A stretch of DNA of 64,000 nt from Acidimicrobiia bacterium (lineage in GTDB: Bacteria; Actinomycetota; Acidimicrobiia; IMCC26256; JAOSJL01). Positions within the stretch are counted from its first letter, which is position 1; every line of letters begins with the position of its first letter. Both the position numbers and the translations under genes were made by a program. The notes under the pieces are model-generated. The model ran no database searches and was not told the DNA's origin. It saw only the letters and a list, made by a program, of their open reading frames with translations. This document shows positions 1 to 64,000 of this stretch, piece after piece. The DNA lies in the NCBI GenBank assembly GCA_027494115.1, contig JAOSJL010000001.1:1451926-1515925 (forward strand). Reading direction: 5' to 3'.

Positions 1-363
1 CGGATTCGACTCCAGGGAGGTGGGAAGGGAGTAGACGATGAGGAACGAATAGAGCCAGCCGACGCCGATCTTCACTCCGAACAGGTGTCCGGGCCGACCG
101 TCGAGGTAGCTCTCGACGCCGTAGTAGGCCACGAAACCACCGAGGACGACTGCGGTGATGCCGGCACCGAACTCGGTTTCCGTTTCTTCGAGCGAGGGGA
201 GGAGGTGGAGGAAGATGTAGGCCGCGAGGGCACCCGCTCCGATGGGTGCGATGAAGGCAAAGCGGCCGCGGATGTGTTCGCGGACCCAGGGGCTGGCGAG
301 GTGGACGCCGGAGAGCAGAACCGCGATAAGGCCGGTCCACTCGAGCGCCTGGGTGAAGTCCAT
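1..363 (-). CDS. Membrane protein, N-terminal fragment (runs off left edge)
   Basis: An open frame starts at ATG 363 (minus) and continues past the edge, so the ORF track missed it. About 121 residues are visible. Hydrophobic stretches are separated by short loops: a first segment at about 8-20 (GLIAVLLSGVHLA), a second at about 38-52 (IAPIGAGALAAYIFLHLLP), a third at about 66-78 (ITAVVLGGFVAYYGV) and a fourth at the edge. The residues read like a polytopic membrane protein and not like the arginine/serine-rich shadow ORFs listed here. The 'FLHLLPSLEE' segment is faintly like ZIP metal transporters, but too little is present to name a family. Confidence 0.6.
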   Translation of the reverse strand, partial: MDFTQALEWTGLIAVLLSGVHLASPWVREHIRGRFAFIAPIGAGALAAYIFLHLLPSLEETETEFGAGITAVVLGGFVAYYGVESYLDGRPGHLFGVKIGVGWLYSFLIVYSLPTSLESNP

Positions 364-515
364 CGTGGGCCTGGCCTGATCGGGTTGTCTGCCGGCGGAG
401 GCTTCACAGAGTAGAGGTCGACCCGTACGCCCGATGCACGCGAAACGGCCGGTGGCTAGCGTGGGAGCACCGACCGGAAGCGGCCGACGAGTCAGCCGAC
501 CTCAAGGAGAACCCC

Positions 516-1304
516 ATGCCCGAGCGCACGAGCTATGAACCCGGCACGCCGTCGTGGATCGACCTGATGACGACGGACCCCGACGCGGCAAGAGGCTTCT
601 ACACCGAGCTCTTCGGGTGGGACTACCAGGACGAGCCCACGCCCGAGGGCGACGTCTACACCTTGTGCATGAAGAACGGCAAGGCGGCCGCGGGCCTCGG
701 GAAGCTCAGCGCCGAGCACCAGCAGGCGGGTATGCCGCCCGCGTGGACCACCTACGTCACGGTTGCCAGCGCCGACGATGCGCATTCCAAGGTCGGCCCC
801 GCCGGGGGAGAGAACGTCTCGCCGGTGTTCGACGTCATGGACGCCGGGCGGATGGCCGTCGTCAGGGATCCGACCGGGGCGGTGTTCTGCGTGTGGGAGC
901 CGAAGAACGTCATAGGTGCTGAGCTCGTCAACGAGCACGGCACCTTGTCGTGGAACGAGCTCATCACCACCGACGTCCCGAAGGCCGCTGACTTCTACGG
1001 GAAGTTCTTCGGGTGGGGGACCGAGGAGACGCCCGGAGGGCCGTCGGGCAGCTACATCGTCTGGAAGCTCGACGGCGACGACGTCGGCGGTTGTATGGCG
1101 CCGCCCGTGGCGGGCATGCCGAGCTTCTGGGGCGTCTACTTCGCCGTCGATGACTGCGACGCGGTCGTCGACAAGGCCAAGAGTTTGGGAGCGACCGTAT
1201 TCATGGAGCCGATGGATCTTCCCGATGTCGGTCGTATGGCCGCACTGGGAGACCCGCAGGGCGCCATGTTCTCGGTGATCGAGCTGGCACAACCGCCCTC
1301 GTAG
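516..1304 (+). CDS. Double-VOC (glyoxalase-fold) protein, Cfp30B-like
   Basis: 262 aa with two vicinal-oxygen-chelate modules, at about 10-125 and 135-258. The second repeats the first: 'GTPSWIDLMTTD..ARGFYTELFGW' is matched by 'GTLSWNELITTDVPKAADFYGKFFGW', and each ends in 'DAGRMAVVRDPTGA' or 'DVGRMAALGDPQGA'. The whole length, the 'YEPGTPSWIDL' start and the 'VGGCMAPPVAGMP' segment closely resemble the mycobacterial 27-kDa antigen Cfp30B (Rv0577) as I remember it. Family members are small-molecule-binding or glyoxalase/dioxygenase-fold proteins and the substrate here is unknown. AAGGAG lies 7 nt before the ATG. The gene stands alone, divergent from the left-edge membrane gene. Confidence 0.85.
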   Translation: MPERTSYEPGTPSWIDLMTTDPDAARGFYTELFGWDYQDEPTPEGDVYTLCMKNGKAAAGLGKLSAEHQQAGMPPAWTTYVTVASADDAHSKVGPAGGENVSPVFDVMDAGRMAVVRDPTGAVFCVWEPKNVIGAELVNEHGTLSWNELITTDVPKAADFYGKFFGWGTEETPGGPSGSYIVWKLDGDDVGGCMAPPVAGMPSFWGVYFAVDDCDAVVDKAKSLGATVFMEPMDLPDVGRMAALGDPQGAMFSVIELAQPPS

Positions 1305-1621
1305 TCGCCCGTGAGCCTCGCCACCTTGGCGGTTGCCTCTGCGCTGTTCGTTGTCGTGCTGGGCCTCATTGGCCGTCTGCTCTGGCTCGTCGGTCGGGCT
1401 GTCGACTGGCGGTTGGGTATCGACGTCGGCCGGACAGCACCCGCATGGTTTCATGGTCGGCGCCAACCTCGCTGTCGTCCACGCCGACGGGTCGACGTCG
1501 ACCCTGCACGTCGGGGACAGGACTTCGGGAACAAGTACCTATCCGGCACCCGGTTCGAAGTCGTTCTCCGGGGCCGGTCGCGCGTGGTAACCATCTGGAA
1601 AGCACCGACAGAGGAGTGACC
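1305..1621. other. 317-nt gap with one doubtful small ORF
   Basis: The gap holds a GTG-started 102-codon ORF (1311-1619, plus). Its first third is a hydrophobic segment (LATLAVASALFVVVLGLIG) and it stops 2 nt before the following lipoprotein start. The middle reads better in another frame ('GANLAVVHADGSTSTLHVGD') and the end returns to the first frame ('GTRFEVVLRGRSRVVTIWK'). This could be a small membrane-anchored protein with two compensating indels, or a decayed gene. I would not annotate a function. Confidence 0.3.
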
Positions 1622-2221
1622 GTGCGAAGGCTCGCAGTGTTGACGGTGGGTGCGGCGCTTCTACTCGCCGCCTGTTCCTCGGGAGACGGCACGGCGAGCG
1701 ACGGGTCGAGCACCTCCGGAAGTGATCCCTCCGAGACGACATCGGGTGACACCACGACCACCATCGAGGCAGACGCGGGTGACTGCCCCGTCGGCACCTG
1801 GCGTTGGTCGGGTGAAGAGTTCCAGCGATTCTGGGACGTGATCGCCTCCGAGTCGGGCGGCGAGTTCACCGCGACCGGCGACATCACCGTCGAGTTCCGC
1901 GCCGACGGCACCTTCACGTGGACCGTCGACTACTCGATCACGATTGCAGCCGGTGGTGCAGCCGGGCCGACCACGACCTTGAAGGGTGATCTGACCGGCA
2001 GCTACACGACCGACGACGGCGTGCTCGCCACCGAGAACCTCGAGAACATGATCGAGGCTACGTCGTCGGTGCCCGGCGTCGACCCCTCCGCGCTCGGGGA
2101 CCAGCTGCTCATCGAGAACTTCCCCCTCAACGAGTCGCCCTTCCACTGCGAGGATGGGAACCTCGTCATCGAGGCCGCCACCGTGAACTCGCGGACTCCT
2201 GTGACCCTCATTCCGGTCTGA
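1622..2221 (+). CDS. Secreted lipoprotein, unknown function
   Basis: 199 aa from GTG 1622. AGAGGAG at about 1610-1616 gives normal spacing, which is why I reject the 59-codon upstream extension in the ORF track. Residues 1-18 are a lipoprotein signal peptide with lipobox LLAAC (lipidated Cys18). A Ser/Thr/Gly-rich linker follows to about residue 50 and leads to a globular domain beginning 'CPVGTWRWSGEEFQ'. The alternating 'GDITVEFRADGTFTWTVDYSI' strands suggest a lipocalin-like or beta-barrel fold, which is inference. A second Cys near the C terminus ('PFHCEDG') could pair with the Cys of 'DCPVG'. Expected on the outer face of the cytoplasmic membrane. No family recognised. Confidence 0.75.
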   Translation: MRRLAVLTVGAALLLAACSSGDGTASDGSSTSGSDPSETTSGDTTTTIEADAGDCPVGTWRWSGEEFQRFWDVIASESGGEFTATGDITVEFRADGTFTWTVDYSITIAAGGAAGPTTTLKGDLTGSYTTDDGVLATENLENMIEATSSVPGVDPSALGDQLLIENFPLNESPFHCEDGNLVIEAATVNSRTPVTLIPV

Positions 2222-2279
2222 GCCCACACCGGGGCCGACCGGCGAGAGACGCGGGCGCGCGTCTTCAGAGGAACCATCC

Positions 2280-3134
2280 TCAGAGGATGTTGCCGCCGCT
2301 CGGATCGGTACCGTTCGAGCTGTCGGGCGGCGGGCCGCTCGGCTCGCTCGGCGTGACGGGTTCGGTCGGTTCGGTCGGTTCGCTGGGCGTGACGGGTTCG
2401 GTCGGCTCGGTCGGCGTGATCGGTTGCGTCGGCGTCGTGACCTGACCACCGGGCTCGGTCGGTTCTGTCGTCGTGGTGGTCGTCGTCGTGGTCGGCTCCT
2501 GCGGCGTACTCGGGTAGTAGGGCGGCAACAGCGGGTTCCCGCACTTGCAGCGCGTCACCGGCGTTTCGGGTTCGACTCCGGTCGTCGACGGAGCGGTCGC
2601 CTCGGTGGGTGGTTCGGTGACTTCGGTCGGCGGTTCGGTGACTTCGGTGGACGGCTCGTTCGGCTCGCCGTTCAGATCCTGGGGTGGCGGACCGGACATG
2701 AGCACAGCGGTTCCCTTTTCGAGCATCGACGGACGTGCGTAGGCGACGCCGTCGTGCAGGCCGTGGTTGGTGACCATCGTGTCGTTCTCGAGCACCTTGG
2801 GTTCGAGGGTCTCGACATACTCGGGTACCGACTCCTCGGGGATGTCGAGGACCGCTGCCCACGCGCGCATCGCCTCGGGTCGGTTCTGGAGCTCTTCGAC
2901 GAACTTGTCCTTGTCGCAGACCTGGTCGTCGTCGGTGTCGACGGGAGGCGTGAAGGCGTCGGGTCCGATCTCGCCGGAGGGCTCTTCGATGAAGCCGGCT
3001 TCCGTCGCCTGGTACGCACCGTCGCCGTCGCTACCACTGTCGGTGACCAAGGCCACGCCCATTCCGGCGGCGGCCACGATTCCTACGGCACCGACGATGA
3101 ACCCTGCCATTGCCTGTTGCCTGGGACTGGCCAT
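2280..3134 (-). CDS. Membrane-anchored surface protein, DUF6777-like, Thr/Pro/Glu-rich tail
   Basis: 284 aa. Residues 8-30 form one N-terminal membrane segment (AGFIVGAVGIVAAAGMGVALV), either an anchor or an uncleaved signal. The globular part (about 35-200) ends in 'TRCKCGNPLLPPYYPS'. I associate a CxCGNPLxPP motif with actinobacterial DUF6777 proteins, from memory and not checked. The last 80 residues are low-complexity 'EPTEPVTPSEP' repeats, encoded by DNA repeats of ggttcggtc at about 2340-2440, and look like a cell-wall-spanning stalk. Convergent with the lipoprotein gene. Function unknown. Confidence 0.7.
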   Translation of the reverse strand: MASPRQQAMAGFIVGAVGIVAAAGMGVALVTDSGSDGDGAYQATEAGFIEEPSGEIGPDAFTPPVDTDDDQVCDKDKFVEELQNRPEAMRAWAAVLDIPEESVPEYVETLEPKVLENDTMVTNHGLHDGVAYARPSMLEKGTAVLMSGPPPQDLNGEPNEPSTEVTEPPTEVTEPPTEATAPSTTGVEPETPVTRCKCGNPLLPPYYPSTPQEPTTTTTTTTTEPTEPGGQVTTPTQPITPTEPTEPVTPSEPTEPTEPVTPSEPSGPPPDSSNGTDPSGGNIL

Positions 3135-3251
3135 GGGGACCTCCCGTGCTCCACGCCCCGAACTCGTGGGGGCTGCGATTCATCTCGGACGCTACGGGCA
3201 CATCCGCTCACGTGATAGGGCCGGATGGCCCAACCCGGAGGGAGGAGTGGG

Positions 3252-3998
3252 TCAGGCGCGGACCAGGCCGGCGGCCCGCTCGACGAACGACGTGAAGAGC
3301 CGCTGCTGGTCGGCATCGGCGGCTGCGGTGTCCTCGGGATGCCACTGCACACCCACGATCCATCCGTCGTCGAGCTCGAGGCCCTCGACGATCCCGTCCT
3401 CGGCCCATGCCACGGGCCGAAGGCCCTCACCGAGGCGGTCGAGCGCCTGGTGATGATGCGAGTGACACGTGGGAGTGAGGACACCCACGGCGGCCGCCAG
3501 CTTCGACCCCGCCTCGATACGGACGTCGTGCATGGCACCACCCACATGGGGGACGCCGTGGTTGATCAGCCCGTCACGCCCGGTGATGTGCTGGTCGAGC
3601 GACCCTCCGAGTGCCACGTTGAGAACCTGGATTCCGCGGCAGATCGCGAGCGTGGGCACCTCGTGCTCGATGGCGGCGCGGATCAGGGCGAGCTCGAACG
3701 TGTCGGCGTCGGCATCGACGGGGAGGAGCTCCGGATGGGGCTCCTGGCCGTATCGGGCGGGGTCGAGGTCGTCGCCACCGGTGAGGAGGAGGCCGTCGAA
3801 ACGCTCCAGCACCTCGGCTGCATCGACTCCTGCCGCATCGCCGGTGTCGAGGGGGACGGGAAGGAGCAGCGCGCCCGTGGCCCCCGCCCGTTGCAGTGCC
3901 TCCAGGTAGTAGGTGGGCGTCGCGCACGCCGGTTCCCGCCAACCCTCGATCTTTCCAATAGGGAGCCGCCTCCCGGTGACGGCGATGAGTGGGCGCAT
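3252..3998 (-). CDS. puuD: Gamma-glutamyl amide hydrolase, PuuD-like (class I amidotransferase fold)
   Basis: 248 aa from ATG 3998. The upstream extension in the track overlaps the preceding gene and lacks homology. The class I glutamine-amidotransferase fold shows 'LLLTGGDDLDPARYG', the nucleophile elbow 'LAICRGIQ' (Cys120), 'SHHHQ' and 'VGVQWHPED' (catalytic His/Glu near 225). In E. coli PuuD this enzyme releases GABA from gamma-glutamyl-GABA. Here it is the last gene of a six-gene operon, 14 nt after the glutamine-synthetase-like ligase, so it probably hydrolyses the gamma-glutamyl product made by that ligase. Exact substrate unknown; family call secure. Confidence 0.88.
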   Translation of the reverse strand: MRPLIAVTGRRLPIGKIEGWREPACATPTYYLEALQRAGATGALLLPVPLDTGDAAGVDAAEVLERFDGLLLTGGDDLDPARYGQEPHPELLPVDADADTFELALIRAAIEHEVPTLAICRGIQVLNVALGGSLDQHITGRDGLINHGVPHVGGAMHDVRIEAGSKLAAAVGVLTPTCHSHHHQALDRLGEGLRPVAWAEDGIVEGLELDDGWIVGVQWHPEDTAAADADQQRLFTSFVERAAGLVRA

Positions 3999-4012
3999 CG
4001 CGTCGGTGTCCC

Positions 4013-5380
4013 TCACATCCGTTCGAAGTAGCGGCCGAGCTCCCAGTCGGTGACCGCCCGGTTGGAGGCGGCCCACTCCTGGCGGGCCGTGTTCACGAGG
4101 TGATGGTGCACGTCGTCACCGAAGGCCGCGACGGCCATCTCACTCCCCGCGAACTCGTCGGCCGCCACAGCCAGCGTCGTCGGGAGCCGAGCCACGTCGG
4201 TCGCCTCGTAGGCGTTGCCCTCGAACGCGGAGCCGGGCTCGATCTCGTTCTCGATCCCGTGCAGACCGGCGGCGATCGTGGCCGCGAACGCGAGATAGGG
4301 ATTGCAGTCAGCGCCCGGAATGCGCGACTCGATCCTGAACGACGGTCCGTGACCCACGGTGCGGTACCCGCAGGTTCGGTTGTCGCGCGCCCACACGATG
4401 GCCGTCGGCGCCCACGAGTCGGGCTGGAACCGCTTGTAGGAGTTCACGTACGGGGCGTACATCCAGGTGAGCTCGCGTGTGGTCGCGAGCAGCCCACCCA
4501 GGTAGTGACGGTACGGCTCGCTCATGTGGTCGGGCGCGTCGTCGTCCCACGTCAGCGATCGCTCACGCGTCGCGTCCCACAGGCTCGAGTGCACGTGGCA
4601 CGAGGATCCGCCCTCGGCCATCGACCACTTCGCCATGAAGCTGATGGCACGGTCGTTGAGTGCCGCGATCTCCTTCGCTCCGTTCTTGTAGATGGTGTGG
4701 CGGTCGGCCATCTCGAGAGCGCCCGCATACACCAGGTTGATCTCGTGCTGGCCGCGTCCCGCTTCGCCTTTCGAGAACTCGACGGGTACGCCGGCGCCGT
4801 CCATGCCGTTGCGGATCTGGCGGATCAGGTACTCGTCCTTCGTGGTCTGGAGGATGTGGTAGTCCTCGATGTAGCTCGCGTGAGGCGTGAGGCCCGAGTA
4901 GCCCTTCGCTGCAGCCTCCTCGTAGGACTCCTCGAAGAGGTAGAACTCGAGTTCGGACCCAATCTTGACCGTGAAACCGTGCTCCTGCGCACGCTCGATC
5001 TGTCGCCGGAGGATCCTGCGGGGTGACACCTCGATCGGCCCGGCGCCGTCCTCGTCGACCAGGTCGCAGAGCACGAGCGCCGTCTTCTCCAACCACGGGA
5101 TCGTCCGGAGCGTCGCGAGATCGGGTACCGCCTTGCAGTCGCCGTATCCCGTGTCCCAACTCGTGAACCGGTATCCGGGGAGTGGTGTCATCTCCACGTC
5201 GACGGCGAGGAGGTAGTCGCAGGCGTGGATCCCGCCGTCGCCGCCGAGCACCTCGTCGAGGAAGAAGTGCCCCGTGACCCGTTTGCCCATGAGCCGGCCC
5301 TGAAGGTCGGGGAACGCCACCAGCACCGTGTCGATGTCACCCGAGCGGATGAGCTCTGAGCACTGCTCGACATCCAACAT
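4013..5380 (-). CDS. Glutamine-synthetase-like gamma-glutamyl ligase (PuuA/GlnA4 type)
   Basis: 455 aa, full length for the family, with a beta-grasp N-terminal part (about 10-110) and a catalytic domain from about 115. Metal and substrate motifs are present: 'GSELEFYLFE', 'GQHEINL', 'SSCHVHSSL', 'RDNRTCGYR' and 'SRIPGADCNPYLAFAATIAAGL'. The last is typical of glutamylpolyamine or glutamylethanolamide synthetases and not of ammonia-assimilating GlnA. Known members ATP-dependently join glutamate to putrescine (PuuA) or ethanolamine (Streptomyces GlnA4). It lies 13 nt after an SDR and 14 nt before puuD, which fits a gamma-glutamylated amine-catabolism route. The amine is not readable from sequence. 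The upstream lyase would release phosphoethanolamine, making ethanolamine a reasonable guess. Confidence 0.85.
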   Translation of the reverse strand: MLDVEQCSELIRSGDIDTVLVAFPDLQGRLMGKRVTGHFFLDEVLGGDGGIHACDYLLAVDVEMTPLPGYRFTSWDTGYGDCKAVPDLATLRTIPWLEKTALVLCDLVDEDGAGPIEVSPRRILRRQIERAQEHGFTVKIGSELEFYLFEESYEEAAAKGYSGLTPHASYIEDYHILQTTKDEYLIRQIRNGMDGAGVPVEFSKGEAGRGQHEINLVYAGALEMADRHTIYKNGAKEIAALNDRAISFMAKWSMAEGGSSCHVHSSLWDATRERSLTWDDDAPDHMSEPYRHYLGGLLATTRELTWMYAPYVNSYKRFQPDSWAPTAIVWARDNRTCGYRTVGHGPSFRIESRIPGADCNPYLAFAATIAAGLHGIENEIEPGSAFEGNAYEATDVARLPTTLAVAADEFAGSEMAVAAFGDDVHHHLVNTARQEWAASNRAVTDWELGRYFERM

Positions 5381-5393
5381 CGGCAGTCGCTCC

Positions 5394-6169
5394 CTATTCC
5401 GGGGTCGTGTACGCAGCGGTGATGCCGCCGTCGGCGACGAGCGCGGCGCCGGTCATGAGCGACGACTCGTCCGACGCCAGCCACAGTGCGGCCCGTGCGA
5501 TCTCGTCGGCCCGCCCGAGGCGCCCGATCGGGATGTGGGTGAGACGACGTTCGCGCCGCGCAGGGTCGGCCATGAGTTCGGTCAGCAGTGGTGTTTCGAT
5601 CGGGCCGGGACAGAGCGCGTTGGCTCGAATTCCGCGTCGTGCGTACTCGACCGCCACCTCGCGGGTCATCGAGAGCACACCGCCCTTGCTCGCGGTGTAG
5701 GCGATCTGGGGCGTGGCCGCTCCCATCAGCGCGACGAACGAGGCCGTGTTGACGATCGCGCCGCCGCCCGAATCGAGGAGTGCCGGAATCCCGTACTTGC
5801 AGCCGAGCCACACACCCTTGAGGTTGACCGCGATCACCTTGTCCCAGGTGCCCTCGGGAGTTTCCACCGTTCCGCCGTCGTCGGCGGGGAAGATCCCGCG
5901 TTGTTGCACAACACGTGGAGACCGCCGTAGGTGTCGACCGCGAAGCGCACCATGGTTTCGACCTGGGCAGCGTCGGATACATCCACACCGACGAAGGCTG
6001 CGTCTCCGCCGGCTGCCTCGATCTCGTCGACCGTTGTCCGTCCGGCCTCTTCGGCGGCATCGGCGACGACTACCCGGGCACCCTCTTCGGCGAAGAGCTT
6101 CGCCATCGTGCCTCCGATGCCTCCCCCGGCACCCGTGACGATCGCCACCTTGTCGTCGAGCCGTCCCAT
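5394..6169 (-). CDS. SDR-family dehydrogenase (one frameshift)
   Basis: The two ORFs 5834-6169 and 5394-5909 are halves of one short-chain dehydrogenase. The first half carries the Rossmann start 'VAIVTGAGGGIGG' and breaks off just after 'VLCNNAG'. The second resumes with 'IFPADDGG', 'NTASF', the Tyr-x3-Lys pair 'YTASKGG' and 'CPGPIETP'. One extra base in the CCC run at 5895-5897 joins them into 258 aa, the normal SDR length. Probably an NAD(P)-dependent alcohol/aldehyde-level oxidoreductase of the operon. It sits 13 nt before the gamma-glutamyl ligase. The break is probably a sequence error, though true inactivation cannot be excluded. Confidence 0.78.
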
Positions 6170-6209
6170 GTCGTGAATCCTTTGTCGGGTTTGCAGACGC
6201 TACCGATCC

Positions 6210-7020
6210 TCAGCGCCTCGCGCGGGCTCGGCGCACCGTACGGTCGAATCCCATCGCGAACGCCTCGGGCACCAGGCCCGCGGTTCTCGCCAGCAAACGG
6301 GTCCGCCAGTCGGGCGCGATCGAGAACGTCTCACGTTCGATGCCGCGCAGGATGGCGCGGGCGACCTGGTCGGCGGTGATCGGCTTGATCGTTCCCGAGA
6401 TTGCCTTCGTCTCCTCCGGCTTGAAGGGCTCCTCGTCGGCGAGCATCGGGGTGTCGACGTCGGGCGGGTACACGCAGCCCACGTGGACTGCGTGAGGAGC
6501 CAGTTCACCGCGCAGGGATTCGAGCAGGCCCCGCACAGCGAACTTCGTCGGTGCGTAGGCGGTGAAGCCGAACACGCCGATCAGGCCCGCCGCAGAGGAC
6601 ACCCCGACGACGCTCCCGCTTCCGCGCTCCACCATCGACGGCACCACCGCCCGGATCGCGTGGAGCGTCCCGGAAGTAGTTGACTTCCATGAGCCGGCGG
6701 AACGTGGCGTCGTCGAGCTGCTCGAAGTGACCGGGGCGGGACGCTCCCGCAGACGTGACGAGGATGTCGCACGGACCCATCTCGGTGATCAGGTCGCTGA
6801 TTGCGGCGCGCAGCGCGTCCGGGTCGGCGACGTCGGCGGTTGCGAGGGCGACGCTGCCTTCCGTTGCCTCCAGATCGGCGGCGGCCGCTTCCAGCTGTTC
6901 ACGACGCCGTGCGATCAGGGAGACACGGGCGCCGCGCGTCACCAACAGCCGGGCTGTGGCGAGTCCGATACCGCTCGAACCCCCCGTCACGATCGCGTGC
7001 GCGCCCGCCACCTGCGCCAT
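6210..7020 (-). CDS. 3-ketodihydrosphingosine-reductase-like SDR (one frameshift)
   Basis: 269 aa after removing one surplus base at about 6672-6673, between 'RRLMEVNYF' and 'GTLHAIRAVVPSMV'. The cofactor loop 'VTGGSSGIG' is at 11-19 and the catalytic Ser/Tyr/Lys lie around 'VSSAAG' and 'YAPTK' (Tyr155, Lys159). 'GFTAYAPTKFAVRGL', 'CVYPPDVDTP' and 'KPEETKAISG' match eukaryotic KDSR/Tsc10 as I recall it, beyond what generic SDRs share. KDSR reduces the keto group of 3-ketosphinganine with NADPH. The gene starts 5 nt after a sphingosine-1-phosphate-lyase-like gene, supporting a sphingoid or long-chain amino-alcohol substrate. Classical SDRs such as DHRS7-like enzymes are the alternative. Confidence 0.75.
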
Positions 7021-7025
7021 CCAGC

Positions 7026-8434
7026 TCAGACCTTGAAGAGCAGGTCGGTGTAGCGCTCGAGCAGCTCTTCGACGGTTCCGCGGGTGTCGAGGCGCTCGGC
7101 CATGCCGTACACAGGCGCCATCGCGCCGCTCGTGTCGGGTTCGCCCCGTGCTTCGGCGACCGACGCCTCCAGGTCGTCCACGAACCGCTCGGGGACACCG
7201 GCCTGCGTGTGACGGAGCGTCACGCAGATGTGTACAGCGGGTGGGAGCTGGAGACCGTTGAGGTTCCACCCCCGCTCGCTCATGTGGTCCATCACGCGGT
7301 AGATGTCGAGTGACTCCGAACGGAAGGCGATCACCCACAGCGGGTCGCCGATGACCTCCACGTCGGGGATCCGGTCGATGCCGTCCCGAATCGTTGCCGC
7401 CGCTCTCAGGATCTCGCGGGTCGCGGCGAGATAGCCGTCCTCACCGGTCGCGACCATCGCCGCCCAGCACTCGGCGGAGAGCGCGCCGGGTCGACTCCCC
7501 GCGATCGTCGGAGAGTAGTAGAGGCCGCCCGACCACTCGGCCGTACGGAAGTACTGGTGACGCCGGAGTTCACGGTCGCGGTACAGAACCACCGACGTGC
7601 CCTTGGCCGCGTAGCCGAACTTGTGGGTGTCGGCCGACATCGAGGTCACTCCCGGGAGCCGGAAGTCGAACGGCGGCACGTCGGCGCCGAGCTTCTCGGC
7701 CCACGGCAGCACGAACCCGCCCAGACAGGCGTCGGTGTGGAACCCGATCCCGCGTGAGAGCGCGAGCTCCGACAGCTCGTCGATCGGATCGACGAGACCG
7801 TGCGGGAAGTTCGGCGCCGATCCGACGATCGCGACGGTGTCGTCGGTGATCGCCGCCTCGGTGGCGGCCACATCCGCGCGGAAGTCGCTCCCGACGGGGA
7901 CGCGGGTCAGCCCGATGTCGAAGTAGCGGGATGCCTTGTCGAAGGCCGCATGCGCCGTCGACGGGACGACGATGTGCGGGGTCTCGATTCCGAGCTCCTG
8001 AGCGCGCGATCACGGTAGGAGAGCATCGCGAGGAGGATGCTCTCGGTGCCACCCGACGTCACCGTTCCGCAGACGCCCTCGGCCCCGGATGTTCCTCCAC
8101 CGAGCATCGCACCCGTCATCGCCGCGATCTCGGCTTCGTACTTGCTCCCACTCGGCCAGAGATCGGCGTGCAGCGGATTGACCTGCGAACTGAGCGCGTA
8201 CACCTCGTTGAGGTAGTCGATGTGGCTGTCGTCCCCGTGGTAGACGGCGCCCGACACATGGCCCCCCTGCCACGAGGCACGCTCGCGCTCCGCGAGCGCT
8301 CGCATTTCCTCGAGGATGTCGGCACGATCCCGCCCGTGATCAGGCAGCTTCGAGTACGTCGGGAACTCTTCACGGTAGGGCTTGAGTGAGCCCTCCAGGA
8401 CCTCCAGGACGACGTCCAGATCGCTCGCTTCCAT
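7026..8434 (-). CDS. Sphingosine-1-phosphate-lyase-like PLP enzyme (one frameshift)
   Basis: 469 aa once one missing base is restored near 8001-8012, between '[14 protein letters not shown]' and a stretch reading '[20 protein letters not shown]' in the next frame. Group II PLP-decarboxylase fold: '[10 protein letters not shown]' phosphate loop, '[10 protein letters not shown]' (Asp235 to the pyridine nitrogen) and '[13 protein letters not shown]' (Schiff-base Lys272). '[20 protein letters not shown]', '[11 protein letters not shown]', '[24 protein letters not shown]' and 'CWAAM' are diagnostic of the S1P lyase branch, not glutamate decarboxylase. S1P lyase cleaves a phosphorylated long-chain amino alcohol into an aldehyde and phosphoethanolamine. 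Eukaryotic enzymes carry a membrane anchor, which is absent here. Part of the 3.25-10.05 kb operon. Confidence 0.82.
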
Positions 8435-8476
8435 CAGTGTTCTCCCGTGCTCGTGGTCGAAGAAGGTGCTGTGTGC

Positions 8477-10047
8477 TCAACGCCGATTGAGGCGCCGGTG
8501 GGTCTTGCGGTTCTGCTTGTAGAGGTTCGTGAACTCGTCGAAGAGCTCGTCGTAGAGCGCGTGGTGCCGTGCGTCGGGTCTGAACGTGGCGCGAATCGGG
8601 ACCCGGGCCGGGATGTCGTCGACGCTCAGGTGCCCGAGCGCCATCGCAGCCAGGAACGCAGCGCCGCGGACGTTGGCCTGGATGGGATCCTGGACCTGGC
8701 GGATCGTACGGCCCAGGACGTCGGCGTGGATCTGTGCCCACAGCGCCGAGTTGGCGCCGCCGCCGACGAAGTTGATCGGATCGAGCCGCCGCTTCGTGAG
8801 CTTCTCGACAGACTCGAGAAGCCAGCGCGAGTTGTAGGCCACACCTTCGAGAACCGCCCGCACGAGATGTGCGCGTGTCGTGCGTAGGGAGAGGTTGAAG
8901 AACGCACCTCGCACGTCGGCATCCTCCACCGGAGTGCGTTCTCCGTGGAGCCATGGTGTGAAGATGACCTTGTCACTCCCAGCCGGCGCCTGGGCGGCGA
9001 CGCGGTCGAACGCGGCGTAGGCGTCGTCGGGGCGATCTGTCGTGAGCTCGTCATCGGCGAAGAACACGTTGTCGCGCAGGAAGGTCAGGCACGCTCCGGC
9101 GCTCTCCTGTTCATCGGCCACGAGGTACCGGCCCGGGATGGCCGACGGGATGGTGGCGATGCTGTGCATCAGGTCGGTGCGCTTGTACGGCACGTGGCAC
9201 GTCAGCCACGACGACGTGCCGATGTAGAGGTGGCCCTCGAAATCGTCGACCGCACCCGAGCCGACAGCGGCGGAGTGCACGTCGCCGGTTCCGATCACGA
9301 CCTGCACGTCGGTGTCGAGACCCAGCTCGCGAGCCGCTTCATCGCTGATCGGACCGAGGATGCTGTTCGTGGGACGAAGATCGGGGAGTCGGCCGCGGTC
9401 GAGCTCCGACCACTCGATGAGCTGGTCGTCGTAGACGACGTTCGTGAGATCCCGGTTGTCGGTGACCCAGTGGGCGGTGATCGAGTCGTAGGACGCGGCC
9501 ATTCGACCGGTCAGACGAAAGCCGAGGTAGTCGACGGGCTCGAGGAACATCGCCGTCGCCTCGTAGACCTCGGGGCGTTCGTGCTTCAGGTAGAGAACGT
9601 GTGCCGTGGGATCCTTGCCCGCGTGTCCGGGAGCGCCCCCGTGAGCCGAATCCAGCGAGGGAGCCTGCGCACGTCGTAGCCCTGGATCGCAAACCTTGCT
9701 CCCGTGACCTGCGGGATGTACCGACTTCCACGCGTGTCCATCCAGATGACGGCGTTCGCCAGCGGTTTCCCCGCCCCATCCACCGCCACCGTGCCCGACC
9801 ACTGCGCGGTGAGGCCGACCGCCACGATGTGATCGACGGGGACCAGGTCCTGGTCGAGGAGGCGACGGGCCCCGGTGACGATCGCCTCCCACCACTCGAG
9901 AGGATCCTGTTCTGCGCCACCACCCGGGAAGAGCTCGAGGGTCGTTTCGACGAACTCGCAGCCGACGATGTCGCCGCCGGTCGAGACCAGCGCTACTTTC
10001 GGTCCACCCGTTCCGAGGTCGACAGCGAGGACGTACGTGCTGTTCAC
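8477..10047 (-). CDS. FGGY-family carbohydrate kinase (one frameshift)
   Basis: 523 aa after adding one base to the C5 run at 9636-9640, which joins 'RRLPRWIRLTG' to 'GAPGHAGKDPTAHVLYLKH'. FGGY features: N-terminal phosphate-1 loop 'AVDLGTGGPKVALV', 'GLTAQWSGTVAVD', 'VIWMDTRG', 'VIGTGDVHSAAVGSGA' and the C-terminal adenosine motif 'FVGGGANSALWAQIHADVLG'. FGGY kinases phosphorylate sugars or polyols such as xylulose, glycerol or ribulose. The substrate here is uncertain because it is not in the xylose cluster. It is the promoter-proximal gene of the lyase operon, 42 nt before the lyase, and may make the phosphorylated substrate that the lyase cleaves (inference). Confidence 0.8.
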
Positions 10048-10129
10048 GGCGCGGCCTGCCCGGTTCGTCCCTCTGGTCGCTGGGAAGCGTAGCGGGCATC
10101 AACGAGTGGGCGTTCTCGGTGGTGAGCGT

Positions 10130-10135
10130 TAGCGT
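10130..10135 (+). promoter_or_regulatory. Leaderless -10 box TAGCGT
   Basis: TAGCGT lies 6 nt before the GTG at 10142, too close for a ribosome-binding site. The mRNA of the transporter gene is probably leaderless. Confidence 0.5.
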
Positions 10136-10141
10136 GCTCAG

Positions 10142-10768
10142 GTGAACCTCGCTGACCGGTCGACCGAGTTCCTCGGCCTTCGGCGTGCCATACGTCTCGA
10201 GTGGCTGACGATCGCCTGGAACGCCGCCGAGGTCTTCATCACGATCGGTCTCGGGATCGCGGCAGGCTCGCTGGCACTGGTCGCGTTCGGCCTCGACTCC
10301 CTGGTCGAGATCTGGGCGTCTGTCGCGGTCATCCGCCATCTCAGGCAGGATCGAGCGGGTTCCGCACAGCGCCCGCCCGCGCAGGCTCTGCGCCGTGTTG
10401 CCGCAGCGTTCGCGCTACTCGCCGCCTTCCTTCTGGTGGCTGCGTCCGCCCGGCTCGCGACAGGCGCCCAACCCGATGACTCGCCGATCGGGATCGTCTA
10501 CCTGGCCGTCACGGTGCTCGTCATGCTTGGATTGGCGCGGGCGAAAGCCGCGGTCGGCCGCGATCTGGGCGACACACCGTTGTCGGCGGAGGCGCGGATG
10601 ACGTTTCTCGACGCGTGCCTTGCGGCGTCCGTCCTCGCTGCCCTCGTGCTCGACGCGACGTTGGGGTGGTGGTGGTCGGACCCGCTCGCCGCGATGGTCG
10701 TGGGAGGAGCAGCAGCGATCGAGGCTCGCGAGAACTTCCAGCTTGCCGGTCGCGAACAAGGGTCGTGA
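10142..10768 (+). CDS. CDF-superfamily-like cation transporter
   Basis: 208 aa, almost wholly membrane embedded, about 5-6 segments. Segment 2 reads 'SLALVAFGLDSLVEI' and segment 5 'LDATLGWWWSDPLAAMVVG', at the places where CDF/ZnT proteins carry their metal-binding Asp pairs (LDSxxE and SDPLAA). Residues 45-65 are basic and may sit in the cytosol. The C-terminal metallochaperone-like domain of full CDF proteins is absent, so this belongs to the short (about 200 aa) group. It would export a divalent metal across the cytoplasmic membrane; the metal is unknown. The GTG start is set by the leaderless -10 box. Confidence 0.72.
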   Translation: MNLADRSTEFLGLRRAIRLEWLTIAWNAAEVFITIGLGIAAGSLALVAFGLDSLVEIWASVAVIRHLRQDRAGSAQRPPAQALRRVAAAFALLAAFLLVAASARLATGAQPDDSPIGIVYLAVTVLVMLGLARAKAAVGRDLGDTPLSAEARMTFLDACLAASVLAALVLDATLGWWWSDPLAAMVVGGAAAIEARENFQLAGREQGS

Positions 10769-10795
10769 TCAGGGGCGCCGCGCGCATACCGGAAG

Positions 10796-10823
10796 CTCCC
10801 GACGTCGGCTACGCCGTCGGGAG
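10796..10823. terminator. Bidirectional hairpin terminator
   Basis: CTCCCGACG and CGTCGGGAG form a perfect 9-bp stem with a 10-nt loop. It lies between the convergent ends of the transporter (10768) and the acyltransferase (10829), so it can serve both. There is no T tract, as is common in high-GC actinobacteria. Confidence 0.65.
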
Positions 10824-10828
10824 TACCC

Positions 10829-12250
10829 CTATGACTGGTCGGCGCTGCCGAGCGCCAGGACCTCGTCGAAGCTCTCGGAGAGGCACTCGGCGAGCACGTC
10901 GGGATCGGGCACGGCCGCCGCGTCGCAGTTCACACCGATGCAACACGTCTCGCCGTGCGACATGAGGGTGAGGTTGACGGCCGCGCCTTCCGTGGGGCCG
11001 AAGGCGTACCAGCGAAGGACTTCTGCGCCGGCGGTGTAGCAGCGCGACGGCAGTCCGGGCACGTTGCTCGCGAGGAAGTCGACGTGTTCGAACATGCCCG
11101 CGAACACGAGCGTCATCGCGCGCTCGGGGAGCCTGTTCAGGAGACCTGCGATCGCGGGTGTGACCGCGACGGCGGGCTCGTTCTGTGTGCGCGTGCTGAC
11201 CTCGCCGATTCGGATCATGCGCGCCACCGGATCGGGTTCATCGGTGGGGACGAGCATGCGCAGTGTCGTGAGACGGTTCCCGCCCAGCAGCTCGTCGTCG
11301 CCGCGCAGGTTCATGGGCATCGTCATCCGCAGCTCCGGCACCGGGGGTCCGTGACGCCGGTGATAGCGGTCGAATCCGCCGCAGATCGCCGCTACGTAGG
11401 CGTCGTTGAGGGAGGCGTCGGCGACCTTGGCGGCGCGGCGGAGGTCGTCGAGCGGCACCTCGAGGGCGAAGTAGCGCCAGCGTGTGCTGCGCGACGTCAT
11501 GATCGGCGAGCACGTCCGCAGTGCAGGGCTGAGGAGCCGACCTGCCGACGCGACGAGTCGTCCCGTGTCGACGACGACACGCACGGGGTTCCGGAGGCTC
11601 GCGGCCACCCGCCCGATGAGGCCGGGAGCGTGCACCGTCGTGTCGACGAGCGCGTGCGCCGAGCGCACGAGTGCGTCCCTTTGGAATTCGACCAGGCCGA
11701 AATGCTCTTCGGCGGGTTTTTCGGGCATCGGATCTTCTTCGGCAGGGTGGCGGTCCTGGTCGACGGTCAGGAGCGCGAGCTGCATGCCGCCCACACCGTC
11801 GACCATCGAGTGGTGCACCTTCTGGACGAAGGCGGCGCGGCCGTCCTCCAGCCCTTCGAACAGCGTGTACTCCCACAGCGGACGGTGGTGGTCGAGCCCG
11901 GACATGGCGGACGCCTGTGCGAAGTCGAGCACCGTCCGGAAATCGCCGGGCGGCGGTGCCGAGACGCGGCGCAGGTGGTACGCGAGATCGAAGTCGGGGT
12001 CGGTCTCGTAGCGCGGTGGGCCGAGAACCCGGGGTGGCTCCACGACACGCTGCCGGAGGCGGGGCAGTAGGCGTGTCAGCCGCTCGGCCCGGTCGAGGAT
12101 CCGGTCCCAGTCGGGGCTCTGGTCGAGCAGCATGATCGCCGTGACCGTGCTGCGCAGCTTGGGGTCGCGCTCCATGTTCCAGAGGAGCGCATCCGTGTCG
12201 GTCATCCGGTCCGAGAACCCGAGCTCCTCGGTGGTCGGCCGATGCGCCAT
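10829..12250 (-). CDS. WS/DGAT wax-ester/triacylglycerol synthase
   Basis: 473 aa from ATG 12250; AAGGAG ends 5 nt upstream, while the GTG at 12256 in the track overlaps it. The catalytic HHxxxDG motif is HHSMVDG at 146-152. The second family motif region 'LASNVPGLPSRCYTAG' is near 405 and 'TRWRYFALEVPLDDLRRAAKVADASLNDAYVAAICGGF' is the typical middle. The family esterifies acyl-CoA to fatty alcohols or diacylglycerol, loading storage-lipid bodies at the membrane. It is one of two such genes in the window, about 32% identical by eye at the N terminus, so probably not a recent duplication. Confidence 0.88.
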   Translation of the reverse strand: MAHRPTTEELGFSDRMTDTDALLWNMERDPKLRSTVTAIMLLDQSPDWDRILDRAERLTRLLPRLRQRVVEPPRVLGPPRYETDPDFDLAYHLRRVSAPPPGDFRTVLDFAQASAMSGLDHHRPLWEYTLFEGLEDGRAAFVQKVHHSMVDGVGGMQLALLTVDQDRHPAEEDPMPEKPAEEHFGLVEFQRDALVRSAHALVDTTVHAPGLIGRVAASLRNPVRVVVDTGRLVASAGRLLSPALRTCSPIMTSRSTRWRYFALEVPLDDLRRAAKVADASLNDAYVAAICGGFDRYHRRHGPPVPELRMTMPMNLRGDDELLGGNRLTTLRMLVPTDEPDPVARMIRIGEVSTRTQNEPAVAVTPAIAGLLNRLPERAMTLVFAGMFEHVDFLASNVPGLPSRCYTAGAEVLRWYAFGPTEGAAVNLTLMSHGETCCIGVNCDAAAVPDPDVLAECLSESFDEVLALGSADQS

Positions 12251-12290
12251 CTCCACTCCTTCGACGCGCCACGACTTCCCTCACGACTCT

Positions 12291-12306
12291 ACGGTGCGGG
12301 CACCGT
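12291..12306. promoter_or_regulatory. Perfect inverted repeat upstream of WS/DGAT
   Basis: ACGGTG-CGGG-CACCGT lies 41 nt before the acyltransferase start, next to TAGAGT (minus strand), which could be its -10 box. It could be an operator or the 5' hairpin of the mRNA. Confidence 0.35.
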
Positions 12307-12444
12307 TCGGACCAGAGCCGTTGGGCCCGAGTCGAGGTGAACGGGGACATATGGACCTTCGAGCGGCTCCTGTGTGGTCACCGCCGCGCCGCGAGCTCGG
12401 GGATACCGTCCTTGTTCGCGACCTGACCGGGAGGCCCGATCATC

Positions 12445-13656
12445 GTGACGAAGCAGCGGTTCTTCGAACACGAGGGTTTCGAGTTTCTGACGCTCATCGC
12501 ACTCGGCAGTGCTTCATACGGAACGGCCGAGGTGGGCGAGGTGCTCGCCACCGTCGACCAGATCGACGACGGCGACATGGACTCCTGGTTCGAAGGATGG
12601 ATGGGTACCGGCGAACGGGTACGGGCCATCGCCGAGTCAGCCGAGGCGGCGGGTCACCGTGAGAGCGCTCGCTGTGCCTACCTCCGGGCAGCGAGCTACA
12701 TCGCCACCGCCTTCTTCTACGTCCTGGGAACGAATGACGCCTCCCGGTCGCTCGCCACGTGGCGACGACACCGCCAGTGCTTCGATCGGGCGACGCGGTT
12801 GTGGCCCTCTCCGGTCGAGGCGATCGAAATCCCCTACGAGGACACCACGCTGCACGGCTACTTCTTCTCCGGAGGTACGGGAAGACGCCCACTCGTGATC
12901 CTGAACAACGGGAGCGACGGCCCTGTGAGCGACATGATCCCGATGGGTGCCGCCGATGCCGTCGCACGCGGATACCACGCGCTCACATTCGACGGGCCCG
13001 GCCAGGGTCACGCGCTCTACGAGCAGGAGCTCTACTTTCGTCATGACTGGGAGGCGGTGGTCACGCCCGTTGTCGACGCCGCCCTCGCGCGAAGTGACGT
13101 GGACGGAGATCGGATCGCGCTTCTCGGCGTCAGCCAGGCCGGCTACTGGGTTCCGCGCGCCGCTGCCTTCGATCACCGCCTGGCAGCGGTCGTTGCCGAT
13201 CCGGGTGTGGTGCGCGTCGCTGCGTCGTGGTTGGGCCACCTGCCCGAGGCGATGTTGCAGCTGCTCGCCGACGGCGAGGACGAGGCCTTCGACGAGTTCA
13301 TGCAGGCCGCAGCCGAGGGCGACTCCGCGTTGCAACTCACGTTGGCGAAGCGGATGGAGCCCTACGGTCTCGGTTCGATGGCGGCGGTGTACCACGAGCT
13401 CGACCGTTGGGATCTCACCGACGTCGCCGGCGCCATCGCCTGTCCGATTCTGATCACCGACCCCGACGACGAACAGTTCTGGCCGGGCCAGTCACGCGAG
13501 CTCTACGACCTCGTCGATCATCCCACCAAGGCTCTCGTGCACTTCTCGGCCGAGGAAGGGGCCAACTGGCACTGTGAGCCCGCGGCTCCGCAGCTGCGTG
13601 CCCAGCGGATCTTCGACTGGTTGGATGACGTGTTCGAGGTCGACGCGGCGGGGTGA
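12445..13656 (+). CDS. Alpha/beta-hydrolase (FrsA/DUF1100 or DHPON-hydrolase-like)
   Basis: 403 aa from GTG 12445, with GGGAGG about 10 nt upstream. A helical N-terminal cap-like region (1-130) precedes an alpha/beta-hydrolase core: 'RPLVILNNGSDGPVSDM', 'LTFDGPGQGHALYEQ', nucleophile elbow 'GVSQAGYWVPRA' (Ser230), an acidic residue in 'ITDPDDEQFWPG' and catalytic His376 in 'GANWHCEP'. The order and the DGPGQG motif fit the group containing FrsA-like esterases and 2,6-dihydroxypseudooxynicotine hydrolase (C-C bond hydrolase). Cytosolic; substrate unknown. Stands alone between two minus-strand genes. Confidence 0.78.
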   Translation: MTKQRFFEHEGFEFLTLIALGSASYGTAEVGEVLATVDQIDDGDMDSWFEGWMGTGERVRAIAESAEAAGHRESARCAYLRAASYIATAFFYVLGTNDASRSLATWRRHRQCFDRATRLWPSPVEAIEIPYEDTTLHGYFFSGGTGRRPLVILNNGSDGPVSDMIPMGAADAVARGYHALTFDGPGQGHALYEQELYFRHDWEAVVTPVVDAALARSDVDGDRIALLGVSQAGYWVPRAAAFDHRLAAVVADPGVVRVAASWLGHLPEAMLQLLADGEDEAFDEFMQAAAEGDSALQLTLAKRMEPYGLGSMAAVYHELDRWDLTDVAGAIACPILITDPDDEQFWPGQSRELYDLVDHPTKALVHFSAEEGANWHCEPAAPQLRAQRIFDWLDDVFEVDAAG

Positions 13657-13684
13657 ACTCGGCTCCGGTCGGCTCTCGGCGGAC

Positions 13685-15509
13685 TCACGGGTAGGTCAGT
13701 CCGAAGCCGAACGGGTAGGCGGCGTCGACACCGAGGTGGTCGAGGAGCTTCTGACCGTGCAGCGGGCCGTACTCGATGCTCGTCGCGTTCGGATCGAACG
13801 GCGGCAGGTGGTCCTCGCTGGTCGGGATGGCGAAGGGCAGCCGACCGGTCGGTGACTCGTGACCCAGCACGATGTCGGCCAGCGCGTGACCACCCTCCAT
13901 ACCCGGATACCAGAGAATCAGGATGCCCGGCACACGGTGGCGCCACCGCTCCATCAGTACGGCACTCGCGCACATCAGGGCGACCACGACGCGTTCGTTG
14001 GCGGACGACACCGCCGCGATGAGCGCCTCGTCATCGGGGCGGAGCGTCAGTGCTTCGCGGTCCCCACCTTGCCCGATCCCGGGTCCGACGTCCTCGCTAC
14101 CGTCACCCGTTTCGCTTGGCGCGAAGGCGGCGGCGAACGCGTCGCCGAGCTCGGGAGGCAGGGGAGGGAACTGTTCGGTCACCTCGAGGGGTGTGTCCAC
14201 GGCCACGTTCTCCCCTTCGTCCTCGTGGGTGTAGCCCACGACCATGAGAACAGCGTCAGCCTCGGCCGCCACAGCCGCGGCACGCTGCGGCTCAGAGCCG
14301 TCATCGTGCACGACCTCGACGTCGGATCCCTCCAGAGCCGAGCAGATGCCTTGGAGGGGGGTGACGACGTAGGGCGGTCGGACGGCGCTCGACCCGCGGT
14401 CACCGGTGTTCTCGATTGCTGCGAGGCGACCGATGACGGCGAGTCGCTTCATCCCAGACGTGTCGAAAGGCAGAACGGGCGTGCCGTCGACGGATTCGTT
14501 GCGCAGCAGAACGATCGACCGTGTGGCGACCTCCCGCGCCAGCGCCCGGTGTTCGGAGTATCCCACGAGTTCGGGCCTGTACTCGTCCGCACTTCCGGTG
14601 GACGCTGCGAAGCGCAGTTGCGTGCGCAGCAGACGCTGCACGGATCGATCGATCGTCTCTTCCGACACGCCCCCGTTCGAGACGCCCTCGGCGAGATCGC
14701 GGTCGTAGAGGAACCGGAACGGCATCTCGAGGTCGAGTCCCGCGTTGATCGCCTTCACCGCGTCACGAAGTCCGGAAGATGAAGTCCGACATGACGAAGC
14801 CCTGGAACCCCCACCGACCTCGAAGAATCGCTGTCAACAGCTCCTCGTTCTGTCCGCACCACTCACCGTTCACCGAGTTGTACGCCGACATCACCGAAGC
14901 GACGCCCTCGCGCACGATTCTCTCGAAATGCGGCAGGTAGACCTCGTCGAGCACGTCGTCGCTCGTCTGCACGTCCACCCGGAACCGAGCGTTCTCGATG
15001 CTGTTGAGTGCGAAATGCTTCACACACGCCATCACGTGGCGTTGCACGCCGCGGGTGAGTGCGGCGCCCATCTCGCCGACGTGATCGGGATCCTCGCCGT
15101 AGGTCTCCTGCGCCCGCCCCCACGCCGGGTGGCGCAGGAGATTGACGCACACACCGGCGAACAGGTTGGCGCCCTGCGCACGGGCTTCACGGCCGATGGC
15201 GTCGCCCACCCTCTCCTCGAGGTCGGGGTCGAAGGTGGCACCGCGCGCCATCGCAACCGGAAAGCAGGTCGAGTTGCCGACCGTCACACCCCGCGGTCCG
15301 TCCGTGAAACGGATCCCCTCGATACCGAGCCTGGGAACCGATCCGGCGACGTACGGCCTGACGTTGTAGCCCTCGGACGTCATCTCGATGAGACCCGGCC
15401 AGAATTCGGTGTCACCCGAGAGGATTCCGATCTTTTCGTCGAGAGTGAGCTCGCTGCAGAGCTGTTCGGCTCGCGCGTCGACGTCGTTCGGTTCCCCCGC
15501 CGGGTTCAT
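13685..15509 (-). CDS. GH3 beta-glycosidase, probable beta-xylosidase/beta-glucosidase (one frameshift)
   Basis: 607 aa from ATG 15509 after deleting one surplus base at 14774-14775, where 'GFVMSDFIF' must continue into 'GLRDAVKAINAGLDLEMPF'. GH3 hallmarks: 'DGPRGVTVGNSTCFP', 'GVCVNLLRHPAWGRAQETYGEDP', 'CVKHFALNS' and the nucleophile 'VMSDF'. In the C-terminal half come 'RSIVLLRNE', 'WYPGMEGGHALADIVLGHESPTGRLPF' and 'YPFGFGLTY'. No signal peptide, so it hydrolyses imported oligosaccharides in the cytosol. It begins 1 nt after the xylA stop, so xylo-oligosaccharides are the likely substrate (inference from context). Confidence 0.82.
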
Positions 15510-15510
15510 G

Positions 15511-16666
15511 TCACCGAACACCCAGCAGCAGCTCGTTGACGAGCTGATCGAGTCGTTCGAGTCCGTAGGCGCGCTCGGCAAGCGCATCTGTGTCGTGATC
15601 CATCTCCCTGAGTTCGGCGATCCCGCCTTTCGGGACTGTCGGGATGTCGAGATCGACAACTCCCGCGACGCGCATGGCTTCCTGGATGTCGGCGTCCTGG
15701 CGAAACCGTTCAGCCTTCTCTCTCAGGATGAGATAGGTCCGCATGCATCCGGCGGCGAACTCCCACACGCCGTCGACGCTCTCGGTTCGGTAGGCGTGAG
15801 CGTCGAAGTGACGCATCCCGCCCCAACCCGAGTCCTCGAGAAGCTTCACGAGATAGAAGGCGTCGCGAACGCCTTCCGAGCCGAAGCGGTAGTCCTGGTC
15901 GAACTTGCCCGCGCGCTGCGCGTTGAGATCGATGTGGAAGAGCTTGTCGTGCCACATCGTCTGAGCCACGGCGTGGTGGAACGACAGACCCGACATCGTC
16001 TCGTGCGCGAACTCCGGGTTGAGCCCGACCATGTCGGCGTGATCGAGCTCGTCGATGAACGCCAGAGCGTGACCGACGGTCGGCAAGAGGATGTCGCCGC
16101 GGGGCTCGTTCGGCTTCGGTTCGATGGCAAGCGCAGCTCGTAGCTCCTGTCGAGCGCGTACTCACAACAGAGGTCGACGGCTTCTCGGTAGCGGTCGAGG
16201 GCCGCGGCGATGTCCTTGCCGGCGTCGACCTCGCAGCCCTCGCGTCCCCCCACATCACGAAGACCGATGCGCCGAGCTCCACCCCCAAGTCGATGGCATC
16301 GAGGGTCTTGGCCAACGCGTAGCGTCGAACCGCGGGATCGTTGGCGGTGAAGGCCCCTTCCTTGAACACCGGCCGGGAGAAGAGGTTCGTCGTCGCCATC
16401 GGCACCGACATTCCTGTGTCGTCGAGCGCTCGTCGGAAGCGCGTGACGATGGCATCGCGTTCGGCGCCGCTCGATCCGGGTGGCACGAGATCGTCGTCGT
16501 GGAAGTTCACGCCGTAGGCGCCCAGATCCGACAGCCGGTGCACGCTGTCGACCGGATCGAGCGGTGGGCGCGTCTCGTGGCCGAACGGATCACGGCCGGA
16601 GTTCCCGACCGTCCAGAGACCGAACGTGAAGTGATCCGACGGCTGCGGCTGGAGTGTGTCGGTCAT
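15511..16666 (-). CDS. xylA: Xylose isomerase (two frameshifts)
   Basis: 385 aa when one base is added to the C6 run at 16246-16251 and one near 16127-16130. The three ORF pieces then read in order '[17 protein letters not shown]', '[15 protein letters not shown]' (catalytic His), '[21 protein letters not shown]', '[15 protein letters not shown]', '[21 protein letters not shown]' (metal-binding Glu) and '[22 protein letters not shown]'. This aligns along its whole length with Streptomyces xylose isomerase (388 aa), so the assignment is firm. It converts D-xylose to D-xylulose. Operon with the GH3 enzyme; divergent from xylB, 47 nt between starts. Confidence 0.88.
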
Positions 16667-16700
16667 TTGCGGTCCCTGAATCGTGTGGGCGGTGCGCGGC

Positions 16701-16706
16701 TACCTT
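16701..16706 (+). promoter_or_regulatory. Leaderless -10 box TACCTT for xylB
   Basis: TACCTT lies 7 nt before the GTG at 16714 in the 47-nt xylA/xylB gap. The two divergent promoters must overlap here, so they are likely co-regulated. No XylR gene is in the window. Confidence 0.45.
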
Positions 16707-16713
16707 ACGGGCG

Positions 16714-18099
16714 GTGAGCACCGTGGCGGCGTGGACTCCTCCACGCAGTCCTGCACGGTGGAGGTGCGCGATCTCGACACCGGCGCCCTCATCGCCCACG
16801 GCCACAACCCGCATCCGCCCACCCGTCCTCCGCGCAGCGAACAGGATCCGAGCGACTGGTGGTCGGCGCTCGCGCCGTTGCTCGACGATCATGCCGGCGG
16901 AGTCGCGGGCATCAGTGTCGCCGCCCAGCAGCACGGGATGGTCGTTCTCGGAGCGGACGACGCGGTATTGCGCCCGGCCCAGCTCTGGAACAACACGGAG
17001 TCCGCGCCGCAGGCTTCGGAGCTCGTGGAGCGGCTGGGCCGGGCGGAGTGGGCGCAACGCTGCGGGAGCGTTCCGGTTGCCTCGTTCACGATCACGAAGC
17101 TCGCCTGGCTGCAGCTCCACGAACCGGATGTCCACGAACGCCTCGAGCGAGTTCTCCTGCCGCATGACTGGCTGACCTGGAAGCTCACCGGCGAGTTCGT
17201 GACGGACCGCGGCGATGCGTCAGGCACGGGCTACTGGTCGCCGGCCTCGGGCGACTGGGACCCTGGGTTGCTCGGCCTCGTCGGCCTGGGTGCCGAGGCC
17301 TGTCCGCAGATCCTCGGTCCGACGGCGCCCGCAGGGTGGTGGCATGACGCAGTCGTCGGCCCTGGCACCGGCGACAACATGGCCGCCGCACTGGGAATGG
17401 AGCTCAGGCCCGGTGACGTGGCCGTGTCGATCGGCACTTCGGGTGTGGTCAGCACCGTCACCGACCATGCAACCGCTGACGAGGCGGGCGCGGTCGCGGG
17501 CTTTGCCGACGCGACGGGGGCGCTTCCTGCCGCTCGTCTGCACCCTGAACGCGGCGAAGGTCACCGACGCGGTCGGGCGCTTGCTCGGGGCGTCACGCGA
17601 GGAGTTGGCGGCTCTTGCCCTCGACGCGGCTCCGGGCGCGGGCGGCGTGGTGCTCGTGCCGTACTTCGATGGCGAGCGGACACCCAACCGACCAGATGCG
17701 ACGGGGACGCTCGCCGGTCTGCGTTCAGATCTCACCCGCGAGCAGGTGGCCCGGGCCGGCTTCGAAGGTGTCGTCTGCGGGCTCCTCGACGCCAAGGACG
17801 CACTCGATGCCGTCGGGGTCGACACGTCAGGAGGGCGGCTGTTCCTCGTCGGGGGTGGTGCGCGCTCCACCGCCTATTCGACGATCCTCGCCGATCTGGC
17901 TGAACGGCCGGTCACAGTTCTGGACGACGCCGACCACGTGGCAACGGGTGCCTGTGTCCAGGCCGCTGCGGTCGTGACAGGAAGCGATCCCGCCGACATC
18001 GCGACGGCCTGGTCCCTGGGCGGCGGTGAGACCGTCGAGCCCGACCCACACGTTGATTCGGGAGCGGTACGAGCGGCCTACCGTCACGCCGCGCGATGA
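16714..18099 (+). CDS. xylB: Xylulokinase, FGGY family (two frameshifts)
   Basis: 461 aa from GTG 16714. One base is missing at 16728-16729 (restores 'MSTVAGVDSSTQSCTVEV') and one surplus base sits in the G run at 17516-17520 (restores 'DATGRFLPLVCTLNAAKV'). FGGY motifs: 'AGVDSSTQS', 'GISVAAQQHGMVVLG', 'VSIGTSGVV' and 'FLVGGGARSTAYSTILADL'. 'FLPLVCTLNAAKVTDAVGRLLG' is typical of actinobacterial xylulokinases. It phosphorylates D-xylulose for the pentose-phosphate pathway. The position divergent to xylA and the family signature agree. Confidence 0.85.
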
Positions 18100-18496
18100 G
18101 CGTCCACCGCCTCTCGTGGTTCTGACACGCTGAGGCCGGGAAGCTCCTCGGGGGCATTCCTCCTCCCAGCACGATCCGCACAGTCCTCAGCGCACTCTCG
18201 CGTGTCGACGGGGTCAGATCACCGCGGCCTTGTCTCGAGTGAGGTCGTGCTCCACGAATCGGAGGATCCGATTCCACGATCGTCCGCCGTGAACCTCGAT
18301 TCCGTGGAGAGCGTGTCCACCGGTGTGCTCGTCGAACGGCTGGGCCGGCTGAGCGGCGAACGTATGGCCGAGGTCTGCATGGCCCTCGAGGTCGCGGTCG
18401 ACTGCCAGTGGTCGGGGTGACCGTCGCCGGGTCGAACCGCTGTCGCCACCACGCAGAGAACCGCCGCGCACACGGCCGTGCGGCTGTTGGGCAGTG
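18100..18496. other. Gene-poor gap with a toxin remnant
   Basis: The 397 nt between xylB and the DsrE-like gene hold only the MazF-family remnant described separately. The rest has short ORFs on both strands with no recognisable protein and no convincing RNA structure. Confidence 0.6.
18202..18420 (+). pseudogene. MazF/PemK-family toxin, C-terminal remnant
   Basis: The 72-codon frame contains 'RGLVSSEVVLHESEDPIPRS' followed by 'AVNLDSVESVSTGVLVERLG' and 'RLSGERMAEVCMALEVAVDC'. This is the second half of MazF/PemK endoribonuclease toxins: core strand pair, 'VNLD.V.TV....LV.RLG.L' and the final helix. The N-terminal half, with the RNA-binding 'RP.VVVS' start, is not found in any frame between xylB and here, and no antitoxin gene is adjacent. 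I read it as a dead fragment of a type II toxin-antitoxin module. Confidence 0.6.
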
Positions 18497-18862
18497 TCAG
18501 TAGCTGAAGGTGGTGGCGGCCTCGTCGCCGATCCATTCCCAGAGCTGGACGGTCCCCGCCACCTCGGCGTGCGCGATCAGGTCATCTGCATCGAGACCCC
18601 GGGCGCCGAAGCAGAGCGAACACGCCATGAAGCGGCCGCCGGCCGTCACGAAGCGCTCCATGAGCTCTGCGATGTCCGGACATCCCTTGCAGGAGACGCC
18701 GCGGGCCACACCCGTGGTCACCAAACGGACAGCCTCCTTGGTGAGAAACGCGAGCGTGGGTCGACCACCTTCGGCGGCGGCGATGGCGGACAGCAACGCG
18801 AGGCTGACCTTCTCGGAGTCTTCGAGTCCTGTCGTCACGTTGATGACGGCCTTGTTGCCCAC
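18497..18862 (-). CDS. DsrE/DsrF-like small protein
   Basis: 121 aa from GTG 18862, with GAGAGGG 8 nt upstream; this rejects the 243-aa extension in the track. Alternating strands and helices: 'KAVINVTTGLEDSEKVSLAL', 'PTLAFLTKEAVRLVTTGVARG', then two cysteine sites, 'SCKGCPDIAEL' and 'MACSLCFGARGLD'. The pattern is that of DsrE/DsrF-like sulfur-relay or peroxiredoxin-like proteins, which move sulfur or act in redox reactions through cysteine persulfides. No dsr or tus neighbours, so the role is open. Confidence 0.75.
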   Translation of the reverse strand: MGNKAVINVTTGLEDSEKVSLALLSAIAAAEGGRPTLAFLTKEAVRLVTTGVARGVSCKGCPDIAELMERFVTAGGRFMACSLCFGARGLDADDLIAHAEVAGTVQLWEWIGDEAATTFSY

Positions 18863-18886
18863 GGTTCGGACCCTCTCGTCGACTGC

Positions 18887-18918
18887 GCCGAGTGTAGGAA
18901 GGGCCGAGTGTAGGAAGG
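18887..18918. repeat. Perfect 16-bp tandem duplication
   Basis: gccgagtgtaggaagg occurs twice head to tail just upstream of the DsrE-like gene. The perfect identity suggests a recent slippage duplication. It might also duplicate a promoter element, since TAGGAA is inside the unit. Confidence 0.8.
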
Positions 18919-19064
18919 ATCGAACGCGCCACCCGAACGGTCGGTGCGCGCCGGCTCGATCGTGGTCGGCCGAGACATCCCTGCATCTGCAGCCGGCGGC
19001 ACGAGGACGGGATACGCTCCTCAGCGCCTGTCGCTCGAACCGTCCGTGCTGAGGAGCAAACACC

Positions 19065-20648
19065 ATGGCTGAGGCGTCGACTGCCACGGGGACAGCACCG
19101 AAGCGAGCAGGGCTCGTTCTCGTCTCGCTCATCATCGTGGCGGCGGTTGCGAACCTGAACCTCGCGGTGGCGAACGTCGCGCTGCCCGACATCGGCAAGG
19201 CCTTCGACGCCTCGCAGACGTCGCTCAACCTCGTCGCGATCGGGTATTCGCTGGGTCTGGCCGCGTCGGTTCTCTACCTCGGTGCCATCGGCGACCGCTA
19301 CGGGCGCAAGCTCCTGCTCGTTCTCGGGGTCCTCATCTCGGTTCCGGCGAGTCTTCTCGCCGCCTTCGCTCCGAACATCGACATCCTGTTCGTGGCGCGC
19401 CTCGTGGGTGGGATCGCCGCGGGTATGGCCTTCCCGACCACGCTCGCGCTGATCACCGCACTGTGGTCGGGCCAGCCCCGCACCCGGTCCATCGCGCTGT
19501 GGTCGGCGATCGGTGGCGGGATCTCGGCACTCGGCCCCCTGGTGGCCGGTGGACTGCTCGAGGAGTTCTGGTGGGGCTCGGTGTTCCTCGTGACACTTCC
19601 CCTCGCAGTCGTGGCGCTCATCTTGGCGGTCGTCTACGTCCCGAGCCACGTCAACGAGGAGACCGATCCGGTCGACAACCTCGGCGGGATTCTGTCGGCG
19701 CTCCTCGTGGGCGCGCTGATCCTGGCGATCAACTTCGCCGCCGTTCCCGACAAGGGAACGCTCGTGCTCGGTTTGGCGATCGTCGCCCTCGCGGCCGGAG
19801 GAGCGTTCGTGTTGCGCCAGCGCCGGGCGTCGAATCCCCTCTTCGACCTCCACGTCGCCGGTCGGCGGATCTTCTGGGTCGCGGCGGTAGCGGGAATCAT
19901 CGTGTTCGGATCCCTCATGGGCGCGATGTTCATCGGCCAGCAGTTTCTCCAGAACGTGCTCGACTACTCGACCCTCGACTCCGGTCTCGCGATTCTTCCC
20001 GCCGTCGTGATGATGATCCTGGTTGCTCCGCGATCAGCCAAGCTCATCGGTTCGCACGGTTCGCGGTTCACGCTCCTGTCCGGTTACCTGTTCTGTCTGC
20101 TCGGCTTCCTCACCATGCTCCTGCTCTGGGACGAAGGGACTCCGTACTGGGAGATCGGACTCGCCTATGCGTTGGTCGGTGTGGGCGTCGGATTCGCCGG
20201 CACGCCGGCGTCGCATTCCCTCACGGGTTCCGTCCCGGTTCAACGTGCAGGCATGGCGTCGGGGACCGCCGACCTCCAAAGGGACCTCGGCGGGGCGATC
20301 ATGCAGTCGATCCTCGGTGCCCTGCTCACCGCGGGATACGCGTCGGCGATCGCGTCGGCGATCGCGAGTTCACCGAACAAGTCGCAGGTCACCGACAGCG
20401 TGCAGGCCGAGCTCCAGAAGTCGTTCTCGAGCGCGGAGAACACAGCGAGTCAGTATCCGAAGTACGCGGAGCAGATCACCGCCGCAGCGAAGCAGTCGTT
20501 CGTCGACGGTCAGGACTGGGCGTATCTCGCGGGCGTGGTGGCGATCGTGCTCGGCGCCGCCCTCGTGTTCTTCGTCTTCCCGAAGAAGAGCGACGAGGAG
20601 CGACTGCTGGTGGAGTACCACGAAGAGGACACGACGCCGAGCGGGTGA
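19065..20648 (+). CDS. MFS drug exporter, DHA2 (EmrB/QacA) family
   Basis: 527 aa with about 14 membrane segments, the DHA2 number. Segment 1 leads to 'NVALPDIGKAFDASQTSLNLV' and the conserved loop 'GAIGDRYGRKLLLVLG' joins segments 2 and 3. 'FVARLVGGIAAGMAFPTTLALI' and the motif-C-like 'GGGISALGPLVAGGLLEEFWW' follow. A proton-driven antiporter for drugs or other amphiphiles in the cytoplasmic membrane. An insertion of about 60 polar residues (about 425-490) before the last segment is typical of this subgroup. No regulator gene is attached. GAGGAG precedes the ATG. Confidence 0.85.
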   Translation: MAEASTATGTAPKRAGLVLVSLIIVAAVANLNLAVANVALPDIGKAFDASQTSLNLVAIGYSLGLAASVLYLGAIGDRYGRKLLLVLGVLISVPASLLAAFAPNIDILFVARLVGGIAAGMAFPTTLALITALWSGQPRTRSIALWSAIGGGISALGPLVAGGLLEEFWWGSVFLVTLPLAVVALILAVVYVPSHVNEETDPVDNLGGILSALLVGALILAINFAAVPDKGTLVLGLAIVALAAGGAFVLRQRRASNPLFDLHVAGRRIFWVAAVAGIIVFGSLMGAMFIGQQFLQNVLDYSTLDSGLAILPAVVMMILVAPRSAKLIGSHGSRFTLLSGYLFCLLGFLTMLLLWDEGTPYWEIGLAYALVGVGVGFAGTPASHSLTGSVPVQRAGMASGTADLQRDLGGAIMQSILGALLTAGYASAIASAIASSPNKSQVTDSVQAELQKSFSSAENTASQYPKYAEQITAAAKQSFVDGQDWAYLAGVVAIVLGAALVFFVFPKKSDEERLLVEYHEEDTTPSG

Positions 20649-20730
20649 CTACCTGTTCGCGCGGATCTGCTCACGCAGCTTCATCATCGCGGAGTCGTTC
20701 CAGAGGAACAGCACCCACTTCGCCGCTCGG

Positions 20731-21477
20731 TTATCCAACGGGTTCGACGTCGGTGAGCTGATAGCGGAAGAACTCGCCGTCCGGCCAGCTGTCGGTGCCG
20801 TACCCCCAGCCGAGACGGCCCGACGTCGGTATCGTGATGCCCCCGAAGCTCCCGTAGCCGGTCACGTCCCCGCCGAACGGGTGCGACGCGAAGGTCCCCG
20901 CGCTGTCGGGATCACCCCATCGGTCGAGAACCGAGGCGGTCACCCGACCTGCGTCGTCGATCGTGTGTCGAAGTTCGATCGCCGTTTCCCCGACTCTGAA
21001 CCGCGCGGTGATGTGGCCGTCGTCGGTGGCGTCCCACGCGACTCCGAATCGCGGTAGGAGAGCGGTCGGGAGCCAGAGCCCTTCGCCGCCCGCCCGTCCC
21101 GCGGCGCTGCGTGAGATGTCGGGGCCCTCTGCACTCATGACCGGCACGACACCGGCGAGTTTCCAACGCATCACTCCCTTGTCGTCGACGAACCGGTCGG
21201 ACCCGCTGATGATCCCGGCAGCGCGTGCCCGCCAGACGAAGCCGCGAAGGGGAGTCAGGATCTCGTCAGCTCGAAACGGCATCCAGCGCCCGATGCGTAT
21301 CGAGCCCCGCATACGCAGCTCAACGGACCGCGAGGCCGGCGTTCCCGGAGCGATCGCCGCCGTGAAGTACCGGCGAACCGGCTCGGGGAGACCCGCGATC
21401 TCTGCCGGGTCGAATGCTGTCGCCGCCGGCAGGGCAAGGCGTCGCTGCTCCCTCATCGGACCGCTCGGTTCGCACAT
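20731..21477 (-). CDS. DUF6544-like conserved protein
   Basis: 248 aa (or 241 from the internal ATG at 21456). 'IAGLPEPVRRYFTAAI' near the start, 'RMRGSIRIGRWMPFRADEIL', 'PLRGFVWRARAAG', 'WLPTALLPRFGVAWDATDDGHITAR' and a C-terminal 'GTDSWPDGEFFRYQLTDVEPV' fit a widespread family of unknown function that I remember as DUF6544/DUF6920. It looks like an all-beta lipid- or ligand-binding fold; no catalytic motif. Divergent from the second WS/DGAT gene, 35 nt between starts, so a shared control region is likely. Confidence 0.65.
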   Translation of the reverse strand: MCEPSGPMREQRRLALPAATAFDPAEIAGLPEPVRRYFTAAIAPGTPASRSVELRMRGSIRIGRWMPFRADEILTPLRGFVWRARAAGIISGSDRFVDDKGVMRWKLAGVVPVMSAEGPDISRSAAGRAGGEGLWLPTALLPRFGVAWDATDDGHITARFRVGETAIELRHTIDDAGRVTASVLDRWGDPDSAGTFASHPFGGDVTGYGSFGGITIPTSGRLGWGYGTDSWPDGEFFRYQLTDVEPVG

Positions 21478-21512
21478 CGGTACTCTTCACGTGGCGACCG
21501 AGAGGAGCTTCG

Positions 21513-22898
21513 ATGGAGCGACTGGGTCCGTTGGATGCGTTCTTCCTCGAAGCCGAGGACGCGGCCAACCACATGCACATCGGGGCCCTCGGGATCATGG
21601 AGGGTCCACCGCCGGCGAGTGGCGCGTTGGAACGCCTGGTCGCCGGGAAACTTCCGCTCGTCCCCCGTTATCGACACAAGGTCCGCCTCGCTCCGGGAAA
21701 CGTCGGGCGGCCTGTGTGGATCGACGACACACACTTCGATCTCACCTATCACCTTCGCCACACAGCACTGCCTCCGCCCGGCGGCGACGACGAGCTCAGG
21801 AACCTGATGGGCCGGGTGATGTCCCAACAGCTCTCGCGGCAGCGTCCGCTGTGGGAGATGTGGGTGATCGAGGGGCTTCCCGACGACCGATGGGCGGTGC
21901 TCACCAAGGTTCATCACGCGATCGTCGACGGTATCGCCGGGACCGACCTCATGGCAGCCGTCTTCGACATCGAGCCGGAACCCCCGCCGCCTCCCGAAGA
22001 CAACTGGTCACCCGCGCCCGAGCCGTCGACGCTGGATCTCGCGCTCCACTCGCTCGGCGGTCTCCTCGCGGCGCCCGTGGAGAGGGCCCGGTCGGTGGTT
22101 CCGATGCTCGGCCGACCGACGGTACTGGTTCGGCAGCTCGTTTCGGCCGCCCGCGGGCTCGGGCGGATGGGTGGGCTGCTGCGTCCGTCGGAGTCGTCGA
22201 TGATGCGGCCGATCGGTCCACACCGACGCTGGTGCACCGCGAGCGCCACGCTCGCGGACGTCAAGACGATCCGTGGCGAACTCGGCGGGACGGTCAACGA
22301 TGTCGTGCTCGCTCTCGTCACGCGTGGTTGGCGGGAGCTTCTGCAGGAACGCGGTGAGGTGCTCGACGGTCGGGTCGTTCGCACGGTCGTACCCGTGTCG
22401 ATGCGGAGCCCCGACGAGCGCGGGCAACTCGACAATCGCGTCTCGGTCATGTTCGCCGATCTCCCCGTCGGGATCGACGACCCGATCGAACGGCTGTCGA
22501 GCATTTCGGCGCAGCTCGACACACTGAAGGGATCCGGGGAGATCGAAGCCGTGGACTCCGCCATGGTCGCAAGCGACTACGCGCCGGCACTTCCCCACGC
22601 GCTCGCCGCGCGCACGCTCACTCATCTCCAACCGTTCGTGGAGACGATCACCACCAACGTGCCGGGCCCCCAGTTCCCTCTCTACGCAGCCGGTCGTCGG
22701 ATGGTCGAGGCGTTTCCCTACGTGCCGATCGTCGGGCGGATGGATCTCACGGTGGCCATCTTCTCGTACATCGGACAGCTCACATTCGGGGTCACGGGCG
22801 AATACGACCACGCGCCGGACATCGACGTTCTCTGTGCGGGCATCGAGAAGGGTGTGCAGGAACTCCTCGACGCGGCGAAGGAGGCCGACGCCGGTTGA
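21513..22898 (+). CDS. WS/DGAT wax-ester/triacylglycerol synthase
   Basis: 461 aa from ATG 21513, with AGAGGAG 5 nt upstream; the 33-codon extension in the track has no homology. 'MERLGPLDAFFLEAEDAANH' is the classical actinobacterial start, HHAIVDG (134-140) the catalytic motif and 'TTNVPGPQFPLYAAGRRMVEAFPYVPI' the conserved C-terminal signature. It makes triacylglycerol or wax esters from acyl-CoA. More canonical than the copy at 10.8 kb. The P450 gene converges 24 nt downstream. Confidence 0.9.
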   Translation: MERLGPLDAFFLEAEDAANHMHIGALGIMEGPPPASGALERLVAGKLPLVPRYRHKVRLAPGNVGRPVWIDDTHFDLTYHLRHTALPPPGGDDELRNLMGRVMSQQLSRQRPLWEMWVIEGLPDDRWAVLTKVHHAIVDGIAGTDLMAAVFDIEPEPPPPPEDNWSPAPEPSTLDLALHSLGGLLAAPVERARSVVPMLGRPTVLVRQLVSAARGLGRMGGLLRPSESSMMRPIGPHRRWCTASATLADVKTIRGELGGTVNDVVLALVTRGWRELLQERGEVLDGRVVRTVVPVSMRSPDERGQLDNRVSVMFADLPVGIDDPIERLSSISAQLDTLKGSGEIEAVDSAMVASDYAPALPHALAARTLTHLQPFVETITTNVPGPQFPLYAAGRRMVEAFPYVPIVGRMDLTVAIFSYIGQLTFGVTGEYDHAPDIDVLCAGIEKGVQELLDAAKEADAG

Positions 22899-22922
22899 GC
22901 CGGCGCGTCAGGTGAATCGTGT

Positions 22923-24137
22923 TTACATGAAACTGTCGGCCGAGAATGGGAGAGACTCGTAGCGACGGACGAATTCCCCGGGGGCGAAACGCCCGGCAGC
23001 GGCGTCGACGGTGAAGTTCGGACACCGCGCCAGCAGCTCCTCCAACGCGACACGAGCGGCGAGGCGTGCGGCCGGCGCTCCGAGGCAATGATGCGCTCCG
23101 TAGGAGAACGCCAGGTGCTTCGCGATCTTGCGTCGTGCCCGAAACGCCTCGGCGTCAGGCCCGAACTCCCTGTCGTCACGGTTCGCGGCCGCGTACAGCA
23201 GCATCACTTTCCGGCCTTGTGGTATTTCGACGTCGTGGAGCGTCACCGGTCGCGTCGTCGTGCGCGCGAGGTTCTGCACCGGTGACGTGAGGCGGAGGAG
23301 CTCTTCGATTGCTTCGGGCAGCAGTGCAGGGTGGTTGAGCAGAATCCTCCGCTGGTCGGGGAACTCGGTGAGCAGCTGGGCCGCGCCTCCCAGCAGGCCC
23401 GTGGTCGTGTCGTTGCCGCCCGTGACCATCGTGAACGCGAACCCGAGAATCCGCATGACCTCGGTGTCGTCGTCGAGGCCCGCGTGGACGAGGTCCGACA
23501 CGGTGTCGTCGCCCGGCTCCACGCGCCGTCGTTCGAGGAGCCGGCCGAAGTAGTCGAACAGATTCGTAGACGCCTCGGCGGCGTCGAGGGCATTTCCGCG
23601 GGCGTTGGCAGCCACGATGTTCTCGGTCCACCCGTCGAAGAGATAGCGGTCCTCGGGTGGTACGCCGAGGAAGTGCGCCACGACCAGGCTCGGCAGAGGC
23701 TTGAACAGCTCGGCGACGATGTCGGCGGTGCCGGTCTGGCGGATCCGTTCGATCCGTTCCACCACGAAGGCACGGACCTCGGGTTCCAGTTCCGCGACCG
23801 CGCGGGGCCGAAACCCCTTGGTGACCAGCCGTCGGAACTCGGTGTGGTCGGGAGGGTCGAGCATCACGATGGGTGGTGCGGCGAGGCCGAGCGTCTCGGG
23901 GTCGTCACCCGGCTTGTGGGTGAGCCCGTGCGCCGAGGAGAACGTCGTCGTGTCGCGCGCCGCGTCGAACACGTTCTGGAACCGCGACAGCACCCAGAAG
24001 TCGCCACCGTCGACGACGGCGTGGTGGATCGGGTCTTCATCCCGCAGGGCCCGGTAGTCGTCGAACGGATCCCGCCACGCTTCTCCGCCACGCGGGATCC
24101 ACGCGGGGGTGGTTGCCGATCCCACGGTCGTCGTCAT
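22923..24137 (-). CDS. Cytochrome P450
   Basis: 404 aa, the usual length of soluble bacterial P450s. I-helix 'TMVTGGNDTTTG', K-helix ExxR in 'IEELLRLTSP', and the heme loop 'FSYGAHHCLGAPAARLA' with the ligand Cys351. 'PVQNLARTTTRPVTL' and 'LLYAAANRDDREFG' are typical actinobacterial hydroxylase segments. It needs a ferredoxin and reductase encoded elsewhere. Substrate unknown; such enzymes often act on steroids, terpenes or fatty acids. The promoter has an inverted repeat over the -35 box, suggesting repression. Confidence 0.9.
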   Translation of the reverse strand: MTTTVGSATTPAWIPRGGEAWRDPFDDYRALRDEDPIHHAVVDGGDFWVLSRFQNVFDAARDTTTFSSAHGLTHKPGDDPETLGLAAPPIVMLDPPDHTEFRRLVTKGFRPRAVAELEPEVRAFVVERIERIRQTGTADIVAELFKPLPSLVVAHFLGVPPEDRYLFDGWTENIVAANARGNALDAAEASTNLFDYFGRLLERRRVEPGDDTVSDLVHAGLDDDTEVMRILGFAFTMVTGGNDTTTGLLGGAAQLLTEFPDQRRILLNHPALLPEAIEELLRLTSPVQNLARTTTRPVTLHDVEIPQGRKVMLLYAAANRDDREFGPDAEAFRARRKIAKHLAFSYGAHHCLGAPAARLAARVALEELLARCPNFTVDAAAGRFAPGEFVRRYESLPFSADSFM

Positions 24138-24145
24138 GGCCAGGG

Positions 24146-24183
24146 ACTATTCGACAGTCCGTTCTCCGTGTCAACTGGAGAAC
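24146..24183 (-). promoter_or_regulatory. P450 promoter with operator-like inverted repeat
   Basis: On the minus strand TTGACA (24174-24169) and AATAGT (24151-24146) are 17 nt apart, a textbook promoter 8 nt upstream of the ATG. GTTCTCC-N9-GGAGAAC (24161-24183) is a perfect 7-bp inverted repeat centred on the -35 box, the right place for a repressor to block polymerase. Confidence 0.55.
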
Positions 24184-24260
24184 CCACCCTCGACGTCAGT
24201 CAGAGGGATCGGGCGAGATGCCGCGCCGTTGCCGATCGTGCCAGAATCGCCTGATGGACG

Positions 24261-26723
24261 ATGACACCGGGTGTTGATCCTCCGGTGACCGCCGGCACCA
24301 GTAATTCCGCAGCTCCGAGCGCGGCTACCGACGACGCCGGCGATGTCGGACCGGCGCACGAAAAGTGGGTTCGTCATCCCGCGGACCTCGCTCGCTTCGC
24401 GCTGGCAGCGACGGTCACGATCGTGGTCGGCCTGGTCGTCATGCTTGATCCCGGTTCCGCGCGTCGGTTCTCATCGGCCGTGATCGACGCGGTCGACTGG
24501 CTGCCCGGGCCCGTGTCGTCGGCACTGGTCGGGATCACGCAGCTGGCAGCGATCGTGGTGCCGATCGTCGTTGTCGGGATCCTGATCGTGGGCCGGCGCT
24601 GGCGGCTTCTCGGCGTTCTCGCACTCGCCGCTGTCCTCACAGCGGCGGTGATGGCGTTGGCGAACGGCTGGATCGAGGAGTCGGTCCCCTCCGAGACGGT
24701 CACGGGCAAGAACGTCGACTCGTGGCTCTTCGGCGCCGCGTTCCCGTCGAGTACGTACCTGGGAGCGATCGTCGGCGCCGTCGTTGCTGCCGGACCGTGG
24801 ATGCCGCGCTCGTGGCGTCCCTTCGCGTGGGGAGGTGTGGCCGCGCTGGCGGTCAGTCGGCTCGTCACCGCTGTCGAGGTTCCGGTCCACATCACTCTCG
24901 TGTTCGTCCTGGGTGCCGCCGCGGGTTCGCTGACACTTCTGATCACCGGCGCACCACGCCGGCGGATCGACTCGAGCCGTCTCGAAGAGAGCCTGGCAGA
25001 CGGTGGTCTCACCGTTTCGGGCCTCAGGCGTCTGGACGACGAGACCACGACACCGACGTTCCACGGCGATGTCGTCCAGGCATCCGACAGGAACGGTGCC
25101 GGCGCGGTGTACATAAAGGCTCTCGGTCGCGATCAACGTGACGCCAACCTGCTCCTCCGGATCTGGCAGGTGCTCACCGTCAAGGGCCTCGGCGACGACG
25201 TACCGGCAGCCTCCGCCCGCGGCTTCGCCGAACAGGAGGCTCTTGCTCTCTCTCTAGCGGCGGCGTCGGGAGTGCGGTGTCCGCACCCGCGGGCTCTGAA
25301 CACCACGAACGACGGCGTGACGGTCATGGCGATCGAGTGGGTCGACGGTCCCGCCCTGTGCGATCTCGAGCAGGAGCAGGTCGACGATCACGTCCTCCAC
25401 GACGCGTGGCGCCAGGTGGCTCTCCTGCACCATCACCGTATTGCCCACCGGTCCCTTGCCGCTCACCATCTGCTGGTCGATTCCGGCGACGTGAGCCTGG
25501 TGTCGTTCGACCGGGCCCAGATCGCCGCCGACGATCACGCACTCGCAGCCGACGTGGCAGAGCTGCTCTGCGCCACGGCAGCTCTCGTCGGCGCGGAACG
25601 AGCGGTCAACGCCGCCGCTGCCGTGATGGCCCGCGACGCACTGGCGATTGCCCTTCCGCTTCTCCAACCGACCGTACTCACACCGCCCACGCGCCGCGCT
25701 GTCAAGGAGCACGACGACCTTCTCGACCACGTCCGCGAGGAGGCCAAGCGCTCCGCCGAGGTCGAAGACTTCGAGCTGGCCAAGGTGAAGCGTGTGTCGC
25801 TACGCGGCGTCGTCATGCTCATCGGCTCCGCCGTGCTCGGCTACTACCTGTTGTCGCTGATCGCGAACTGGTCGGAGATCTGGGCCACGCTGCAGGAAGC
25901 GGATTGGGCGCGCCTCCCGTTGCTCATCGCACTCATGATCTGTACGTATCTCGGTGGTGCGGTGAGCCTGATGGGTGCAGTCCGTACGGACCTCCCGTTC
26001 GTCCGCACGACACAGGTCATGTTCGCCCAGTCGTTTCTCAACCGCTTCACGCCGGCCAATGCCGGAGGGATGGCGCTCCGGGCGCGCTACCTCCAGCTCC
26101 AGGGGGAAGACCTGACCGTCGCGGCAGGAAGTATCGGTCTGACATCCGCCGTCAGCGGATTCTTCCAGGTTCTCTTCCTTCTGGTCTTTGTTCTCTGGGC
26201 CGGCTCCACCGACGAGTTGGGGAAGGTACAGCTGCCCGGCATCGGCGTTCTCCTTCTCGTCGTCGTCGGAATCGCTGCGATCGTCGGCTTCTTCGTCCTG
26301 AGTGGTTGGGCGCGCCGTGTCGTGTGGCCGTGGGCCCAGCGCACCTTCGGAACAATTCTCGAATCGCTGCAGGAGCTCGCACGGATGCCGCGCAAGATGA
26401 TCCTCCTCTTCGGAGGCTCGGCGGCGGCCAAGTTCGCGACCGTATGGGCGTTCTACGTGAGCGTGCAGGCGATGGGCGTGAGCATGTCGTTCGCCGAGGC
26501 CGGGTCGGTGTACATGGTGGGGGCGACCATCGGCTCCGCAGTTCCGACTCCCGGCGGCGTGGGTGGCATCGAGGCTGTACTCACCGCTGCACTGATCAGT
26601 ACGGGTGTCGACAATGCCACGGCGGTGTCGATCGTCCTGCTCTTCCGGCTGGTCACGTTCTGGCTGCCGACGATTCCGGGTTGGTTCTTCCTCCAGTACG
26701 TGGAGCGCAAGGAGATCGTCTGA
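24261..26723 (+). CDS. Fusion: membrane domain, kinase-like domain and LPG_synthase_TM (UPF0104) flippase domain
   Basis: 820 aa in three parts. Residues 40-235 hold about six membrane segments. Residues 250-485 form a soluble RIO/ABC1-like kinase-fold domain with 'GAVYIKALGRDQRDANLL', 'VMAIEWVDG' and 'HHHRIAHRSLAAHHLLVDSGDVSLVSFDRAQIA'. The HRD-like loop has Ser where kinases have Asp, so activity is doubtful. Residues 515-815 are an LPG_synthase_TM (YbhN/AglD-like) domain ending in the hallmark 'PTPGGVGGIEAVLTAALIS'. LPG_synthase_TM domains are linked to aminoacyl-phospholipid synthesis or flipping. Mycobacteria have similar large proteins of unknown role. Cytoplasmic membrane. Confidence 0.78.
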   Translation: MTPGVDPPVTAGTSNSAAPSAATDDAGDVGPAHEKWVRHPADLARFALAATVTIVVGLVVMLDPGSARRFSSAVIDAVDWLPGPVSSALVGITQLAAIVVPIVVVGILIVGRRWRLLGVLALAAVLTAAVMALANGWIEESVPSETVTGKNVDSWLFGAAFPSSTYLGAIVGAVVAAGPWMPRSWRPFAWGGVAALAVSRLVTAVEVPVHITLVFVLGAAAGSLTLLITGAPRRRIDSSRLEESLADGGLTVSGLRRLDDETTTPTFHGDVVQASDRNGAGAVYIKALGRDQRDANLLLRIWQVLTVKGLGDDVPAASARGFAEQEALALSLAAASGVRCPHPRALNTTNDGVTVMAIEWVDGPALCDLEQEQVDDHVLHDAWRQVALLHHHRIAHRSLAAHHLLVDSGDVSLVSFDRAQIAADDHALAADVAELLCATAALVGAERAVNAAAAVMARDALAIALPLLQPTVLTPPTRRAVKEHDDLLDHVREEAKRSAEVEDFELAKVKRVSLRGVVMLIGSAVLGYYLLSLIANWSEIWATLQEADWARLPLLIALMICTYLGGAVSLMGAVRTDLPFVRTTQVMFAQSFLNRFTPANAGGMALRARYLQLQGEDLTVAAGSIGLTSAVSGFFQVLFLLVFVLWAGSTDELGKVQLPGIGVLLLVVVGIAAIVGFFVLSGWARRVVWPWAQRTFGTILESLQELARMPRKMILLFGGSAAAKFATVWAFYVSVQAMGVSMSFAEAGSVYMVGATIGSAVPTPGGVGGIEAVLTAALISTGVDNATAVSIVLLFRLVTFWLPTIPGWFFLQYVERKEIV

Positions 26724-26780
26724 GCGAGGGTGTCGACGAACCTGAGTTCCCGGTCGTCTGATTCCCCGGTGAGAACACCG

Positions 26781-27173
26781 CTATCTGCGGGCGGCACCGT
26801 TCTGTTGGCAGTTCACGCAGAAGCGTGCAGCGGGAATTGCCAGGAGGCGCTCTCGCATGATCGGCTGAGCACAGGTCTCGCAGTAACCGTACGTACCGTC
26901 GTCCGTCCTGGCGAGCGCGGCGACGATCTCATGGAGGGCGTGGTCGGCGTTCGCCTCGAGCACCGCGTTGACTCGTCGTTCGATCTCGTTGGCCGTGTGC
27001 TCCGTCTCGCCCTGGCCGTGAGTCGCGCTCGACGCGTTCTCGTCGTCGTCGACGACGTGGGCGTGCTCGAGCAACTCGTCGCGCTCTTTCTCGAGTTCTC
27101 GACGGAGGCTCGCGAGCTCATCGGAGCTGAGCGGTGATGGCGCGTCATGCCTGGGATCGGATGCCTGGGTCAT
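26781..27173 (-). CDS. DksA/TraR-type C4 zinc-finger protein
   Basis: 130 aa from ATG 27173; the 75-codon extension in the track crosses the promoter region. The N-terminal two thirds is an acidic coiled coil ('LRRELEKERDELLEHAHVVD', 'NEIERRVNAVLEANA'). The C terminus carries the zinc finger CETC-x17-CVNC ('YGYCETCAQPIMRERLLAIP'). DksA-like proteins bind the RNA polymerase secondary channel and tune transcription, often with ppGpp. The coiled-coil tip 'DDDENASSA' is not the canonical DksA DxxDxA, so function may differ. Divergent from the DUF488 gene, with 166 nt between them. Confidence 0.8.
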   Translation of the reverse strand: MTQASDPRHDAPSPLSSDELASLRRELEKERDELLEHAHVVDDDENASSATHGQGETEHTANEIERRVNAVLEANADHALHEIVAALARTDDGTYGYCETCAQPIMRERLLAIPAARFCVNCQQNGAARR

Positions 27174-27339
27174 GTGCTCAGGGTAGCCCCGAACCCATCG
27201 TGTCGAAACCTGATTCTGCGACTCACGCTCGGTGCTCTCCGCCCTCCCCGACGGCTCCACATCGCCTGGGCGTAGGCTGACCGACGTCATCCAGTACCCG
27301 CGTTCGAGGACGAGCTCGGTTCGAGGACGGTGAGCATCC

Positions 27340-27714
27340 ATGAGTGGCCGCATCTGGATGCGACGTGCGTACGAACCACCGAGCCGTGTGGACGGCACGA
27401 GAGTGCTGATCGATCGTCTGTGGCCACGCGGGGTGTCCCGCGACGACCTGATGATCGACGCGTGGCTCAGGGACGTCGCACCGAGTGACGATCTCCGACG
27501 CTGGTTCGGTCACGACATCGACCGCTGGGAGGAGTTCCGGCGTCGCTACCGGAAGGAACTCACCGCCGTACCGGCCGCCGAGGCGCTCGAGGAGCTACGC
27601 GGCATGGTGGCAGGTGGCCGTGTGACTCTCGTGTTCGCGGCCAAGGATAGTGAACACTGCAACGTCACTGTCTTGGCCGAGCGGTTGTCGGAGCTGCTCG
27701 AAGCCACGGGCTAG
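27340..27714 (+). CDS. DUF488 family protein (YeaO-like)
   Basis: 124 aa. 'IWMRRAYEPPSRVDGTRVLIDRLWPRGVSRDDL' followed by 'DAWLRDVAPSDDLRRWFGHD', 'WEEFRRRYRKEL' and 'VTLVFAAKDSEHCNVTVLAE' is a textbook DUF488/YeaO sequence. The biochemical role is unknown; a conserved Arg/Trp/Cys pocket hints at nucleotide or small-ligand binding. Its TAG stop is part of the -10 box of the next gene. Upstream, gttcgaggacg is repeated at about 27302 and 27317. Confidence 0.85.
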   Translation: MSGRIWMRRAYEPPSRVDGTRVLIDRLWPRGVSRDDLMIDAWLRDVAPSDDLRRWFGHDIDRWEEFRRRYRKELTAVPAAEALEELRGMVAGGRVTLVFAAKDSEHCNVTVLAERLSELLEATG

Positions 27715-27717
27715 CTT
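27712..27717 (+). promoter_or_regulatory. Leaderless -10 box TAGCTT for carboxylase operon
   Basis: TAGCTT overlaps the DUF488 stop codon and is 7 nt before GTG 27725. This supports that start over the ATG further in and over the track's upstream extension. Confidence 0.5.
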
Positions 27718-27724
27718 GACCCTC

Positions 27725-29336
27725 GTGAGCAGTTCCGAGCGGCCCGTTCTTCGCAGTCGGCTTGACACGCGCTCCGACGACTACGCCACGAATCTCGCGG
27801 CCATGAGTGACCTCTGGGCGGAGGTCGAAACCGAGATGGCCTCGGTCCCCACGATCGGTGGGAAGCGCTACGTCGACCGGCACCACAAGCGCGACAAGTT
27901 GCTGGTGCGCGAGCGCATCGAGGCGTTCGTGGATCCCGACACGCCGTTCCTCGAGTTGAGCCCCCTGGCGGCATGGGGAACCGATGATCCCGTGGGTGCC
28001 GGCACGGTGAACGGAATCGGGATCGTCGAGGGGACGGAGGTGATGATCTCCGGGACCGATCTCACGGTTCGCGGTGGATCGGCCAACCCGAACACGCTGG
28101 CCAAGGGTTTCCGCGTGTACGAGATCGTCCGGCGCAACCGCCTCCCGCTCGTCATCTTCAACGAATCGGCGGGAGCCGATCTGCCCCGGCAGGCCGACAT
28201 CTTCGTGCCGGGCGGTGCCCAGTTCAAGAACCTCACACAGTTGTCACGCGCCGGTATTCCCACGATCACGCTGGGATTCGGTCCGGCAACCGCCGGCGGC
28301 GCGTACGTGCCGGGCATGAGCGACTACGTCGTCATGGTCAAGGAACGTGCGATGGCTTATCTCGGTGGTCCACCGCTCGTGAAGATGGCCATCGACGAAG
28401 ACGTCGACGAGGAGACGCTCGGGGGTGCCGAGATGCACGCCCGCACGAGCGGGCTCGCCGACTACCTGGCTGCTGACGAGATGGACGCGTTGCGGATCGG
28501 ACGCGACATCGTGGCGCATCTGCGCTGGAACAAGCTCGGGCCGGGAGCGAGCGAATCCGACGATCCACCGCTCTACGATCCCGGCGAACTCCTCGGATGT
28601 GCCTCCGCCGACGTCCGAGTCCCGTTCGAGATCCGTGAGATCCTCGCTCGTGTTCTCGACGGAAGCCGCTTCGAGGAGTTCAAACCCCTCTACGGTGACA
28701 AGCTCGTCTGCGGCTGGTCGTCGATTCACGGTTTCCCCGTCGGTGTGCTCGCCAACAACGGGATCCTCTTCTCCGAGGAGTCGGAGAAGGGCGCGCAGTT
28801 CATCCAGCTCTGCAACAAGACCGACACACCGCTCGTGTTCTTCCAGAACATCACCGGCTTCATGGTCGGTTCCAAGGCCGAGCAGCGGGGGATCATCAAG
28901 AACGGCGCCAAGTTGATCAACGCCGTGTCGAACTCCGATGTCCCTCACCTCGTGATGATGGTGGGTGCGAGCTACGGGGCCGGGAACTACGGGATGTCAG
29001 GGAAGGCCTACGACCCCCGATTCATCTTCTCCTGGCCGAATCACCGCATCGCCGTCATGGGGCCGAAACAGCTCGCAGGTGTCATGGACATCGTCGCCCG
29101 GAGGGCAGCCGCCAATCGGGGTATCGAGATCAACGAGGAGGAGCTCGCCGCCGGCACGTCGGCTCTCGAACAGCAGGTCGAGGGAGAGTCGACGGCTCTC
29201 TACGCAACCGGCCGTGTGTGGGACGACGGCATCATCCACCCCCCGCGACACGAGGACGGTCCTGGGGCTGGCGCTCTCGGTGGTCCACAACAACGAGGTT
29301 CGTGGCAGCGAGGCGTACGGCGTGTGGCGGCACTGA
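27725..29336 (+). CDS. Acyl-CoA carboxylase carboxyltransferase subunit, MccB-like (one frameshift)
   Basis: 536 aa after removing one C from the C6 run at 29239-29244. The uncorrected frame runs on into the next gene as a false 1234-aa fusion. The corrected C terminus 'DTRTVLGLALSVVHNNEVRG' is the family standard. Crotonase-fold halves: 'GSANPNTLAKGFRVYEIVRR' and 'FFQNITGFMVGSKAEQRGII' with the carboxybiotin loop 'VGASYGAGNYGMSGKAYDPR'. The latter is typical of 3-methylcrotonyl- or geranyl-CoA carboxylases rather than propionyl-CoA enzymes. It transfers CO2 from biotin to an acyl-CoA (leucine or isoprenoid breakdown). TGATG overlap with the alpha subunit. Confidence 0.85.
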
Positions 29337-31354
29337 TGATCCGACGACTCCTCATCGCCAACCGCGGTGAAATCGCGGTACGAATCGCGCGAACGGCTCA
29401 TCTCCTGGGAATCGACACGGTCGGTGTCTACTCCGAGCCGGATCGTCACGCGCTGCACGTGGGTGCCGTCGACCGGGCCGTCGCTCTGGGCGGCGCCACC
29501 CCGTCCGAGTCGTATCTGCGTGCGGAGGCTGTGCTCGAGGCGGCGCGGACCACCGACTGCGACGCTGTCCATCCCGGCTACGGGTTCCTCGCGGAGAACG
29601 CGCGTTTTGCGGAGGCAGTGGTCTCGGCGGGAATGATCTGGGTCGGTCCCACACCCGAACAGATCGAACTGCTGGGCGACAAGGTCGCGGCCAAGCGCGC
29701 GGCCGTCGAGGCGGGCGTGCCGACGATCCCCGTCATCGCCGTCGAACCCGGGAACGTCCCCGACGACGTGCCGATTCCGGCCTTGGTGAAGGCAGCGGCC
29801 GGAGGTGGGGGGCGCGGCATGCGGGTCGTGCGATCGGCCGGGGAGTTGGGCGGTGCTGTCGAAGCGGCGGCTCGCGAGGCCGAGTCGGCGTTCGGCGACG
29901 GGACGGTGTTCGTCGAGCCATTCGTCGAGAATGGCCGCCACGTGGAGGTGCAGATCCTCGGCGACGCCCACGGAAACGCGGTTCACCTCGGCGAGCGCGA
30001 GTGCTCGATCCAAAGACGGAACCAGAAGGTCCTCGAGGAGGCGCCGTCGGCCGGGATCGATCAGGCAACCCGCGCCGCATTGTGCGACGGCGCCCTCGCT
30101 CTGGCGCGTCATGTGAGCTACGTGAACGCCGGTACGGTCGAGTTCCTCGTCGACGAAACCGGTGGTATCACCTTCCTCGAGGTCAACACGCGCCTCCAGG
30201 TGGAACACCCCGTCACCGAGGCCGTCACGGGGCTCGACCTCGTGGAACTCCAGCTTCGGGTGGCAGCGGGGGAACCCCTTCCTTTGACCCAGACCGACGT
30301 CGTCATCTCCGGTCACGCCATCGAGGTCCGACTCGTCGCCGAGGACCCAGCCACAGGGTGGTTGCCGCAGGCAGGGGTGCTCGACGCGTTCGAGATCCCC
30401 GGCGACGTTCGCACCGACGCCGGCGTACGGGCGGGAAGCGTTGTATCTGCGGACTACGACTCGCTTCTCGCCAAGGTCATCGCTCACGCTCCGACACGGG
30501 GAGAAGCGGCACAGAGGCTCGCCCGTGCGTTGCGTCGCGCGCGGATCGACGGGCTCCGTACCGATCGTGATGCTCTGGTGTCACTGCTCGAGGACGACGA
30601 CTTCCTCGCCGCGGCGACCCCCACCCGCTTCCTCGAGGATCATCCGGATCTGCTGAGCTCCCGAGGTCCGGATGGAGATGATCGACTCGCGTTGCTCGTC
30701 GCGGCATGCGTCGCCACGGAGATGCAGCACCGGGCAGACGATCGTCTGTGGGGCTTTGCTCCGTCGGGTTGGCGCAACCTGCGAACCCGCGGGCAGCGAC
30801 GGGTTTTCCACGATGAGGGCACAGGTGAAGAAGCAGCGCTCGAGTACGTGCGTCGGTCGTCTGACGATCTGCTCTTTCTGGTCGGCGCTTGGCCCGGGTT
30901 CGACGACGAGGGCGCGCAACTCGCCGACGACCGCCGTCAGGTGACAGTGCGGGTTCTCGGCCACAGCATCCATGACAGCAACGATGACGGTGTCGACCGG
31001 TTCGCCGTCGAGCTCGACGGCGTACGTCGTTCGGTCTCGGTGCGCTCAGCTGACGATCGAATCGAAACCGCAGGCTCCGCCGGAAGCGCCACCTGGCGCC
31101 TGATACCGCGCTTCGTCGACCACGATGCGGAGATGGCCGGAGGTGGGCCGCACGCACCGCTTCCCGGAACGGTGATCTCGGTCGACGTCACCGAGGGCGA
31201 GACCGTCTCGGACGGCCAGGTGCTCCTCGTGCTCGAGGCGATGAAGATGGAGCACAGGATCACCGCGCACGGCTCGGCGGTCGTCACCGAGGTCCTCGTG
31301 GCGACGGGTGACAAGGTCGAGGCCGGCGACATACTCGTACACCTCGAGTCCTGA
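29336..31354 (+). CDS. Acyl-CoA carboxylase alpha subunit (biotin carboxylase + BCCP)
   Basis: 672 aa from ATG 29336, overlapping the beta-subunit stop by 1 nt. Domains: biotin carboxylase 1-445 ('LLIANRGEIAVRIARTAHLL', ATP-grasp 'KAAAGGGGRGMRVV', 'ECSIQRRNQKVLEEAPS', 'FLEVNTRLQVEHPVTEAVTGLD'), a BT-type linker 450-590 and a C-terminal biotinyl domain with 'VLLVLEAMKMEHRI' (Lys biotinylated). It carboxylates biotin with ATP and bicarbonate and pairs with the preceding subunit; this architecture fits MCC, propionyl- or geranyl-CoA carboxylases. A separate small biotin carrier sits at 59.8 kb. Confidence 0.9.
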   Translation: MIRRLLIANRGEIAVRIARTAHLLGIDTVGVYSEPDRHALHVGAVDRAVALGGATPSESYLRAEAVLEAARTTDCDAVHPGYGFLAENARFAEAVVSAGMIWVGPTPEQIELLGDKVAAKRAAVEAGVPTIPVIAVEPGNVPDDVPIPALVKAAAGGGGRGMRVVRSAGELGGAVEAAAREAESAFGDGTVFVEPFVENGRHVEVQILGDAHGNAVHLGERECSIQRRNQKVLEEAPSAGIDQATRAALCDGALALARHVSYVNAGTVEFLVDETGGITFLEVNTRLQVEHPVTEAVTGLDLVELQLRVAAGEPLPLTQTDVVISGHAIEVRLVAEDPATGWLPQAGVLDAFEIPGDVRTDAGVRAGSVVSADYDSLLAKVIAHAPTRGEAAQRLARALRRARIDGLRTDRDALVSLLEDDDFLAAATPTRFLEDHPDLLSSRGPDGDDRLALLVAACVATEMQHRADDRLWGFAPSGWRNLRTRGQRRVFHDEGTGEEAALEYVRRSSDDLLFLVGAWPGFDDEGAQLADDRRQVTVRVLGHSIHDSNDDGVDRFAVELDGVRRSVSVRSADDRIETAGSAGSATWRLIPRFVDHDAEMAGGGPHAPLPGTVISVDVTEGETVSDGQVLLVLEAMKMEHRITAHGSAVVTEVLVATGDKVEAGDILVHLES

Positions 31355-31402
31355 CCCGTGCGGTGCTGCGTTTCCCGCCGACGGTTGGGTTGTCGCCACC
31401 TG

Positions 31403-31408
31403 TAGCAT
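31403..31408 (+). promoter_or_regulatory. Leaderless -10 box TAGCAT
   Basis: TAGCAT lies 8 nt before the ATG of the CYP142-like gene at 31417, giving it its own promoter despite the 62-nt distance from the carboxylase gene. Confidence 0.5.
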
Positions 31409-31416
31409 CGACTTCG

Positions 31417-32706
31417 ATGACGGAGGAGATCGACGACCTCAGCGCCGCGACCGAAGCGACGATGGCCGCCATGCGCCGCGGGGGGTTCGAACACCGGGGT
31501 GACCATCCGCTCCACCCCGACGTCAATCTGATGGACGGCGAGTTCTACGCCCGCGAACCACACGATGTCTGGACCTGGATGCGCGAGAACGCTCCCGTCT
31601 ACCACGACCCTCACACCGACGTGTGGGCGGTGGCCCGCTACGACGATCTCGTGGCGTGTGAGAAGAACGCCGAGGTCTTCTCGAACGCCCAGAACATCAG
31701 GCCGCGCATGACCGGCACCCCGATGATGATCTCGATGGATGATCCGGAACACGCGCTGCGCCGCAAGCTCGTGGGCAAGGGTTTCACGCCGCCACGTGTC
31801 CGGGCCCAGGAGAACAGGTTGCGCGAGATCTGCGATCAACTCCTCGACGCCGTGTGCGAGCGCGGCGAATGCGACTTCGTGTGGGACGTCGCTGCACACC
31901 TGCCGCTCATCGTGATCGCCGACATGTTGGGTTTCCCACCCGAGGACCGACCGCAGCTCCTCGAATGGTCCGATCAGATGCTGAAGGGCACGACCTCCAC
32001 CGACACCGATGCGCTGATGGAGGCAGCGGAGGCCATGGAGGGCTTCTGGGCGCACCAGACCGACGTGATCGAACAGCGCCGTGTCTGCCCGGCCGACGAT
32101 CTCACCTCGGTGCTCGTCCACGCCGAGGTCGACGGCTTGTCTCTCGACCTGGATTCACTCGTGTGGGAATCACTACTGGTGCTCATCGGCGGCGACGAGA
32201 CCACACGTCACGTCATCTCCGGTGGCCTCGTCGAACTCTGTCAACATCCCGACCAGAAGGCCGATCTGATCGCCGATCCCTCGCTCACGAAGTCGGCGGT
32301 CGAGGAGATGCTGCGGTGGGTCTCGCCGGTCAAGAACATGAACCGTCGTGTGACGCGTGACACCGACGTACGGGGCCAGCACCTCCGAGAAGGTGACGAC
32401 GTCCTGATGCTCTACCCGTCGGCGAACCGTGACGAGGACGTCTTCGAAGATCCGTTCACGTTCGACATCCGGCGTCATCCGAACCTCCACGTGGCCTTCG
32501 GATTCGGGCCGCACTTCTGCATGGGGAGTGCGCTCGCGCGCCTCGAGCTACGGGTGCTCTTCGAGCACCTGATGGCGCGGATGCCCGACATCGACCTGGC
32601 GATCGCCTACGACGATCTTCCGCGCCGCCCCTCCAGTTTTGTCAGCGGATTCGAGTCCGTTCCCGTGACGTTCACGCCGAGCGCACCCGTCGGTGCCTCC
32701 GCCTGA
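31417..32706 (+). CDS. Cytochrome P450, CYP142-like (steroid side-chain hydroxylase type)
   Basis: 429 aa from ATG 31417. 'MMISMDDPEHALRRKLVGKG', 'CERGECDFVWDVAAHLPLIV', I-helix 'LLVLIGGDETTRHVISGG', K-helix 'EEMLRWVSPVKNMNRRV', heme loop 'FGFGPHFCMGSALARLEL' (Cys368) and 'FVSGFESVPVTFTPS' follow mycobacterial CYP142 almost segment by segment from memory. CYP142 hydroxylates the C26/27 end of cholesterol or cholestenone, starting side-chain degradation. Substrate transfer to this organism is inference. It lies between a carboxylase operon and inositol-phosphate synthase, with no redox partner nearby. Confidence 0.85.
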   Translation: MTEEIDDLSAATEATMAAMRRGGFEHRGDHPLHPDVNLMDGEFYAREPHDVWTWMRENAPVYHDPHTDVWAVARYDDLVACEKNAEVFSNAQNIRPRMTGTPMMISMDDPEHALRRKLVGKGFTPPRVRAQENRLREICDQLLDAVCERGECDFVWDVAAHLPLIVIADMLGFPPEDRPQLLEWSDQMLKGTTSTDTDALMEAAEAMEGFWAHQTDVIEQRRVCPADDLTSVLVHAEVDGLSLDLDSLVWESLLVLIGGDETTRHVISGGLVELCQHPDQKADLIADPSLTKSAVEEMLRWVSPVKNMNRRVTRDTDVRGQHLREGDDVLMLYPSANRDEDVFEDPFTFDIRRHPNLHVAFGFGPHFCMGSALARLELRVLFEHLMARMPDIDLAIAYDDLPRRPSSFVSGFESVPVTFTPSAPVGASA

Positions 32707-32738
32707 CACCCGGCGATGCCCGTGTGGCAGGGTGACGC

Positions 32739-34037
32739 ATGACTTCAACACCGATCGCACCTGCCACGGGCCGCCTCGGAGTCCTCACACCCGGGCTCGG
32801 GGCCGTGGCCTCCACCTTCATCGCCGGCGTCCTGTCGATCCGCAACGGTCTGTCGGCGCCCATCGGATCACTCACCCAGATGGCGCACATACGCCTGGGT
32901 GCACGAGCGGAGGGTCGCAATCCACTGATCAGCGACTTCGTTCCGCTGGCGTCGCTCGACGATCTCGTCTTCGGCGCGTGGGACCCGATCTCGCCCAACG
33001 CCCTGGAAGCGGCACGCACGGCGGGAGTGCTCGAAGAGGCGGATCTCGGTCCGATCTCTGCTGAGCTCGAAGGTGTCGTCGCCATGGATGCCGTCTTCGA
33101 CAGCGAGTGGGTGAAGCGCCTCGACGGACGCCGCGTGAAGACGGCGAGAGGAAAGTTGGCGCAGGCCCAGGCTCTGATCGATGACATCGAGCGGTTCCGA
33201 ACCGAGAACGAGTGCGACCGTCTCGTGATGGTCTGGTGCGGCTCTACCGAGGCCTACCAGGAGCCCGCCGACTGTCACATGAGTCTCGAAGCGTTCGAGG
33301 AAGGTCTGAAGCGCGACGACGTGAACATCGCGCCGAGTCAGATCTACCTGTACGCGGCCCTGATGTCCGACGTCCCCTTCGCCAACGGAGCACCGAACCT
33401 GACCTGTGACGTTCCCGCCCTCGTCGAGCTCGCCGGCCAGCGGGGTGTCCCCCTCGCCGGCAAGGACTTCAAGACCGGTCAGACCTTGATGAAGACGATT
33501 CTGACGCCGGGGTTCAAGGCCCGGATGCTCGGCATCGACGGTTGGTATTCCACCAACATCCTGGGCAACCGTGACGGCGAGGTGCTCGACGATCCCGAGA
33601 ACTTCAAGACCAAAGAGGTCTCGAAGCTCGGCGTTCTCGACACGATCCTGCAACCCGAGGTGTACCCGGAGCTCTACGGCGACATCGATCACGTGGTGAG
33701 GATCAACTACTACCCACCCCGCGGCGACAACAAGGAGGGCTGGGACAACATCGACATCTCCGGGTGGCTGGGCTATCCGATGCAGATCAAGATCAACTTC
33801 CTCTGTCGCGACTCGATTCTCGCCGCGCCCATCGTCCTTGATCTCGCGCTGTTCATGGACCTCGCAGCCCGCGCACGTGGCTCGGGTGTGCAGGAGTGGC
33901 TGAGCTTCTACTTCAAGTCACCCGAGACGGCGGGCGATCTTCCTGCCGAGCATGATCTGTTCATCCAGCAGACGAAGCTGAAGAACACGCTGCGGGTCTG
34001 GATGGGCGAGGAGCCGATCACGCACTCCGAAGCCTGA
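32739..34037 (+). CDS. ino1: Inositol-3-phosphate synthase, long type
   Basis: 432 aa. NAD-binding start 'GRLGVLTPGLGAVASTFIAG', then 'VMVWCGSTEAY', 'SQIYLYAALMSDVPFANGAPN', the catalytic-lysine region 'GVPLAGKDFKTGQTLMKTIL', 'GWYSTNILGNRDGEVLDDPENFKTKEVSK' and 'LGYPMQIKINFLCRDSILAAPIVLDL'. It converts glucose-6-phosphate to inositol-3-phosphate. Mycobacterial Ino1 is about 367 aa; this is the longer form also seen in Bacteroidetes, where it supplies inositol sphingolipids. Convergent with, and overlapping by 20 nt, the LPXTG gene. Confidence 0.88.
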   Translation: MTSTPIAPATGRLGVLTPGLGAVASTFIAGVLSIRNGLSAPIGSLTQMAHIRLGARAEGRNPLISDFVPLASLDDLVFGAWDPISPNALEAARTAGVLEEADLGPISAELEGVVAMDAVFDSEWVKRLDGRRVKTARGKLAQAQALIDDIERFRTENECDRLVMVWCGSTEAYQEPADCHMSLEAFEEGLKRDDVNIAPSQIYLYAALMSDVPFANGAPNLTCDVPALVELAGQRGVPLAGKDFKTGQTLMKTILTPGFKARMLGIDGWYSTNILGNRDGEVLDDPENFKTKEVSKLGVLDTILQPEVYPELYGDIDHVVRINYYPPRGDNKEGWDNIDISGWLGYPMQIKINFLCRDSILAAPIVLDLALFMDLAARARGSGVQEWLSFYFKSPETAGDLPAEHDLFIQQTKLKNTLRVWMGEEPITHSEA

Positions 34038-35978
34038 CGAAGCGGCTGCCGCGGGACACGATCGTGAGTGTGGCGCCCGAGAGCAGTGCCGCGAGTGCCA
34101 GGCCCATGAGCTGAAGTGGCCCGGTCGGACCTGTTCTCGGCAGCTCGTCGAGACCGCTGCCCGCACCGTTTGTGGGGGCGTCGGGTCCGGGAGGCGCCGG
34201 GGGAGCGGACTGTTCGGGAGGTGCCGGTGGACCCGGTGGCTCCGGTGGCTCCGGTGGACCCGGTGGCTCCGGTGGTGTGTCTCCGAGGATCTCGGTTTCG
34301 GCGTTGCTCGTCGTGGAGGTGCCGAAAGCGTTCGTGGCGCCCGCACTCGCCGTGTTGGTCACGACGCCGGCGGGTGCTCCCGGATCGACAGTCGCCTGCA
34401 CCGTGAACGTCGCCACATCGCCAGGTGAGAGGAACGGTGTGTCGCAGGTCGCCAGGGCCACCACACAGGTCCACGAGCCGTCGCCCGAGGCGACGATGTC
34501 GTTGATGGCCATGCCCGTCGGAAGCACCTCGGTGAGCGACACCCCGAACGCGGATTCAGTGCTGCTCGTGTTGGTCAGGGTGATCGTGTACAGGACCGTG
34601 TCGCCGGGGCGGGCCGTTGCCGGACCGGCCTTCAGGAGCTCCAGCGAGGCGATGTCGCCGTCGAAGCGGGCCACGAAGAACTCCTCGGCGTTCGTGGTCG
34701 TCTGGTCGATACCCCCGAGCACCGGCTTGCCATCGCTCTGGAGAACGACGGCCACTCCCGAGGTCTCGTCGGCCAGGATGGACGTGGATGGCACGACGGC
34801 GATGCCACCCGTGGCGAAATCGGGGTCGAGGCTTCCATCTGTCGTGAAGCGGCTCAGCGTATACTCGCGCTCGGTCTCGTCGATGGCGCCCAGCAGGACC
34901 TTGCCGTCGGGCTGGAGCGTCACACTGACACCAGGGTCCTGGTCGGCGTTGATCCCGGTGAGATAGGCGATGCCATCGCCGGAGAACCCGGTGTCGAGAG
35001 CGCCGGTGTTGGTGAACTGGGCCAGGAAGTAGAGGTCGCTGGTCTGGTTGATCCCACCCAGGACGGGGCTCCCGTCCGGTCGCACCGCCAGTCCGACGCC
35101 GCTGTTCTCGTCGGCGTTGATGGTGGCGTTCGGGATGAAGACGATTCCGCCGGTTCCGAAGGTGGTGTCGAGTACGCCAGCTGTGGTGAAGCGCGAGACG
35201 AAGTACCGACCACCTCCGCCCTCGGCGATTCCGGCCAGGAGCGTCCGGGACAGGAAGTCCACGACCAGAGCGGGCGAGCCGTCCTCGTCGGCGTTGATGG
35301 CGGCGTTCGGGATGAGGACGATACCTCCGGTTCCGAACGTGTTGTCGAGCACTCCCGCTGTGGTGAACTGTGCGACGAAGTACTCTCCGCCGTTCGCAGC
35401 GGATATCGCTCCGAGCACCGCACGGTCGTCGTCCTTCAGCGCCAGGCCCACACCGGAGTCGAAGTCGGCGGCGATCGTTGCGTTCGGAATGGCGGCGATC
35501 CCGCACCCGCTCCGTAGGTCGCATCGAGCCCGCCGGAGTCGCCGAACCGGGCGAGGAAGTACTCTCCGCCGTTGTTGACGCTCACGCCACCGAGAATCGG
35601 CTTGTTGCCGCTGTCGACCGCGACGCCGACGCCACCGTCGACGTCGGCCTGGCGAGTCGTGTCGGCGATGCGCGCGACACCGTCACCGTCGAAGGTCGGA
35701 TCGGGGCTACCGTCATCGAGGTAGCGCACCACGATGAACTCGTCGTCGCTCCCCGAGCCGTTGTCGACGCCGGCCTGCACGAGCTTCGAGTCGGCTCCCA
35801 CGGCCAGGGCCGTGTTGCCGTTGGCGTCCGCGTTGGCCGTGGCGTTCGGGATCTCGGCGATTCCATCTCCGCCGAACGTGTCGTCGAGGTCACCGGGCGC
35901 GGCGCCAACCGCTGACGCGCCGGCAACCGTGAGCCCGGCCGTCACGAGTGAAACAACGAGAGTTCTGATGACGACCAC
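34018..35978 (-). CDS. LPXTG-anchored surface protein with delta-60 repeats (one frameshift)
   Basis: 653 aa once one base is added to the CCC run at 35500-35502. Signal peptide 1-27 ('LVVSLVTAGLTVAGASAVGA'). About seven repeats of 57-60 residues (30-430) each follow 'ADxDxGxG..V..DGK.VLGG....YFLARFT..G.LDTTFG.GGI', a delta-60/beta-propeller-like repeat with an acidic, possibly calcium-binding turn. A DUF11-like adhesion domain follows (about 440-545, 'LLKAGPATARPGDTVLYTIT'), then a Pro/Glu stalk, the sortase motif LPRTG, a membrane span and a basic tail. It should be covalently fixed to peptidoglycan; no sortase gene is in the window. Two repeats are near-identical in DNA 177 bp apart. Confidence 0.82.
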
Positions 35979-36043
35979 AGATCATCCATCGTCATGATTC
36001 GCCGATGGTCGATAGTGCGTTCGCACCATCGCACCCGACGTGC

Positions 36044-36325
36044 TCAGGCGTAGCCTCGCTCCTGGCTCGACCGGGAGGCGGTACCCGTCCAGTTGGCGAT
36101 GTCGAGAATGAAGCCGAAGGCGACGAGAAACCACCCGAACCCGTCGACGCCGACGACGGGCTGGTACACGATCGCGTACAAGAGGGTCGTGAAGGGGAGA
36201 AACACGAAGCCGGCGAAGCCGAGCCAGAAGCTGTCGAACGCCTGCGTGAGCTGGGTGGTGAAGATCCACAGGATCACGAGCGCCGCCCGTGGGGCGAAGG
36301 CTCCGAGGATCACGATGAGACACAT
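36044..36325 (-). CDS. Small conserved membrane protein
   Basis: 93 aa with three membrane segments: 'LIVILGAFAPRAALVILWIF', 'FWLGFAGFVFLPFTTLLYAIV' and 'VDGFGWFLVAFGFILDIANW'. The composition and the 'FTTLLYAIVYQPVVGVDGFG' loop look like a conserved actinobacterial family of unknown function. Its start is followed 14 nt away (minus strand, upstream) by the P450 stop at 36340, so it may be the tail of that transcript. Confidence 0.7.
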   Translation of the reverse strand: MCLIVILGAFAPRAALVILWIFTTQLTQAFDSFWLGFAGFVFLPFTTLLYAIVYQPVVGVDGFGWFLVAFGFILDIANWTGTASRSSQERGYA

Positions 36326-36339
36326 AGTGGGCTCCTTGC

Positions 36340-37578
36340 TCAGCTCGTGACGGCAGACGCGACGACCGGTACGTGGTGGAAGCCCCTCACGTTACTGGTG
36401 TGCACCCTTTCGAGGCCGTCCGCTTCGACCTCCCAGGTGGGAAAACGCCGGAGCATCTCCTCGAGCGCGACCCGTGACTCGAGTCGGGCCAGAGAAGCTC
36501 CGAGACAGAAGTGGATGCCGTAACCGAAGGTCACGTGACGCGAGAACGTTCTCGTCACGTCGAACCGGTCGGGTTCGTCGTACTCGCGCTCGTCGCGCCC
36601 GGCACTCCCGGTGAGCAGCAGAAACCGGGAACCGGCGGGAAGTCGGATGCCATGGAGCTCCTGTTCCCGCGTGGACACCCGTCCCTGCACGGGTGACGGA
36701 GCTTCGTAGCGGAGCAGTTCCTCGATGGCGTTGGGAAGAAGCGTCGGATCGGCGACGAGTCGGGCCCGCTGATCGGGATACTGATCGAAGATCACGGCGG
36801 CGTTTCCCAGCAGACGCGCGACCGTCTCGTTGCCGGCGGCGAACAGGAGAATCGTGAAATCGTGGATCTCCCGCTTCGTGAGTCGACGAGTTCCACCGTC
36901 GGGCCGATCCAGTTCGGCGGTGAGCAACACGGACACGAGGTCGTCGCCGGGGTTGGTACGTCGGTCGTCGATCAGGTCGCGGATGTAACTGCCGACCTTC
37001 GCCATGGCCTCCAGCGAGGTCTCCGCCGGTGTGGTGTCGTCGGGGCCCCGGTACAGCATCGTGTCGGTCCAGCCGCGCAGTTCGTCCTGGTCGGCCTCGG
37101 GGACGCCCAGCATCGACGAGATCACGGTCGTCGGCAGGAGCGCGCCGAAGTCCTGGACGAAATCGAACGAAACCAGGTGCGGATCGGTCGCACTCTCCTG
37201 TACCGAGTCCAGCAGTTGCTGCGTGATCTCCCGGGCGCGGTCCTCGAGAGCGGCGATCCGGCGCGGTGTGAAAGCGGGAGACACGAGGTGTCGGAGCTCG
37301 TCGTGTTCGGGAGGGTCGGTGAAGATCATCGACGCATCCTCGAGCGGCTCGTCGGACATCAGGTCGAGGACGGTTCCGTGCGCGGACGAAAAGGTTCGCC
37401 AGTCGAGCGAGGCTTCGAGAACGTCGGCGAAGCGGCTCAGCGCCCAGAAGTCGTGCTCCTCGTTGCGGTACAGGGGTGCCTCGTCGCGCATCCGCCGCCA
37501 GATGGGGTGGGGGTCGGCGTCGATGGCGTAGTCGAAGGGGTCGTACCTCAGGGGCACTTCGTGCCCGGTCGTTGTCAT
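36340..37578 (-). CDS. Cytochrome P450
   Basis: 412 aa from ATG 37578, with GGAAGGA about 5 nt upstream; the 113-codon N-terminal extension in the track is spurious. I-helix 'ILLFAAGNETVARLLGNAAV' has Asn-Glu-Thr instead of the common Asp/Glu-Thr-Thr, but the key Thr is kept. K-helix 'IEELLRYEAPSPVQGRV', heme loop 'FGYGIHFCLGASLARLE' (Cys358). Soluble actinobacterial type; substrate unknown. It follows a phosphotransferase gene by 50 nt on the same strand, and an SDR lies upstream of that, so a short catabolic operon (SDR, kinase-like, P450) is plausible. Confidence 0.88.
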   Translation of the reverse strand: MTTTGHEVPLRYDPFDYAIDADPHPIWRRMRDEAPLYRNEEHDFWALSRFADVLEASLDWRTFSSAHGTVLDLMSDEPLEDASMIFTDPPEHDELRHLVSPAFTPRRIAALEDRAREITQQLLDSVQESATDPHLVSFDFVQDFGALLPTTVISSMLGVPEADQDELRGWTDTMLYRGPDDTTPAETSLEAMAKVGSYIRDLIDDRRTNPGDDLVSVLLTAELDRPDGGTRRLTKREIHDFTILLFAAGNETVARLLGNAAVIFDQYPDQRARLVADPTLLPNAIEELLRYEAPSPVQGRVSTREQELHGIRLPAGSRFLLLTGSAGRDEREYDEPDRFDVTRTFSRHVTFGYGIHFCLGASLARLESRVALEEMLRRFPTWEVEADGLERVHTSNVRGFHHVPVVASAVTS

Positions 37579-37628
37579 CGTGTCCTTCCGATTCGTTCCT
37601 GAGTCGCGCTCCGATGTTGCATCTCGAA

Positions 37629-38720
37629 CTAGATGCCGGTGATGCGCCGGAGCAGCGGGAGTGGATGGATCGTGGACTCCGGATCGTCGGGTGCCTCCGA
37701 TTCGCCCGACGCGATCGTTCGGGCGTCGGTGCGAGTGATGATGGCCGCGAAGCGGTATCCGGCGAATGCCTCGTACCACTCCATGTCGCGCAAGGTCACG
37801 CCGGTCGTCTTCTCGTAATACGCGATCGTCTCGTCGCGATCCGGGAATTCGATTCCCGGATCGATGTCGAGCATCTCGGCCACCTCCATGAAGAACGTGT
37901 GGAGGAAGAGGCTCCATCCCACGTCGGCCTCTCGTGGCCCCAACGCCGCGAGTTCCCAGTCGAACACGCCCACCGGTTCGAAGTCCCGGAACATGATGTT
38001 CCCGATCCGGGCGTCACCCCAGTTCATGACCGACGGCCCCGGGCTCGCGGGACGGTTCTCCACGAGCCACTCGAACGCGGCCGCGATGGTCGGATACCGC
38101 TCGACGTCGGCCGCCCATTGGAAGTATGCCCGCTCGCGGTCGAGGTACTTGTCGATGTCGTCGTCGCCCGTGCCACCACGCTCCAGGAACGAGAGATCGT
38201 GGTCGCGGGGATTCAGCGTGTGGATTCCCGCGAGGACGTCGATCGACGACATCCAGAGCCGTGCCTGGTCAGCGGGCGTCGCGTCGCGCAACCAGCCTTC
38301 GAATGTGTAGGGCGGGAGGTCCGGGGGAACGCGACCCTCGACGCGGTCCATGACGAAGAACGGTGCGCCGAGCACCGACTCGTCGGGCTCGTACCACCGT
38401 GGTCGCGGGACCGGGACCGACGTATGTTCCTGCACGACTTCGAGACACCGGAACTGGAGTTCCATGTCGTAGCTCGGAAACACGGGGACCGGGTCGTCGG
38501 GTTCCATCCGGGCCACGAGGCGCTCGCTCGGACGGCCATCGGTGGGGGCCATGTCGAACAGGATCGTCTCGCTCGATATGCCGGTGGCGTCGGAGGTCGG
38601 TTCGATGCTCACGGCGGGTGGGCCGCCGTCGATCAACGAGCCGAGCCATTCCGAGAGCCGCGCACCGAGTTCCCCAGGGTCGCGACCTCGCGGATTCGCC
38701 TTCGGCAGCGGTGCGGGCAT
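37629..38720 (-). CDS. Phosphotransferase family protein (APH/ChoK fold)
   Basis: 363 aa with AGGAGAA just before ATG 38720. APH-like kinase fold: 'GISSETILFDM' (ATP loop region), 'RLVARMEPDDPVPVFPSYD', 'GAPFFVMDRVEGRVPPDL', catalytic loop 'VMNWGDARIGNIMFRD' and metal Asp in 'VGVFDWELAALGPREADVGW'. The catalytic loop has Trp-Gly-Asp in place of His-Gly-Asp, as is common in the ACAD10-like group found near acyl-CoA and P450 genes. It probably phosphorylates a hydroxyl of a lipid or hydroxyacyl substrate (family inference). Confidence 0.82.
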   Translation of the reverse strand: MPAPLPKANPRGRDPGELGARLSEWLGSLIDGGPPAVSIEPTSDATGISSETILFDMAPTDGRPSERLVARMEPDDPVPVFPSYDMELQFRCLEVVQEHTSVPVPRPRWYEPDESVLGAPFFVMDRVEGRVPPDLPPYTFEGWLRDATPADQARLWMSSIDVLAGIHTLNPRDHDLSFLERGGTGDDDIDKYLDRERAYFQWAADVERYPTIAAAFEWLVENRPASPGPSVMNWGDARIGNIMFRDFEPVGVFDWELAALGPREADVGWSLFLHTFFMEVAEMLDIDPGIEFPDRDETIAYYEKTTGVTLRDMEWYEAFAGYRFAAIITRTDARTIASGESEAPDDPESTIHPLPLLRRITGI

Positions 38721-38730
38721 CGGGTTTCTC

Positions 38731-38764
38731 CTGGCGCGGGCTTCAGGCTGGCGCGGGTTTCAGG
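38731..38764. repeat. 17-bp tandem repeat at phosphotransferase leader
   Basis: ctggcgcgggcttcagg is followed directly by ctggcgcgggtttcagg (16 of 17 identical). It fills the gap between the SDR stop and the phosphotransferase ribosome-binding site, so it may be a slippage duplication or a paired binding site. Confidence 0.75.
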
Positions 38765-38770
38765 CGTTGC

Positions 38771-39562
38771 TCACAGATCCGCTCTCGGCATGTCGAACTG
38801 GGCGCGCTCGGTGCCACCGTCGACCTGGTACGTCTTACCGGTGACCCACGATGACGCCGGACTCGCCAGGTACAGGACCATCGTGGCGATGTCGTCGACG
38901 TCACCGATGCGGCCCATCGGCGTGTTCTCCTCGAGTTGGCGGGAGATCGCCTCATCGCTCTTCACATACTCGAGCGCGGAGGTCGCGACTGCCCCCACCT
39001 CGATGGCGTTCACCCGCACCGTCGGTGACAGTTCGGCGGCGATGTCGCGGGTCATGAACGACAGAGCCGCCTTCGCCGTGCCGTAGGCCACGAAACCCGA
39101 CATCGCCATGCTGGCGACGCGCGACGAGATGTTGACGACGGATCCACCCCCGCCGGATTCAGCCATGTGGGGGACCGCCAGGCGCGTCATCTGGAATGCG
39201 GACGTGACATTGAATCTGAACGCCTCTTCGAAATCGTCCTCGCTCGTCTGGAGGAACTCGCTGGGTGGCCACCCACCGGCGTTGTTGACGAGCACATCGA
39301 TCCTGCCGAACTCGGCCATCGTGGTGGCGACGAGTGTCTCGATGTCATCCCGCTGCATGACGTCGGTTCGAACAGCGAGTGCCCGACGGCCGCCGTCGCG
39401 GATCTGCTCGGCGGTGGCATCGATCTGGTCCTGTGAGCGTGCCGCGCACACGACGTCGGCGCCGATCTCGGCCAGTGCGGTTGCCGCGCGTTCTCCGATG
39501 CCGCGCCCGGCGCCCGTGACGATGGCGACCCGGTCGGTCAGGTCGAATCGGTCGAGAATCAT
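38771..39562 (-). CDS. SDR-family oxidoreductase
   Basis: 263 aa, intact. Cofactor loop 'VAIVTGAGRGIGERAATALA' with 'CAARSQDQ' after strand 2 (NADP-type Arg), 'VLVNNAGGWPPSEF', catalytic Ser in 'VVNISSRVASM', 'YGTAKAALSFMTRDIAAEL' (Tyr/Lys) and C-terminal 'WVTGKTYQVDGG'. FabG-like classical SDR, cytosolic, acting on an alcohol/ketone pair. First gene of a likely SDR-phosphotransferase-P450 unit. Divergent from the EamA transporter by 36 nt. Confidence 0.85.
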   Translation of the reverse strand: MILDRFDLTDRVAIVTGAGRGIGERAATALAEIGADVVCAARSQDQIDATAEQIRDGGRRALAVRTDVMQRDDIETLVATTMAEFGRIDVLVNNAGGWPPSEFLQTSEDDFEEAFRFNVTSAFQMTRLAVPHMAESGGGGSVVNISSRVASMAMSGFVAYGTAKAALSFMTRDIAAELSPTVRVNAIEVGAVATSALEYVKSDEAISRQLEENTPMGRIGDVDDIATMVLYLASPASSWVTGKTYQVDGGTERAQFDMPRADL

Positions 39563-39585
39563 CGGCGCTCCACGGGGGAGAAACG

Positions 39586-39591
39586 TAGCCT
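39586..39591 (+). promoter_or_regulatory. Leaderless -10 box TAGCCT setting a TTG start
   Basis: TAGCCT ends 7 nt before TTG 39599 of the EamA gene. No ATG or GTG is in frame nearby, so this box supports the rare TTG start. Confidence 0.5.
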
Positions 39592-39598
39592 GTGGTGC

Positions 39599-40441
39599 TT
39601 GGCACTGCTCATCGGGTTACTCACCGCGGGCGCCTACGGGAGCGCCGACTTCTTCGGCGGCTTCGCTACACGTCGCAATCCGCTGGGTGCTGTGGTGTTC
39701 ACCATGATGGCGGTCGGTCTCGTTGTCGCACCGCTTCTGCTGATCGCGTTCCCGGAACCGTTTCCGTCGGCACGCGTCGTGTGGCTGTCGGCCGGTATCG
39801 GGGTCATCGGCACCGCGTCGGTGGCGCTGCTCTACACCGGCCTCGCCATGGGGAGAATGAGTGTGGTCGCGCCCATCAGTGCCGTCGGTGGGTCGGTCAT
39901 CCCCGTCTTCTGGGGTATTGCGCGAGGGGAGCGGCCCTCGGCGATCGCGATCGTGGGCGTTGTCGCGGCGATCTGCGCCATCGGTCTCGTGGCACGGGGC
40001 CCCGGTGCGGAACCGATCGGTGGCGGGTCCCGAACTCGCGAACTGGCCGTCGCCGTCGGAGCAGGTATCGGCTTCGGCGTCGTGTTCATCTTCTTCGCCG
40101 AGACCGGTGACAGCGCCGGGTTCTGGCCGGTTCTGCTGTCGCGGTGCTTCAGCGTCCCGATCGTTCTCGGCCTCGCTCTGGTGACCGGCCGAATCCTCCG
40201 GCTACCACCCGCCGCGCTGAAACCGGCCGGTGCCGCCGGGCTTCTCGACGTGAGCGCGAACGCGCTGCAGCTCCTCGCGCTGCGGCGTGGTCTCGTCACC
40301 CTCGTCGCCCCCGTTGCCGGGCTCTATCCCGCGATCACGGTGCTCCTGGCGCGCACGGTGCTGAAGGAGCGCATGCGGCGCACGCAGATCGTGGGCCTCG
40401 TCGTGGCGCTCACGGGACTGGTGCTCATCGCCATCGGCTGA
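39599..40441 (+). CDS. EamA/DMT-superfamily transporter
   Basis: 280 aa, ten membrane segments as two five-segment EamA halves (about 1-125 and 140-280). 'LTAGAYGSADFFGGFATRR' at the start and 'LYTGLAMGRMSVVAPISAVG' with its C-terminal equivalent 'QLLALRRGLVTLVAPVAGLYPAITVLLA' are the internal duplicates. Family members export metabolites, often amino acids or other small polar compounds. Substrate unknown. TTG start inferred from the leaderless promoter. Converges on the CoA-transferase gene, 3 nt between stops. Confidence 0.85.
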   Translation: MALLIGLLTAGAYGSADFFGGFATRRNPLGAVVFTMMAVGLVVAPLLLIAFPEPFPSARVVWLSAGIGVIGTASVALLYTGLAMGRMSVVAPISAVGGSVIPVFWGIARGERPSAIAIVGVVAAICAIGLVARGPGAEPIGGGSRTRELAVAVGAGIGFGVVFIFFAETGDSAGFWPVLLSRCFSVPIVLGLALVTGRILRLPPAALKPAGAAGLLDVSANALQLLALRRGLVTLVAPVAGLYPAITVLLARTVLKERMRRTQIVGLVVALTGLVLIAIG

Positions 40442-40444
40442 TGC

Positions 40445-41677
40445 TCACCCCAGGGCCCCGGACGACCGCAGCGTCCCGATGCGGTTCTCGTCGTAGCCGA
40501 GAACGTCGTGGAGCACGCCCTCGGTGTGTTCCCCGACATCGGGAGCGCGTGTCGGTTCCGGATGCTCACCGTCGACGAGCTTGACCGGGAACGGCAACTG
40601 ATCGGCGTCGAGTCGCTCTTTGGGGATCCACGGAAAGCGATCCTGGAACTGGGGGTCGTCGGCAATCGTCTGCGGCGTGTTCACCGGAGCCATCGGTACG
40701 TCGTGCTCGAGCCCGAAGTCGATCCACTCCTGGCTGGAGCGTTCGGCGAAGATCGTCTTCAACTCGGCCTGGAGCTCACGATTACCCGGAGCGTGATCCG
40801 CGTACTGCGAGCCCGGGTAACGCTCGAACAGGTCTTCGCGTCCGACGCCTTCGCAGAAGTTCTTCCAGAAAGCCTGCTCGGAGGCCATGAACAACACGTA
40901 GCCGTCGCGTGAGTCGTAGATCTGGTAGCGGACACCCGCGCGCATTCCGGCCGTGCCCGGGGCACGGCGCTCGTAGTTGTCACTCGCGTTGCCCGTGACC
41001 TCGGATTCGGGGCGTTCGTACGCTCGCCACGTCTCGGAGCGATACCAGTCCATGTACGCGGCGGCGTCGGACTGGGCGATCTCCATCTGGGTCCCTTCGC
41101 CCGTGGCACGTGCCCGCACGATCCCTGCCAGGATTCCGAGGGCACCGAACAACGGCCCCGCGTGCATCCCCATCGAGGGGTGCTCGGGGATGACGGTGAA
41201 GCCTTCCTCGTCGATCTCGGGCTTCACGAGACCCGCCCACGTGTCGTAGGCGATGCCGTGGCTCGGAAGGTCGCGGTACGGGCCGGTGGCCCCGTAGCCC
41301 GAAATCGTGCAGAACACGACAGCGGGGTTCACCGCGCGGAGCTTCTCGAAGCCGAGCCCGCGTCGCTCCAGAGCTCCCGGTCGCATCGCCTCGACGACGG
41401 CGTCGGCGCCGCGTACGAGGTCGAGATAGACCTCCACCGCCTCGGGTTTCTTGAGATCCAACACGATGCTGCGTTTCCCGCGGCTCACGTGCAGGTGGAG
41501 GAGCGAATTCCCCTGCACGATCGGCCAGGTCATGCGACGGATGTAGTCGCCCGCGGGTGGTTCCACCTTGATCACGTCCGCACCCATGTCGGCGAGGTGC
41601 GTCGTGATGGCGCCGGGGCCGAGAAGGGAGCTCTCGACGACGCGGACTCCCTCCAGAAGGCGGGTCGTAGCGGACAT
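40445..41677 (-). CDS. CaiB/BaiF family CoA transferase (class III)
   Basis: 410 aa. 'LLEGVRVVESSLLGPGAITT' and 'LADMGADVIKVEPPAGD' start the fold, 'SIVLDLKKPEAVEVYLDLVR', 'AMRPGALERRGLGFEKLRAVNPAVVFCTISGYG', 'IAYDTWAGL' and 'PVKLVDGEHPEP' follow. The catalytic Asp expected around residue 170 falls in a region reading 'GIAYDTWAGLV', consistent with the family. It swaps CoA between carboxylic acids or steroid/carnitine-like substrates. Fits the lipid/steroid breakdown genes around it. Own promoter region (41678-41782) is shared with the divergent reductase. Confidence 0.87.
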   Translation of the reverse strand: MSATTRLLEGVRVVESSLLGPGAITTHLADMGADVIKVEPPAGDYIRRMTWPIVQGNSLLHLHVSRGKRSIVLDLKKPEAVEVYLDLVRGADAVVEAMRPGALERRGLGFEKLRAVNPAVVFCTISGYGATGPYRDLPSHGIAYDTWAGLVKPEIDEEGFTVIPEHPSMGMHAGPLFGALGILAGIVRARATGEGTQMEIAQSDAAAYMDWYRSETWRAYERPESEVTGNASDNYERRAPGTAGMRAGVRYQIYDSRDGYVLFMASEQAFWKNFCEGVGREDLFERYPGSQYADHAPGNRELQAELKTIFAERSSQEWIDFGLEHDVPMAPVNTPQTIADDPQFQDRFPWIPKERLDADQLPFPVKLVDGEHPEPTRAPDVGEHTEGVLHDVLGYDENRIGTLRSSGALG

Positions 41678-41752
41678 GGGGACCTCTCTGGTCTCTCGAC
41701 GGTTCCGGGTCGTCCCGAGCTTCCCTCGTGGAGGCGGCGACCCGGGATTCCA

Positions 41753-41774
41753 GACCCTAATGGGGGTCTAGGCT
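41753..41774. promoter_or_regulatory. Divergent promoter region with a 15-mer shared with the PPK2 promoter
   Basis: gaccctaatgggggt (41753-41767) also occurs at 46280-46294. TAGGCT (41769-41774) is 8 nt before ATG 41783 (leaderless). On the minus strand TAGGGT inside the 15-mer could be the -10 box of the CoA-transferase gene, 76 nt before its start. Confidence 0.45.
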
Positions 41775-41782
41775 CCCGCCCC

Positions 41783-42844
41783 ATGGGACATCGTGTCATC
41801 CAATGGGCGACGGGCAACGTCGGAGCGGCGGCGCTCCCCGCCATCATTCGCCACCCCGATCTCGAACTCGTCGGCGTCGTCGTGCACAGCGCCGACAAGG
41901 CAGGTAAAGACGCCGGCGATCTGTGCGGACTGCCCACCACGGGCGTGACAGCGACGAATGACGTCGACGCCGCACTCGCGCTCGACGCCGATGTCGTGTC
42001 GTACATGGCCACGGGAGACCTCCGTCCCGACGACGCCGTCGCCGACATGTGCCGCATCCTCGAGGCCGGGATGAACGTCGTCTCCACGTCGGTGGTGTCG
42101 CTCGTCTACCCACCCGCCGGCGACGAGCGGCTCGTGAAGATGCTCGACGCAGCGTGCAGGAGGGGCGGAACGTCGGCATTCACATCCGGAATCGACCCGG
42201 GCTTCGCCAACGATCTCCTGCCGATGACGATCACCGGATTCTGCGAACGGATCGACGCGGTCCGGATACGGGAGATCCTCAACTACGACACGTACGACCA
42301 GGCCGAGGTCCTCTTCGACACGATGGGCTTCGGTCAGGCGCTGGACGCCGAGCCCGTCCTGTTCTGGCCCGGTGCCGTCACGCTGGCCTGGGGCGGTGTC
42401 GTGGAGATGATCGCCGACAGCCTCGATGTGGAGCTCGACGAGATCCGTGAGACGCACGAACGCCTGCCGGCACCCGAGACGTTCGACGTGGCCGCCGGCA
42501 CGGTGGAGAAGGGGACCACGGCCGCGTTGCATTTCGAGGTGATCGGTGTGGTCGGAGGTCGTGACGCGATCGTGGTCGAGCACTACACGCGCCTGCGCGA
42601 CGATCTGGCCCCCGAATGGCCCGAACAGCCGCGCGGCGGTGGCTACGTCATCACCGTCGACGGTTCACCCTCGTTTCGCTGCGAGCTCACGATGGAGGGC
42701 GAGGACGGCGACCACAACACGGGTGGCGTGCTGGCGACGGCGATGCGTGTCCTCAACGCGATCCCCGCGGTCTGCGAAGCCGAACCGGGGCTTCTGTCGC
42801 CGCTCGACCTACCGCTCGTCACGGGCCGTCATCTGATGGCCTGA
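41783..42844 (+). CDS. DapB-like NAD(P)-dependent amine dehydrogenase family protein
   Basis: 353 aa from ATG 41783, fixed by the leaderless -10 box; the 207-codon extension in the track is antisense to the CoA transferase. N-terminal Rossmann domain as in dihydrodipicolinate reductase: 'HRVIQWATGNVGAAALPAII', 'VVSYMATGD', 'VVSTSVVSLVYPPAG'. C-terminal part 'SAFTSGIDPGFANDLLPMTI' and 'RIREILNYDTYDQAEVLFDTMGFGQ'. The same family includes 2,4-diaminopentanoate dehydrogenase and many mycobacterial proteins of unknown substrate. No DapB catalytic His pair visible, so not a lysine-pathway enzyme. Confidence 0.8.
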   Translation: MGHRVIQWATGNVGAAALPAIIRHPDLELVGVVVHSADKAGKDAGDLCGLPTTGVTATNDVDAALALDADVVSYMATGDLRPDDAVADMCRILEAGMNVVSTSVVSLVYPPAGDERLVKMLDAACRRGGTSAFTSGIDPGFANDLLPMTITGFCERIDAVRIREILNYDTYDQAEVLFDTMGFGQALDAEPVLFWPGAVTLAWGGVVEMIADSLDVELDEIRETHERLPAPETFDVAAGTVEKGTTAALHFEVIGVVGGRDAIVVEHYTRLRDDLAPEWPEQPRGGGYVITVDGSPSFRCELTMEGEDGDHNTGGVLATAMRVLNAIPAVCEAEPGLLSPLDLPLVTGRHLMA

Positions 42845-42874
42845 TCCGCCGGTCTGATGTGCCGTAGTGCGGAT

Positions 42875-43075
42875 TCAGTCGTCGGTGGTGCTCTCGTAGA
42901 GCGATTCGAGGATGTCGATTTCGCGACGCCGTCGCGACTCGCGTCGGCGGTCCCTGGCGTATCCGACGGCGTATCCGACGAGCTGCCAGCACCCGACGAC
43001 GGCGAGAGCCACCAATGCGAGGGCGAGAATGACGAGCACGGGCTCCGCTCCCTTGCAGACGATTCCTTGGCCCAT
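42875..43075 (-). CDS. Small single-pass membrane protein
   Basis: 66 aa from ATG 43075; the longer 99-aa version in the track overlaps the glycosyltransferase end. One membrane span 'VLVILALALVALAVVGCWQLVGYAVGY' is followed by a strongly basic stretch 'RDRRRESRRRREI' and an acidic C terminus. Follows the glycosyltransferase by 58 nt on the same strand. No family recognised. Confidence 0.5.
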   Translation of the reverse strand: MGQGIVCKGAEPVLVILALALVALAVVGCWQLVGYAVGYARDRRRESRRRREIDILESLYESTTDD

Positions 43076-43133
43076 GTGACCCGCGTCTGGCGCGCGTGTC
43101 AAGGGGATCCCGGGTTCGTCGTCGTTTTCGCCT

Positions 43134-43902
43134 TCAGGAAGTACCGGATTCGGCCGCTTTTCGTCTCGGCCCACCCAGACGGTGGCGCAGACGGGCCAGA
43201 CCGATGAGCGTGCGGGGGAACGCGTGAGATCACCGGAGTCCGTGAGGGCCGTCGTTCCTCGACGGCGACACCCAGAGCCGTGACGCCGAGTCCGGCCCGT
43301 TCCGCCCGGATGATCAACTCCGTGTCGAACAGGTCCTCTCCCGACGCGCAGGCCTGTGCCAGGGGCACCACCGCGGAGCGACGGAGCGCCTTCATGCCGT
43401 GGGTGTCGGAGACACGCAGACCGAATCCGACTCGCAGCAGCGTCGAGAAGGTGGCGGTCACCGCGCGTCGCGTCCAGGGACGCCGGTCGTCGGCGTCGGG
43501 GGAACGTTTGGACGCCATCACAATGGCAAGCATCGGATCATCCTCGAGGGCCGCAAGCGCTCGGTCGAGGAACTCGAGGGAGAAGTAGTCGACGTCGAAG
43601 GTCACGACGAAGCGCCCTTTCGTCTCGAGGAGCCCATGACGCAGAGCCGCCCCGTAGTCGGCGTCGGGGAGTGTGGAAGCGTCGACCTCGGGATACCGCT
43701 CAGCGAGCGACCGGGCGAGGTCGGGCGTACCGTCGGTTGACCCGTTCTCGATGATCGAGACGGCGAACGACCGATCCCGCTCGCGCAGACCCTCGACGAT
43801 GTCGGTGACGGAGTCGTCGAGGTAGTCGGCTTCGTCGTGGGCGGGGACGACCACGGCGAGCTCGATCGGTGTGTCCGGCTGTGTGCTCATGGGCGTACTC
43901 AT
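43134..43902 (-). CDS. GT2 glycosyltransferase (one frameshift)
   Basis: 255 aa after removing one base from the G5 run at 43214-43218, which restores the basic C terminus 'RTLIGLARLRHRLGG' ending at TGA 43134. GT-A fold: 'LAVVVPAHDEADYLDDSVTD', 'SIIENGSTDGTPDLA', 'YGAALRHGLLETKGRFVVTFDVDYF' (DxD-like Asp-Val-Asp) and 'SDTHGMKALRRSAV'. It resembles dolichyl/polyprenyl-phosphate sugar synthases without the membrane domain. ATG 43902 overlaps the DUF35 stop (ATGA), so translation is coupled. Confidence 0.82.
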
Positions 43903-44315
43903 GTCACGGGTCCGAACTCGAGGAGGGCGACACGATCGGTCTGCGGTGAGAACAGGATCTCGACCGGTAGATCGAGAGCGAGGTCTCCCACCTCGATCCC
44001 GCGCAGGTTTCCCACGACACGCACCCCTTCCTCGGTTTCCACGACAACGACGGCGTAGGGCAGCTCGTCGGCGAAGAAGGGATCAAGGGGGCGGTGCGTG
44101 ACGGTCCACGTGTACACCCGTCCCCGCGAGGCCGACAGCTCCCAGCTCCACGTCTCGGAACCGCATGCAGGGCAGCGGTATCGCGGCGGATGGCGCCAGG
44201 CCGAACACGTGTCACAACGCTGAAAACGCAGTTCGCCCGCCGCGCAGTGCGCGTAGAACTCCGCATTGAGTCCGACCGGTTCGGGAAGTGTCCGGGGCGC
44301 CGGGTCCGTCACCAT
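43899..44315 (-). CDS. Zn-ribbon/OB-fold (DUF35) acyl-CoA-binding partner protein
   Basis: 138 aa. N-terminal helix, then the rubredoxin-like zinc ribbon CDTC-x11-CPAC ('RFQRCDTCSAWRHPPRYRCP'), then an OB fold ('GRVYTWTVTHRPLDPFFADE', 'YAVVVVETEEGVRVVGNLRG'). Such DUF35 proteins pair with thiolases or hydratases; in Mycobacterium ChsH2-DUF35 holds the Ltp2 aldolase. The adjacent gene (1 nt between) is exactly such a thiolase-like protein, so the two should form a complex on an acyl-CoA or steroid-CoA. Confidence 0.87.
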   Translation of the reverse strand: MVTDPAPRTLPEPVGLNAEFYAHCAAGELRFQRCDTCSAWRHPPRYRCPACGSETWSWELSASRGRVYTWTVTHRPLDPFFADELPYAVVVVETEEGVRVVGNLRGIEVGDLALDLPVEILFSPQTDRVALLEFGPVT

Positions 44316-44316
44316 G

Positions 44317-45498
44317 TCAGCCGTCCGCCCCGAGAACGACGACGCTTCCGTCTCCGAAATCGCCCCAGCCCGTGACGAGCGCCAGTTCGGCGCCGTCCAC
44401 CTGGGCCTCGCCGGCCTGCCCACGGAGCTGGCGCGTCGTCTCGACGACGTGGTTGAAGCCCCACATGTGGCCCTGGGAGAGGTGCCCGCCGTGCGTGTTG
44501 GTCGGGAGAGCACCACCCGGTCCGAGTCGTCCGTCACGCACGAACGCCCCGGCCTCTCCGGGCCCGCAGAGCCCGAGGGCTTCGATCTGGAGAAGCACCG
44601 TGTACGTGAACGCGTCGTAGACGCCGAGCACGTCGAGGTCGCCCACGTCGATCCCAGCCATGCCGAGCGCGCGCGGCGCCGCGTCACTGAGCCCGATGCG
44701 GAAGATGTCGTCGCGGTTGGTGAGGTCGTCAGCGGGTGCAGGGTGGCCCTCGGCAGCACCCAGGATCGACACACGAGGCTGAGCGAGATCGCGGGACCTT
44801 TCGACGCTCGTCACCACGACCGCTGCCGCGCAGTCGGTCTCGAGGCAGCAGTCGAATTTGCGGAAGGGCTCACTGATCCACGGAGCCGTGAGGTAATCGT
44901 CCATCGTGAGCGGGCGGCCGCGCATGAGAGCCTTGTCGTTGCGCTGAGCGTGAGCGCGGAACGCGAGCGCCACCTCGCCGGCGTCCGTCGGCAGGATCCC
45001 GTAGGTCTGCTGGTAGCGGGTGGCGATCCAGCCGTAGTACTGCGCCGCCGAGCGGGCGCCGTAGGGAAGGTAGAAGTCGAGCACGGTATCGAGGACGGCG
45101 TTCGGATCCATCCCACGTCGTGGTACCGGCGTTCCTTCTCTGGGTCGGAACGCGGAGTAACCGTTCCAGCCCGCCACGACGAGGACGACCTCGGCGACGC
45201 CGGCGGCGACCGCCAACGCCGCGTGTTGCAGCGACGCCGTCGGGCTGGCACCACCCATGTGGAGGGTGCCGGAGAACCGCACGTTTCCGACGCCGAGGTT
45301 GGCTGCGAGTTCCTCCACCGTGGTGTAGCCGGGTGGGGGGATCAGACCGTCGATCTGGTCGAATCGGATTCCGGCATCCTCCACAGCGGTGGTCGCGGCC
45401 TGGAGCATGAGCTCCACCGGAAGATACGGCGATCCACGGACGTAGTCGGTTTCACCCACACCGACGATCGCAGCTCTGTGTGCGAAGCCTTCACTCAC
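44317..45498 (-). CDS. Thiolase-like lipid-transfer protein, Ltp2-type
   Basis: 393 aa from GTG 45498. Thiolase fold: '[20 protein letters not shown]', '[20 protein letters not shown]' (the nucleophile position is occupied by Gly/Met, not the usual Cys), '[20 protein letters not shown]', '[20 protein letters not shown]' (Tyr and Asp as in Ltp2 aldolases) and '[20 protein letters not shown]'. The missing Cys and a DUF35 partner point to retro-aldol cleavage of a beta-hydroxyacyl-CoA, as Ltp2-ChsH2 does in cholesterol side-chain removal, instead of Claisen thiolysis. Substrate is inference. It begins 7 nt after the PPK2 gene ends. Confidence 0.85.
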
Positions 45499-45505
45499 GC
45501 CGAGA

Positions 45506-46273
45506 TCAGTCCGGGTCGACGGGCGGGATCAGGACGCCCCGTTGAGCGAAGGCATTCTCGATCGCGGCGATCGTGGTCTCGATCACGGCGACACGTGCCC
45601 AGCGCTTCGACTCACCCGCGATGACGTACCAGGGTGCGCCCGGAACGTCGGTGCGTTCCAGCATCTCCTCGACGGCCTCCTCGTACTGCGGACGCTTGCG
45701 GCGATTGCGCCAATCCTCCTCGGTGAGCTTCCAGCGCTTCAGAGGGTCTTCCTGACGCCGCTTGAATCTCTTCGCCTGCTCGTCGTGGGAGATGTGGAAC
45801 CAGAACTTCAGGAGAACGGTGCCGTCGTGAGCGAGCATCTCCTCGAGGTTGACGATCTCGTCGTAGGCTCGCCTCCACTCCTGTTCGGTGGCGAAACCCT
45901 CGACGCGCTCGACGAGCACGCGCCCGTACCAGGACCGGTCGAGAATCGCCATACCGCCCCATCCGGGGAGCGACGGCCAGAATCGACGAAGCCAGTTGTG
46001 GCGCAGCTCGTCGGGGGTCGGTGCTGCGAACTGCACGACACGCACATGCCGGGGATCCATCCGGGCGACGAGTCGCCGGATGGCACCGCCCTTGCCCGAG
46101 GCATCCCATCCCTCGATGAGGATGAGCACGGGAGGCCCGAGGCCCTGGGTGCCGAGGAGGCCCCCGAGGGTGAGACGCAACTGGATCAGGCGCTCCTGCG
46201 CGGCTTCCAGTCGCTCGGCTTCTTCCTTGCGACCCAGGCGCAGGGTCAGATCGACGTCGTCGAGGCGTCCCAT
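45506..46273 (-). CDS. ppk2: Polyphosphate kinase 2 family protein
   Basis: 255 aa from ATG 46273. Walker A '[18 protein letters not shown]' (about 53-70), '[21 protein letters not shown]', Walker B/lid '[21 protein letters not shown]' and '[33 protein letters not shown]'. A class I-type PPK2 that phosphorylates nucleoside diphosphates (or monophosphates) with polyphosphate; sequence alone does not say which. A leaderless -10 box precedes the ATG, so it is transcribed independently of modABC 29 nt upstream. Confidence 0.9.
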
Positions 46274-46280
46274 GCGTCGG

Positions 46281-46286
46281 ACCCTA
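46281..46286 (-). promoter_or_regulatory. Leaderless -10 box TAGGGT for ppk2
   Basis: On the minus strand TAGGGT is followed by 7 nt and ATG 46273. It is part of the 15-mer gaccctaatgggggt shared with the 41.75-kb promoter. Confidence 0.5.
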
Positions 46287-46302
46287 ATGGGGGTGGAGGC
46301 CC

Positions 46303-47396
46303 TCAGCGGCCGCGCACGTCGATCTCGGTCGCCTTGATCGCGATCCAGAACCGACGCCCGGGCGAGATCCCGAGGTCGTCGACGGCTGAGGGCGTGACTT
46401 CGGCGATGAGGGGCACGGGGCCGCGCAGGCGGACACGGGCTCGGCGTTCCTCGACATCGAGGCCCTCGACGACCGTCTCGAGGACGTTGCGGGGAGTACC
46501 TGTGGGCCGCTCCTCGAAGAGCCCGACCGCTCGCGGATTCACGATCGCCGTCACGGGGCCCGTGGCTGCGGAGGCGGTGTACAGCTCGAACCCGTTGGAA
46601 AGCGTGACCGTTCCGTTGCGTGCGGTGCCCTGGAAGACGTTGACGCCGACGAGAGCAGCGGCATACGACGACCGGGGTCGGCGGGCAATCTCGTCGGGAC
46701 GACCGTCGTGCACGATGCCACCGGCCTCCAGAACGACGGTCCGGCTTCCCAGAGCGAGCGCCTCGGCGGTGTCGTGCGTCACGACCACCACGGTCGGGGA
46801 CTGTCCGGAGGTCGGTCCGGAGGTCGGTCCGGTTTCGGGGGTCGATGTGTCGAGGCGCGCCGCATCCATTGCCGTGAGGGTTCGTCGAGGGCGCTGAACG
46901 GTTCGTCGAGGAGGAGTAGTGCGGGTGCCGGGGCCAGCGCTCGTGCCAGCGCAACCCGTTGGGACTCGCCCGCCGAGAGCGCCGCGGGGGAGCGCTGCGC
47001 GAGGTGCGCGGCACCGAGGTGCGTGAGCCAGTCTCTCGCCGTCTGTCGGGCAGCGGCTTTGCGAACACCGCGCGCACGCAATCCGAACGCGACGTTGTCG
47101 AGCACATCGAGCGAGGCGAAGAGCCGTCTGTCGTCGAACACGAAACCGATCGGCCGATCTTCCGGTCCCGCCCAGACGCCATCGGCCACCCCGTCGACGA
47201 CACTCCCGTCGATGGTCGTTGTTCCGTCCGTCAGAGGTGTGAGCCCCGCCAACACGCGCAGCAGTGTGGTCTTTCCGGAACCGTTGGGCCCGACGACACT
47301 CACGAGCTCTCCCGCCTCGATCGAGAGCTCAGCATCGAGTGTGAAGCCATCCCGTTCCACACGGCCCTGGACCGTGGCACCCGCCGGCGCGGTCAT
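46303..47396 (-). CDS. modC: Molybdate ABC transporter ATPase (one frameshift)
   Basis: 364 aa from ATG 47396 after adding one base near 46867, which joins 'LLLLDEPFSALDEPSRQ' to 'MDAARLDTSTP' and 'VVVVTHDTAEALALG'. Walker A 'SVVGPNGSGKTTLLRVLAG', signature 'LSAGESQRVALARAL', Walker B 'LLLLDEPFSALD', H-loop 'VVTHDT'. The C-terminal TOBE/Mop-like molybdate domain ends 'FWIAIKATEIDV'. Between D-loop and H-loop there is an unusual low-complexity insert 'PETGPTSGPTSGQSP', encoded by the 12-bp tandem repeat. ATGA overlap with modB. Confidence 0.85.
46803..46838. repeat. 12-bp tandem repeat inside modC
   Basis: gtccggaggtcg occurs twice (46803-46814, 46815-46826), followed by a degenerate third copy. 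It encodes the TSGP-TSGQ insert of ModC and keeps the reading frame. Confidence 0.75.
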
Positions 47397-48206
47397 CGAG
47401 CCAACCACCGGCCGCGCAGTCCGACGAGCACGCCGACCGAGACCGCGAGCATGAGGACCGCAAGCGAGACGGCCCCGTCGAATGACGTCTGAAGCTCGTT
47501 GAACAGCGCGAGGGGGAAGCGTACGGGTCTCGCCCGGCAGGCTCCCGGCGAACGTGATCGTTGCCCCGAACTCGCCGAGTGCCCGCGCCCACGCCAGGGC
47601 CGTGCCGGCGAGGATGGCGGGGGCGACCGCGGGAAGCGTGACACGGCGCAGAACGGTCCAGGAGCCCGCGCCGAGCGTGGCGGCCGCCTCCTCGGGACGC
47701 CGGTCCATCGTTCGCAGCGCCGCCCCGACGGTGACGACGACGAATGGGAGTGCCACGAAGGTCTGGGCGACCACGACCCCGGCTGTCGTGAAGGGCAGGC
47801 GCAGCCCGACGGAGTCCTCGAGGAAGCCGCCGACCAGACCCTCCCGCCCGAACGCCAGCAGCAGGGCGACGCCACCGACGACCGGAGGCAGCACCATCGG
47901 GAGGAGAACCAGGGCGTGCAGTGTGGACCGTCCCCGGAACACGCCACGTGTGAGTAGAACGGCGAGCGGGACTCCGAAGACCGTCGCCGCGATCGCCGCC
48001 GACACCGAGGTCACGAGAGAGAGGCGCAGGGCTTCCAGAGCGGCAGGGGAGGTGAGGTCGGAGATCAACTCGGACCAGGGCGCGCGGGCGAGCAGAGCCA
48101 CGACCGGGAGAGCGAGGAAGGCCAGCGCAGCGGCGGCCAGCGGCAGCAGTGCGACGGCCGGTCGACCGGACCCGGCACGCCGTGCGGAAGCTTGCGGGGC
48201 ACTCAC
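47393..48206 (-). CDS. modB: Molybdate ABC transporter permease (one frameshift)
   Basis: 270 aa from GTG 48206 after removing one base from the G5 run at 47512-47516; 'GSLPGETRT' then continues 'LPLALFNELQTSFDGAVSLA'. Without the correction the track shows a false 475-aa ModB-ModC fusion. About six membrane segments; the ABC-permease EAA loop 'EEAAATLGAGSWTVLRRVTLP' contacts ModC. 'ARALGEFGATITFAG' is a ModB signature. GTGA overlap with modA and ATGA overlap with modC. Confidence 0.86.
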
Positions 48207-48967
48207 GGAACCAGGAATCCCTTCTCCTCGAGAACCCGTCGACCCTCGTCGCTCATGACGAAGTCCATGAACCCATCAGCGGAGGCGGGAGCGTCCTCCA
48301 AGACGGCGATGACGTACTCGGCGGAGACGTTCAGTGCGTCGGGAATCGTCACGCTCTCCACGGATCCGTCGCCCGCCACGACGTCGGATTCGTACACGAT
48401 TCCGGCGTCCGCTTCGCCGAGACCGACCTTGGTCACGACACCGCGCACGCTTCCTTCGAGTGTGGCGGGCCGCACGGTCACTCCCGCCCGGTCGAGTGCC
48501 TGCGAGGAGTAGTTGCCGGCGGGCACCGAGGGGTCGGCGAGGGCCAGGACCACGTCGGAGCGTGCGAGATCGTCGAGCCCACGGATCTCCGCGGGGTTTC
48601 CCGCAGGAACGACGATCGTGAGCCGGTTGCGCGCGAACACCTCGGGGGCCCGGCGTACGCCACGGGTCGCGACGGCCGCGTCCATGGTGCCCCGGTCCGC
48701 GGCGGCGAACACGTCGGCGGGCGCACCGTGTTCGATCTGCGTGGCAAGGCGGGCCGAGCCGTCGAAATCCGTCGTGACGGTCGTGGCGGTGTCCGCCTCG
48801 AAGGCGCCGGCGATCTCCTCGAAGCTCTCGGTGAGCGAAGAGGCGGCGAAGACGGTGAGCGAATCCGACGAACCGTCGCCACAACCTCCGAGACCGATGA
48901 TCCCGACGGCGGCGACGGCCCCGAGGACCGCCGGTACCGCACGCACCGCCCGCACCGCGCGGCTCAT
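48203..48967 (-). CDS. modA: Molybdate-binding lipoprotein
   Basis: 254 aa. Lipoprotein signal with lipobox LGGC (Cys29). 'LTVFAASSLTESFEEIAGAF', 'TTDFDGSARLATQIEHGAPA', 'DVFAAADRGTMDAAV', 'VPAGNYSSQALDRAG' and 'VGLGEADAGIVYESDV' are the oxyanion-binding segments of ModA/WtpA periplasmic-type proteins. It captures molybdate or tungstate outside the membrane and hands it to ModB. First structural gene after the regulator, 10 nt gap. Confidence 0.9.
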   Translation of the reverse strand: MSRAVRAVRAVPAVLGAVAAVGIIGLGGCGDGSSDSLTVFAASSLTESFEEIAGAFEADTATTVTTDFDGSARLATQIEHGAPADVFAAADRGTMDAAVATRGVRRAPEVFARNRLTIVVPAGNPAEIRGLDDLARSDVVLALADPSVPAGNYSSQALDRAGVTVRPATLEGSVRGVVTKVGLGEADAGIVYESDVVAGDGSVESVTIPDALNVSAEYVIAVLEDAPASADGFMDFVMSDEGRRVLEEKGFLVP

Positions 48968-48977
48968 CGGAGCGCGC

Positions 48978-49373
48978 TCATCCGGGAACTTCGACGATGA
49001 CAGTGGTCGCCTTCACGACGGCAACGGCCAAACTCCCGGGCTCGAGCGCCAGTTCGTCGGCGGCCTCGCGCGTCATGAGTGACACGACGCGGTGCGGACC
49101 GGCCTGGATCTCGACCTGCGCCATCACGCCGTCGCGCACGACCTTGGTCACGAGTCCGGTGAAACGGTTGCGCGCGGAGGCGCCGACGATGCGTTCCGGA
49201 TCCGAGGTGTCCGCCTCCTCCACGGCGAGCGCCGCCAGGGCGGCACCGTCGACCACTCGGTGGCCGCCCGACGTGCGGCGGGAGGGCAGGCGGCCCTCGT
49301 CGGCGTGCCGGCGGACCGTGTCGGCGCTGACGCCGAGAAGCGCCGCGGCCTGTCCGATTCGATACTCGCTCAT
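48978..49373 (-). CDS. HTH-TOBE molybdate-responsive regulator/molybdopterin-binding protein
   Basis: 131 aa from ATG 49373. N-terminal BldC/MerR-type winged HTH 'YRIGQAAALLGVSADTVRRH' with 'RLPSRRTSGGHRVVDG' as the wing. Residues 65-131 are a single TOBE/Mop domain: 'RNRFTGLVTKVVRDGVMAQV', 'VSLMTREAADELALEPGSLAVAVVKATTVIVEV'. Likely an actinobacterial substitute for ModE, binding DNA and molybdate. The leaderless TATATT -10 box and a nearby agaaat/atttct pair suggest autoregulation. It heads the modABC operon. Confidence 0.85.
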   Translation of the reverse strand: MSEYRIGQAAALLGVSADTVRRHADEGRLPSRRTSGGHRVVDGAALAALAVEEADTSDPERIVGASARNRFTGLVTKVVRDGVMAQVEIQAGPHRVVSLMTREAADELALEPGSLAVAVVKATTVIVEVPG

Positions 49374-49379
49374 GCAAGA

Positions 49380-49385
49380 AATATA
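49380..49385 (-). promoter_or_regulatory. Leaderless -10 box TATATT of the mod operon
   Basis: TATATT (minus) lies 6 nt before ATG 49373. The surrounding 50 nt are clearly AT-richer than the rest of the window. AGAAAT and ATTTCT flank it about 27 nt apart, a candidate operator. Confidence 0.5.
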
Positions 49386-49457
49386 GGCGAAAGAACTCGG
49401 ATTTCGTCCATTTCTTGTTCCACAGAGCGGGACATCGTCTCGGGGCGCTAGTCTCGG

Positions 49458-49473
49458 GTTACTGAGTAGTAAC
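49458..49473. promoter_or_regulatory. Palindromic operator-like site GTTACT-GAGT-AGTAAC
   Basis: A perfect 6-bp inverted repeat with a 4-nt spacer lies 93 nt before the acyl-CoA dehydrogenase start and 85 nt before the mod regulator start. Size and symmetry fit a TetR-type dimer. Lipid regulators such as FadR/KstR-like proteins often sit upstream of acyl-CoA dehydrogenase genes. Confidence 0.5.
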
Positions 49474-49565
49474 AAGGTCCGGCAGCACGCCGCGCGTCCG
49501 AGCGCCGACGGCGGTTTCCGGGCACAAGAGGCCCGGTGGCGATCACCGGCGACGAGGAGGCAGAA

Positions 49566-50774
49566 ATGTCGGAGTTCTCACTCGATCTCAACGAGGACCA
49601 GCTCCAGATCCAGAAGTGGGTGCACGACTTCGCGGAAGACGTCGTGCGACCCGTGGCCCCCGAGTACGACCAGAGCGAGGAGACGCCGTGGCCGGTCATC
49701 GAGGAGGCCGCCAAGATCGGCCTCTACTCGTACGAGGCGGTCGCGCAGTTCTTCAGCGATCCCACCGGCCTCACCTTCCCTGTCGTCAGCGAGGAGCTGT
49801 GTTGGGGTGACGCGGGAATCGCACTCGCCATCTTCGGTACCACACTCGGCGTCTCGGGGATCGTCGGCAACGGCACTCCCGAACAGATCGAGGAGTGGGT
49901 TCCGCAGTGTTTCGGCACGCCCGATGACATCAAGCTGGCCGCCTTCGCGGTGACCGAACCGGGTGCCGGTTCGGACGTGTCGAGTCTCCGCACGAAGGCC
50001 AAGAAGGACGGCGACGACTGGGTGCTGAACGGTGAAAAGACCTTCATCACCAACGGCGGAATCGCCGACGTGCACGTCGTGGTGGCCAGCGTCGATCCGG
50101 AGCTCGGTTCACGGGGCCACGCCTCCTTCGTGATCGGCCCCGACACGCCGGGGCTCACCGCCGGTAAGAAGGAGAAGAAGATGGGCATCCGCGCGTCGCA
50201 CACCGGCGGGGTGCTGCTCGACGACGTGCGCGTGCCGAGCGCGAATCTGCTGGGTGGCGAGGAGAAGCTCGAGGCCCGACTGGCTCGCGCTCGCGAAGGA
50301 AAGAGCAGCAAGACCCAGGCTGCGATGAGCACCTTCGAGGCGAGCCGCCCGCTCGTCGGTGCCCAGGCGCTCGGGATCGCCCGTGCGGCGTACGAGTACT
50401 CGCTCGACTACGCCAAGGAGCGCGAGCAGTTCGGTCGCAAGATCATCGAGAACCAGGCGATCGCGTTCAAGCTCGCCGACATGAAGATGGAGATCGACGC
50501 CGCTCGCCTCCTCGTGTGGCGTGCCTGCTGGATGGGGGCCAACGGCAAGCCGTTCGAGAACGGTGAAGGTTCCATGTCGAAGCTCAAGGCGGGAGAGGTG
50601 GCTGTGTGGGCCACCGAACAGGCGATCCAGATCCTCGGTGGCTACGGCTACATCCGAGAGTTCCCGGTCGAGCAGTGGCACCGGGACTCGAAGATCTACA
50701 CGCTCTTCGAGGGGACCTCGGAGATCCAGCGCCTCGTTGTCGCCCGGGCTATCTCGGGAGTACACATCAAGTAG
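49566..50774 (+). CDS. Acyl-CoA dehydrogenase
   Basis: 402 aa from ATG 49566, with GAGGAGG 5 nt upstream. FAD motifs 'FAVTEPGAGSDVSSLRTKAKK' and 'GEKTFITNGGIADVHVVVAS'; the C-terminal helical domain has 'QAIQILGGYGYIREFPVEQWHRDSKIYTLFEGTSEIQ' with the catalytic Glu at about 382. Close to short/medium-chain acyl-CoA dehydrogenases and to glutaryl- or isobutyryl-type enzymes; chain length not deducible. It introduces the alpha-beta double bond, giving electrons to ETF. A lysine-rich insert 'GKKEKKMGIRASHTGGVLL' is normal for the family. Confidence 0.92.
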   Translation: MSEFSLDLNEDQLQIQKWVHDFAEDVVRPVAPEYDQSEETPWPVIEEAAKIGLYSYEAVAQFFSDPTGLTFPVVSEELCWGDAGIALAIFGTTLGVSGIVGNGTPEQIEEWVPQCFGTPDDIKLAAFAVTEPGAGSDVSSLRTKAKKDGDDWVLNGEKTFITNGGIADVHVVVASVDPELGSRGHASFVIGPDTPGLTAGKKEKKMGIRASHTGGVLLDDVRVPSANLLGGEEKLEARLARAREGKSSKTQAAMSTFEASRPLVGAQALGIARAAYEYSLDYAKEREQFGRKIIENQAIAFKLADMKMEIDAARLLVWRACWMGANGKPFENGEGSMSKLKAGEVAVWATEQAIQILGGYGYIREFPVEQWHRDSKIYTLFEGTSEIQRLVVARAISGVHIK

Positions 50775-50817
50775 TTCCCGGCATTGCGCGCCGGCGGGAT
50801 CTGGAAAACTGACTCGC

Positions 50818-51335
50818 GTGCACGAGACACCAGAGGACCTGGCTGCTCTGCAGCGCCTCCTCGACGAGAGTGCGGCATCCGCGGGGAACACCTCCGCAGC
50901 GTCTGCACGCCCGAGCGCGCCCTGAGTGCGCCCGAGCTGTGCGACCTGTTGACCGGTGTCAATGTGCTGGCGCTGGCGACGGTCAGCGTTGCGTGCGAGC
51001 CACGTGTCGCGCCCGTCGACGGGTTGTTCTACCGCGGAGCCTTCTGGTTCGGTTCGTCTCCCGACTCGGTGCGCTTCCGCCACCTCCGCGCACGGCCTGC
51101 GGTCAGCGCATCACACACGCAGGGTGAGGAACTGGCGGTGAGCATCCACGGGCGTGCCGCCGAGGTCGACATCAACGCGCCCGGGAACGCCGGGTTTCTC
51201 GAGTACCTCCGCGCGGTCTACTCGAACTGGGACGACTGGGCGCCGGGGTCCGCCTATGCGAGGATCGACGCCACGCGGATGTTCGTCTTCGCGTTGCGCG
51301 ACTCGCTCGGCCTGGAACCGATCGCGAACGCCTGA
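50818..51335 (+). CDS. PNPOx-like FMN/F420-binding protein (one frameshift)
   Basis: 172 aa from GTG 50818 after adding one base to the G4 run at 50883-50886. The start 'HETPEDLAALQRLLDESAAS' then connects to 'HLRSVCTPERALSAPELCDL'. Split-barrel core: 'VNVLALATVSVACEPRVAPV', 'DGLFYRGAFWFGSSPDSVRF', 'RARPAVSASHTQGEELAVSI'. Pyridoxamine-5'-phosphate-oxidase-like split barrels bind FMN or, in actinobacteria, F420, and reduce diverse small molecules. Whole-length pattern matches actinobacterial proteins annotated that way. It follows the acyl-CoA dehydrogenase by 43 nt. Confidence 0.78.
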
Positions 51336-51346
51336 TCTTCGCCGCC

Positions 51347-51352
51347 TAGGCT
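51347..51352 (+). promoter_or_regulatory. -10 box TAGGCT before a 27-codon ORF and tetR gene
   Basis: TAGGCT is 8 nt before GTG 51361, which opens a 27-codon frame ending at 51444, overlapping the TetR start (51435). It may be a leaderless leader peptide, or simply the tetR promoter. Confidence 0.4.
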
Positions 51353-51434
51353 CGTCCGCCGTGAGCGGTTGGGAGTTCTACGTCCAGGCTTTCGTGCCGG
51401 CCTTGGCATCAAGAGGTTCTTCGAGATCTGAATC

Positions 51435-52067
51435 ATGCGACTAGCCGCCAGCGACAGGCGCCATCAGCTCCTGGGTGTTGCGCGCGACGTCTTCGCCGCC
51501 AGGGGCTTCCATGCCACCTCCATGGACGACGTGGCCGTGGCGGCCGGTGTCACCAAACCGGTGCTGTACCAGCACTTCTTGTCGAAGCGCGCGCTCTACG
51601 CCGAGTTGCTCGAAGTTGTCGGGGAGGAGCTGCTCGGTGCCATCGAGGCCGCGGCCGGCAGCGTGTCCACGGGGCGCGCCCGGGTGGAACAGGGATTCGA
51701 GGCGTACTTCCGCTACGTGTCGGAGAACCGGTCGTCGTTCCGGCTGCTCTTCGGTGCGTCGGTTCGCAACGACGACGAGTTCGCGCGTGTCGCCGAGCGC
51801 GTCATCGACGAGATCGCTGAGGCGATCTCGGGCTTCATCGAGATCGACGCCACCGCGGAGCACCGCCGCGTGTTGGCGCACGCGCTGGTCGGCGTGTCGG
51901 AGGCGACGAGCCGTCGGGCGCTGTCGGATGACGACGCCGAGCACGATCCGCAGCGCCTCGCCGGGTGGCTGTCGGAGATGGCGTGGTTCGGTCTTCGCGG
52001 TGTTCGTTCCGACGACACCGTCCCCGGCGCCGTCGGTGCTCGACGCGACGAGGGCTCTAGCGACTGA
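51435..52067 (+). CDS. TetR-family transcriptional regulator
   Basis: 210 aa. N-terminal HTH 'VARDVFAARGFHATSMDDVAVAAGVTKPVLYQHFLSKRALYAELL' (about 15-60) is classical TetR. The ligand domain ('AYFRYVSENRSSFRLLFGAS', 'LVGVSEATSRRAL') resembles actinobacterial lipid-responsive members. It could be the protein that reads the GTTACT-GAGT-AGTAAC site 2 kb upstream or controls the neighbouring reductases (inference). Converges on, and overlaps by 11 nt, the aldo-keto reductase gene. Confidence 0.87.
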   Translation: MRLAASDRRHQLLGVARDVFAARGFHATSMDDVAVAAGVTKPVLYQHFLSKRALYAELLEVVGEELLGAIEAAAGSVSTGRARVEQGFEAYFRYVSENRSSFRLLFGASVRNDDEFARVAERVIDEIAEAISGFIEIDATAEHRRVLAHALVGVSEATSRRALSDDDAEHDPQRLAGWLSEMAWFGLRGVRSDDTVPGAVGARRDEGSSD

Positions 52068-53064
52068 CCTTCATCGGCATCTCGAAACGGTCCTCGTGAT
52101 CGAAGTTGCGCGACCAGAGACCGTCGAGCTCCGCCTTCTCGTCGGCCGAGAGAGGGAAGTCCGGCGCAGCGGCGAACTCCTTGACCTCTCCCGCGTCGAT
52201 CACGGTGGGCAGTACCGTGGCGAACGCCGGGTTGGCGAGGATTCCCGCGATGGCGGCCTGACCGATCGTGCGACCCGTCTCCGGAGCCCACAGGAACGAC
52301 AGGGTCTCGGCCTTCTCGAAGTTGTCGAGCATGTTGTCGCGGTTGCGGTGCGCCCGGTGATCGCCTTTCGGAAAGCGCGTATCGGGCGTGACCTTCCCGG
52401 ACAGCGTGTCCGATGCGTGGGGGACACGCGAGATCATGCTGCACCCACCATCGGCCACAACCGGCTCGGCCGCGAACGTCAGGCCCGGCTCCTGTTCGAG
52501 CACGTTGAAGACCGTCTGCAGTGTCGCGACGGGTCGCTCCCGGAGCGCGTAGAGGCCGTCCTCGACCCAGCCGATCGCCGGCCCGAGCGCCACGCCGATT
52601 TCGAGGATCTTTCCCTCGGAACGGAATGTCTCCAACTCCGCCCACAGATCATCGGACTCGAGGGCGTCGAGGCGCGCGTTGTGGAGCTGATAGAGGTCGA
52701 TGTAGTCGGTGCCGAGCCGTCGGAGTGATCCTTCGAGCTGTTCGCGCACGCCGCGCGGGCTCCAGTCCTGCGGGCGTTCGCGCTGACCGCCTGGTCGCTC
52801 TGCGGCGATGTCGTAGCCGCACTTCGTCGTGAGAACGATCTCGTCGCGCTCGGAGGCGAGTACGTCGGCCAGCAGTGTCTCGCCGACGCCGCCGTCGCCG
52901 TAGACGGGCGCTGTGTCGATGAAGTTGATGCCCGCGCCGAGCGCGGCGTGGAGCAGACCCTGCTCGTCGTCGACGGTGCCCCACCAGTCGCTGGCCAACG
53001 TCCAGGTGCCGAAGCCGACCTCTGACACCTCGAGTTGCGTGTCGCCGAGCCTGCGGTACCGCAT
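52057..53064 (-). CDS. Aldo-keto reductase
   Basis: 335 aa from ATG 53064; the 25-codon extension in the track runs into the upstream gene region. (beta/alpha)8 barrel motifs: 'MRYRRLGDTQLEVSEVGFGT' start, 'GINFIDTAPVYGDGGVGETL' (Asp and Tyr of the tetrad), 'EIVLTTKCGYDIA' (Lys), 'DYIDLYQLHN' (His). The C-terminal part has 'AIAGILANPAFATVLPTVID'. NADPH-dependent reductase of aldehydes or ketones; substrate unknown. Same strand as the ADH gene, 40 nt downstream of it, so probably co-transcribed. Confidence 0.87.
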   Translation of the reverse strand: MRYRRLGDTQLEVSEVGFGTWTLASDWWGTVDDEQGLLHAALGAGINFIDTAPVYGDGGVGETLLADVLASERDEIVLTTKCGYDIAAERPGGQRERPQDWSPRGVREQLEGSLRRLGTDYIDLYQLHNARLDALESDDLWAELETFRSEGKILEIGVALGPAIGWVEDGLYALRERPVATLQTVFNVLEQEPGLTFAAEPVVADGGCSMISRVPHASDTLSGKVTPDTRFPKGDHRAHRNRDNMLDNFEKAETLSFLWAPETGRTIGQAAIAGILANPAFATVLPTVIDAGEVKEFAAAPDFPLSADEKAELDGLWSRNFDHEDRFEMPMKVSR

Positions 53065-53104
53065 GTGGATTTTCCTTGTCGACGGGAGATGTGCCGGGAA
53101 GGGA

Positions 53105-54211
53105 CTAGTCGAACGTGATGACCGAACGCGCCACTGCACCGTTCTCGATCGCGGTGAACGCTTCGTTGACCTCGTCGAGTGTGATCTTGGCTGAGACGAG
53201 CTCGTCGAGCTTGAGCTTCCCGTCCTTGTAGAGCGCGGCGAGCATCGGGACGTCGTGGTGCGTGTTGGAGGAGCCGTACCAGCAGCCGCGCACCTGCTTC
53301 TCGCCGACCAGGAACTCCATCGACGGATTGACCTCGATGGTGGCCTCCATATCCGGAACTCCGACGAGCACGGCTTGACCGCCGCGTCGCGTCATGGCGA
53401 GTGTCTGCTCGATCGTGGCCTCGAGCCCGATCACCTCGAAGGCCACGTCTGCGCCGCGACCGCCTGTGAGCTCCATCACCCGCTGGGTGGCGTCGACCTC
53501 GGTGGGGTTGACGATGTCGGTCGCGCCGAACTGTTGGGCGAGATCCAGCTTCGAGTCGAGCATGTCGACGGCGATCACGCGTCCGGCGCCGGCGTGGTTG
53601 GCCCCCTGGATCACGTTGAGGCCCACGCCACCGCAACCCAGAACCACCACGTTGTCTCCCTGGGCGATGTCGGCGGTGTTCACGGCGGCGCCGAATCCGG
53701 TGAGGACGCCGCAGCCGATGAGTGCCGCGGAGGAGAAGGGGATCTCCTGGTCGATCTTGACGGCGCCGATGGCGGGAACGATCGTCTCCTCGGAGAAGAG
53801 GCCGGCCGCCGCCATCTGAAGGAGTGGTTCGCCACCTCTGCTGAACCGGGCGGTCCCGTCGAGCAGGCCGCCGGTCATGAGCGCTTCGAATCCCACTTCG
53901 CAGAGCTCGGGTTCACTGCGCGAGCAGAAGAAGCATTCGCCGCACTGAGGCACCCACGAGACGACGACGTGATCGCCGACCTCGAGGCCCTGAACCCCGT
54001 CGCCGATCTGTTCGACGACACCGGCTCCCTCGTGTCCGAGCACAGCGGGAATCGGTTGGAGCAGAGTGCCGTTCTGCACGGACAGGTCCGAGTGGCACAC
54101 GCCCGCCGCCCGGGTACGAATTCGCACCTCGCCGGCTTTCGGGTCGGCGAGATCGACGTCCTGGACCGATATGGGAGAACCGACAGCTTCGCAGACGGCG
54201 GCCTTGGGCAT
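53105..54211 (-). CDS. Zinc-dependent alcohol dehydrogenase (class III / NDMA-type MDR)
   Basis: 368 aa. Catalytic zinc ligands Cys39 in 'GVCHSDL', His-Glu in 'LGHEGAGVV' and a Cys near 173 ('IGCGVLTGFGA'); structural zinc 'CGECFFCSRSEPELC' (91-105). NAD fold 'VVVLGCGGVGLNVIQGANHAGAG' and 'VIAVDML'. The class III-like layout with 'STAALIGCGVLTGFGAA' type core is common in actinobacterial NDMA- or mycothiol-dependent ADHs. Oxidises an alcohol or aldehyde adduct. Operon with the aldo-keto reductase. Confidence 0.88.
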   Translation of the reverse strand: MPKAAVCEAVGSPISVQDVDLADPKAGEVRIRTRAAGVCHSDLSVQNGTLLQPIPAVLGHEGAGVVEQIGDGVQGLEVGDHVVVSWVPQCGECFFCSRSEPELCEVGFEALMTGGLLDGTARFSRGGEPLLQMAAAGLFSEETIVPAIGAVKIDQEIPFSSAALIGCGVLTGFGAAVNTADIAQGDNVVVLGCGGVGLNVIQGANHAGAGRVIAVDMLDSKLDLAQQFGATDIVNPTEVDATQRVMELTGGRGADVAFEVIGLEATIEQTLAMTRRGGQAVLVGVPDMEATIEVNPSMEFLVGEKQVRGCWYGSSNTHHDVPMLAALYKDGKLKLDELVSAKITLDEVNEAFTAIENGAVARSVITFD

Positions 54212-54280
54212 GTGACGCTCCTGTGTGTCGAGGTGCCCGCAATCTACCGGGCACCTCGTCGCGCCGAGAAGCCGGGCCGC

Positions 54281-54577
54281 TCAGTGTGGGCGGCGGGCGT
54301 TGCGCTCGTCTCGCTCGGCGGCCCGCAGTCCGTATCCCATCACGATCGGTGCCGGAAGGATGATCACAGCGGCGATGAGAGCAACGACCACCGTGGTGAC
54401 CGCCCACGACGGGAAGTCGAAGGCGAACGCGGCCACGAAAGCGACGATCGCCACGAGCATGGCCGCGTAGCCGACTCGCTTCGCGAACGTGACCCACCGG
54501 CTGATGCGTGCCCGGCGGGCGACCATCGGATCCGGATCGTCCCGGTCGGGCTCTCTGTGGTTCACCACGTGCTCCAT
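54281..54577 (-). CDS. Small conserved membrane protein (two spans)
   Basis: 98 aa from ATG 54577, with GAAGGGGCAGG just upstream. Basic N terminus 'MVARRARISRWVTFAKRVGY', two membrane spans 'AAMLVAIVAFVAAFAFDF' and 'AVTTVVVALIAAVIILPAPIV', then 'GYGLRAAERDERNARRPH'. Such small membrane proteins are common in actinobacteria; the role is unknown. It overlaps the end of the glycosyltransferase by 16 nt, so translation is probably coupled. Confidence 0.75.
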   Translation of the reverse strand: MEHVVNHREPDRDDPDPMVARRARISRWVTFAKRVGYAAMLVAIVAFVAAFAFDFPSWAVTTVVVALIAAVIILPAPIVMGYGLRAAERDERNARRPH

Positions 54578-55630
54578 CCTGCCCCTTCGAAGGCGCGCGC
54601 TATCCGATCGGGAAGCGTGGACAGGCTGAAGTTTCGAACAGCGACCTCCCGGTTGCGCTCCAACGCCGCTTGATCGGGATCGACGAGCCAGGCAGCAACT
54701 TCGTCGGGATTGCCGAGCGTGAACCACCGGAGCCCCGCGTCGTAGAACTCGACCAGCGGCGCGGAACCGACCACGAGTAGTCGACCCGCCAGGGCGGTTT
54801 CGACGATCGGGTTGCCGAAACCCTCCACCGTGGAGGGAAACACGACCACGTCGGCCGCCGCGTAGGCATCGGCGACGCGTTCGACGCGACCCACCGTGCA
54901 CTCGAGGGGGAACGCGTTGAGCAGCGCCGCGAGAGTCCGGCCGTAGTCCTCTTCGGCCGGGCCGGTGATCCAGTACCGGACGCGTCGGTCCATGAGGGCA
55001 TCGAGCTCGGCAGCGAATCTGAGGCCACCCGGAAGGTTCTTGCGCTCGATGGCACGCGTGGGTTGGAGAAGGACGACGTCGTCGGGGTCGAAGCCCAACA
55101 TCCGGCGTGTCGCCTCACGGTCTCCGTGGGGGCGTTTGTGTCGAAGGTGTTGGGAATCCTCACAGCATGGATTCCGCGCTCGGCCAGCTCCATCTGCGCT
55201 CGTTCGTTGATGGTCACGTGCAGAGCGCCGTCGATGTCCGGGGGATTCCTCGAACCTCGGTGAAGCGTTGGCGCTCCCACGGCAGGTCGTGATGGTGCAG
55301 GAGTGTGCGTCCGGCCCGGCGCTCGAGGACATCACCGACGACCCGCGACGCCGCCTCGTTGAGCGGCAGAGAACAGAGGTTCTCGACAACGACGAGCTCG
55401 TCGTCACCCAGGGCCTCGACCACGGTCGCGGCGTCGGGGCTCTCTACGACATCAAGGGCGAGGCGGGCAACAACGACGTCCGTCGGCTGCTTGGTGTCGA
55501 GGATCTCACCCGCGACCCGTCGCACGGCGAATCCCAGCTCGCCGAGCGCCCATGCCCACTTGGCAGCCTCGACCGACACTCCGTCGGTGCCACCGAGGCG
55601 GTACGAGACGATGACAGCGCGCCGGGGCAT
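54562..55630 (-). CDS. GT4-type glycosyltransferase (two frameshifts)
   Basis: 356 aa when one base is added to each of the G5 runs at 55240-55244 and 55128-55132. The three pieces read 'AVIVSYRLGGTDGVSVEAAK', 'TLLHHHDLPWERQRFTEVRG', 'DIDGALHVTINERAQMELAE', 'RIPNTFDTNAP', 'VVLLQPTRAIERKNLPGGL' and 'VVVFPSTVEGFGNPIVETAL'. The last is the E-x7-E-type donor motif of GT-B retaining glycosyltransferases. Acceptor and sugar not deducible; probably envelope glycolipid or glycogen-like. Followed by the two-span membrane protein, which may anchor it. Confidence 0.8.
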
Positions 55631-55698
55631 GTGGTGACCCTATGTGTGGTGGGGAACCGATCCGAGTGTCCGACCTGAGCGCTCGGGTCGACGCGCCG

Positions 55699-56397
55699 TC
55701 AGGCCGGGAGTCCGAGGCGCCGGTTCGTGGCGTCGAGGACGGCCCGTGCCAGCGCCTCGGCGTCGCGGTTGCTGTGCACGACTGCGGTTCCCACGAGCTG
55801 GTGCTCGGTGGGTGCGTCGAGGAGAGCGAGGGTCACGACGGCGACGTGCGTCCTGCCCACGGGTAGAACGTGAGCGGTGTCGACGGCCACGTCGCCGGCT
55901 CGCGGCGACAGGTGGCGCAGCGCACACAGCACCGCCTCGGCGACGATGCGACCGTGCGCCACCGACGCGATGGAACCCTCCGCCTCACCGTGTACCTGGG
56001 CCCCGGCTTCGCCGAGCACGACGGCGATTCGCGTGTGGGCCGTGTCGCTGTGCTCGTCGACGGACAGGAGAGCGGGCCGCCCGTATCCCGCGGTCTCCGG
56101 GGTGGTGGCCGGGACCTCGGGATCGGTCGGGTGATCCGGAGCCCGGGTCGCGCGAGCCCGTAGGTCGCGTTCCTCGAGCTGGACCACCGAGATCGTGCGC
56201 CGGTCGAGACGGAGCCCGAACGACGCCAGTGCGACCGACTCCACGTCACGCGCGACCTGCTTCGGAGGCTTTCCGGGCAGCGCCACGACGTGGATCTCGG
56301 CCACCCCGCCCGATGGCTTGGCCACAACCCGCGCGATCGAGACATCGGGAAGGCGCGCCAGTTCGCGCTCCAAGCCTTGAAGATCACGATCGTCCAC
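55699..56397 (-). CDS. Conserved protein of unknown function
   Basis: 232 aa from GTG 56397, with GGGAGG 7 nt upstream. The N-terminal half 'LERELARLPDVSIARVVAKP', 'GVAEIHVVALPGKPPKQVAR' and 'DVESVALASFGLRLDRRTIS' is a compact alpha/beta domain that I have seen in actinobacterial hypothetical proteins but cannot name. A Thr/Pro-rich linker (90-110) leads to a second domain 'TRIAVVLGEAGAQVHGEAEG' and 'HVAVVTLALLDAPTEHQLVG', repeating the first's strand pattern. No catalytic motif. Divergent from the HD-GYP region, 395 nt from the microprotein. Confidence 0.65.
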   Translation of the reverse strand: MDDRDLQGLERELARLPDVSIARVVAKPSGGVAEIHVVALPGKPPKQVARDVESVALASFGLRLDRRTISVVQLEERDLRARATRAPDHPTDPEVPATTPETAGYGRPALLSVDEHSDTAHTRIAVVLGEAGAQVHGEAEGSIASVAHGRIVAEAVLCALRHLSPRAGDVAVDTAHVLPVGRTHVAVVTLALLDAPTEHQLVGTAVVHSNRDAEALARAVLDATNRRLGLPA

Positions 56398-56519
56398 GCC
56401 GGCGCCTCCCAGGGGTGAACACTATGCGTGAGGAAGGCCATCCGGAAGATGTTCTGGCCGAAATTGGTACTTGTGTTGTTTGTGTTAATCAGTGAGACTG
56501 CTGTGATTCACGGTGGAAC

Positions 56520-56548
56520 CCCGGAACCGGACGAAAGCCCGGAACCGG
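56520..56548. repeat. 11-bp direct repeat, 18-bp period
   Basis: cccggaaccgg at 56520-56530 and again at 56538-56548. The unit is itself nearly palindromic (CCGGAACCGG has CCGG at both ends), so it may be a protein-binding half-site pair or part of a folded RNA. Confidence 0.7.
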
Positions 56549-56607
56549 TGACACCGCGAAGGTCCGGGTGTTCGGGGGCCCAGCGGGCGGATCCCCAGGG
56601 CCGAACA

Positions 56608-56625
56608 CCGGGTCGTGCGACCCGG
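56608..56625 (+). ncRNA. Leader hairpin H1 (CCGGGTC-GTGC-GACCCGG)
   Basis: A perfect 7-bp stem with a 4-nt loop. Its arms are complementary to the arms of hairpin H2, 117 nt downstream, so H1 and H2 are alternatives to a long-range pairing. Whether it is transcribed is not known. Confidence 0.4.
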
Positions 56626-56740
56626 CTTCGACAAACCCGACCGACGACCAAGGAGCACCACACGTTCGCCAGTCGGCCCCGGACCGGGTGCCGGCGGGAT
56701 CCCGCACGATCGGCCACTTCAGCGGAGCGGACTCACGTCC

Positions 56741-56759
56741 GGGACCCGGCACGGGTCTC
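56741..56759 (+). ncRNA. Leader hairpin H2 (GGGACCCG-GCA-CGGGTCTC)
   Basis: An 8-bp stem (one G-U) with a 3-nt loop, ending 20 nt before the AAGGAGG of the microprotein. The GACCCG and CGGGTC arms are the same as in H1 in reverse order, so formation of H1-H2 cross pairs could free or hide the ribosome-binding site. Confidence 0.4.
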
Positions 56760-56791
56760 GGATCGTCGATTCGCACGAAGGAGGGTGTGCG

Positions 56792-56887
56792 ATGGTGCAA
56801 ACCCTGTACGTCCGACTGACCGTCTATGCGACGGCTGCGACGGGGCTGCTCTTCGTGGGTGGCACACGCCGCGGCTTCTGGCACTAG
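56792..56887 (+). CDS. 31-aa membrane microprotein
   Basis: ATG 56792 to TAG 56887, below the size limit of the ORF track. A perfect AAGGAGG (56779-56785) lies 6 nt upstream of the ATG, the strongest Shine-Dalgarno in the window. The peptide has one short hydrophobic segment 'VYATAATGLLFVGG' between basic ends. It is placed between a folded leader and the HD-GYP gene 75 nt downstream, so it could be a leader peptide or a small partner of the HD-GYP protein. Function unknown. Confidence 0.5.
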   Translation: MVQTLYVRLTVYATAATGLLFVGGTRRGFWH

Positions 56888-56962
56888 AGCGGAGCGGATC
56901 GGCCCACGTCGGGGTCTCGCCTGCACACGGCCCGGCACCGCCGGCGTCGTGGCATCGACGAC

Positions 56963-58372
56963 ATGGTGAGGACGGACGCGACGACACACGCGACCAGGGG
57001 GTCGCGGCGATTCCACGCCTTCGGCATCGGCATCGGCTGCTCAGCCGTTGTCCTTGCGACCGTGCTGTGCGTGGTCGGGCGAGCTCCGGCGGTCGGCCCA
57101 CTCCTCGTCTTCGGTGGGCTGGTGGCCTTCGCGGAGAATCGGGGGGTCGAATTCCCCGATGGGACAACCCTGTCGGCGAGCAGCGTGCCGACGATGGCGG
57201 CGGTCGTGGTCTTCCACGCGCAGGGCGCTCCGGCGGGGGCGATGGTGGTGGCGATGTGCGGTGCCCTCTACCTGCCTGCACTGCGCGACCACGACATCGG
57301 CCGCGTGCTCTTCCACGCGGGAAGCTACGGCCTGGCGACACTGGTGGTGTCGCTGACCTTCGCCGGCCTGGCGGCCGTTGCCGACTCGACGGGCCTTGCT
57401 CTCCTCCTGATCACGCTCCCTGTGGCGCTCGTCGACCTCCTGGTGAACGACCTGCTCGTCGCCGTCGCGGTGGCGCTCTCGCGGGGGCGGACCGTCCTGT
57501 CCTCTCTCGCGCGGTTCCGCCCCGGCTCGTGGCAGGTCGTGCCTTTCACGCTGTTCGGGCTCGTGATGGGGACGGTCTGGGTCGAGTTCGGTGCCATCAC
57601 GCTTCCGTTGTTCATCGTGCCGGTCGTTGTCGCCCACCGCACCTTCCACGCCTATCAGGATCTGCACCGGGCGCATGAGGCCACCCTCGAGACGTTGCTG
57701 CGTGCACTGGAGGCCAAGGACGGCGGCACGGCGCGACACGTGCGACGGGTCGCGGCCTATGCGACGAGCATCGGGGAGGATCTCGGGCTGACCCCGGCCC
57801 GCCTCGAGCGACTGCGTTGCGCCGCTCTCATGCACGACGTGGGAAAGCTCGCTGTCCCGAGCGAGTTGCTCAACAAGCCCGGCCGTCTCACGCGGGCCGA
57901 ATTCGAACGGGTCCATCGCCACGAGGCCGTGTCGGTAGCCATTCTCGAACGGATCGACTTCCTGCGTGACATCGCGCCGAGCGCGGTGAGCGAGTACTCC
58001 CGCTACGACGGCACTGACCCACCGGACTCGCGCGGAGCCACGAGGGTTCTACGCACCCGGCGCACGCCGCTGGAGCCGCACATCGTCCACGTCGCCGATG
58101 CGTTCGACGCCATGACGTCGTCGCGGGCGTACCGGAGGGCGCTCGATCTCGACGTGGCACTCGACGAGCTCCGACGGTGCGCCGGCACGCAGTTCCACCC
58201 TCGCTGTGTGGAGGCGCTCGTTCGGGTCGTACAGGAGCAGGATCCGGTCGTCGATGTTCCGGGTGCCTCGTCGCCCGAGCTCTTCGCCGTCCCTCCCCCC
58301 GTCGTCGGCACCGGGTCGGCCGGCCTCGGGGATCTCGCCGACGCGCACGCGACGGGAACGGCCGGCGCGTGA
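56963..58372 (+). CDS. Integral membrane HD-GYP-type protein, GYP half degenerate
   Basis: 469 aa. Residues 1-225 hold about six membrane segments (MASE-like sensor), then a coiled linker 'RTFHAYQDLHRAHEATLETL' and the HD domain 'ALEAKDGGTARHVRRVAAYA', 'LRCAALMHDVGKLAVPSELL' (metal-binding His-Asp). Family HD-GYP proteins cleave cyclic di-GMP. Where they have HHExxxGxGYP this one reads 'VSEYSRYDGTDPPDSRGA', losing two metal-ligand His and the GYP triplet, while 'VADAFDAMTSSRAYRRAL' is normal. Activity is therefore doubtful; a signalling or binding role is possible. GTGA overlap with the next gene. Confidence 0.8.
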   Translation: MVRTDATTHATRGSRRFHAFGIGIGCSAVVLATVLCVVGRAPAVGPLLVFGGLVAFAENRGVEFPDGTTLSASSVPTMAAVVVFHAQGAPAGAMVVAMCGALYLPALRDHDIGRVLFHAGSYGLATLVVSLTFAGLAAVADSTGLALLLITLPVALVDLLVNDLLVAVAVALSRGRTVLSSLARFRPGSWQVVPFTLFGLVMGTVWVEFGAITLPLFIVPVVVAHRTFHAYQDLHRAHEATLETLLRALEAKDGGTARHVRRVAAYATSIGEDLGLTPARLERLRCAALMHDVGKLAVPSELLNKPGRLTRAEFERVHRHEAVSVAILERIDFLRDIAPSAVSEYSRYDGTDPPDSRGATRVLRTRRTPLEPHIVHVADAFDAMTSSRAYRRALDLDVALDELRRCAGTQFHPRCVEALVRVVQEQDPVVDVPGASSPELFAVPPPVVGTGSAGLGDLADAHATGTAGA

Positions 58373-59713
58373 GCCGAATGGTCCGAGCCGCGGTTCTCGC
58401 CGGGATCGGTGTGGGTGCACTCGCGATGGCGGTTATCGCCGGAGAAGGTGCCGATGTGGACGCCGTCGTGCTCGGCCTCGGCATCATGGCCGGAGAGGCC
58501 CTCGTCCTCCACCCCGCCGGCGGACCTCGGGTGCCGGCTTCGCACGCGGTCGTGCTCGTTGCCCTGCGCGTTCTTCCGTGGGCCACGTTGGTGATCGTCT
58601 GCGTCCTCGCGTTCACGCTTGCCGCGTGGGCCGCGGGCGGACTCAGGACACGCGGCGGCCGCTGGAACCTGGGCGTGCGGATCGGCACGGCGGTTGCCGC
58701 CGGGTGCGCCTACTACGCCGTTCTGGCTCTTGCTCCCGCTGAGACGACGCGATGGGTCCTCGCGGCCCTGAGTGCGGCGGCCGCATCCCAGATGGCGATC
58801 GATGAGCTCGTTGCCCGTCTCCGCCACGGTTTCCGTGGTTCCGGGAGGACACGGTCGACGCGCGGGCGACCGGAAGCCGTCGGTTCCCGCTCGCAGCTGT
58901 GGCCCCGTGGCCGCGCAGCGGCGTTGGCGGTAGCGAGCAGCGGCGTTCTGATGTCTCTGGTGTCGAGCGGTGCGGAAGGGCGCCCGGGCCCGGGTCGATG
59001 GAGCAGTGTGCTGCTGGCGGTGCCACTGGTCGCGGCGTGGGCGGCCGACAGCATGGCCCGACGCGCGCGCAGCAACTATCTCCAGACCATTGACGCGCTC
59101 GCGGCGACGCCTGAGCTGGGTGGCCATGTGCCGACGGGGGAGTACAGAACGAGTGGTGACGCTGTCGCGACAGGTCGGCGAATCACTGGATCTCGATCTA
59201 CGGGCCATGGAGGACCTGGAGGCCGCCGCACGTCTGCACCGACTCGGATCGGTGTGTCTGGCGCCCGCACCGGCGGGCTCTTCGACGCCGCGGCCCCGGA
59301 GATCGCGCTCGTGGATGGGCACCTCCGGTCACACGAGGGACAGCGAGTTGGCCCGGGTGGCCGACATGACCGCGCACATCCTCGCCGGCGGCGACCGCCT
59401 CGACCGCGTGGGCACCGTCGTGGCGGCGGCGGCTCGACCTCATCGCCGGACGCGGTCCTCGGAGAACGGTTCGCGGACATCGGAGGACACCGAACGGGCG
59501 GCCGAGCCTCCCGGCGCCGGTGTTCTGCGTGTGGTGAGTACGTACGAGGAACTGACCGGTGGCGACGACGGCCGGGCCGTTCTCGCACTCGAACGGATGT
59601 ACACGGGTCCCGCGTACATGTTCGATCCCGGTGCACTGGCAGCTCTCGAGATCGTGCTCTCGGACAGCGGCCTTCTGGACGCCGGCTCCCGGTCGGAAGA
59701 CGGCGAAGTGTGA
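58369..59713 (+). CDS. Second membrane HD-domain-like protein, degenerate (frameshifted)
   Basis: Starts at GTG 58369, overlapping the previous stop (GTGA). The first 250 aa are membrane segments and a long Arg/Ser-rich cytosolic loop. One surplus base in the G5 run at 59136-59140 shifts the frame; the corrected product continues 'STERVVTLSRQVGES' and 'LEAAARLHRLGSVCL', equivalent to the HD helix but with His-Arg for His-Asp. Later stretches switch between two plausible frames (59270, 59340, 59440), so more errors or real decay are likely. It ends 'YEELTGGDDGRAVLALERMY'. About 447 aa if whole. Probably a non-catalytic partner of the preceding protein. Confidence 0.6.
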
Positions 59714-59740
59714 GCACCCGGCCTGACGACGGTCGTGCAC

Positions 59741-59746
59741 TACGAT
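59741..59746 (+). promoter_or_regulatory. Leaderless -10 box TACGAT
   Basis: TACGAT lies 8 nt before the GTG at 59755 of the biotin carrier gene, giving it an independent start. Confidence 0.45.
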
Positions 59747-59754
59747 CCGTCGCC

Positions 59755-59973
59755 GTGCACGAGATCAGAGCCCAGATCGCGGCCAACGTGTGGCAGATCG
59801 TCGCCGAGCTCGGAACGATGGTGGCCGAAGGCGACGACATCGCCATCCTCGAATCCATGAAGATGGAGATTCCCGTCACCACTCCGGTTCCGGGTGTCGT
59901 GCGTGAACTGCACGTCGAAGCATCCCAACAGGTCGCCGAAGGTGACCTCATCGCACTCATCGACGAGTCCTGA
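59755..59973 (+). CDS. Stand-alone biotin carboxyl carrier protein, TB7.3-like
   Basis: 72 aa, a single biotinyl domain with 'DDIAILESMKMEIPVTTPVP' (biotinylated Lys). Length and sequence match mycobacterial TB7.3 (Rv3221c) as I recall it. The leaderless -10 box defines the GTG start, so it is not a truncated larger gene; the long ORF that contains it in the track is the second HD-like gene's frame. It may donate to an acyl-CoA carboxylase that lacks its own BCCP. The MccA-like protein here has one already. Followed by the enoyl-CoA hydratase 6 nt on. Confidence 0.85.
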   Translation: MHEIRAQIAANVWQIVAELGTMVAEGDDIAILESMKMEIPVTTPVPGVVRELHVEASQQVAEGDLIALIDES

Positions 59974-59979
59974 CGTTCC

Positions 59980-60822
59980 GTGATCCGCTGGGAAGTGCGC
60001 GGCCAGGTCGCGGTCGCGACTCTGGAGAGGCCGGAACGGCGAAACGCGCTTCACGCTCCCGGTTGTGACCAGCTGCGTCGGTATCTCGAAGACGCCGACG
60101 GCGTCCGCGCGGTGGTCCTCACGGGAGCGGGTAGCGCCTTCTGCGCGGGTGCCGACCTCGGCACCCGTTTCGACCTCGCTCACAGCGAGGCACCGGGCCA
60201 TTCCGAAGCGCTGAAGGGCTCGGGTTCCCACGAACCCGGGGGAGAGTGGCACGAGCAACGCCGCGACACGTTTCGGCCCGCCTTTGAGGGACTCCTTGAC
60301 GCGCTCGGAGCACTACCGGCGCCCGTGATCGCTGCGGTTCACGGCCCTGCCATCGGCGCCGGAACGCAGCTCGCGGTCGCCTGCGACATCCGGGTGGCCG
60401 ACGATCGGGCACGTTTCGGTATTCCCGCCGGCAAGCTCGGGATCCATCTGCATTGGACGAACATCCAGCGGCTGGTTCAGCTCGTCGGACCGGGTCCGGC
60501 GCGCGATCTGCTCCTCACGAGCCGGACGATCGGTGTGGACGAGGCGGAACGTATGGGCCTGGTCGACCGCCGCGCCGACGACGCACTGGCGGCGGCACTC
60601 GAGGTCGCCGATGAGATCGCGACGCTCGCCCCCCTCACCGTCGCCGGCCACAAGCACGCTCTCGAGTTGATCAGCGAGCGTGGCGGTCTGCGCCCCGGTA
60701 CCGACGACGACGCCATTGCGGCCATCGACGCCGACGAGGAACGGGCCTTCGCGAGCGACGATCTCCGGATCGGGATGGAGGCGTTCGCCGCCAAGACACG
60801 CCCAGAGTTCGAGGGCCACTGA
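59980..60822 (+). CDS. Enoyl-CoA hydratase/isomerase
   Basis: 280 aa from GTG 59980, 6 nt after the biotin carrier. Crotonase motifs: 'ATLERPERRNALHAPGCDQL', oxyanion-hole 'FCAGADLGTRF' and 'AAVHGPAIGAGTQLAVACDI', 'ARFGIPAGKLGIHLHWTNIQ'. It adds water across an enoyl-CoA double bond in beta-oxidation, or isomerises it. A polar insert of about 25 residues ('HSEAPGHSEALKGSGSHEPG', around 70-95) after the first CoA loop is unusual in length; the rest is standard. The Glu normally needed in the second catalytic position is replaced ('LGIHLHW'), so check for a non-hydratase activity. Confidence 0.82.
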   Translation: MIRWEVRGQVAVATLERPERRNALHAPGCDQLRRYLEDADGVRAVVLTGAGSAFCAGADLGTRFDLAHSEAPGHSEALKGSGSHEPGGEWHEQRRDTFRPAFEGLLDALGALPAPVIAAVHGPAIGAGTQLAVACDIRVADDRARFGIPAGKLGIHLHWTNIQRLVQLVGPGPARDLLLTSRTIGVDEAERMGLVDRRADDALAAALEVADEIATLAPLTVAGHKHALELISERGGLRPGTDDDAIAAIDADEERAFASDDLRIGMEAFAAKTRPEFEGH

Positions 60823-60902
60823 CGCCGGGCCGTCCCCAGGGTCGGGACCGGCCGACGCATCGTCACGCGGTGGGGGTTCGGGGGAGGAGGATGCCTCTCC
60901 CG

Positions 60903-61352
60903 TCAACGACGGCTCCACGCCACGATGACGCTGACGATTCCGACCGTCCCCCACACGATCGCCAGTGCCCATGCGGTGGCGGTGGGGTAGTCGAGGGGAC
61001 GGAGCGTCGGGTTCCCGGGGTTGCCCCCGAGACCGAGCAGTGGAACCGCCACGACGAGCAGCACCGCCGCGCTGATCACGCATCCCGCGGTCACCGGCGC
61101 TCTCCACGGAGCGGGAAGCATCCGGGCGACGAGCGCCCCGACCGCGAAGGTGACCGGGGCGAGGATCGAGTCGTGCACGACGTCGATTCCCACGTAGAAC
61201 ACGGCCCAGTTCAGGAGCTCGCCCTCGATGTTGCGGATCAGACCGACGAGTCCGTACACCATCAGCGCGCCGCCCAGGGCGAGGCCGACCCAGAAGAGCA
61301 TTCCGTGAGTGTTCGTTCCCGAACCGGATCCCGGGCGGGTCTCGGTGCTCAC
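60903..61352 (-). CDS. Membrane protein, four spans, of the molybdoenzyme operon
   Basis: 149 aa from GTG 61352, overlapping the oxidoreductase stop (GTGA). Four membrane segments: 'MLFWVGLALGGALMVYGLVG', 'VTFAVGALVARMLP', 'CVISAAVLLVVAVPLLGLGG' and 'ATAWALAIVWGTVGIVSVIV'. The N terminus has 'SGSGTNTHG'. No family recognised. Operon position makes it a likely membrane partner of the cytochrome b/molybdenum enzyme. Confidence 0.7.
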   Translation of the reverse strand: MSTETRPGSGSGTNTHGMLFWVGLALGGALMVYGLVGLIRNIEGELLNWAVFYVGIDVVHDSILAPVTFAVGALVARMLPAPWRAPVTAGCVISAAVLLVVAVPLLGLGGNPGNPTLRPLDYPTATAWALAIVWGTVGIVSVIVAWSRR

Positions 61353-62549
61353 AGCGCCTCCAATCGGGAGACCCATTTGGTCTGCATCACGCCGGGTCTG
61401 TTCGGTCCGATGAGGCGGAGGGGGAAGCCGTGGTCGGCGTCGAGCGTTTCGCCGTTCAATTCCAGGGCGAGGAGGGTGTCGGGGTCGTGTGCGTGGAGTC
61501 GATTGAGGTCCGAGGATCGCTGCCGGGGGCTGTCCTGCATCGACGTGACCCGCGCGTCGCAGTCATCGGGGGCACCTGCGCGCTCGAGGAGGTCGGTCAC
61601 GGCGACGCCGCGCCACGTGGCGTTGGCGCTCCAACCCTCGACGCAGGCGATCGGGAGCTCGACCGTGCGCTGCGGCATCGAGAGCAGGTCGTCGTAGCTG
61701 AGCGTGAAGGGTCGGGTGGCGCCAGAGCCGTCGACGGTCAGCGTGTAGGTCGCCGGGTCGACGTCGGAGAGTCCCACCGACGAGGCGGTCCGGTTCACGG
61801 GGGAGACCCTGGGGGCCCACATCGGATCGGCGGGGCACGATGAGTGCTGCTCTGCTGAGTGGTGTGAACGTCTGGCCCACGCTGAACAGAGCGATCGCTC
61901 CCGCGGCACCGAACGTGGTGGCGAAGAAGCCCCGTCGTGACAACCCGGCATCGTCGCCGGTGGGGTCGACCCCGGCGCGGAGAGGGGAGGTCGCGTCTCC
62001 GACAGGAGACGTTCCCGACCGTCGCAGCGCCTCGAGTGTCGTGGCGTACTTCGCGAAGGCGTGCACGACCAGCGCACCGATGGTGATCCACGCGGCCCAG
62101 TAGTGACCGGGGCGGAATCCGAAACCCCACGGCCGCCACACGTTGATGTTGCCGAGGCCGGTGAAGACGAGGAAGAGACCACCTCCGACGAGCGGGATGA
62201 TCATCAGGCGCTCGATGAGTTGAGCGGCTGAATCGAAGGGCGGCCACTCGAACAGGCGCGGGTAGACGACCCACAGCTTGGCCAGCAGGACCGGAATGAG
62301 CGCCAGCCCCACGACGACGTGTGTTCCCTGGGTCACGCGGTAGAGACCGGCGGGACGGGAGGTCCACAGGAACCAGTCGGGCGGGTTCTGCACCAGGTGC
62401 GAGATCAGACCTGTCGTGAAACACACGACGAAACCGATACCGAGTGCGATCCCGAGGACGGCTGCCGTCTGTTCGTTGTGGAGCCTCGGGCGGAACGCGC
62501 CGTTGCGGAACGGCCCGACCGTCGGCCGGTCGGGCCAACGGAGCTTCAC
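61349..62549 (-). CDS. Fusion of cytochrome b-like membrane domain and molybdopterin oxidoreductase domain (one frameshift)
   Basis: 399 aa after removing one base from the G5 run at 61799-61803, joining 'RRSDVGPQGLP' to 'VNRTASSVGLSDVDPATYTL'. Residues 25-185 hold about four membrane spans with His residues ('NEQTAAVLGIALGIGFVVCF', 'THVVVGLALIPVLLAKL', 'HYWAAWITIGALVVHAF') as heme ligands. The C-terminal 190 aa are a sulfite-oxidase/YedY-like molybdopterin domain, with the molybdenum ligand Cys in 'LPIACVEGWSANATWRG' and 'LLERAGAP'. Likely a membrane reductase or sulfite-oxidase-type enzyme; substrate unknown. GTGA overlaps on both sides. Confidence 0.82.
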
Positions 62550-63220
62550 CGGGGCACCACATCGGGAATTGCGGGATCGGGGGCCTGGCCGGGTGTGGTC
62601 AGCACCGCGAGAATCCGGTCGTCCTCGTTCCTCATGTCGGTCAGAGACAGCCCGGCCTCAGCGGCCGTGTCTCCGATCCGGTCGACGGGGAGGGCACACC
62701 AGTCGAACCAGGGTCCCGCCTCGACGCGGAGCCCGGACGGGTGGGTGCCTCCGCTGCCCGTGGACTCGATTTCGAGGCGTACTCGGCGGATCTCGCTCGA
62801 TGATCCCGGTGGGTCGAGTTCCACGATGAGTCGTCCCCCGGGTCGCACCAGTTCTGCGACACGGCCCAGGAGGTCGACCGGCGCGGCTCCAATGCCGATG
62901 TTGCCGTCGAGGAGCAGCGCGCTGCCCCATCGACCCGATCCGGGAACAGGGTCGAACACGGAGCGATGAAGGACGGGCGCCCCCCGGCGGCGCGCCAGAT
63001 CGAGCGCCGGGTCACACACGTCGATACCGAGGACGGGCACGCCCTGTTCGGCCAGAGCGACGACGTGTCGACCGGGGCCGCACCCGATGTCGAGCACAGG
63101 GGGGACCACGTGGGCGACGAGCGCGCGCTCGGAGGGATCGGCGGGTGTCGCCCACCGGTTCGACGGCGGTGCGTACGGAGTCCCACAGCTCCCTCGCAGA
63201 AGCGCGACCGGCGCCGTCAT
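62546..63220 (-). CDS. SAM-dependent methyltransferase
   Basis: 224 aa from ATG 63220, with AGAGGA about 10 nt upstream. SAM motif I 'PPVLDIGCGPGRHVVALAEQ', motif II 'GVPVLGIDVCDPALDLARRR', 'GALLLDGNIGIGAAPVDLLG' and 'ELVRPGGRLIVELDPPG'. Class I fold. Substrate unknown; ATGA/GTGA overlaps with both neighbours place it firmly in the glycosyltransferase-molybdoenzyme operon. Confidence 0.85.
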   Translation of the reverse strand: MTAPVALLRGSCGTPYAPPSNRWATPADPSERALVAHVVPPVLDIGCGPGRHVVALAEQGVPVLGIDVCDPALDLARRRGAPVLHRSVFDPVPGSGRWGSALLLDGNIGIGAAPVDLLGRVAELVRPGGRLIVELDPPGSSSEIRRVRLEIESTGSGGTHPSGLRVEAGPWFDWCALPVDRIGDTAAEAGLSLTDMRNEDDRILAVLTTPGQAPDPAIPDVVPR

Positions 63221-63882
63221 GATCCGATTCCTCTCATGATCCCGTTCCCCGCGTGACACTTCTCCGCCGCACTGACCGCGGCGGAGAAGCGTGTCCCGGT
63301 GGCACTCGCCGACACGGTGACGGCGTCGTCGAAGACATCGACATCGGTCAGGGTGGGGAGCGCGACGTGACGGAGCCCGAGTGCGTCGAGTCGGGCCACC
63401 TGATGGTCGTAGGTGTCGGCGGTGCTCATGGGGACTCCCTCGAAGACGCGAGGGTCCGGGTGCTGGAGCCCGATGGCCCACCACCCGCCGTCGGTTGCAG
63501 CGCCGAGCACCGCGTCGGTACTGAGGAGAAGGCGCGAGGAATCCTCGAGAAGCCCGGGGTCCACCTGTGGTGTGTCCATTCCGATCAGCAGGGCGGGCCC
63601 ACCGGCGGATTCGAAGGCGCCGGCGAGCCGTGTGTCGAGGCCGCCGCTGGACTGCGGCACGACGTCGACTCCGTCGGGTAGCCACCAACCCGGCTCGCCT
63701 TCCAGGGCCAGAAGACGGCGACGCGCCGAGGTCGCCGCAACGGCGGCGAGCGTGTCGGCGAGAGCCGCAGCCGCGAGATCGGCGGCCTGCTCGGGAGAGC
63801 ACGGAGGACAGAGCCTTGTCTTGACCCGACCCGGCCGAGGCTCCTTGGCGATGACGATGAGCGTGACGTCGGGAGTACTCAT
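63217..63882 (-). CDS. TIGR04282/DUF2064 nucleotidyl- or glycosyltransferase-like protein
   Basis: 221 aa from ATG 63882; the extra 16 codons in the track overlap the preceding gene. 'MSTPDVTLIVIAKEPRPGRV' then 'KTRLCPPCSPEQAADLAAAA', 'ALLIGMDTPQVDPGLLEDSS' and 'VLGAATDGGWWAIGLQHPDP' are diagnostic of the TIGR04282 (DUF2064) family, a GT-A-like fold usually found beside a GT2 and a methyltransferase, as it is here. Chemistry unproven. ATGA overlap on both sides. Confidence 0.87.
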   Translation of the reverse strand: MSTPDVTLIVIAKEPRPGRVKTRLCPPCSPEQAADLAAAALADTLAAVAATSARRRLLALEGEPGWWLPDGVDVVPQSSGGLDTRLAGAFESAGGPALLIGMDTPQVDPGLLEDSSRLLLSTDAVLGAATDGGWWAIGLQHPDPRVFEGVPMSTADTYDHQVARLDALGLRHVALPTLTDVDVFDDAVTVSASATGTRFSAAVSAAEKCHAGNGIMRGIGS

Positions 63883-64000
63883 GCGAGGACACGGCGCATG
63901 TCGCGAATCGTGCGAGCTGTGCCCCGCCACGTCCCGGTGACCTTCGAGCGCCCCTCCCGCTGCTCGTAAGCCACCGGTACCTCATGGACACGCCATCCCT
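63879..64000 (-). CDS. GT2 glycosyltransferase, C-terminal fragment (runs off right edge)
   Basis: The frame open at the right edge ends at TGA 63879 and reads 'GWRVHEVPVAYEQREGRSKV' then 'TGTWRGTARTIRDMRRVLA'. This is the standard C terminus of family-2 transferases found beside TIGR04282 genes ('VPV.Y..R.GRSKVTGT.RG'). ATGA overlap with the next gene. The ORF track shows other frames here. The catalytic part lies outside the window. Confidence 0.7.
   Translation of the reverse strand, partial: GWRVHEVPVAYEQREGRSKVTGTWRGTARTIRDMRRVLA

Follow-up and report, generated by a model that had tools for sequence, protein, structure and literature searches.

A leader RNA predicted to enclose a microprotein gene upstream of membrane HD-GYP genes in Actinomycetota and Firmicutes

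We found that the leader of a membrane HD-GYP-type gene in the window (the whole stretch of 64,000 nucleotides analyzed here) carries a predicted structured RNA which, judging from covariation and gene neighbourhood, is conserved across at least two bacterial phyla, Actinomycetota and Firmicutes. Its elements follow a conserved order: the 5' arm of a long-range stem (P1), the AGCGNAGCG motif, a hairpin (P3) with a UAGCGG-type loop, the Shine-Dalgarno sequence, a microprotein gene and the 3' arm of P1. As one P1 arm lies upstream of the microprotein ORF and the other downstream of its stop codon, the stem encloses the ORF. In the genomes compared, the module was rarely found anywhere but immediately upstream of a membrane HD-GYP gene, and a gene that we call U lies alongside. 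We give even weight to the view that this is a conserved cis-acting, ORF-containing leader that would control HD-GYP expression, with P1 as a conditional barrier. The initial annotation had proposed a switch-type RNA before the microprotein and the HD-GYP gene: a conserved and covarying structured leader is indeed present, and the exchange between two hairpins (H1 and H2) that was to drive the switch did not hold up. P1, the AGCGGAGCG element, the Shine-Dalgarno hairpin and the divergent gene U had been overlooked. The features of the window are as follows.

55699..56397, minus strand: gene U, 232 aa, divergent, with a LeuA-regulatory-like C-terminal domain; conserved neighbour of the RNA
56471..56499, plus strand: promoter, -35 TTGTGT (56471-56476), 17-nt spacer, -10 GAGACT (56494-56499); pattern conserved in orthologues
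56517-56530 and 56535-56548, plus strand: 18-bp-period repeat, two copies in the variable 5' leader, from a repeat search
56608-56625, plus strand: H1 hairpin CCGGGTC-GTGC-GACCCGG, outside the conserved RNA, at chance level
56674..56704, plus strand: P1 5' arm, 26 of 31 positions pairing with 56910-56940
56721..56729, plus strand: conserved element AGCGGAGCG, with AGCGNAGC(G) invariant in aligned relatives
56739..56761, plus strand: P3 hairpin (H2), 10 bp, loop GCA, core GACCCG (56743-56748) with CGGGTC (56752-56757); covaries in relatives
56771..56792, plus strand: P4 hairpin UCGCACG-AAGGAGGG-UGUGCGA, 7 bp, Shine-Dalgarno in the loop, abutting the start codon; from the window fold
56778-56785, plus strand: Shine-Dalgarno AAGGAGGG, preceding the microprotein ORF
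56792..56887, plus strand: microprotein MVQTLYVRLTVYATAATGLLFVGGTRRGFWH, 31 aa; conserved family members of 19-31 aa occupy this position in relatives
56888..56896, plus strand: another copy of AGCGGAGCG, immediately following the microprotein stop (direct repeat D1), read from the sequence
56910..56940, plus strand: P1 3' arm, pairing with 56674-56704
56963..58372, plus strand: membrane HD-GYP-type gene, 469 aa, PF13487 at E 7e-27

In a MAFFT alignment of 29 loci, two-sided changes were present in 24 of the 27 P1 pairs and 89.7% of the cells were paired; none of 500 shuffles reached any of these measures, and sliding the partner by one column lowered the pairing to 48%. RNAalifold predicted zero pairs on the MAFFT half-alignment, a shortcoming of that alignment. 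We also used an alignment-free test, in which the 5' region of each locus was compared with its own 3' region and with those of the other loci. Across 53 loci, the comparison of cognate with non-cognate arms gave z -19.3 and the control against the ORF was flat (z -1.2); with the 26 Firmicutes loci z was -8.2, again with a flat control. The P1 duplex of the window ranked second best among 53 partners. An A.C mismatch inside P1 is conserved in 18 of the 29 loci (columns 59/350 of alignment A1).

The length of P1 is 26-35 bp in most loci of the window's order and in GC-rich relatives; most AT-rich relatives have a shorter stem of 11-20 bp. The first set contained 12 relatives with GC below 0.51, and in every one of them a T-rich tract directly follows P1 (T fraction 0.50-0.88, against a background of 0.26-0.45), so that P1 there resembles an intrinsic terminator with the microprotein gene as its loop. 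The tract is absent from the window, from GC-rich relatives and from several Firmicutes (L190, L193, L206, and L207); termination therefore cannot be the universal output. The longer stems of the GC-rich relatives are of the duplex type cut by RNase III, and P1 could thus be a processing stem whose cleavage would free a stable RNA of about 250 nt acting on its own, with the conserved unpaired AGCGNAGCG and UAGCGG as candidate binding sites. We regard this as unlikely, given that the RNA is always single-copy and tied to the HD-GYP gene and that the P1 of most AT-rich relatives is short for RNase III.

If P1 is instead a conditional barrier, it would separate the HD-GYP gene from the promoter upstream (or from gene U). 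Its closure would reduce read-through into the HD-GYP gene, by intrinsic termination at the T-rich tract in AT-rich relatives; when the interior is occupied or refolded, P1 would fail and the HD-GYP gene would be expressed. Candidates for such an effect are ribosomes translating the microprotein and a factor bound at AGCGNAGCG/P3, for which protein U is one possibility. The microprotein might work as a sensor, since a nascent peptide this short would still be entirely inside the exit tunnel when the ribosome reaches the stop codon, or alternatively be a membrane partner made in proportion. Across loci, anything from 2 to over 30 nt separates the stop codon from the P1 3' arm, which counts against a mechanism based on an exact ribosome footprint. 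We saw no sign of c-di-GMP as the ligand, nor anything that bears on the nucleotide or ion suggested by the initial annotation. A more specific version, which we advance tentatively and at rather low confidence, is that of a new regulatory RNA class of Actinomycetota and Firmicutes, in which microprotein translation in the P1 loop would decide whether P1 closes as a terminator or barrier and so set the level of the membrane HD-GYP protein, with the LeuA-like U as sensor or RNA-binding partner.

Inside P1, the AGCGNAGC element lies 59-90 nt upstream of the microprotein start in relatives and 71 nt upstream in the window. Locus L020 also contains two copies of the conserved element, both upstream of the ORF. 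H2 proved to be a genuine hairpin, corresponding to P3 of the conserved RNA: the covariation of P3 gave z -11.2 in the 53-locus test and z -5.3 in Firmicutes, two-sided changes were found at all six pairs counted, and none of 500 shuffles reached the P3 score. Its apical loop, UAGCGG in relatives, is replaced in the window copy. The P4-type pairing, between the segment before the start codon and upstream sequence, covaries modestly (z about -3.9 across loci, -5.0 in Firmicutes) and is absent from some lineages, so sequestration of the Shine-Dalgarno is not universal. In some lineages P4 and P3 share sequence, and the two may be an alternative pairing other than that of H1 and H2. An extra helix between the end of AGCGNAGCG and the segment before the Shine-Dalgarno reached z -2.9 in Firmicutes and was absent elsewhere; we do not claim it.

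This interior could also be read as a metabolite riboswitch, in which AGCGNAGCG and P3 would form the aptamer and P4/P1 the expression platform: conserved unpaired nucleotides sit beside covarying helices upstream of the Shine-Dalgarno, which is held in a hairpin in several lineages, including the window. With about 15-20 conserved nucleotides only, a single gene context, a Shine-Dalgarno hairpin missing from part of the lineages and no match to an Rfam aptamer, we judge this reading quite improbable.

The region between the promoter and P1 is of another kind. The generic sigma-70 scan on its own found nothing at the AT-rich patch that the initial annotation had described as promoter-like; the comparison of orthologous upstream regions, however, recovered the pattern GA[AG]ACT..TG[GT] in 16 out of 30, against 0.2 expected, and the patch (TTGTGT-17-GAGACT) is thus genuine. 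This conserved promoter of the window's order appears to feed the leader RNA, and from its position transcription is expected to start near 56506. Short TGTG-type repeats with a spacing of about 9 bp surround the conserved promoter in the upstream regions of the order (e.g. 56471-56512 in the window) and are possibly a regulator site. The 18-bp-period repeat is present in two copies, as had been noticed, and is absent from the relatives compared.

H1 can be found where it had been placed; it is no better than chance, as 28% of dinucleotide shuffles yield a perfect 7-bp hairpin of this type, and its region varies in sequence and length among relatives. The folding energy of the 301-nt leader was slightly better than that of shuffles (z -2.0); since such single-sequence folding evidence is weak, relatives were needed to decide. 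The arms of H1 and H2 are interchangeable by sequence (GACCCG at 56619 and 56743, CGGGTC at 56609 and 56752), which is what had suggested a switch between them. H1 being at chance level in a variable region, this exchange is unsupported, and H2, conserved as P3, has no H1 partner in relatives; we consider the H1/H2 switch extremely improbable. Among relatives, the stem conservation that had been proposed as a check thus exists for H2/P3 and for P1, and is missing for H1. The places of the patch, the repeat, H1, H2, the Shine-Dalgarno and the 31-aa ORF had been given to within two bases.

The microprotein ORF and its Shine-Dalgarno, also recognized from the start, are genuine and conserved ahead of the HD-GYP gene in relatives. 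An ORF of 28-31 codons precedes that gene in 29 of the 30 orthologous loci of the order; as in a leader-peptide (uORF) arrangement, a conserved short ORF with a Shine-Dalgarno lies between the promoter and the candidate regulated gene. The order's sole locus without it is L013 (genome G024), whose sister genome has one (L010), and its absence reflects either loss or assembly collapse. The consensus in the order is M(K/R)xxxxR...ALLLAGGA...W(K/R), from which the family member in the window, MVQTLYVRLTVYATAATGLLFVGGTRRGFWH, diverges; the window microprotein matched nothing in Pfam or NCBIfam. Across phyla, the predicted membrane-type protein has a charged N-terminus, a hydrophobic core, a near-invariant (A/G/S)(G/S)A and a short aromatic/basic tail.

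This conservation from N-terminus to tail argues for a functional product, as does the codon pattern: the second position is the best conserved, and 92% of pairs have pN<pS. The closed RNA would then mainly serve translation, stability or processing of the microprotein, which could be a partner of the HD-GYP protein in the membrane (the HD-GYP partners, which have an N-terminal membrane part, show 4-8 predicted membrane segments in most loci) or a precursor cut after GGA to give a W/K/R-rich peptide of 3-7 residues, which is as far as we take a peptide-pheromone reading. Conversely, the short Firmicutes variants L184, L186, L200, L201, and L208 lose most of the hydrophobic core and keep the RNA, the tail sequence is not conserved, and an unsystematic look noticed no conserved exporter or protease gene adjoining. 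We consider that a functional product is possible but doubtful as the main explanation of the closed RNA.

Full-length HD-GYP orthologues, mostly 40-48% identical, occur in most genomes of the window's order. In the window protein and its order HDxGK is kept and the HH/GYP motif is lost, so the window lacks the full motifs of an active HD-GYP c-di-GMP phosphodiesterase (HD plus HHExxDGxGYP); the HH/GYP motif is intact in many partners from Firmicutes and other Actinomycetota. Homologues of U adjoin the RNA in 88 loci, some of which overlap. In Firmicutes U still adjoins the RNA and reads in the same direction; its orientation relative to the HD-GYP gene differs between lineages. No NCBIfam match was found for U, and no Pfam match for the window U; PF08502 matches weakly in 4 of 14 members. 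A Foldseek comparison showed that the AlphaFold2 model of U (pLDDT 88.5) is similar to LeuA (E 6e-6), in agreement with the weak hits to the LeuA regulatory domain. A similarity of U to the PUR domain (TM about 0.2) was too weak for use.

A DNA-similarity search with the 565-nt leader returned short chance pieces only, so we found relatives by searching with the orthologous HD-GYP protein. We then used a covariance model of an 83-nt core, built without the window copy, which usually gave a single match per genome. With the limit set at E 0.01, matches were present in 38 of 297 Actinomycetota genomes and in 53 of 349 Firmicutes genomes. Among the top 30 Actinomycetota loci the HD-GYP gene adjoins 25, and the remaining five are weak matches; among the top 29 Firmicutes loci, HD-GYP and U occur together in 24, and U is present in another three, on contigs without a detectable HD-GYP gene. 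Taken on its own, the Firmicutes set also shows covariation of P1, of P3 and of P4. The share of sampled genomes in which we detected the module ranges from roughly 8% in Actinomycetota to at most 15% in Firmicutes. Matches L168, L170-L173, L180, L182, L183, L210, and L212 have no HD-GYP neighbour and were treated as chance. Manual reading added two probable members, one in an Eisenbacteria MAG (L047) and one in a genome labelled Acetobacteraceae (L089).

The window copy scored 14.4 bits (E 0.085) against the covariance model R2 and was outside the list of 11 matches from the whole-genome model search, the best of which had 15.2 bits. As sequence models fail to single it out, we assigned it by the joint presence of its neighbours (HD-GYP and U), the promoter, the AGCGGAGCG motif at its conserved spacing, P3, P1 round the ORF and the microprotein; on these combined features it appears to be a divergent member of the AGCGNAGCG leader RNA family.

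No Rfam family matched the RNA in the window or in any set of relatives tested. GEMM-I and GEMM-II, which like this RNA are tied to c-di-GMP-type genes, gave no covariance-model match in the window at the gathering threshold, in 56380-56980 at E up to 10, or in relatives; the earlier remark that the leader does not match the GEMM-I aptamer is borne out. The raiA RNA reached 17.8 bits at 56515-56581 against a gathering score of 101.3, with most of the model deleted, and was rejected. The open literature yielded no motif that combines these features with a link to HD-GYP genes; as one key collection was outside this scope, absence is probable and unproven. The RNA is thus probably previously unlisted and without an Rfam family.

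Some of its features recall known systems. In type I toxin mRNAs (AapA1, Hok), the mRNA of a small hydrophobic peptide is closed by long-distance 5'/3' pairing, and such end-to-end pairing round a hydrophobic-peptide mRNA is shared here; unlike them, this RNA is single-copy and keeps the same neighbours, HD-GYP and U, in different phyla, and no antisense RNA gene was identified by a promoter scan. Leader-peptide attenuators (TnaC, ErmC-type and ilvB-II, the last being a uORF of Corynebacterium; PMC10272879, PMC11109978) also have a short ORF in the structured 5' leader of one regulated gene and a terminator-like stem, seen here in AT-rich relatives. Their stem, however, follows the ORF, while P1 encloses the whole of it, and this RNA differs further in a peptide conserved across phyla, the separate element AGCGNAGCG and the lack of a codon run for a single amino acid. 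The odc1 motif, in the excerpted description, likewise orders a structured element, a conserved short ORF and the main ORF, and a stem holds its ribosome-binding site; its peptide has 11 aa, it is given there as restricted to alphaproteobacteria, and the excerpt describes no long-range stem enclosing the ORF (PMC8632094).

The module connects a very small conserved peptide with a signalling protein of the cyclic-dinucleotide type, and it allows the reason for a stem around an entire ORF to be tested. In the window's lineage, the RNA is still kept although the partner HD-GYP has no GYP motif. The HD-GYP gene of the window is followed by a second membrane gene (58375-59713), an apparent tandem HD-GYP-like paralogue, whose membrane part and degenerate HD part lie in different frames; the apparent frame change near 59140 is either an assembly error or decay.
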